33,769 nucleotides of DNA. Origin: an uncultured Pseudomonadota bacterium. GTDB taxonomy: Bacteria > Pseudomonadota > Gammaproteobacteria > Burkholderiales > CAIKXV01. Shown piece after piece: positions 1 through 33,769 of the stretch. A program made the translations under genes and the position numbers. Where the stretch lies: the NCBI GenBank assembly GCA_903831455.1, contig CAIKXV010000011.1:1-33769 (forward strand). The letters run 5' to 3'. Under the pieces are notes generated by a model, which saw nothing but the letters and a program-made list of their open reading frames with translations, was not told the DNA's origin and did no database searches. Each line of letters opens with the position of its first letter. Positions within the stretch are counted from its first letter, which is position 1.

Positions 1-212
1 CCTACCATGGCCTCGCGCTCAACGTGGACCTCGACCTTGAACCGTTCGGCCGTATCGATCCCTGCGGCTACCCCGGGCAGCCGGTCACGCGCACGCGCGA
101 CCTGGGCATTCCCGCGGACACCGGCACGGCCGGACGCGGACTCGCCGCGACGCTCTCGCGGCTGCTGCGTGCCCACCCCCCGACGGACGTCCTGCCGCCG
201 CCCCAGGCCTGA
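1..212 (+). CDS. lipB: Octanoyltransferase LipB, C-terminal part (truncated by window start)
   Basis: Frame-3 reading gives [35 protein letters not shown], typical of the LipB C-terminal region; directly upstream of lipA. Confidence 0.88.
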
Positions 213-221
213 GAGGCCCGA

Positions 222-1181
222 ATGACCGCCCCGATCCAGCCCGGTGAGAAGCAGAAGTCGCAGGCCAAGACCTCGCGTAATCCGATCCCGATCGTCCCGG
301 TCGGCCAGACGCTGCGCAAGCCCGACTGGATCCGCGTGAAGGCACCCTCGCCCGGCTCGCGATTCCATGACATCAAGCGCATCCTGCGCGAGCAGAAGCT
401 GCATACGGTGTGCGAGGAGGCCTCGTGCCCGAACATCGGCGAGTGCTTCGGCAAGGGCACGGCCACGTTCATGATCCTCGGTGACCTGTGCACGCGTCGC
501 TGCCCGTTCTGCGACGTCGGGCACGGTCGGCCGCTGCCGCCCGACCCGGACGAACCCGTGCACCTGGGCGAGACGATCGCGGCACTCGGCCTGCGCTACG
601 TGGTGATCACCAGCGTGGACCGCGACGACCTTCGCGATGGCGGAGCCGGCCATTTCGCCGAGTGCATCCGAGCGGTCCGCGAGCGTTCGCCCGGCACCAC
701 CATCGAGGTGCTGGTGCCCGACTTCCGCGGTCGTCGCGACCGCGCGCTCGCGGTGCTCGAGCAGGCGCCGCCCGACGTGATGAACCACAACCTCGAGACG
801 GTGCCCCGCCTGTACCGCGCCGCCAGGCCCGGCGCGGACTACGCGAACTCGCTGCAACTGCTGCGCGAGTTCAAGTCGCGCCATCCCGGCGTGCCGACCA
901 AGTCGGGGCTCATGGTGGGCCTGGGCGAGACCGACGAGGAGATCCTGGGCGTGATGCGCGATCTGCGCGCGCATGACGTCGACATGCTCACCATCGGCCA
1001 GTACCTCCAGCCCTCGTCGCACCACCTGCCGGTGCTGCGCTACGTGCCGCCGGAGACTTTCCGAATGTACGAGCGCGAGGCGCAGGCGATGGGCTTCGTG
1101 CACGCGGCCTGCGGTCCGATGGTGAGGTCGAGCTATCACGCCGACCGGCAGGCGCACGAGGCTGGCGTGATCGAGGCCTGA
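222..1181 (+). CDS. lipA: Lipoyl synthase (radical SAM)
   Basis: 319 aa; [12 protein letters not shown] and [13 protein letters not shown] cluster motifs; adjacent to lipB. Confidence 0.97.
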
Positions 1182-1225
1182 GGTTGCAGGCCCGGCGACG
1201 GTTGACGCAGGGGAGGGAGGCGTCG

Positions 1226-1951
1226 ATGGGCAAGGGGGAGTCGGTCCTCGCCGCAAGGCGAAGGGTCGTGTTCGTCGTGCCGGCGGGAGCCGCGCTGGCG
1301 CTGGCCGCCGGAGGTCTGCGGGCGCAGGCGTTGTCGGCCATCTCCGGCGGGGACCAGGCGGGCGCGTTGCGCGCCGCGCTGGAACAGGGCGCGCGCCAGG
1401 CGGTCGAGACGCTCGGGCGTGCCGACGGGTTCTGGTCCAATCCCCGGGTCAGGATCCCGCTGCCCGACGCACTGGAGCGATTGCGCAGTCCGGCTCGACT
1501 CATGGGCATGGGCGGGCAGTTCGACGCGCTGCAGCTGTCGATGAACCGGGCTGCCGAGCAGGCGGTCCCACAGGCGATGTCCCTGCTCCAGTCGGCGATC
1601 CGGTCGATGAGCGTGCAGGACGCGCAGGCGATCCTCACCGGTGGCCCGACGGCGGCGACCGAGTTCTTCCGCACCTCGAGCAGCGCCGGCCTGGAGAAGG
1701 TGTTCCTGCCGGTCGTGACGCAGGCCACCGAGAAGGTCGGACTGGCCCAGCAGTACAACGCGCTGGCCGAGCGCGGCGCAGCGATCGGAGTGGTCGATGC
1801 GAAGCAGGCTCGCCTGGAGCCCTGGGTGACCCGCCGTGCGCTGGACGGCCTGTTCCTGATGATCGGCGAGGAGGAACGGAAGATCCGCGCCAATCCGGCA
1901 GGGGCAGCGACCGACCTCGCGCGCCGCGTGTTCGGCGCGGCCGCGCGCTGA
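1226..1951 (+). CDS. DUF4197-like exported protein
   Basis: ORF 1184..1951; likely start ATG 1226 (MGKGESVLAARRR...) with hydrophobic N-terminus; ALxxGxxxAVxxLGxxxGFxxNPxVRIPLP pattern typical of DUF4197. Confidence 0.75.
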   Translation: MGKGESVLAARRRVVFVVPAGAALALAAGGLRAQALSAISGGDQAGALRAALEQGARQAVETLGRADGFWSNPRVRIPLPDALERLRSPARLMGMGGQFDALQLSMNRAAEQAVPQAMSLLQSAIRSMSVQDAQAILTGGPTAATEFFRTSSSAGLEKVFLPVVTQATEKVGLAQQYNALAERGAAIGVVDAKQARLEPWVTRRALDGLFLMIGEEERKIRANPAGAATDLARRVFGAAAR

Positions 1952-1970
1952 GCGCCCGGCGAGCGGGCGC
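1952..1970. terminator. GC hairpin between convergent genes, possible bidirectional terminator
   Basis: Perfect 7-bp stem GCGCCCG-GCGAG-CGGGCGC between convergent DUF4197-like gene and typA; no clear U-tract. Confidence 0.35.
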
Positions 1971-1986
1971 CGCGCTCGCCTGAACC

Positions 1987-3816
<1,830 letters not shown>

Positions 3817-4162
3817 GGCGGCGTTCCTGTCGAAGGCAACCGCGGCGTGTGGTCGCGGCGCTGGACGCAGGCACCGGGTGGCGTGCCGCGACCGTGGGGG
3901 CGGGGGGTGCTGGGACCGGGAACCCGCCTGCGGGAAAAACCCGCGAGACTACCACGCGACCATGGCGTTTCCGCCCGACCCGGATAAACTTGCGGATTTG
4001 CCCGACGTTCGGGCCCCGGCCGAGGTGGCCAGCCCCGGCCGCGGGGCTCGGTGGCCCGGGGATGCCGGACGCCGGAGGCGGGCCACCGCCCGCGGGTCGC
4101 CGCCGACGCCGGGCGGATCGGACACGCTCCGGCGACCGGGTCCGGTGGGTCGCGGCGGCCAT

Positions 4163-4204
4163 ACACCCCACACCCCACACCCCACCCCCCACACCCCACA
4201 CCCC
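4163..4204. repeat. Six tandem heptamers (ACACCCC)n, fourth copy variant ACCCCCC
   Basis: acacccc acacccc acacccc acccccc acacccc acacccc read directly; ends 14 nt before ATG 4219. Confidence 0.95.
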
Positions 4205-4218
4205 GCGGCTCGCCGACC

Positions 4219-5223
4219 ATGACCACCCTCAGCCTTGAACAGATCACCGATTTGGCTCGCCGTGCGCTCGTCGGGGCCGGCGCCGCCGAGGATCAGGCGC
4301 AAGCCACTGCGCGCGCCCTGGCGGCCGCCGAGGCCGATGGCCTGGCGACCCACGGTCTGTCGCGGGTACCGCTCTACGCCGATCACCTGCGCTGCGGACG
4401 CGCCGATGGGCACGCGCGGCCGGTGCTCGCGCGCGAGCGTGGCGGGGCCTGCCTCGTCGATGCCGGCGGCGGGCTCGCTTTCCTGGCCTGCGAGATGGCG
4501 ATCGGCGAGGCCGCCCGTCGCGCGCGCAGCCATGGCATCGCGATCGCCGCGGTGACCCGCAGCCATCACAACGGCGCGGCGGTCTACCACCTCGAACCGC
4601 TCGCCGCACAGGGCCTGGTCGGGATGGCCTTCACCAACTCGCCGGGCGCGATCAACGCCTGGGGTGGCCGCCGTCCGGTGTTCGGCACGAACCCGATCGC
4701 CGCGGCCTTCCCGCGGCGCAACGCGCCGCCGGTGCTGATCGACCTGTCGCTGACCGAGGTCACCCGCGGCAAGATCATGCTCGCTGCAAAGGAAGGACGA
4801 CCCATTCCCGAGGGCTGGGCGGTCGACCGCGAAGGGCGCCCCACCACCGATGCGAAGGCCGCGCTCACCGGCAGCCTGTTCGCCATCGGCGGGGCGAAGG
4901 GCGCGATGCTGGCGATGATGGTCGAACTGCTGTGCGTGTCGCTGACCGGCGCGGCCTTCGCGTTCGAGAACGACTCGTACTTCGAGCCGGGCAACCACCC
5001 GAGCATCGGCCATGCCTATCTCGCGATCGACCCGGAGGCGCTGGCCGGGCGCGACATGGCCCTGGACCGCACCGAGGACCTGGTGGCGGCGATGCTGGCC
5101 GATCCGGGGGTGAGGCTGCCGGGCGATCGCCGGCACCGCGAGCGCGAGCGTGCGGCCCGCGAGGGCGTGGCGGTCCCCGACGATCTGGTGCGCCAGCTCG
5201 AGGCGATCGCGGCCGGGCGGTGA
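4219..5223 (+). CDS. Malate/L-lactate dehydrogenase family (Ldh2-like) oxidoreductase
   Basis: [27 protein letters not shown]..., [36 protein letters not shown] motifs of the Ldh2 family. Confidence 0.9.
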
Positions 5224-5545
5224 GAGCCGCCTTGCCACCCCGCCTGCGTGCGATCCCCCGCGGGACGGGCGGAGGTCGGTTCTGCGCCCGCCCTGCGTTC
5301 GGCTACGATCGCACCTTCGGCTTGCGGCGTTTGGCGGCAAGCCGGGTCTTCGCCACGGATGCCGGCTGCGGCGCCGTCGATGCTCCAGGGCCGGCGCGGC
5401 CACGTGCCCGGTCCGTTCAGACACCCGGTTGCCGCCCTGCGGGCGGGCGGCCGGTCCTCCGGGCGGCGCCTGAGCGCGTCGTTCCGGCCCGACGCACGGG
5501 ACGGGGCGCGAAAGCGTGCTCCACCCCGGCGTGCCTCCAGGACGC

Positions 5546-6031
5546 ATGACCATGACCGACACGACGCTGACCTTGCGGGTCAACGGTGCCGAACGCACCG
5601 TGACCTGCGACCCCGAGACCGCGCTGCTCTACGTGCTGCGCAACGACCTCGATCTCAAGGGCGCCCGCTACGGCTGCGGCCAGGGCCAGTGCGGCGCCTG
5701 CACCGTGCTGGTCGATGGCAAGCCGGTGCAGTCGTGCAACGTCCCGACCTCCGAGCTGGCGGGTCGCGACATCGTCACCATCGAGGGACTCGGCACGCCG
5801 GAGGCGCCGCATCCGCTGCAGCAGGCGTTCATCGACGAGCAGGCGGCCCAGTGCGGCTACTGCATCACCGGCATCGTGATGAGCGCCAAGGCGCTGCTCG
5901 ACGCCAACCCCCGCCCCACCCGCGCCGAGATCGGCGCCGCGCTGCGCGACCACCTGTGCCGCTGCGGCACCCACGCGCGCATCGTGCGCGCGGTCGAGCG
6001 CGCCGCCGCGGCCCTGTCCGCCGCCCGCTGA
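5546..6031 (+). CDS. (2Fe-2S)-binding subunit of molybdenum hydroxylase (IorA/NicA-like)
   Basis: [17 protein letters not shown] and CGYCITG...CRCGTHARIVRA cluster motifs; start ATG 5546. Confidence 0.92.
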   Translation: MTMTDTTLTLRVNGAERTVTCDPETALLYVLRNDLDLKGARYGCGQGQCGACTVLVDGKPVQSCNVPTSELAGRDIVTIEGLGTPEAPHPLQQAFIDEQAAQCGYCITGIVMSAKALLDANPRPTRAEIGAALRDHLCRCGTHARIVRAVERAAAALSAAR

Positions 6032-6049
6032 TCCTGCAGGAGCCCCCGC

Positions 6050-8206
6050 ATGTCCCGCACCAACGAATCCTCCCCGCTGCCCGGCAGCCTGTCGGTCAAC
6101 CCGCGACTCGACCAGTGGATCCGCCTGATCCCCGCGACCCCCGGCGGGCGCGACACCGTCGGCGTGTCGCCCGGCAAGGTCGACATCGGCCAGGGCATCT
6201 CCACCGCGCTCGCGCAGATCGCGGCCGATGAACTCGACGTCGCGCTCGAGCGTATCGCGATGCGTGCGCCGGGCACCGATGCCAGCCCGAACGAGGAGAT
6301 GACCTCCAGCAGCCTGTCCATCGAGCACAGCGGCATCGCGATCCGCTATGCCTGTGCCGAGGTGAGGGCCACGCTGCTGCAGAAGGCGGCCGAGCGCTTC
6401 GGGGTGAGCGTCGAGCGCCTCACCGTCGAGGACGGCACCGTGAGCGTGGTCGGTGGCGGGCAGTCGGCCACCTACTGGGAACTGGCCGAGCCGGGCATGT
6501 TCAGCCGGGCCGCCACCGCCCAGTTCCCGCCGAAATCGCCCGACGAATTCCGCCTGATCGGCACCAGCGTGAAGCGCCTGGACATCCCCGCGAAGGTGAC
6601 CGGTCGGCCGAGCTACGTGCACGACATGATGCTGCCCGGCATGCTGCATGCGCGGGTGGTGCGGCCGCCGAGCTACGAAGCCCGCCTCGCCTCGATCGAC
6701 GACGAGGCCGCGGTACGCGCGCTGCCCGGGCTGGTCGAACTCGTGCGCGACGGCAGCTTCCTCGCGGTGGTGTGCGAAACCGAGGCGCAGGCGCTGCGCG
6801 CTGCGCGCGCGCTGCGCAACCGCGCGAAGTGGGACGACCGGACGCGCCTGCCGGCGCAGGCAGTCGTGCACGAGCACCTGAAGACGCTGCCGCAGTCGCT
6901 GCACGTGGTGGGCGAGAAGACCGACGCGGCCGCGGCCGCGACCGGTGCCAGGACGCTGAGCGCCGCGTTCACCAAGCCGTACATCGCGCACGCCTCGATC
7001 GGCCCGTCCTGCGCGGTCGCGGTCTGGAACGAGGGTCGCCCCGAGATCTGGTGCCACTCGCAGGGGATCTTCCCGCTTCGAGTCGATCTCGCCAAGGCGC
7101 TGCGCATGCCCGAGGCCGAGATCACCGTCCACCACGCCGAGGGCGCGGGCTGCTACGGGCACAACGGCGCGGACGACGTGGCGCTCGACGCCGCGCTCGC
7201 CGCCCGGGCCGTGCCGGGGCGCCCGGTGCGGCTGCAGTGGATGCGCGAGGACGAATTCCAGTGGGAGCCTTTCGGTCCCGCGATGAGCATCGAGCTCACC
7301 GCTTCGCTGGATGCCGATGGGCGCATCGTGGACTGGACGCATGAGCTGTGGAGCAACACGCAGAGCACCCGTCCGGGTCGCCAGCCCGAGGGCACCTGGC
7401 TGCTCGCCGGCTGGCATCTGGCCGATCCGCTGCCCAAGCCCCCGCCGCGGATGATTCCCATCGCCGGCGGAGGCGGCAGCGATCGCAACGCGATCCCGCT
7501 CTACGATTTCCCGAACCAGAAGGTGCTGCACCACTTCATCACCGAGATGCCGGTGCGGGTGTCGGCGCTGCGCTCGCTGGGCGCCTTCGCCAACGTCTAC
7601 GCGATCGAAACCTTCATGGACGAACTCGCCGAGGCGGCGGGGATCGATCCGGTCGAGTTCCGCCTGCGCCACCTGAAGGACGCCCGTGCGCGGGCGGTCA
7701 TCGAGGCGGCGGCCGATCGTGCCGGCTGGAAGGGGCGCGCCGCGGGCGACGGCAGCACCGGCATGGGCATCGGCTTCGCGCAGTACAAGAACAAGCAGAG
7801 CTACTGCGCGGTGGTGGCCGAGGTCTCGCTGGAAGAGGATCTGCGCGTCACGCGCTGCGTCGCGGCCGTGGAATCGGGGCTGGCGATCAACCCCGACGGG
7901 ATCATCAACCAGACCGAGGGTGGCGTGATCCAGGCCGTCTCGTGGACGCTGAAGGAGGCGGTGCCCTTCGACGAGCGCGGCATCCGCTGCATGACCTGGG
8001 ACGACTATCCGATCCTGCGGTTCGACGAGGTGCCGGAGGTCGACGTCGTGCTGATCGATCGTCCCGACCAGAAGTCCATGGGCGCGGGCGAGGCAGCCCA
8101 GGGGCCGACCGGGGCGGCGATCGGCAATGCGCTGGCCCGGGCGATCGGCGTGCGCGTGCGCGACCTGCCGCTCACGAAGGACCGGATCGCGAAGGCGCTG
8201 GTGTGA
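6050..8206 (+). CDS. Molybdopterin-binding large subunit of xanthine dehydrogenase family (NicB/IorB-like, no cytochrome domain)
   Basis: 718 aa; DIGQGISTALAQIAADEL, GRPSYVHDMMLPGMLHARVVRPP, GAGCYGHNGADD, C-terminal GAGEAAQGPTGAAIGNAL. Confidence 0.9.
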   Translation: MSRTNESSPLPGSLSVNPRLDQWIRLIPATPGGRDTVGVSPGKVDIGQGISTALAQIAADELDVALERIAMRAPGTDASPNEEMTSSSLSIEHSGIAIRYACAEVRATLLQKAAERFGVSVERLTVEDGTVSVVGGGQSATYWELAEPGMFSRAATAQFPPKSPDEFRLIGTSVKRLDIPAKVTGRPSYVHDMMLPGMLHARVVRPPSYEARLASIDDEAAVRALPGLVELVRDGSFLAVVCETEAQALRAARALRNRAKWDDRTRLPAQAVVHEHLKTLPQSLHVVGEKTDAAAAATGARTLSAAFTKPYIAHASIGPSCAVAVWNEGRPEIWCHSQGIFPLRVDLAKALRMPEAEITVHHAEGAGCYGHNGADDVALDAALAARAVPGRPVRLQWMREDEFQWEPFGPAMSIELTASLDADGRIVDWTHELWSNTQSTRPGRQPEGTWLLAGWHLADPLPKPPPRMIPIAGGGGSDRNAIPLYDFPNQKVLHHFITEMPVRVSALRSLGAFANVYAIETFMDELAEAAGIDPVEFRLRHLKDARARAVIEAAADRAGWKGRAAGDGSTGMGIGFAQYKNKQSYCAVVAEVSLEEDLRVTRCVAAVESGLAINPDGIINQTEGGVIQAVSWTLKEAVPFDERGIRCMTWDDYPILRFDEVPEVDVVLIDRPDQKSMGAGEAAQGPTGAAIGNALARAIGVRVRDLPLTKDRIAKALV

Positions 8207-8237
8207 GTCCGCAGGCCCCGGCAGGCGGAGGACGCCC

Positions 8238-9134
8238 GTGATCGGTCGCGCGCTGCTGCGGCTGGCCAACCTGCCGGCGCTCGCGCGCTACCTGCGCGAG
8301 CACCGGCCGGATCGCTCGGTATGGGATCCGGCCGAGGACCTGGAGCTCGAACTCTACGGGGCGATCTTCGGCAACGATTTCCTGCACTACGGCTACTTCG
8401 ATCCGATCCCGGGGTCAGCCGAGGAGATCAGCCTCGCCGACGTGAAGCGGGCGATGGACGCCTACGCGACGCTGCTGGTCTCCAGGGTGCGCGCAGGCGA
8501 GCGCGTGCTCGACGTCGGCTGCGGGATGGGCGGCCTGCTCGCGCGGCTGGATGCGGCGGGGGCTCGGCCCACCGGCCTCACCCCGAACCGCGCGCACGCC
8601 GCGCACATCCGCGAGCGCTGGCCGCACCTGCCGCTGGCCGAGGGGACGCTGGAGGAGGCACGCTCGCCCCTGCTCGACGCCCCGTTCCCGGCGATCGTGA
8701 ACGCGGAATCCTTCCAGTACGTGGATCTCGAGCGCGGACTGGCGCGCATCGCCGGGCTGCTCGCGCCCGGCGGGCGCTGGATCGTGATCGACTACTATCG
8801 ACTCCAGCCCGACACGCGAAACCGCTCCGGGCACCTGCTGGCCGACTTCGAGTCCGCGCTCGCCCGCCACGGGCTGGAGATCGTCGAACGGGTGGACGTC
8901 ACCGAGAACTGCATCCCCAGCCTCGCCTACGGCCGGCTGCTCGCCGCCCGGTTCGCGCTGCCGCTGGCGCGCTTCGGCGCGGAAAAACTGTTTCTTCGCC
9001 AGCGCCTGCTCGGCTACCTGTTCGGCGACGACGTGCGTGGCAAGCTCGACCGGGTGCGGCTCGATACCCTCGATCCCGACGTCTTCCGGCGCGAGAAGCG
9101 CTACCTGCTGTTCACGATCCAGCGACGAGGCTGA
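8238..9134 (+). CDS. Class I SAM-dependent methyltransferase
   Basis: VLDVGCGMGGLLARLDAAGARPTGLTPNRAH SAM-binding motif; likely GTG start 8238 inside ORF 8127..9134. Confidence 0.8.
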   Translation: MIGRALLRLANLPALARYLREHRPDRSVWDPAEDLELELYGAIFGNDFLHYGYFDPIPGSAEEISLADVKRAMDAYATLLVSRVRAGERVLDVGCGMGGLLARLDAAGARPTGLTPNRAHAAHIRERWPHLPLAEGTLEEARSPLLDAPFPAIVNAESFQYVDLERGLARIAGLLAPGGRWIVIDYYRLQPDTRNRSGHLLADFESALARHGLEIVERVDVTENCIPSLAYGRLLAARFALPLARFGAEKLFLRQRLLGYLFGDDVRGKLDRVRLDTLDPDVFRREKRYLLFTIQRRG

Positions 9135-9178
9135 CCGTCGGGACCGTCCGGTGCGGGTCCGCCGATCGGTTCCACTGC

Positions 9179-9194
9179 GCGGAACATGTTCCGC
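9179..9194. promoter_or_regulatory. 16-bp perfect palindrome GCGGAACATGTTCCGC, candidate operator
   Basis: Read directly; 69 nt upstream of the Bug-type SBP start. Confidence 0.5.
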
Positions 9195-9263
9195 CTGGCG
9201 GCGGCGACAGTGCTATCTTTTTCTCCTGAAACTACCGGCAATAAACCGGCAGGAGGAGAGACG

Positions 9264-10247
9264 ATGGCATGTACGATCACGCGCCTCGCGCTGTGCGCAG
9301 GCTCGCTTTGCGCGGCGGCATCCCTGTTGCCGGTGCCCGCCTGGGCACAGGCCTACCCCAATCGCCCGATTCGCCTGATCACGCCTTTCCCGCCGGGCGC
9401 AACGACCGATGCGCTCTCCAGGATCATCGCTTCGCGCATGACCGAGAGCTGGGGGCAGAGTGTCCTGGTCGACAATCGGCCTGGTGCGGGCGGAGTCGTT
9501 GGCACTGAACTGGCGGTCCGCGCGCCCGCCGATGGATACACGATCGTCAACGTGATCAGTTCGCATGCCGTCAACCCCAGCATCTACCCGCGCATGCCCT
9601 ACGACGCCATCCGCGATTTCACGCCTGTCATTCCGCTGGCCAGGGTTGCCAGCGTGCTGGTGGTGCCTTCGAACTCGACGATCACCTCGGTCAAGGATCT
9701 GGTGGCGGTCGCTCGCGCCCATCCGGGGAAGATCAGTTTCGGCTCCGCGGGTACCGGGAGTTCGAGCCACTTGATTGGTGAACTCTTCCGCCTGCTTGCA
9801 AAGGCGGAAATCACGCACGTGCCCTACAAGGGCGGCGCGCCGGCGCTGAACGACGTGCTGGGCGGCAACATCCCGCTCGTGATCGGCACCACGACCACCG
9901 TGACGCCTTTCGTGAGAAGCGGCAAGTTGCGCGCTCTGGCGATCAGCAGCGCCAAGCGCTCGCGCCTGCTGCCCGATGTCCCCGCGCTCGCCGAGCAGGG
10001 TTTCCCTGAAATCGATGCGACCGAGTGGTGGGCGATTCTCGCTCCGGCCGGAGTGCCCGCCAGCATCGCGAAACGGCTCAATGGCGAAATCGCGCGCATC
10101 ATGAACCTGCCCGATGTCACCGAGCAACTGAACGGCTTTGGCGCGGAGTTCATCGGCGGCACGCCCGAGGACCTCACCGCTTTCATCAAGCGCGAAATGG
10201 CGCGCTGGGCACCCGTGGTCAAGGCGGCCAACATTCGCGCCGAGTGA
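9264..10247 (+). CDS. Bug/TctC family tripartite tricarboxylate transporter substrate-binding protein
   Basis: AWAQAYPNRPIRLITPFPPGATTDALSRIIA, DNRPGAGGVVGTELAVRAPADGYT; signal peptide; aggaggagag RBS before ATG 9264. Confidence 0.95.
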   Translation: MACTITRLALCAGSLCAAASLLPVPAWAQAYPNRPIRLITPFPPGATTDALSRIIASRMTESWGQSVLVDNRPGAGGVVGTELAVRAPADGYTIVNVISSHAVNPSIYPRMPYDAIRDFTPVIPLARVASVLVVPSNSTITSVKDLVAVARAHPGKISFGSAGTGSSSHLIGELFRLLAKAEITHVPYKGGAPALNDVLGGNIPLVIGTTTTVTPFVRSGKLRALAISSAKRSRLLPDVPALAEQGFPEIDATEWWAILAPAGVPASIAKRLNGEIARIMNLPDVTEQLNGFGAEFIGGTPEDLTAFIKREMARWAPVVKAANIRAE

Positions 10248-10274
10248 CACTCCCGTTCGAGGGGCGCAAGCCTG

Positions 10275-11450
10275 ATGGACTTCGCGTTTGACGAGTCGCA
10301 GCGGCTCATCTGCGAGATGGCGGAGCGCGTGGCACGGCGCGAACTCGAGCCTCGGCTCGAGGCGGTTTCGCCTGACCAGCCCATCCAGAGGGAACTTCTC
10401 CTCGAATTGTTCTCCGCGGTACGACCTATGGGTCTGCTCGCGCCTCGCCTTCCCGAGGCAGCAGGCGGGGCGGGGCTTGCCATGCTTGACTACGGGCTGA
10501 TGCTCGAACGCATGCCGGCGGCGCTGGCCATCAGCCTGATCGCGCACGAGGGATGCATCGCGCGACTGTATGCCGAGGGGAATCCGGCGCAGCGTGAGCG
10601 GTGGCTGCCGCCCCTGGTAGCCGGTACGGCCGTCGGATGTACCGGTTCCAGCGAGCCTGCGGCCGGATCGGACCCACGGGGAGTACAGACACGCCTCGAG
10701 CGGCGCGACGGTCGCCTGCAACTGACTGGCCGCAAGCTGTGGATCACCAACGCTTCGGTCGCCGATCTGATGATCGTTACCTGCCGCGATCTGCGCGAAC
10801 CGGCCGCAGATCGTGCGTCGCTGACGAAGGTCGTGGTGGCTCCGCGTGGTCCTGCCTGCGAAGTGCGCGAGATCGACACCATTGGCCTGCGCCAGGGCCT
10901 GCTCGCCGAGGTCATGTTCGACGCCCATCCGGTCGAGCCCGCGGATGTGATCGAGTCGCAGGCGGCAACCGAGGTGCTGAAGGCGACCTGGTCGGTGAAT
11001 CGCCCGCTCATCGGGCTGATCGCCGTCGGGCTCGCGCAACGCGCGTTCGAGCAAGCCCGGACGTACTGCGGGTTGCGCGAGCAGTTCGGCCGGGTGATCG
11101 CCGGGCACCAGCTGGTACAGAAGACGTTGTCCGATATTGCGACCCGTATCGAGGCGAGCCGCCTGCTCTGCTACAGCGCGCTCGCAGCCATCGACCGCGG
11201 CGAAGGTTCCGCGGGGCGGGGCGCGATGGCCAAGCGCCATGCCCAGGTGGCCTGCCAGGAGGCAATCTGGGAGTCGATGAACCTGCTCGGTGCCAGCGGC
11301 CTCGCCACCGAGACGGGAATCGAGCGGCTCTACCGCGATGTACGCATGCTGGCGATCCCGGACGGGACCAACGAGATCCTCGCGCTGATCCATGGCCGAG
11401 AACTGACCGGTGTCGATGCCTTGCGTGGCGCGCCGCCACGACGTCCATGA
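10275..11450 (+). CDS. Acyl-CoA dehydrogenase family protein
   Basis: MDFAFDESQRLICEMAERVARREL..., GRKLWITNASVADL, REQFGRVIAGHQLVQ, YRDVRMLAIPDGTNEI. Confidence 0.92.
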   Translation: MDFAFDESQRLICEMAERVARRELEPRLEAVSPDQPIQRELLLELFSAVRPMGLLAPRLPEAAGGAGLAMLDYGLMLERMPAALAISLIAHEGCIARLYAEGNPAQRERWLPPLVAGTAVGCTGSSEPAAGSDPRGVQTRLERRDGRLQLTGRKLWITNASVADLMIVTCRDLREPAADRASLTKVVVAPRGPACEVREIDTIGLRQGLLAEVMFDAHPVEPADVIESQAATEVLKATWSVNRPLIGLIAVGLAQRAFEQARTYCGLREQFGRVIAGHQLVQKTLSDIATRIEASRLLCYSALAAIDRGEGSAGRGAMAKRHAQVACQEAIWESMNLLGASGLATETGIERLYRDVRMLAIPDGTNEILALIHGRELTGVDALRGAPPRRP

Positions 11451-13528
11451 CCTCTGCTCCCCCCCCCGGGCTTGCGGGTGTCGAGGTGATCGAAGCCGGG
11501 GGTGATCGGGCGACACGGATCTGCGCCCGCCTGCTGGCGGGCATGGGAGCCCGCGTCGTGCGGGATCCTGGCACTCCTGCCGGAGCCGATGATCCGCTCG
11601 GCGTGACTGGCGAGGGATATGCCGGGACGCTGACCCGGGTGCCCGACGTGCGTCTGATCGACGAGGTCGCGGTGGCGCAAGAGATTGCCCGGGGCGCCGT
11701 CGACCTGACGAGCGGCACGATCGTCACGTCAATCACGGCCCTTGGACGCGAGCGCGCGGCCCGGGGTGAGAGCGCCTGCGAACTCGCCCTCCAGGCGCGG
11801 GGTGGGCTGATGGCGGTCACCGGCGAGGTGGGCGGCTCACCCCAGGCCGTCAGGGTGCCCGTGTCGGCGATGCTGGGCGGGCTGGTCGCCGCGACCGCAA
11901 CCCTTGCGGCGGTTCGCCATCGTCGACTGGGCGGACCGGGCCAGTCGGTCGATGTGTGCCTGCTCGAGGTGATCGCCGATCAGTTGCGCACGCAGGCCTC
12001 CCTGGTCTTCGAAGGGCGCCGGGACGGCTATCGGGCGGGCAGTCGTCATCCGGTATGCGCGCCCTGGAATGCCTATCGCGCCTCGGACGGCTGGGTGGTG
12101 ATCTGCTCTGCGAGCGACGCACAGTGGCGTTCGCTGGCCCGGTGCATCGATCCGCGGCTGGCGGACGATGGACGTTTTGCGACCGTCGACCAGCGGCGGG
12201 GCGACGTGGAGACGCTCGACACGCTGATCGAGCGCTGGACGTCCGCGAGGCGCGTCGAGGACATCGTGGCCGCAGTGGAGGCGGTGGATGTCCCGGTCGG
12301 ACCTGTGTCCACGGTGGCGCGGTTGCACGAGGCCGCGCGCGCGTGCGCGACCGACGGCATCGCGCCGGCCCTGCGCTCCCCCGTCCGGTATACCCGCCAC
12401 GCGCATGCGCCTGCGAAGCGGCTGCCAGTCGCTGCAGCATCGCTGCCCCTGTCCGGTATTCGCGTGATCGAATTGTCGCGCTACGCGGCGGGCCCGGTCG
12501 CGGGCACGCTGCTCGCGGCGCTCGGAGCCGAGGTAATCAAGGTCGAGGCTCCAGGGGGCGAGGACTGTCGTGCGTGGGCGCCCCGGTTCGGCGATACCTC
12601 GGGCTACTTCGCCAACTACAACACGGGAAAGCGGTCGGTCGTACTCGACCTTTCACGGCCGAGCGGTCGCACCGCCCTCTGGCAGCTCATCGGAAGCGCG
12701 CAGGTTCTCCTGTCGAATCTGCGTCCCGGCGTCCTGGATCGCATGGGATTCGATCCGCTCGCCCTCGCTGCGCGCTGTCCGGGCCTGGTCCAGGCCGAGA
12801 TCTCGGGTTACGGGCGCCACGGGCCGCGCGCTGCCGCGCTCGACACCGTCATCCAGGCGCAAAGCGGGCTGCTTTCGCTTGTCGGCACGCCGGGTGGCGC
12901 TCCCTGCCGCGTCGGCCTGTCGATCGCCGACCAGGTGGCCGGGCACTTTGCCGCGCAGGGTGTCATCGCGGCGCTCGAGTGCCGGGATCGCGACGGCTGC
13001 GGCGGACTCGTCGACGTGCCGATGATCGACGCGGCGATGTGGCTGACGCTGTATGCGTGGCCCGAAGGCGACGGCCCGCTGGAGGGCGTGGCCATGCTGC
13101 GCGCGCGCGACGGCTGGCTGTCGATGCAAGCCTCCGCGAATCACGTTCCGATCGCTGATGTCGCCGAACTGGATCGTGCCGCAGCACTCGAGGCACTCGC
13201 GACGCGCGGGATCGAGGCCTATCCGGTCCGCGAACCCGGCGAGGTGTTCGCCGAGGATCCGGTGCTGCGGGACAGGGCGAGCGTGGCCCTCGTGCAACAC
13301 CCCTGCGGCGTACGGGTGCCTGTCCTGCGTGTGCCGCTTGGCTTGCAGGGAACGCCGGTCAGCGTTCCGGCGCAACTCGCGGCGCTCGGCGCGGATAACG
13401 CCACCCTGCTTGCCCGGGACCTCGATCCTCCTGCCGGGGACCGGGGCGCAGTCGCCGTGTCGGGCGAGGTGGCGGACCCGGGCGCGGGGTCGATTCGACT
13501 CGACACCGATGACGGGAGGCTCTCATGA
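11447..13528 (+). CDS. Fused two-domain CaiB/BaiF (family III) CoA transferase with partly degenerate halves
   Basis: ATGA overlap with upstream gene; N half GVEVIEAGGDRATRICARLLAGMGARVV, C half GIRVIELSRYAAGPVAGTLLAALGAEVIKVEAPGGED...GYGRHGPRAAALDTVIQAQSGL. Confidence 0.88.
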   Translation: MTSAPPPGLAGVEVIEAGGDRATRICARLLAGMGARVVRDPGTPAGADDPLGVTGEGYAGTLTRVPDVRLIDEVAVAQEIARGAVDLTSGTIVTSITALGRERAARGESACELALQARGGLMAVTGEVGGSPQAVRVPVSAMLGGLVAATATLAAVRHRRLGGPGQSVDVCLLEVIADQLRTQASLVFEGRRDGYRAGSRHPVCAPWNAYRASDGWVVICSASDAQWRSLARCIDPRLADDGRFATVDQRRGDVETLDTLIERWTSARRVEDIVAAVEAVDVPVGPVSTVARLHEAARACATDGIAPALRSPVRYTRHAHAPAKRLPVAAASLPLSGIRVIELSRYAAGPVAGTLLAALGAEVIKVEAPGGEDCRAWAPRFGDTSGYFANYNTGKRSVVLDLSRPSGRTALWQLIGSAQVLLSNLRPGVLDRMGFDPLALAARCPGLVQAEISGYGRHGPRAAALDTVIQAQSGLLSLVGTPGGAPCRVGLSIADQVAGHFAAQGVIAALECRDRDGCGGLVDVPMIDAAMWLTLYAWPEGDGPLEGVAMLRARDGWLSMQASANHVPIADVAELDRAAALEALATRGIEAYPVREPGEVFAEDPVLRDRASVALVQHPCGVRVPVLRVPLGLQGTPVSVPAQLAALGADNATLLARDLDPPAGDRGAVAVSGEVADPGAGSIRLDTDDGRLS

Positions 13529-14778
13529 CGCAGGCAACCACGCCTCAGGCCGCGACGCCGCCGCTGGCGGGCATGCGCGTACTCGACTTCAGTCGCCTGC
13601 TGCCGGGCCCGTGGGCGACGCAACTGCTCGGCGCGCTGGGTGCGGACGTGGTGAAGGTCGAACAGCCGGGCGTCGGCGATCTCAGTCGTCACAATCATCC
13701 CCGCCTGCGCGAGGAGAGCGTGTACTTCAACGGGGTCAATGCCAACAAGCGCAGCGTGGCGATCGATCTCGCTCGCCCCGAGGGGGCTGCGCTGCTGCCC
13801 GCCCTGCTGGGCTGGGCCGACGTGGTGATCGAATCCTTCCGGCCGGGCGTGGCCCGACGTCTCGGGATCGATGCCGAGACAGTGCGCGGATGTCGTCCGG
13901 ACGTGATTCACTGCTCGATCTCGGGCTTTGGCCAGACCGGGCCGTTGTCGAACATCGCCGGGCACGACCTCGTGATCCAGGCGGCGACCGGTGTGATGGG
14001 TTGCCAGCCTCGAGGCGATGTCCCGCCCGAGGTGCCCGGCTTCCAGTCGGCCGACTTCGCGGGTGCGATGACCGCGGTGGTGGCCGTGCAGGCGGCGTGG
14101 GCGCGGCGCGGGAAGGACGGGACCGGCTGCACCATCGACCTGTCGATGTACGACGCGCTGCTCTCGATGTGCGTGATTCCGCTCGCCTCCGCGATGGCGA
14201 GGCTTGCCGGCGCGAGCGGCGAGCCCCGGCAGGAGGTGTTCGGAGCCAATCCCCGCTACTGCACCTACCGGACACGGGATGGCCGGGCGGTGGCCGTGTC
14301 GCTGCTCGAGGCACGGGCGTGGGCCGCGTTCTGTGGTGCGATCGGGCGAACGGATCTGGTGCGAGAGGACGAGTCGCACGCCGACCGTCTGACCGATCAC
14401 GGGGAACACGGGCTGCGCTACCGTGAAGCCATCGCGAACTACTGCGCGAGCCGCGACCGCGACGATCTGGTGTCCGAGATGCGCAGCCTTGGCATTGCGA
14501 TCAGTCCCGTGCTGGATCCGGACGAGGCGCTCGCACTCGATCATGCCCAGGCGCGAGGGGACATCGACTGGATCGAGCATCCGGTGGAGGGGCGCATGCC
14601 GCAACTGCTCACGCCTCTTCACCAGTCCGGTCTGGCCTCCCGGCCCCGGCCCGCCCCCGTGCTCGGGGAGCATACGCTGGCCGTCCTCCGGGAGGTCGGT
14701 GCGTCGTCCGAGTCGATCGACAGGGCGCTCGCCTGTGGCGCGCTCGTCCAGTGGCAGCCGGAGCGCCGAGGTGGGTGA
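13525..14778 (+). CDS. CaiB/BaiF family CoA transferase
   Basis: GMRVLDFSRLLPGPWATQLLGALGADVVKVEQPGVGD, GFGQTGPLSNIAGHDLVIQAATG; ATGA overlap. Confidence 0.94.
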   Translation: MTQATTPQAATPPLAGMRVLDFSRLLPGPWATQLLGALGADVVKVEQPGVGDLSRHNHPRLREESVYFNGVNANKRSVAIDLARPEGAALLPALLGWADVVIESFRPGVARRLGIDAETVRGCRPDVIHCSISGFGQTGPLSNIAGHDLVIQAATGVMGCQPRGDVPPEVPGFQSADFAGAMTAVVAVQAAWARRGKDGTGCTIDLSMYDALLSMCVIPLASAMARLAGASGEPRQEVFGANPRYCTYRTRDGRAVAVSLLEARAWAAFCGAIGRTDLVREDESHADRLTDHGEHGLRYREAIANYCASRDRDDLVSEMRSLGIAISPVLDPDEALALDHAQARGDIDWIEHPVEGRMPQLLTPLHQSGLASRPRPAPVLGEHTLAVLREVGASSESIDRALACGALVQWQPERRGG

Positions 14779-16138
14779 CTTCCAGCAGCGCGCAGGCCAA
14801 TGGCTCGCTGGCCTCGAGGGCACGCTACCGCCCCCGGTGGACGAAGCCTGCCGTCTTGCGCTGGTCGACTGGCTGGGCGTGACCCTCGGCGGACTGGATG
14901 AACCCGCCGCGCGTATCGCTCGTGCGCAGGCGGCACACCTGTTCGGTCCGGGGCCCTGCGCCGTGCTTGGGAGCGGGTACGCTTCGCCAGCGGCCGCGGC
15001 ACTCGCCAATGGCACGGCAGCTCACTGTCTGGATTTCGATGACACCCATGTAGGCGCGGTCACTCACGTCGGTGCACCGCTGTGGGCCGCGCTGCTGGCC
15101 TGCCTGCAGTCGCGTCTGTCGCGGGGGAATTGCATCGATGAACGAGCGCTGCTGCGCGCCTTCGCGGCGGGCTATCAGGTGGCGGCTCGCGCCGGCACCG
15201 GGCTGGGCGAGCAGGCGACGGCCCGGGGCTGGCATGGCACCGGCGTCTTCGGACGCATCGGTGCCGCAGCGGGCTGCGCGGCGCTCGCGGGGCTCGATGC
15301 GGAGGGTTGCAGCCACGCGCTCGGGTTGGCCGCCACTCAGGCGGCCGGACTGGTGGCCTCCTTCGGGACCATGGCCAAGCCGCTGCACGCCGGCAAGGCT
15401 GCAGCCGACGGCCTGCTCGCGGCGACACTGGCCGAGGGGGGCTTTCGGGGTGCCGCGAACCTGCTGGGGCCGGAGGGCGCGCTCGCCCGTGCGCTGGTCC
15501 AGCAGGTTGCCGTGCCGGCCGACCTTGCCCGCCCGGTTGATGACGGGTGGGAAGTGCTGGCCAACAGCGTCAAGCCGTATGCGGCCTGCCATCTCACGCA
15601 CCCTGCCGTGGATGCCGCACGATTGTTGCGCCCCCAACTGGGCGATGCGCAGGTCGGCGCGGTAGTCTGCTCCGTCGGTGCGCTCGCCGTACAGGTCACC
15701 GGATCGCGGGATCGCGTGCCGACCTGCGCGCTGGAGGCCAAGTTCGACCTGCCGTGGTGCGTCGCGCTTGCGCTGCGCGGCCATGCCGTGTCGGCCGACG
15801 ATTTCCGCGAACCCTGGAGCGCCCCGCCCGATGTCGCCGCGCTGGCCCGTCGCGTCCGGTTGCTGGAGGACGACGGCAGCGGCTTCGCGTCGGCCAGCGT
15901 GGAGGTGCAAACGGAGGATGGACGTACTCTTTCACTCCGGGTAGATCCGGCACTCGGTCATCCCGGCAACCCGATTGGCTGGGAAGCACTGCGTCGGAAG
16001 TATCTGGCGCTGGCTGCCCCGGTGCTTGGTCGTGCGGCCGAATCGCTGTTCGAAGCCGCGCGTGCGCTCGGGCACGGCGCGACCTGGCCGGATATTGCCG
16101 CCGCGCTGGATCAGGCGACTTGCGAAAGGAGAACGTGA
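14771..16138 (+). CDS. MmgE/PrpD family protein
   Basis: GTG start overlapping previous stop by 8 bp; ALVDWLGVTLGGLDEPAARIA, ANGTAAHCLDFDDTH, FGRIGAAAGCAALAGLDAEGCSHALGLAATQAAGL, KPLHAGKAAADGLLAA. Confidence 0.93.
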   Translation: MGDFQQRAGQWLAGLEGTLPPPVDEACRLALVDWLGVTLGGLDEPAARIARAQAAHLFGPGPCAVLGSGYASPAAAALANGTAAHCLDFDDTHVGAVTHVGAPLWAALLACLQSRLSRGNCIDERALLRAFAAGYQVAARAGTGLGEQATARGWHGTGVFGRIGAAAGCAALAGLDAEGCSHALGLAATQAAGLVASFGTMAKPLHAGKAAADGLLAATLAEGGFRGAANLLGPEGALARALVQQVAVPADLARPVDDGWEVLANSVKPYAACHLTHPAVDAARLLRPQLGDAQVGAVVCSVGALAVQVTGSRDRVPTCALEAKFDLPWCVALALRGHAVSADDFREPWSAPPDVAALARRVRLLEDDGSGFASASVEVQTEDGRTLSLRVDPALGHPGNPIGWEALRRKYLALAAPVLGRAAESLFEAARALGHGATWPDIAAALDQATCERRT

Positions 16139-16932
16139 TGGATCTTGGGCTGGCGGGGCGGCGAGCGCTGGTGACGGGAGCGGGTAGCGGCATCGGGCGT
16201 GCCATCGCGCTTGCGCTGGCCGCCGAAGGGGTGGCCGTAGCGGTCAATGACGTCGACGCGGCCGGCGTGCAGGCGACCGTTGCGATGGCGCGCGAGGCGG
16301 GTGCCCAAGCCTGCGCTGCGGTTTTCGACATTTCGTCGCTCGAGGCCGTGCAGGACGGTGTCGCTGCCGCTGCGCAGAAGTGCGGCGGCAGCATCGATGT
16401 TCTGGTCAACAACGCGGCCGTGCTCGCGGCTCATGCGCCTTTCCTCGAGACGGATCCCGCCGACTGGCGGCGCGAGATCGACGTGATCCTGATCGGCACG
16501 CTCAACTGTGCGCGGGCCGTACTGCCCGGGATGGTCGCAGCCGGTGGCGGCAAGATCGTGAACGTCGTCACCGATGCTGCGCGTGTTGGGCAGGAGCGGG
16601 AGGTGACCTACTCGGCGGCCAAGGGGGGCGTGATCTCGTTTACCCGGTCGATCGCTCGCGAGGTCGGTCCGGCGGGCGTGAACGTCAATGCGGTGTCGCC
16701 CGCCGCGACCAACTCGCCGATGCGGCAGAAGGCGCTGGCCGCGATCGAAGCGAAAATCGGAGCCGAAAGGCTGGCCGAGCGGGAGGTCAAGGTGCGTCGC
16801 GCATATCCGATGCGCCGCATCGGCGAACCCGAGGACATCGCCGCGACCGTCGTGTTCCTGTGCTCTGCGCCTGCGCGGCATATCACCGGGCAGATCCTCA
16901 GCGTCAATGGCGGGTACGCCATGGTGGGCTGA
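16138..16932 (+). CDS. SDR family oxidoreductase, BadH-like
   Basis: TGAGSGIGRAIAL, NNAAV, NVVTDAARVGQEREVTYSAAKGG (resembles the SDAARVG...YxxxK region I recall for BadH); TGATG overlap. Confidence 0.92.
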   Translation: MDLGLAGRRALVTGAGSGIGRAIALALAAEGVAVAVNDVDAAGVQATVAMAREAGAQACAAVFDISSLEAVQDGVAAAAQKCGGSIDVLVNNAAVLAAHAPFLETDPADWRREIDVILIGTLNCARAVLPGMVAAGGGKIVNVVTDAARVGQEREVTYSAAKGGVISFTRSIAREVGPAGVNVNAVSPAATNSPMRQKALAAIEAKIGAERLAEREVKVRRAYPMRRIGEPEDIAATVVFLCSAPARHITGQILSVNGGYAMVG

Positions 16933-16954
16933 CCCCGAGCCTCCGTCACGCCCC

Positions 16955-17686
16955 ATGAGAACCCTGCAGAGAGCCCTGGGCATCCTCGAGATCTTCAGTT
17001 CGGAGAGGCCCTCGCTCTCGCTGCAGGAGATTGCCGAACGAGGCGGGCTCGCCAAGTCGACCGCGTTTCGCCTCGTGGCGGCGCTGGCCGAATCCGGCTA
17101 CCTGCTTCGGCTCGATGACCAGCGTTACTGCCTGTCGTTCCGCTTCACCCGTCTCGCCGCGCTGGTGCAGTCCACCCTGAGCGTTCGCGATGTGGCCAGG
17201 CCGCTGATGCAGGCCTTGTGCGATCGGACCGGCGAGACGGTGACCCTCAACGCCGTCGAGGGGCGGTACAGGATCTGCCTCGACGTGGTCTGTGCGATGT
17301 CGCCACTGATGAGCGTGACCCGAACCGGCGCCCGCTCGCCTCTGGTCGACGGGGCGAGCGCCCGTGTACTCATGGCCCGCTTGTCCGAGCCGCAGCGTGG
17401 CCGGGTCATCACGGCCGCTGCCCGCGCGTGTCATCAGCCACGCGCATCCTTCGCCCGGGAGATCGAGATCGTTGCCCGCCGTGGTTGGGCGGTCACACAT
17501 GGCGAGCGCGTAGCCGGACTGACAGCGGTCGCCGCGCTCGTTGGCGATGCCGACGGCACCTGGCCCTGGTGCCTGACCGTCGCCGGACCCACGGTCAGGC
17601 TTCAGCCGCGCGAACGCGAACTGGTGCGGCTCGTCCAGCAGGCCGCTGCCAGTGCCTCGCGCCAGATGGGGGCTCCGCTTGCCTGA
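16955..17686 (+). CDS. IclR family transcriptional regulator
   Basis: MRTLQRALGILEIFSSERPSLSLQEIAERGGLAKSTAFRLVAALAESGYL wHTH and downstream IclR effector-domain pattern. Confidence 0.92.
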   Translation: MRTLQRALGILEIFSSERPSLSLQEIAERGGLAKSTAFRLVAALAESGYLLRLDDQRYCLSFRFTRLAALVQSTLSVRDVARPLMQALCDRTGETVTLNAVEGRYRICLDVVCAMSPLMSVTRTGARSPLVDGASARVLMARLSEPQRGRVITAAARACHQPRASFAREIEIVARRGWAVTHGERVAGLTAVAALVGDADGTWPWCLTVAGPTVRLQPRERELVRLVQQAAASASRQMGAPLA

Positions 17687-17693
17687 CCGCGGA

Positions 17694-18473
17694 TCAGCGC
17701 CCCGTGAATTTCGGCGGCCGCTTTTCGAGGAAGGCGCCGATGCCTTCCTGCTTGTCTGCCGTACCGTACACGGTGGTGACGAGCATGGTCTCGAACTCGA
17801 GCGCGGACGCGAGATCCATCTGCATGCCACGGTGTACGGCCCGCTTGGCGAAGGCGACGCTGAGCGGCGCGCGTTGCGCGTACATCTCGCACCATTCCAG
17901 TGCTGCAGCGAGGGCGGCACCCGGGCGCGTCAGTCGATCCACCAGGCCGATCCGCAGCGCTTCGGCGGCGTCGATGGTTTGCGCAGACATCAGCAGGTGC
18001 AGCGCGCGCGACTGTCCTACCAGCCTCGGCAGGCGCTGCGTGCCTCCGGCCCCGGCAACGGTTCCGATACGGGCACTGGTGATGGCGTAGGTGGAGCCCT
18101 CGGCGGCGACGCGGAGGTCGCAGGCAAGCGCGAGTTCGAGTCCGCCGGTAATGCAGAAGCCCTCGATCGCGGCGACGACTGGCAGGCGCAATTGCTCGAG
18201 GGTGGCCGTGAGGTCGTGCCAGAGACGGAAGTACTCGCTTCCCTCGACCGCGCTGCGCACGGCGATGGCCTCGTTCAGGTCGGCTCCGGCGGAGAAGTAG
18301 GAATCCCCGCCGGTGATCACGACAGCCCGCACGGAGCCCGCGTCCTGTGCTGCACGCGCCGCCTGCATGATCTCCGCCATCATCTCCCGGCTGATGGCGT
18401 TTCGCCGGTCCGGCCGGTTCAGCCGGATCACCTGCGTGCTGTCATGGAGCGTGAGTTCGATGGTGGCGTACAT
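17694..18473 (-). CDS. Enoyl-CoA hydratase/isomerase (crotonase) family protein
   Basis: VIRLNRPDRRNAISREM, FSAGADL, FCITGGLELALACDL, IGTVAGAGGTQRLPR; start ATG 18473. Confidence 0.9.
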   Translation of the reverse strand: MYATIELTLHDSTQVIRLNRPDRRNAISREMMAEIMQAARAAQDAGSVRAVVITGGDSYFSAGADLNEAIAVRSAVEGSEYFRLWHDLTATLEQLRLPVVAAIEGFCITGGLELALACDLRVAAEGSTYAITSARIGTVAGAGGTQRLPRLVGQSRALHLLMSAQTIDAAEALRIGLVDRLTRPGAALAAALEWCEMYAQRAPLSVAFAKRAVHRGMQMDLASALEFETMLVTTVYGTADKQEGIGAFLEKRPPKFTGR

Positions 18474-18550
18474 GGGCCTGCCCTCCTTGCGGTGTTCCCT
18501 GCCGAGAGTACGCCATCGCGTCGCGGCGCAGCGAGCGTGTTTCGCAAGGT

Positions 18551-18568
18551 GGAACGCCGGTGTGTTCC
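18551..18568. promoter_or_regulatory. Inverted repeat GGAAC-N8-GTTCC in divergent intergenic region
   Basis: Read directly in ggtGGAACgccggtgtGTTCCgg between divergent crotonase genes; half-sites match the 9179-9194 palindrome. Confidence 0.4.
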
Positions 18569-18639
18569 GGTGCAGGCGAATTCGGCTTCGCGACCCGCCG
18601 CCGATGGTGGAGGGCGCAGTCATGGGAAGGAGGTGCCAG

Positions 18640-19437
18640 ATGGACTATGAGGACGTGCTCTACGAGCAGGTGGGCGGGGTGGCGACGATCACGATCAACC
18701 GCCCGGAGAAGCGCAACGCTGTGCGGCCTCGTACCTATGAGGAACTCACGCATGCGATGCATCGGGCGGCCGACGAGCCCACCGTGGGCGTGGTGGTCCT
18801 GACCGGTGCGGGCGAGCGCGCCTTCTGTGCCGGCGGCGACATCGGTGACCAGTCGAGCCGTACGCCGGATATCGGCCGGGCGCACATGCGCCGCCTGCAT
18901 GCGCTGTCCTCCGTGATGCGCATGATGGACAAGCCGATCATCGCGAAGATCCGTGGGTACTGTGTCGGTGGCGGCAACGAGTTGCATCTGTTCTGCGACC
19001 TGTCGTTTGCCTCCGATGATGCCCGCTTCGGTCAGACGGGTCCGCGCGTGGGTAGCATCCCGATCTGGGGCGCCTGCCAGTTGCTGGCCCGCTACGTGGG
19101 CGAGCGCAAGGCCCGCGAGATGGTGTTCGGGTGCCGCCAGTACACCGCTGCGCAGGCGGTCGAGATGGGCCTCATCAATGAATGCTGCCCGGCGGATCGG
19201 CTGGATGCGCTCGTCGAGGAGTGGTGCCAGGAAATCCTGAACAAGAGTCCGCAAAGCCTGCGCATCGCAAAGGTGGCGCTCAACGCCGGATCCGATCTCG
19301 AATTCCTGCCCTCGTTCGGACCGGCGGGGGCCTTGCTGGCCGGCATCTACGGTAACGAGGAGAACAGCGAGGGCATCCGCGCCTTCCTTGACAAGCGCGC
19401 CCCTGATTTCCGGCAGTATCGACGGCGAGGGCTCTGA
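18640..19437 (+). CDS. MenB/BadI-like crotonase family protein
   Basis: ARFGQTGPRVGS, VGERKAREMVFGCRQYTAAQAVEMGLIN, EGIRAFLDKRAPDFRQY; RBS ggaaggagg before ATG 18640. Confidence 0.88.
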   Translation: MDYEDVLYEQVGGVATITINRPEKRNAVRPRTYEELTHAMHRAADEPTVGVVVLTGAGERAFCAGGDIGDQSSRTPDIGRAHMRRLHALSSVMRMMDKPIIAKIRGYCVGGGNELHLFCDLSFASDDARFGQTGPRVGSIPIWGACQLLARYVGERKAREMVFGCRQYTAAQAVEMGLINECCPADRLDALVEEWCQEILNKSPQSLRIAKVALNAGSDLEFLPSFGPAGALLAGIYGNEENSEGIRAFLDKRAPDFRQYRRRGL

Positions 19438-19763
19438 AGGTCGACGCGAGCCTGGACACCCGACAGGCGCTGCCACGTGCGCGTTGGCGGGCAACTTGGT
19501 TCGGGGGTACTGCACCGGCGTCGATGGCGAGGGGCCCTGAGCGGACGGACGGGTGGTCGCACCGTGCAGCCGGTTCCCGACCGATGGATGGACCCTGCTC
19601 CGGACCCGATGTTGACGAGTCCTGACTGCTTCGTCACCATGATCGTCGAGGCGAGGGTGCGATCCCGGCTGCGAGTCGCCTGGTGCGAACCCTCGTAACC
19701 CGCCAGCAACGCGTCACCCGCAGAGGTGGCCGTTGCCGCCCGGCATTCGTGGAGGAGCCCCCG

Positions 19764-20231
19764 ATGTCCCAGAAGATCACGGTCGCCCTGACCGTCAACG
19801 GGCAGTCGCGTACCGTCAGCGCGCTGCCGGATACCCCGCTGCTGTGGGTGCTGCGGGAAGACCTCAAGCTCACCGGCACGCGCTTCGGCTGCGGTGTCGG
19901 GCAGTGCGGGGCCTGCACCGTGCACATCGACGGCGAGGCCAACTACGCCTGCCTGAATCCGATCTCCGCGATGCAGGGGCGTTCGGTCACCACCATCGAG
20001 GGCCTCTCGCCCGCCGGCGATCACCCGCTGCAGCGCGCCTGGGTCGCCGAGCAGGTGCCGCAGTGCGGCTACTGCCAGTCGGGCCAGATCATGCGGGCGG
20101 CGACCCTGCTGCGCGACCGGCGACGTCCCACGCGCGAGGAAATCGTCAACCACATGCAGCCGAACATCTGTCGCTGCGGCACCTATGCGCGCATCGTGCG
20201 GGCGATCGAGCGCGCGGCGAAGGAGGGCTGA
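19764..20231 (+). CDS. (2Fe-2S)-binding subunit of molybdenum hydroxylase (IorA-like), second copy
   Basis: [27 protein letters not shown]...[15 protein letters not shown]. Confidence 0.93.
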
Positions 20232-20234
20232 GCG

Positions 20235-22586
20235 ATGAGCACGTTCGCACCCGATGCCGCGCCGGTCGCCGGCGCCCGTGACACCACTCCCCGTCCCGCC
20301 CTCCTCCCGGAGGGGTGGAGCCCCGTGCCCGCCTCGCTGCGCGCCGCGCGGGGCGTGGCCCGAGACGGCCGCCGCCGCTTCATGACCGGCGCGGCGGGAC
20401 TGAGCCTTGCCGTCGTGGCCGCGGGTTGGGCTGCGCCGCAGGGCGCGCTCGCCTCGGGCGAGGGCGTTGCGCCGCGGCCCTCGTCGATGAGAATGAACGC
20501 GTGGGTCACCCTGGCCACCGACGGCACGGTGACCATCATGGCCCCGGCCACCGAGATGGGGCAGGGTTCGCTCACCTCGCTGCCGCTGATCCTCGCCGAA
20601 GAGATGGACGCGGACTGGTCGAAGGTGCGCATCGTGCAGGCGCCTCCGATCGACGCGCTCTACGGCAACCCGCGCATGGGCGGCGTGATGTACACCGCGG
20701 GCAGCCTGTCGGTGACCGGCTACTTCACGCCGCTTCGGCAGTTCGGCGCGCAGGTTCGCTGGGCGCTCATCGAGAGCGCGGCCGCACGATGGGGCGTCCC
20801 GCCGGCCGAGCTATCCACGCAGCCCGGCTTCGTACTGCACGCGGCGACGGGTCGGCGCCTGTCCTACGGGGAGATCGCGGGTTTCGCGCGGGTGCCGGGC
20901 CAGGCGATGGTGGTGCCGCTCGAGCCGCTCGACCGGGTGCGCTTCCGGCTGATCGGGCGCGACGTCGGGCGCATCGACGTGCCTGCCAAGACCGATGGCC
21001 GGGCGCGCTACAGCATCGACGTGCAGCTGCCCGGCATGGTCTACGGCGCCATCCTTCGCGAGCCGGTCGAGGGTGCCTCGCCGGCGAGGGTCGACGACAC
21101 CGCGGCGCGTGCGATCGAGGGGGTGATCGACGTCGTGCGCCTGCGCTACGGCGTGGGGGTGGTGGCCGACTCGCCGTGGGCGGCGTTCAAGGCGCGCGAC
21201 GCGCTGCGCGTGGAATGGGGCGGAAAGGCGACCGGCTGGGGATACAGTTCGGCGCAGGGGCTCGCCCGGTTCGAGCAGATCGCGCGCGACGCCTCGCGCA
21301 GCGGGGTGGCCTGGGAGCGCGAGGGCAACGTGGCCGTGGCCATGAAGCGCGCGACGAGCACCTTCGAGCGCGAGTACCGCGCCGACTACGCCTACCATGC
21401 GCAGATGGAGCCGCTCAACTCGGTAGCCTCGGTCTCGGCCGCGGGCGACCTGTGCGAGATCTGGTGCGGCACGCAGAGCCAGACCTTCGCGGTGGCCGCG
21501 GTGGCCGATGCGCTGGGCCTGCCGGTCTCCAGGGTGAAGCTGAACGACATGCTGATGGGCGGAGGGTTCGGGCGTCGCGGCAACCGCGACACCGAGTTCA
21601 TCGTCGACTCCGCGCTGCTCTCGCGCGCGGTGCGCCGGCCGGTCAAGGTGACCTGGACGCGCGAGGATGATGTCCGGAACGGTCGTTTCCGTCCCCTGTA
21701 CGTGAACCGCCTGCAGGCGGGGCTCGACGCGTCCGGCCGCATCACGGCCTGGCATCACCGCGTGGTCTGCGATCGCGTGCTGCCCTTCGCCGATCCGGTG
21801 CGCGCTCGCGCCTCGAAGGGGCGCGACAACATCGCGATGCGGGGTACCGAGATCCCGAGCTACGGCATCCCCGACCGCCTGGCCGAGGGCCTGCACCCGG
21901 ACACGGGCATACGCACCGCGCCACTGCGCGCGATCGGCGTGGGCCAGAACTGCTTCGCCAACGAGTGCTTCATCGACGAGATCGCCGTGGCGCGCGGCCT
22001 CGATCCGCTCGACTACCGCGTCGGGTTGCTGGCGAAGGAGCCCAGGGCCCAGCGGGTGGTGCGCGAGGCTGCGCAGCGTGCCGGCTGGTCGAGGCGCGGG
22101 GCGCTTGCGAAGCAGGGGCGGGGGCTGGGCCTCGCCTACATCGACTACACCGGAACCCACCTGGCGGCGGTGGCCGAGGTGTCGATCGATCGGGCGAGCG
22201 GCGAGATCACCGTGCATCGCTTCACCTGCGCGATCGACTGCGGGGTGGCGGTGCAGCCCGACAACGTCGTGGCCCAGACCGAGGGCTCCATCGTCTACGG
22301 ACTGGGACTCGCCCTGACCGAGCGGATCACGATCGCCGATGGCCGGGTCGAGCAGGCCAATTTCTACGACTACCGGGTGCCGCGCATGAAGGACATGCCG
22401 GACCTGGACATCCTGCTCATCCCCACGCCCCACCATCCGACCGGCGCGGGACAGATGGCCACGCCGCTGGTGGCACCCGCGATCGCGAACGCGGTGGCCG
22501 CGCTCACCGGCGCTCGCCTGCGACAGCAGCCGATGCTGCCCGAGCGGGTACGCGTCGCGCTGGTGGGCCTGCCGTCCGTCGCCTGA
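20235..22586 (+). CDS. Molybdopterin-binding large subunit (IorB-like) with twin-arginine-like N-terminus
   Basis: DGRRRFMTGAAGLSLAVVAAG Tat-like motif; ATEMGQGSLTSLPLILAEEMDADWSKVRIVQAP; LNDMLMGGGFGRRGNRD; C-terminal GAGQMATPLVAPAIANAVAALTG. Confidence 0.92.
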   Translation: MSTFAPDAAPVAGARDTTPRPALLPEGWSPVPASLRAARGVARDGRRRFMTGAAGLSLAVVAAGWAAPQGALASGEGVAPRPSSMRMNAWVTLATDGTVTIMAPATEMGQGSLTSLPLILAEEMDADWSKVRIVQAPPIDALYGNPRMGGVMYTAGSLSVTGYFTPLRQFGAQVRWALIESAAARWGVPPAELSTQPGFVLHAATGRRLSYGEIAGFARVPGQAMVVPLEPLDRVRFRLIGRDVGRIDVPAKTDGRARYSIDVQLPGMVYGAILREPVEGASPARVDDTAARAIEGVIDVVRLRYGVGVVADSPWAAFKARDALRVEWGGKATGWGYSSAQGLARFEQIARDASRSGVAWEREGNVAVAMKRATSTFEREYRADYAYHAQMEPLNSVASVSAAGDLCEIWCGTQSQTFAVAAVADALGLPVSRVKLNDMLMGGGFGRRGNRDTEFIVDSALLSRAVRRPVKVTWTREDDVRNGRFRPLYVNRLQAGLDASGRITAWHHRVVCDRVLPFADPVRARASKGRDNIAMRGTEIPSYGIPDRLAEGLHPDTGIRTAPLRAIGVGQNCFANECFIDEIAVARGLDPLDYRVGLLAKEPRAQRVVREAAQRAGWSRRGALAKQGRGLGLAYIDYTGTHLAAVAEVSIDRASGEITVHRFTCAIDCGVAVQPDNVVAQTEGSIVYGLGLALTERITIADGRVEQANFYDYRVPRMKDMPDLDILLIPTPHHPTGAGQMATPLVAPAIANAVAALTGARLRQQPMLPERVRVALVGLPSVA

Positions 22587-23027
22587 GCGGTTCGCCGGGG
22601 TCGTCGACCGGCGCCGGTCGCATGGCTGGCGCCGGCTGCGCGGCCCGAGCGGGCTGCGGGGTCGCCATCGAGCGTGGCCGGGGGCCCGACGGGGCCTCGC
22701 CCCGCGCGCGCGATCACGCCCGGCGCGGCCCTCGCGGCATCGCCGGCCCGCCCTGGTATTGCGCGCGCGTGGCGTTCGAGGGGTGGCGCTTTCGCGTGCC
22801 GCTGCGGAGCGGGGCACCGGAGCCGGCCGTGACGCTCGCGTCCCGTGCGATCGGCCTGCACGGGACGCGCGGCCCGGGTGATGGCGTCGTGCAGCGTGCC
22901 GGCGGCGAGCATCGCACCGGCCTCGCCGCACCCCGGGCACGGCAAGGACGCGCGTGATGCCGTCCGCCCGATCGACCGAGCGCGGCTAACATCCCGCGAT
23001 CCATCCGTCGCCGACCAGGAGTGTCCC

Positions 23028-23786
23028 GTGAGTTCGCCCCTTCCCGTCTTCGCCCCCGGCGGCTATCGCTACGTCCCCGGTCCGTTCCAGTACTCCGCGG
23101 GCGTGGCGGCCGAGCCGGGCCATCGAATCGTGCGCGTGCGCTTCGCCCGACCGTTGCCGCTGGCCGAAGGCTTTGCCGCCGCGCGCGAGGTGCTGGCCGC
23201 GGCGGGACGCCCGACCGAAGCGTTCTGCCAGTGCGAACTGCGCTCGCCTGCCCCGTTCACGGAGGAGGGCTTCGTCGAATTCAATCGGGTCTACGTCGGT
23301 ACGCTCGAGCGCTGGGGCATCGTTCGCAACGGGGTCAATCCGGTCGCACGCAGCAACGTGTGTCCCGAGACGGACCGTCCGGCCGAGCCCAGCCTGTACG
23401 CGTTCTCCTATACCGAGGCCTTGCCTGACGCGCCTGCCTCCTTCGTGGTCGCCGGCAGCGCCGAGGCCCCCGAGGGGCACGGCCACTACGGCGAGCACAT
23501 CGTGCGCCGGGGCGAGACCTCGGCCGGCGCGCTGCTCGAGAAGGCGCGCTGGGTGCTCGGCGAGATGGAGCGTCGCATGGGTCTGCTCGGATTCTCCTGG
23601 GCGGACACGACGGCCGCGCAACTCTATACCGTGCATGACCCGCACCCCTTCCTCGCCCGCGAACTCGCCGCGCGAGGCGCGATGCGCGGCGGACTCACCT
23701 GGCACTGGGTACGTCCGCCGGTGCAACTGCTCGAATACGAGATGGACGTGCGCGGCGTGCACGTCGAGCGCGTGCTGCCGGCCTGA
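23028..23786 (+). CDS. RidA/YjgF-superfamily-like protein; possible 2-aminomuconate-type deaminase (CnbZ-like), tentative
   Basis: FAPGGYRYVPGPFQYSAGVAAEPGHRIVRVRF; two-domain layout; GTG start 23028 after aggag. Confidence 0.6.
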   Translation: MSSPLPVFAPGGYRYVPGPFQYSAGVAAEPGHRIVRVRFARPLPLAEGFAAAREVLAAAGRPTEAFCQCELRSPAPFTEEGFVEFNRVYVGTLERWGIVRNGVNPVARSNVCPETDRPAEPSLYAFSYTEALPDAPASFVVAGSAEAPEGHGHYGEHIVRRGETSAGALLEKARWVLGEMERRMGLLGFSWADTTAAQLYTVHDPHPFLARELAARGAMRGGLTWHWVRPPVQLLEYEMDVRGVHVERVLPA

Positions 23787-23844
23787 ACGGCCATCGGGGC
23801 GTCTCGCCGTGCAGACGCCCCGCCGCGACAGCGCGCATGGATGC

Positions 23845-24348
23845 TCAGCGCGTGCTGCGTGCCGTCGGCTTTCGACCCCGGGCCGCACCCTTCGCCCGCG
23901 CGCCGGCGGGGCTGCGGACCAGCAGGACCGGAACCGTGGCCTCGCGCAGGATGGTCTCGGCGTCGCTGCCCATCAGCAGGTGCTGCAGCCCCCGCCGACC
24001 GTGCGTGCCGAGCACGATCACGCCGGGCTTCCATCGCTTCGCGTAGGCGAGCACCAGTTGCGCGACCGGATAGCCGCCGTTGTCCACCAGGGCCGTGCGA
24101 GCATTGACCCCGCGACGCGCGGCGCGAGCCCCGGCCCGCGCGAGCAGGGCCTGGGCCGATTCGCGCAGCGAGGCGAGCAGTTCGTCGGCGAACATCCCCG
24201 CCTCCGGATACAGCGTGGCGGCCAGCGGTTCGACCACGTGCACGATGCACAACTGGGCGCGCTGGTCGGTGGCGAGCCGGATTGCCTCGTCGAGCGCCCG
24301 GGTGGAGGTCGCGCTGTCGTCGATGGCCACGAGAATCTTGCGGTACAT
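23845..24348 (-). CDS. Universal stress protein (UspA family)
   Basis: MYRKILVAIDDSATSTRALDEAIRLA, VIVLGTHGRRGLQHLLMGSDAETILREATVPVLLVR. Confidence 0.95.
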   Translation of the reverse strand: MYRKILVAIDDSATSTRALDEAIRLATDQRAQLCIVHVVEPLAATLYPEAGMFADELLASLRESAQALLARAGARAARRGVNARTALVDNGGYPVAQLVLAYAKRWKPGVIVLGTHGRRGLQHLLMGSDAETILREATVPVLLVRSPAGARAKGAARGRKPTARSTR

Positions 24349-24427
24349 GATGCGCAGCTCCTTCGCAGGTGCGCCGCCAGCGGACGCCGACGGACGTTCG
24401 CAGCATGCGCGTCGATTCGCGCGCGCT

Positions 24428-24441
24428 TTTTGATCCTGGTC
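24428..24441. promoter_or_regulatory. FNR/ANR-like box TTGATCCTGGTCAA upstream of usp
   Basis: TTGAT-N4-GTCAA, 80-93 nt upstream of usp start on the minus strand. Confidence 0.7.
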
Positions 24442-24836
24442 AAGACCCGATGCCGATCCACGCGCGTGCACGGCGCCCGCCCGGGAGCGGGCCCCGTGGG
24501 TCCGGGCATCGCGCAGGCGGTCGGCTGGCAACGGCCTGTCCCGGGCGACAGGCGATACGCGCACGGTGACAGGCCGCCTGACACGCGGTAGCCTGCCGAC
24601 CCTGGCAGCCGGGAATCGGCCGGCCTGCGAGCGGTGGCCGCCGGCAACAGTCGCTGTCGAGCGGGTCGGCCCCGCCCGCGTGGCTTCGGACGTCCCGGCC
24701 CCAGTCGTCTCGACCCTTGCCGTCCTGGTCGTCCCGGCGGCAGCCAAGCCCGCGTGCCCGGGCGGCACGCCGGCCTCGCGCCGTTCGCCGCCGTGGGCCA
24801 CCCGGCCGTTCGCGCCCGCCCTCCCCGGAGTCCGTC

Positions 24837-25505
24837 ATGCCCGATACCCCGCACGTCCCCCGTCCCCAGCGCATCAGCTACGTCCCGTTCGAGCAGATCG
24901 AGGATCCGCGGATGCGCGCCGAACTCGAGCGCTGCGCCCGTGACGGCACCCCGAGGCCGGAGAGCTCGGCCGTGCGGGCGCACGTGCCCGATTGCTTCTG
25001 GTTCTTCGCCGACTCCTGGGACCGGATCTTCCGCAACGGCGTGTGCGACCACGCGCTGAAGGAATTGTGCCGCGTCTACGTGTCGCGCTCGGTGATCTGC
25101 GAGTTCTGCGGCAACCAGCGATCCATCAAGGCGGCGCAGCAGGGGCTCACCGAGGCAAAGTACGACGACCTGATCGATTTCGAGACCTCGTCGCGCTACG
25201 ACGCGCGCCAGAAGGCGGCGCTTGCCTACGCCGAGGCGATCGTCTGGCGGCTGGACACCGACGACGCGTTCTGGACGCGGATGCATGCGCACTTCAGCGA
25301 GCCGGAACTGGTCGAACTGGGTTGTGCGATCGGACTCACGCTGGGCCAGCAGAGCTGGCTGCGGCTGCTCAACATCGACCACCACCAGTACCTGTCGGGT
25401 ACCGCCGGATCGATGGCCCCGGGCATGGAGGACGCCGGCGCGCTCGCGCAGGCCAAGGCACGACAGGACTACTGGGCCAACCGTCGCCCGGCGGCGGCGG
25501 GCTGA
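24837..25505 (+). CDS. Carboxymuconolactone decarboxylase/AhpD-like family protein
   Basis: HALKELCRVYVSRSVICEFCGNQRS (CxxC near helix), YAEAIVWRLDTDDAFW; start ATG 24837. Confidence 0.75.
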   Translation: MPDTPHVPRPQRISYVPFEQIEDPRMRAELERCARDGTPRPESSAVRAHVPDCFWFFADSWDRIFRNGVCDHALKELCRVYVSRSVICEFCGNQRSIKAAQQGLTEAKYDDLIDFETSSRYDARQKAALAYAEAIVWRLDTDDAFWTRMHAHFSEPELVELGCAIGLTLGQQSWLRLLNIDHHQYLSGTAGSMAPGMEDAGALAQAKARQDYWANRRPAAAG

Positions 25506-25517
25506 TCGGGGCAGACG

Positions 25518-26455
25518 ATGCGCATACTCGTGCTCGGAGCCGGCGCGACCGGCGGCTATTTCGGCGGGCGACTCGCGCAGGCGGGGGCCGACGTCACCTT
25601 CCTGGTGCGCCCGGCGCGCGCAGCGCGGCTGGCCGCGCGCGGACTCGAGATCGAGAGTCCGGCCACCGGGGATGCACGCATCGCGGTGCAGACCTGCACC
25701 ACGGTCGACCCGCAGGCGCGGTTCGACGTCGTCCTGCTCTCGTGCAAGGCCTACGACCTTGATGCCGCGATCGACGCGATCGCCCCCGCGATGGGTGCGG
25801 AGACCTTCGTGCTGCCGTTGCTAACGGCTATGCGCACCTCGACCGCCTGGTCGGGCGGTTCGGTGCGGGGCGGGTGGTCGGCGGGCTCGCGAAGATCCAG
25901 GCCACGCTGTCACCCGAGGGCGTGGTGCGCCATCTGAACGACTGGCGCTACCTCACCGTGGGCGAACTCGATGGTGCGTCCTCGGACCGCCTCGAGGCGC
26001 TCAAGCGGCTGTTCGACGCCACGCCGGTCGGCGTCACGCTCTCGGGCAACATCCGCCGCGAGATGTGGATGAAGCTGGTTCACCTGTCGACCGTGGCGGG
26101 GATGACCTGCCTGCTGCGTGGCTCGGTGGGCGAGATCGCACGCACGCGCGAGGGCACGGACATCCTGCGGCGCTTCTTCCGCCTCAACCTGGACATCGCG
26201 GCGCGCGAAGGGCATGAGGCCGCGCCCGCCTTCGTGGCGGAATTCGACGCGCTGTTCGGCACCCGCGATTCGGCCTACAGCGCGTCGATGGCGCGCGACA
26301 TCGAGCGCGGCGGTCCGGTGGAGGCCGACCACATCCTCGGCTTCATGCTCGAGCGCGCCCGCGCACACGGCCTCGAGGACACGCTGCACCAGCTCGCGTG
26401 GACCCACTGCAAGGTCTACGAGGAGCGCCGCGCCGCGGGTCGCCTGCCCGCCTGA
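25518..26455 (+). pseudogene. Ketopantoate reductase family (PanE/ApbA-like) gene interrupted by a single-base frameshift near 25822
   Basis: 5' ORF 25518..25937 has MRILVLGAGATGGYFGGRLAQAGADVTFLVRP and ends homology at VLPLL; homology continues in another frame (NGYAHLDRLVGRFGAGRVVGGLAKIQATLSPEGVVRHLN) into ORF 25874..26455. Confidence 0.88.
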
Positions 26456-26723
26456 CCGGCCCGCGCGCCGCGCGTCCCGGAGTCCCCTCGGGTCCCACGG
26501 GCCGTCCGCGGCCGATTGCGGGCCGGCACGGATCCGGCTTCACCGGCGGTGGCCGGTTGCGCGCCGCGGCGGCCTGCCAGTGCCGAGGCGGTCGGGGCAT
26601 CGGCCCGGCCCCGCCGAGCCGGACCGGGCGCGCACGCACGCGGCGTGCGGACCCGCCCCTGAACCGTCGCCTGCGCCCCCGCAGCGCGCGGGGGCGCGGG
26701 TCGTGTGGTCTGCGGCCGTGCGA

Positions 26724-27554
26724 TCAGGCCGGCCAGCCCAGCCACTCGCAGACGCCGCGACCCATCACCCACTCGAGGTCGTCGCCCGCGAGCCACGGGA
26801 TCTGCTCGGTGAACATCGTGACGTTGTCGCGATAGGGGATCGGCGAGCGCGACAGGTCGGTGCCCCAGAACAGCCGCTTCGGGCCGAAGGCATCGAAGGC
26901 CTGGCGCAACCAGCCGTGGACCCGTCGGTACGGCCAGCTGTCGTTGGTGTAGCAGGGCAGCGCGCTCGCCTTGGCGGCAACGTTCGGTCGCTTCGCGATG
27001 GCGAGCAACTGGTCGAACCGCGCGAAGGCCTCGTCGTCGCGCAGGTGGCTGTCGAGCGCGAGGTGGTCCATCACGATGCGCAGGCCGGGATGGCGTTCGG
27101 CCACCCGGTCGACGAGGTGCACGATGCGGTGATGCACCAGCACGTAGATGGGCACGCCCGCTGCCTCGGCCTCGCCCCACACCCAGTCCATGTGACCCTC
27201 GTGCAGCAGCGCTTCGAGCTGCGGCGTGTGGAAGGTGAAGCGCAGGCCGAGCATGCCCGGCTGGCTGCGCCAGCGCGCGAGCGAACCGCGGCTGGCCGGG
27301 TCGGCCGGGTCGAGCCGGCCCATCGTGGCGAACCGGGTCGGGTGCGCGAGGTGGGCGGCGATCGCCAGGTCGTTGCGATCGCCCTCCCAGGACGGTGGCA
27401 CGATGATCACCCGCCCGACGCCCGCAGCATCCATCTCGGCGAGCAGCTCGTCGTGGCCCAGCGGTACCGGCCGCTGCGGCGGGGTGCGTTTCGGCCATGG
27501 GCGCTCGGGCGTGTCCGCGCCCCAGATGTGCACCTGCGAATCGACGATCAGCAC
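26724..27554 (-). CDS. Amidohydrolase family protein (TIM-barrel, Amidohydro_2-like)
   Basis: IVDSQVHIWGADTPERPWP, VMDHLAL, RLFWGTDLSRSPIPY; likely GTG start 27554 rather than the 1186-aa ORF start. Confidence 0.85.
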   Translation of the reverse strand: MLIVDSQVHIWGADTPERPWPKRTPPQRPVPLGHDELLAEMDAAGVGRVIIVPPSWEGDRNDLAIAAHLAHPTRFATMGRLDPADPASRGSLARWRSQPGMLGLRFTFHTPQLEALLHEGHMDWVWGEAEAAGVPIYVLVHHRIVHLVDRVAERHPGLRIVMDHLALDSHLRDDEAFARFDQLLAIAKRPNVAAKASALPCYTNDSWPYRRVHGWLRQAFDAFGPKRLFWGTDLSRSPIPYRDNVTMFTEQIPWLAGDDLEWVMGRGVCEWLGWPA

Positions 27555-27583
27555 GATGGGGTCTCCTGTGGTCGCGGGCGAGG

Positions 27584-28465
27584 TCAGGCCCGGTTCATCC
27601 AGCGCACCGGCAGGCGTACCGCGTCCTCGCCGCCCAGGCCCTCGCGCGACGCCTCGTCGAACACCTCGAGCGCGCGCTGCGTGACCGGCAGCGTGGCGCC
27701 GAGCGCGGCCGCCTCCTCGATCATCGTGCGCAGGTCCTTGCGGATCAGGTCGACGTCGAACGTGACCGCACCCGCGTCGCCGCCGCCCATCACCTTCGCG
27801 ATCGTCGCGCCGCGCACCTTGAGCACGTTCGGCCCCCCCGAGGTGTCGGCGAGGATGTCCATCACGCGCGTGGGATCCAGTCCCAGCGGGCGGATGATGG
27901 CCAGGGCCTCGCCCAGCGCCTGCCAGTAGACCAGCAGCGGCAGGTTGATCGCGAGTTTCATCGAAGCGCCGGCCCCGGCCGGACCGACATGCTCGACGCG
28001 CCGGCACAGTTGCTCCAGCACCGGCTTCGCGCGCGCGAAGTCCTCGTCCGAGCCGCCAGCGAAGCCCAGCAGCTTGCCGTCGCGCGCAGGGCCGACCGTC
28101 CCGCCGACCGGGCATTCGACCACCGCCGCTCCGAGCGCCTTGAGGCGCGTGGCGAGTGACTGCTGCGCCTGGGGACGCAGCGTGCTCATCTCGATGACCA
28201 GCTTGCCGGCCAGCGGGCCGCTGCCTACGCCGCCCGCCCCGAAGTAGGCCGCCTCCACCGCCGGCGCGTCGGCGAGGATGCTCAGGATCACGTCGCAGCC
28301 TTCGGCGAGCGCGCGCGGGCTCGCGGCCACCTTCGCGCCGGCCGACTCGAGGGCCTGCGCCTTGGCAGGGCTGCGGTTCCAGACGGTGACCTGATGTCCC
28401 AGGCCGAGCAGGCGGGTGGCCATGGCGGCGCCCATGCGCCCGATGCCGACGATGCCGATGTTCAC
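27584..28465 (-). CDS. NAD(P)-dependent oxidoreductase, 3-hydroxyisobutyrate dehydrogenase family
   Basis: NIGIVGIGRMGAAMATRLLGLGHQVTVWNRSPAKA, ECPVGGTVGPARDGKL, GAGASMKLAIN; GTG start 28465. Confidence 0.9.
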   Translation of the reverse strand: MNIGIVGIGRMGAAMATRLLGLGHQVTVWNRSPAKAQALESAGAKVAASPRALAEGCDVILSILADAPAVEAAYFGAGGVGSGPLAGKLVIEMSTLRPQAQQSLATRLKALGAAVVECPVGGTVGPARDGKLLGFAGGSDEDFARAKPVLEQLCRRVEHVGPAGAGASMKLAINLPLLVYWQALGEALAIIRPLGLDPTRVMDILADTSGGPNVLKVRGATIAKVMGGGDAGAVTFDVDLIRKDLRTMIEEAAALGATLPVTQRALEVFDEASREGLGGEDAVRLPVRWMNRA

Positions 28466-28583
28466 GGACGAGCTCCCGAGGGGTGTGTGGAGGCGCGAAC
28501 TTGACACCGCGCGCTGCCGCCGTCAACTTGCCGCCTCGATGCGGCGGGCCGCGGGCGTCCGCATGCGGGCACGGGAGGCGAGG

Positions 28584-30317
28584 ATGGCGGACACCAGGGT
28601 GGGCACGGTCGACATGCACTGCGAATACGACGTCGCGATCACGATGGACGACGGCCTGGTGCTGCGAGCCGACGTCTTCAGGCCCCGGGGCGAGGGCCGC
28701 TACCCGGTGCTCCTGACCTATGGGCCCTACGCGAAGGGGCTCGCCTTCCAGCAGGGCTATCCCAGCGCCTGGCAGCGCATGGTGGCCGAGCACCCCGACG
28801 TGGCCTACGGGTCGAGCAACCGCTACCAGAACTGGGAGGTGGTCGATCCCGAGAAGTGGGTGCCGGAAGGCTATGCCTGCGTGCGCGTGGACTCGCGGGG
28901 AGCGGGCCGCTCGCCCGGATACATCGACCCGTTCTCGCCGCGAGAGACTCGCGATTTCCACGACTGCATCGAATGGGCCGGCGTCCAGCCCTGGTCGAAC
29001 GGGCGGGTCGGCCTGAACGGCGTGTCCTACTTCGGCAGCAACCAGTGGCACGTCGCCTCGCTGCAGCCCCCGCACCTCGCGGCCATGTGCGTCTGGGAGG
29101 GTGCGGCCGACTGGTACCGCGACATGACGCACCACGGCGGCATCCTGTCCACCTTCTGGGCGAACTGGTTCGACATGCAGGTGAAGACCGTGCAGCACGG
29201 GCTGGGCGAGCGCGGGGCGCGTTCGGCGGTCACCGGCGAACTCGTCTGCGGCGACCAGACGCTGTCCGACGCGCAACTGGCCGCCAACCGCTGCCAGTTC
29301 GGCGACGACGTGCTGGCCCACCCGCTCGACGACGAGTACCACCGCGCGCGCTCGCCGCAGTGGGATCGCATCACGGTGCCCCTGCTGTCGGCGGCCAACT
29401 GGGGCGGGCAGGGCCTGCACCCGCGCGGCAACTTCGAGGGCTTCACGCAGGCCGCCTCGAAGCACAAGTGGCTGGAGGCGCACGGGCTCGAGCACTGGAC
29501 GCACTTCTATACCGACTATGGCCGGCGGCTGCAGCTGCGCTTCTTCGACCACTTCCTGAAGGGGGTGGACAACGGGCAGGACCGTTCGCCGCGGGTGCTG
29601 CTGCAGGTGCGCCACCTCGATCGTTTCGTCGAGCGCAGCGAACAGGAGTGGCCGATCGCGCGTACGCGCTGGACACGCTGGCATCTCGACGCCGGACCGG
29701 CGGCGATGGCGCCGCAGCCGGCAGTCGCGAGCGCCTCGCGCGAGTTCGAGGCGCTGGGCAACGGCGTGACCTTCTTCTCCGCGCCGCTGGAGCGGGAGAC
29801 CGAGTTCACCGGACCGCTCGCCGCCCGGTTGTGGGTGTCGTCGAGCACCGAGGACGCGGACCTCTTCCTGGTGTTTCGCGTGTTCTCGCCGGACCTGCGC
29901 GAAGTGGTGTTCATGGGCGCGATCGATCCGCACACGCCGGTGGCCCAGGGCTGGCTGCGCGCCTCGCACCGTCGCCTCGACGCCTCGCGGAGCGAGCCGT
30001 GGCGCCCGTACCACGCGCACGACCGTCGCGAGCCGCTGGTCCCCGGTGAGCCGGTGGCGCTCGACATCGAGCTCTGGCCCACCTGCATCGTCGTGCCGGC
30101 CGGCTACCGGCTGGCGCTCTCGGTGCTGGGTCGCGACTACGAGTGGCAGTCGAGCACCGGCGCGCGGCTGTCGAACTTCAAGAACGAGCTGAAGGGCTGC
30201 GGCCCGTTCCTGCACGATGACCCGCGTGACCGCCCGCGCGCGATCTACGGCGGGCGCACCACCGTGCACACCGGACCCGGGCACGAATCCTGGCTGCTGC
30301 TGCCGGACATTCCCTGA
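28584..30317 (+). CDS. CocE/NonD family hydrolase
   Basis: AITMDDGLVLRADVFRPRGEGRYPVLLTYGPY, RVDSRGAGRSPG, LNGVSYFGSNQW, C-terminal jelly-roll-like domain. Confidence 0.92.
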   Translation: MADTRVGTVDMHCEYDVAITMDDGLVLRADVFRPRGEGRYPVLLTYGPYAKGLAFQQGYPSAWQRMVAEHPDVAYGSSNRYQNWEVVDPEKWVPEGYACVRVDSRGAGRSPGYIDPFSPRETRDFHDCIEWAGVQPWSNGRVGLNGVSYFGSNQWHVASLQPPHLAAMCVWEGAADWYRDMTHHGGILSTFWANWFDMQVKTVQHGLGERGARSAVTGELVCGDQTLSDAQLAANRCQFGDDVLAHPLDDEYHRARSPQWDRITVPLLSAANWGGQGLHPRGNFEGFTQAASKHKWLEAHGLEHWTHFYTDYGRRLQLRFFDHFLKGVDNGQDRSPRVLLQVRHLDRFVERSEQEWPIARTRWTRWHLDAGPAAMAPQPAVASASREFEALGNGVTFFSAPLERETEFTGPLAARLWVSSSTEDADLFLVFRVFSPDLREVVFMGAIDPHTPVAQGWLRASHRRLDASRSEPWRPYHAHDRREPLVPGEPVALDIELWPTCIVVPAGYRLALSVLGRDYEWQSSTGARLSNFKNELKGCGPFLHDDPRDRPRAIYGGRTTVHTGPGHESWLLLPDIP

Positions 30318-30499
30318 TCGGGGCCCGGCGCGATCAGGTTGCAGGCGAGGCTGCCCGGCGGGGGCGTCCCTCGACCGCGCGGGGCCTCATCGCGGGGCAT
30401 GGCCTGCGACGTCGCCGTCGCCGCCGCGTGGCATCGCGAGGGCTCGCTACACTGTCGACCCGTTCGCCCTGATCCCTCGCCATCCCTCGGAGTCCCGTC

Positions 30500-31150
30500 A
30501 TGACCGCACCCGTGCTGTACGGCTTCTGGCGCTCGCTCGCCACCTTCCGTGTTCGTGTCGCGCTCAACCTCAAGGGCCTGGAGGCTCGCGAGACATCGAT
30601 CGACATCTTCAACGGTGCCCAGTACGACCCGGAGTTCATGGCGGTCAACCCGATGTCGGCCGTGCCGGCCCTGGTCGAGGAGGGCCAGGCAGCCCTGACC
30701 CAGTCCCTCGCGATCATCGAGTACCTCGACGAGACGCATCCGGCGCCGCCGCTGCTGCCACCCACGCCGCGCGGGCGCGCGGAGGCGCGCGCGCTCGCGC
30801 TCATGGTGGCGGCCGACGCTCACCCGCTGGTCGTGCCGCGGGTGCGCAACTACCTGTCGGGCGTGCTCGGGCTCGATGAGCCCGCCCGCAACGCCTGGAT
30901 CGCGCACTGGAGCCGCGCGGCACTGGCCGCCCTCGAGCAGCGACTGGCCGGGCGGCCCGGCCCCTGGTGCATGGGCGAGCAGCTCACCCTTGCCGACATC
31001 TGCCTGGCCACCCACGTGGCCGGGGCGAAGCTCACCGGTATCGACCTGACCGACTTCCCGGCCAGTCTCGCGATCGCCGAGCGCGCACTCGCGCTCGAGC
31101 CCTTCGCCCGGGCGCATCCCTTGCGCCAGGCCGGGGCACCTGCACGCTGA
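30500..31150 (+). CDS. Glutathione S-transferase, maleylacetoacetate isomerase-like
   Basis: FWRSLATFRVRVALNLKGLEA, NPMSAVPALVEEG, LTQSLAIIEYLDETHP, LTLADICLATHV. Confidence 0.85.
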   Translation: MTAPVLYGFWRSLATFRVRVALNLKGLEARETSIDIFNGAQYDPEFMAVNPMSAVPALVEEGQAALTQSLAIIEYLDETHPAPPLLPPTPRGRAEARALALMVAADAHPLVVPRVRNYLSGVLGLDEPARNAWIAHWSRAALAALEQRLAGRPGPWCMGEQLTLADICLATHVAGAKLTGIDLTDFPASLAIAERALALEPFARAHPLRQAGAPAR

Positions 31151-31465
31151 GCCCCGTGGTCGCCTTCGGGCAGGCGGGCGCTGCGTGCAAAGGCCTGCCC
31201 GCGCGTCGGCGGGTACGGGCATGGACAGTGCCTGCGCCGTCGGCTTGCGGTCGCCGGAGTGGCGTAGGGTGCGGTCGGAGCGATCCACGCAACCGGCCGG
31301 CCCGCGGCCGCCGTGCATGCGGCGTGCAGGGGCGAGGTTTCGGCCGATGGTCTCATCCGTGCGGGGCGACCTGTCGCCCGCGTCCCGTCGCCCCGACGCG
31401 AGGGGGGCGGCCGCGGTTGCTCCGCCGGCCCCGCGGCCGCGGCACCCCGAAGACCCCTTGAGGAG

Positions 31466-32086
31466 ATGACGATGATGACCCGACCCATCGAGCTGTCCGC
31501 GCGTGGCCTGGCCCTGCTCGTGCTGTTCGCGCTGGCGGGGCTTTCGCTCGCGCAGACGCCCCAGAACGTGCGCATCCGCGGCACCGTGACGGCGGTGGAG
31601 TCCGGCGTGCTCGCGCTGCGCACGCGCGAGGGCACGGCCCTGCGCATCCGGCTGGTCGAGTCCACGGCGGTGGCCACCGCGCGGGCGATCGCGCTTGCCG
31701 ACCTCTCGCGCGACACCTACGTCGGGGTCACGGCGGTGAGGGCACCCGACGGCACCCTGGTCGCGCGCGGCCTGCACACGCTGCCGAAGACGGCCGCCGA
31801 GGGACACGGGGCCTGGGACCTCGAGCCCGGCGCGACGATGACCAACGCCTACATCGCGGCCGATGCGCAGGTGGGCGACGGGCGCGAGCTGACCATGTCC
31901 TTCAAGGGCGGCACGGTGCGGGTGCGCGTGCCGCCCGGCACCCCTGTGGTCACCACCGACCCGGCGAGCCGCGAGGCGCTGGTGCCCGGTCGCTACGTGT
32001 TCATGGCGGCGCGGCTCGATGCCGACGACACGCTGACCGCGCTGCGCATCACGGTGGAGAAGGACGGCGTGCGTCCCCCCCAGTAG
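31466..32086 (+). CDS. Exported hypothetical protein (DUF5666-like beta domain possible)
   Basis: Signal peptide RGLALLVLFALAGLSLAQ; VRIRGTVTAVESGVLALRTREG; RBS aggag just upstream (start could be 31472). Confidence 0.65.
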   Translation: MTMMTRPIELSARGLALLVLFALAGLSLAQTPQNVRIRGTVTAVESGVLALRTREGTALRIRLVESTAVATARAIALADLSRDTYVGVTAVRAPDGTLVARGLHTLPKTAAEGHGAWDLEPGATMTNAYIAADAQVGDGRELTMSFKGGTVRVRVPPGTPVVTTDPASREALVPGRYVFMAARLDADDTLTALRITVEKDGVRPPQ

Positions 32087-32093
32087 GGCCTTC

Positions 32094-32588
32094 ATGAAGC
32101 GACTGCTCAAGCTCCTGCATGAACTCGCCGGCATCGGCATCACCGGCGCGCTCGCCTGCCAGCTGGTGCTGCTCGCGCGCGCGCCCGCGGACATCACGCT
32201 GCCCGCCTATGCGGCGCTGCGCCAGGCGATCGTGGCCATCCACGGCTGGATCCTGCTGCCCTCGCTCGCGCTGGTCCTGGTGAGCGGCCTCGCCGCGATG
32301 GCGTTGCACTATCCGTTCGCTCAGTCGCGCTGGGTATGGGCGAAGGCGATTACCGGCATCGGGCTGCTCGAGGGCACGCTGGTCATCGTGATGGGCACCG
32401 GCCGGCGCGCAGCCGAACTGGTGACCGAGGCGCCCTCCTCGGCCGATACCGCGGCGCTCATGAGCGAACTCATGCGCACCGAGTGGATCGGGCTGTGGAC
32501 GGTGTTCGCGCTCTGCATGGTCAACGTCGTGCTGGGCGTGCTTCGCCCGCGCCTCGACTGGCCACGCGCGAAGCCGCGACCGGCCTAG
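32094..32588 (+). CDS. Small integral membrane protein (DUF2269-like, tentative)
   Basis: 164 aa with about four hydrophobic segments; starts 8 bp after the upstream stop. Confidence 0.6.
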   Translation: MKRLLKLLHELAGIGITGALACQLVLLARAPADITLPAYAALRQAIVAIHGWILLPSLALVLVSGLAAMALHYPFAQSRWVWAKAITGIGLLEGTLVIVMGTGRRAAELVTEAPSSADTAALMSELMRTEWIGLWTVFALCMVNVVLGVLRPRLDWPRAKPRPA

Positions 32589-33250
32589 AGCCCGAACAGG
32601 TTGCCGCGGGCGCAGGTCAGGTGCGCGAGCACCGCCTCGCGCGCGGCCGGTGCGTCCCGGGCCTCGAGGGCGGCCACGATGCGGCGGTGCTGGCGCTGGT
32701 AGTCGAGGCGCAGCGATTCGGTCACGATGCGATCGCGCAGCTTGCCGAAGGCCGCGTGCTGGCGAGCCTCGTGGAAGAGGTCGAAGATGCGGCCGATCAG
32801 CGTGTTGTGGGTGGAGGCGGCGACGGCCTGGTGCAGGGCCGCGTCCCACAGCTCGAACTGCGCGAGGGTGGTGGCGGCCTCGGCCCGCTGCAGGCACTGG
32901 TGCATGCGCGCGAAGTCGGCAGCGGTGGCGTGGACGACCACCAGTTCGACGACCGCGGGCTCGACCCGCAGTCTCGCCTCCATCAGCTCGGCCGGGCTGG
33001 TGCCGGGCAGGGCGGACTCCTCGCCGGCCGCGCGTGCGGGGGCGATGAACGTGCCGCGTCCGACCTCCCGGCGCAGCCGGCCGTCGGCCTCCAGTTCGGC
33101 GAGCGTGAGGCGCACTGCGTTGCGCGGCAGGCCGAACTGCCGGGCGAATTCCCGCTCGGTAGGCAGTCGCGTGCCCGCAGCGTCCGGGCTCGTGCTGCGC
33201 TCGAGGATGTACTGGCGCAGGGCGTGGCGGGAGCGGTCCGGCGGGGTCAT
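32585..33250 (-). CDS. GntR family regulator, FCD (FadR) subfamily
   Basis: RLPTEREFARQFGLPRNAVRLTLAELEADGRLRREVGRGTFI wHTH; LEARDAPAAREAVLAHL C-terminal FCD pattern. Confidence 0.93.
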   Translation of the reverse strand: MTPPDRSRHALRQYILERSTSPDAAGTRLPTEREFARQFGLPRNAVRLTLAELEADGRLRREVGRGTFIAPARAAGEESALPGTSPAELMEARLRVEPAVVELVVVHATAADFARMHQCLQRAEAATTLAQFELWDAALHQAVAASTHNTLIGRIFDLFHEARQHAAFGKLRDRIVTESLRLDYQRQHRRIVAALEARDAPAAREAVLAHLTCARGNLFGL

Positions 33251-33262
33251 GCGGGAACGCTA

Positions 33263-33282
33263 AACCAATTCGGCGATTGGTT
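33263..33282. promoter_or_regulatory. Inverted repeat AACCAAT-N6-ATTGGTT, candidate GntR operator
   Basis: Perfect 7-bp arms, 13 nt upstream of the GntR start codon. Confidence 0.65.
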
Positions 33283-33383
33283 CAAATGGGTTCACTACCC
33301 CTTCCCGGGGATGCTGCGGTGCATCAGTCGATCCGGGCGACCCGCTGGCCTGTGACTTCGAGGGGCGCAGGCGGCACTGCCCA

Positions 33384-33410
33384 GATTGGTCCATGTCAAT
33401 CGAACCAATC
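33384..33410. promoter_or_regulatory. Inverted repeat GATTGGT-N13-ACCAATC, candidate GntR operator
   Basis: Perfect 7-bp arms, same half-site as 33263-33282. Confidence 0.6.
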
Positions 33411-33420
33411 GGGATCTCCG

Positions 33421-33450
33421 TTGACGATTGGTCGGACGGACCGCTAGCAT
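33421..33450 (+). promoter_or_regulatory. Sigma70-like promoter TTGACG-N18-TAGCAT with GATTGGT half-site overlapping -35/spacer
   Basis: Upstream of ATG 33565; third ATTGGT copy at 33427-33432. Confidence 0.45.
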
Positions 33451-33564
33451 TCCGCTGGTTGAGTCGCGATGCAGACCGCGGTGTCGGGCGCCTGGCCTGG
33501 CGGGTGCGGCCTCCGTCCGGGACCGTTCCGGGCGGCGACGCATCGCCCGCCCGGAGACGTCATA

Positions 33565-33769
33565 ATGGCCGATGCCCAGTTGCAGTCCGCGCTTGCCCAC
33601 TGGGCCCCGCGCCTCATCGCCAATGGCATTCCCCTGGCCGACTTCCAGGACGTGACTGCGAGCCTGGAGTCGTGGGAGGGCTGGTGCCGGGCCTGGGTGG
33701 CGCGTGGCGAGGTGCACGAGCAACTGGGCGAGGCCGATCTCGCGCGCGGCTGGCGGCTGTCGGCAGGCG
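33565..33769 (+). CDS. Alpha/beta hydrolase, N-terminal fragment truncated by window end
   Basis: MADAQLQSALAHWAPRLIANGIPLADFQDVTASLESWEGWCRAWVARGEVHEQLGEADLARGWRLSAG, open to window end; resembles N-termini of 2,6-dihydroxypseudooxynicotine-hydrolase-like proteins. Confidence 0.6.
   Translation, partial: MADAQLQSALAHWAPRLIANGIPLADFQDVTASLESWEGWCRAWVARGEVHEQLGEADLARGWRLSAG

Follow-up and report, generated by a model that had tools for sequence, protein, structure and literature searches.

A double family III CoA-transferase with complementary losses in its two halves and one probable active site

Textbooks describe family III CoA-transferases as interlocked dimers with two equal active sites. 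The gene analysed here lies in a stretch of DNA of 33,769 nucleotides (the window) and encodes two copies of the family III domain in one chain, both of them incomplete. The question is how many active sites such a chain could form, and from which parts. The preliminary description of the locus had proposed an intramolecular pseudo-dimer with one composite site.

Architecture of the double protein

The start codon of the gene overlaps the stop codon of an upstream acyl-CoA dehydrogenase gene (ATGA), and its own stop codon overlaps in the same way (ATGA) the start of the next gene, which encodes a full-length single CoA-transferase. In Pfam, CoA_transf_3 (PF02515) covers both halves of the 693-residue protein in four stretches (E 7e-120), and no Pfam family other than PF02515 was found in it. 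By PF02515 homology the double protein belongs to family III (CaiB/BaiF, Frc); automatic annotation labels such proteins merely CoA transferase. The features of the locus are collected in Table 1.

Table 1. Features of the double CoA-transferase gene and its cluster (positions in the window)
Feature	Coordinates	Strand	Basis
TctC/Bug-type carboxylate receptor gene, same cluster	9186..10247	+	
Acyl-CoA dehydrogenase gene, immediately upstream of the fusion	10275..11450	+	
Double family III CoA-transferase gene, 693 aa	11447..13528	+	ORF and PF02515 regions; orthologs
N-half Rossmann lobe remnant, residues 9-97	11471..11737	+	profile match, AlphaFold secondary structure, family comparison
Glu112, GAA, matching the conserved non-nucleophilic Asp of the xDxxxQ motif	11780..11782	+	family alignment
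Ala141, GCG, N-half counterpart of the nucleophile Asp	11867..11869	+	aligned residue, 23 fusions
N-half small domain, complete, residues 181-290	11987..12316	+	profile match, AlphaFold secondary structure
GSRH, residues 198-201, GNxH-type substrate loop	12038..12049	+	His201 aligned with YfdE His233
C-half Rossmann lobe, complete, and core helices, residues 333-540	12443..13066	+	Pfam, profile, AlphaFold
GKRS, residues 394-397, CoA-binding segment kept in C half	12626..12637	+	Lys395 invariant (23/23)
NLRPG, residues 424-428, CoA-binding segment kept in C half	12716..12730	+	family alignment; Mct CoA-adenine contacts
Asp466, GAC, in LDTVIQ, conserved 23/23, not the nucleophile	12842..12844	+	aligns with YfdE Asp144
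Asp495, GAC, nucleophile, in VGLSIADQVAG	12929..12931	+	YfdE numbering, Rv3272 D175A, Mct helix position
C-half small-domain remnant, residues 541-603	13067..13255	+	profile match, AlphaFold
C-terminal part of C-half large domain, kept, residues 604-650	13256..13396	+	profile match, AlphaFold
C-terminal tail, residues 658-693, predicted disordered, not in relatives	13418..13525	+	AlphaFold, ortholog comparison
Full-length single family III CoA-transferase gene	13525..14778	+	adjoins fusion also in G001, G002, G003, G005 and L030
MmgE/PrpD family gene, same cluster, start inferred	14771..16138	+	
Short-chain dehydrogenase (SDR) gene, same cluster	16138..16932	+	
IclR-type regulator gene, same cluster, start inferred	16955..17686	+	

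The halves were compared with a reference profile built from 29 single CoA-transferases (402 positions). In hmmsearch the matches of the N half covered profile positions 12-43 and 124-360, those of the C half 12-216 and 301-384; neither half aligned full length. The gaps are complementary. The N-half gap (44-123) corresponds to the CoA-binding part of the Rossmann lobe, most of which is missing, and the C-half gap (217-300) to the small-domain part with the substrate loop and helices. The N-lobe remnant retains beta1-alpha1-beta2 and beta4, and its deletion removed the beta-alpha unit carrying the CoA-binding GKRS and LRPG segments. The remnant of the C small domain consists of a beta hairpin and two helices; the GNxH loop and the helical part are deleted. 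Secondary structure taken from an AlphaFold model agrees: the N lobe lacks the strand-helix unit that corresponds to residues 396-416, and the C small domain has a hairpin (548-561) and the last helices, without the helices seen at 224-266 in the N half. The preliminary description had read the four domains in this way (N lobe shortened and without the GKRS...DL segment, N small domain full, C lobe complete, C small domain shortened), and the profile bears it out. Two equivalent complete halves, which would give two sites per pair, were not found in the window protein.

The complementary loss extends to the whole family of 23 homologous fusions, the window protein included; in each of them the C half has its entire Rossmann lobe and the N half its small domain. 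Since hmmalign occupancy misplaces the weak N-lobe and C-small-domain remnants in some rows, local hmmsearch boundaries and pairwise lengths were used instead. C halves have 154-162 residues between the chain start and the nucleophile position, N halves 104-163. From the nucleophile position to the end of the small domain there are 147-151 residues in the N halves, 109 in the C half of the window protein and as few as 65 in other C halves; the C-half maximum of 154 belongs to a distant outlier, L028. Two fusions, L039 and L072, retain hardly anything of the C small domain. Loss of the N lobe is graded: AGKRSV is still present in L034-L036 and has gone from the window protein, L052-L054 and L070; the deletion in the window protein is deeper than in most relatives.

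The outlier L028 (G015:C8, an ORF of 764 aa) is a more distant double CoA-transferase. Its C half has the Asp and a complete small domain. In its N half the nucleophile position is taken by Glu or Ala, and the GNxH His is absent. L028 could represent a stage preceding the loss of the C small domain.

Assignment of the nucleophile and the substrate loop

The preliminary description had taken Asp466 for the catalytic Asp and Glu112 for its replacement in the N half. The numbering of PDB structures ruled out this pair, and it was replaced by Asp495 and Ala141. Residue numbers in 4hl6 run 20 ahead of those of YfdE, so that its His253 is His233, the histidine of the GNxH loop. Asp193 of 4hl6, which is the catalytic Asp173 of YfdE, aligns with Asp495, and YfdE Asp144 aligns with Asp466. 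The catalytic role of YfdE Asp173 comes from mutation of its equivalent in UctC. When wild-type Rv3272 and its D175A mutant were aligned to the C half, they differed solely at the residue aligned to Asp495. The catalytic Asp165 of Mct sits in the last helix of the Rossmann fold; Asp495 likewise stands at the start of the last Rossmann helix (residues 493-516 in the AlphaFold model). A nucleophile Asp at the start of this helix was found in the C half and not in the N half. Codon 12842 thus encodes a residue other than the nucleophile, and the D-to-A mutation that had been proposed there would strike the wrong residue.

With this assignment the conclusion of complementary loss survives and becomes stronger. 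The nucleophile position is occupied by Asp in all 23 C halves and in 27 of 29 single CoA-transferases. The N halves have Glu (21/23), Ala (the window protein) or, in one exceptional fusion, Asp. The position of residue 112 behaves differently: N halves have Asp (12) or Glu (11) and never another residue, and at least four D/E switches at this position of the xDxxxQ motif were counted on the tree. Across the alignment, the acidic residue at position 112 looks structural.

The second element of a family III site of the YfdE type, the histidine of the GNxH loop, has the opposite distribution. GSRH201 aligns with the GNRH of YfdE (His233), and His201 is invariant in the 23 N halves. All N halves carry an RxGxxH motif in their small domain, and no C half has one at the corresponding place; three matches to the motif in C halves all lie outside the small domain. 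The polarity of loss is therefore the same in all 23 fusions, with the GNxH His on the N side only and the nucleophile Asp on the C side. Other invariant residues fall in the same two regions: Arg196, Gly198, Pro206, Trp207 and Asp214, besides His201, in the N small domain, and Arg375, Asn392, Lys395 and Asp401, besides Asp495, in the C lobe.

The Glu that occupies the nucleophile position in most N halves lies within a PxxE motif and is strongly conserved. Judged from this conservation, the second site may not be wholly functionless in relatives that have it. The same Glu bears on a reading in which the fold was kept and the reaction is not simple CoA transfer: the protein could be an isomerase, a racemase or a transferase-lyase like DddD, perhaps using the N-half Glu or the Glu112/Asp residue. 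The superfamily does include racemases and isomerases, and DddD, likewise a double CoA-transferase, cleaves its substrate as well. On the other hand, Asp495 and the GNxH-type loop match the acetyl-CoA:oxalate and succinyl-CoA:glutarate transferase subgroup, and in the window protein the conserved Glu is replaced by Ala. We regard such a reaction as rather unlikely.

A candidate composite site

In solved family III dimers each site consists of the Asp of one subunit and the small-domain loop of the other, and the substrate site lies between the large domain of one subunit and the small domain of the other. Accordingly, one YfdE site takes its Asp173 and His233 from different subunits. In Mct the CoA adenine is held by the lobe residues R75, F101 and R104; the region of these contacts is the region missing from the N lobe. 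Of the two possible pairs in the double protein, the C lobe and the N small domain are complete, and the N lobe and the C small domain lack the nucleophile, the CoA segment (in graded fashion) and the GNxH loop. Because the dimers combine the Asp of one subunit with the loop of the other, exactly one composite site should remain, that of Asp495 and His201. The protein is thus probably an interlocked family III dimer fused into a single chain, in which one of the two active sites was kept. The sequences show the anatomy of the protein, its conservation, the polarity of loss and the operon; intramolecular assembly of the site, one site per chain, transferase activity and the substrate class are what we infer for it. 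The proposal of a pseudo-dimer with one composite site, as made in the preliminary description, gains from the polarity of loss in the 23 fusions, the selection data and the predicted structure; its choice of catalytic Asp was mistaken, and the loss in the N lobe proved to be graded.

In such a chain the nucleophile, Asp495, and the Rossmann lobe that binds CoA would be contributed by the C half. The small domain would come from the N half, with the GSRH loop (His201) closing over the Asp495 site. The mirror site, made of the N lobe and the C small domain, would have been dismantled from both sides. Attack of Asp495 on the donor acyl-CoA would give an acyl-aspartyl anhydride, which would be converted to an aspartyl-CoA thioester, and CoA would then be passed to the acceptor carboxylate. 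The gene content of the operon points to an imported organic acid as the probable acceptor, which would then be processed by the adjoining acyl-CoA dehydrogenase, hydratases and dehydrogenase.

Selection was estimated by region. Between the window gene and its G003 ortholog, a pair with synonymous sites near saturation, dN/dS was 0.40 (N lobe) against 0.17 (C lobe), and 0.23 (N small domain) against 0.86 (C small domain). In the safer pair, G005 and G002, the values for these four regions were 0.26, 0.08, 0.14 and 0.43, respectively, and mean identity ranks the regions as dN/dS does. These values support a complementary relaxation of selection, which affects the lobe of the N half and the small domain of the C half. 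Relaxation in these parts could also be taken as the sign of a decaying gene without function. This is very improbable: in comparisons with usable dS, dN/dS was below 1 in all regions except the linker of one distant pair, none of the catalytic and loop residues varies among the 23 sequences, and the frames are intact in independent genomes.

AlphaFold2, run with 14 homologs, gave a compact monomer model of the window protein (mean pLDDT 82.7, pTM 0.88), and L039, which lacks the C small domain, was modelled with a pLDDT of 85.7 and a pTM of 0.91. The models support one compact body, with the reservation that a confident pTM does not prove pairing within the chain. Foldseek against the PDB returned family III chains with TM 0.65-0.75 (by target) over approximately 380 columns, that is, one half at a time, so these matches do not address the composite site. 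The parts might instead be exchanged between two double chains, each site being formed by the C lobe of one chain and the N small domain of the other. Canonical family III enzymes do interlock between chains, and sequence alone is silent on which chain pairs with which. We consider this domain-swapped dimer unlikely, since the monomer models of the window protein and L039 are compact and confident, and since interlocking partners that have been fused would most simply act as a self-contained pair.

Relatives, genomic context and known systems

Orthologs of the gene were found in four other genomes of the genus. The G003 ortholog (681 aa, 61% identical) lies in parts on two contigs, which share an overlap of 328 bases (99.4%); the orthologs of G001, G002 and G005 (686 aa) are about 44% identical. 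Further fusions are present in L030, another betaproteobacterial MAG sharing this operon, as well as in alphaproteobacterial MAGs and other Burkholderiales. Cultured bacteria carry fusions on plasmids: Pseudorhizobium flavum YW14 (WP_172977915.1), Paraburkholderia caribensis MWAP64 (WP_082670593.1), Caballeronia sp. NK8 and Sinorhizobium fredii GR64. The equal architecture in these independent genomes and plasmids rules out a frameshift or assembly artefact. The family is rare. At a strict cutoff at least 8 of 399 genomes of the order contain a fusion, five of them in the genus of the window; the count is a lower bound because only the best few candidates per genome were scored. Samples of genomes from the class and the phylum yielded no fusion beyond the window's own genome, the other matches being tandem pairs of single genes.

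Several candidates were rejected. L075 and L076, from outside the order, each consist of two full-length single genes in tandem and in the same frame, with one stop codon and a few bases between them, an arrangement from which a fusion could arise. L026 and L027, CoA-transferases of the window's own genome with long open frames, are single domains with an upstream open frame. Two further observations concern the collection. L030 has a second, divergent member of the double family (13350-14840, minus strand; full copy in L058) adjoining the operon with the first. L031 and L034 are contigs of lake or river MAGs titled Bordetella parapertussis, a species label that is probably wrong.

In a tree of the shared core (94 columns, hence of limited resolution) all the N halves grouped in a single clade (100/99) and all the C halves in a second (99/88), which indicates one origin of the fusion. 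This topology fits a single fusion of two copies that were already different or duplicated, followed by vertical descent and transfer. In a fuller scenario, an interlocked two-site homodimer became a self-interlocked single-site monomer, the idle site was dismantled stepwise in both halves and in parallel lineages, and the N-half Glu took a new role in most members. We offer it tentatively and think it doubtful as a whole.

The window and L030 share the gene order acyl-CoA dehydrogenase, double CoA-transferase, single CoA-transferase, MmgE/PrpD, SDR, IclR and enoyl-CoA hydratase, with TctC receptor genes near the operon in both. In P. flavum the order is SDR, acyl-CoA dehydrogenase, double CoA-transferase, IclR, hydratase and HMG-CoA lyase. 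From its gene context the operon appears to serve an organic acid that is taken up, activated with CoA and broken down in a beta-oxidation-like manner. In the neighbouring single CoA-transferase FGANP stands in place of the GNxH loop, so the two CoA-transferases of the operon probably use different acids. The double protein might also be a non-catalytic or partial partner in a heteromer with this neighbour. The two genes overlap in the window and are adjacent there and in G001, G002, G003, G005 and L030, and BbsEF is a precedent for a two-subunit enzyme. A heteromer nevertheless appears improbable, because the distant fusions of P. flavum and P. caribensis have no directly adjoining single CoA-transferase in the same direction, and the double protein keeps the full complement for one site.

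The best PDB matches of both halves belong to the YfdE-type group (SUGCT, 4ed9, Brucella 10uh/9zav). YfdE, an acetyl-CoA:oxalate CoA-transferase, and these proteins share with the double protein the sequence, the lobe, the nucleophile Asp and the GNxH-type loop. They are single-domain homodimers with two equivalent sites, whereas here one chain has unequal halves and one predicted site. The closest curated models are those for succinate-glutarate CoA-transferase and CoA:oxalate CoA-transferase; the scores (SucGlutTfsCaiB, 262 bits; PRK11430, 208) stayed far below the equivalog cutoffs of 750 and 522, respectively. Frc/YfdW and Mct share the interlocked architecture and the Asp mechanism, but they are homodimers and have a glycine-rich loop or Arg where the window protein has the GNxH-type loop. 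Frc D169E is poorly active. The structure 1vgr is among the PDB entries in Foldseek.

Double family III proteins and unequal pairs are already known. The DMSP CoA-transferase/lyase DddD likewise has two CaiB-type domains in one chain and is encoded in a catabolic gene cluster. Its reported domain boundaries set it apart: in DddD of Endozoicomonas the CaiB domains (1-416 and 439-821) are both full length, whereas both halves of the window protein are truncated. The substrate of DddD is different, too, and the gene context of the window is unlike the ddd cluster. BbsEF, the succinyl-CoA:benzylsuccinate CoA-transferase, likewise comprises two unequal family III polypeptides and is followed by an acyl-CoA dehydrogenase pathway; its PDB title names a D178-CoA adduct. 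Unlike the window protein, BbsEF consists of separate full-length subunits (410 and 409 residues), unfused and untruncated. A literature search with little subscription coverage yielded no report of a family III fusion truncated in a complementary way, which is weak evidence of novelty.

A natural fusion that has shed one site would show directly which subunit parts belong to which site in family III enzymes. Its graded intermediates, in which the N lobe is full or partly lost and the C small domain present or nearly gone, may show how a fused dimer loses its redundancy. For annotation, such proteins would count as enzymes with a single site, whose nucleophile lies in the C half.
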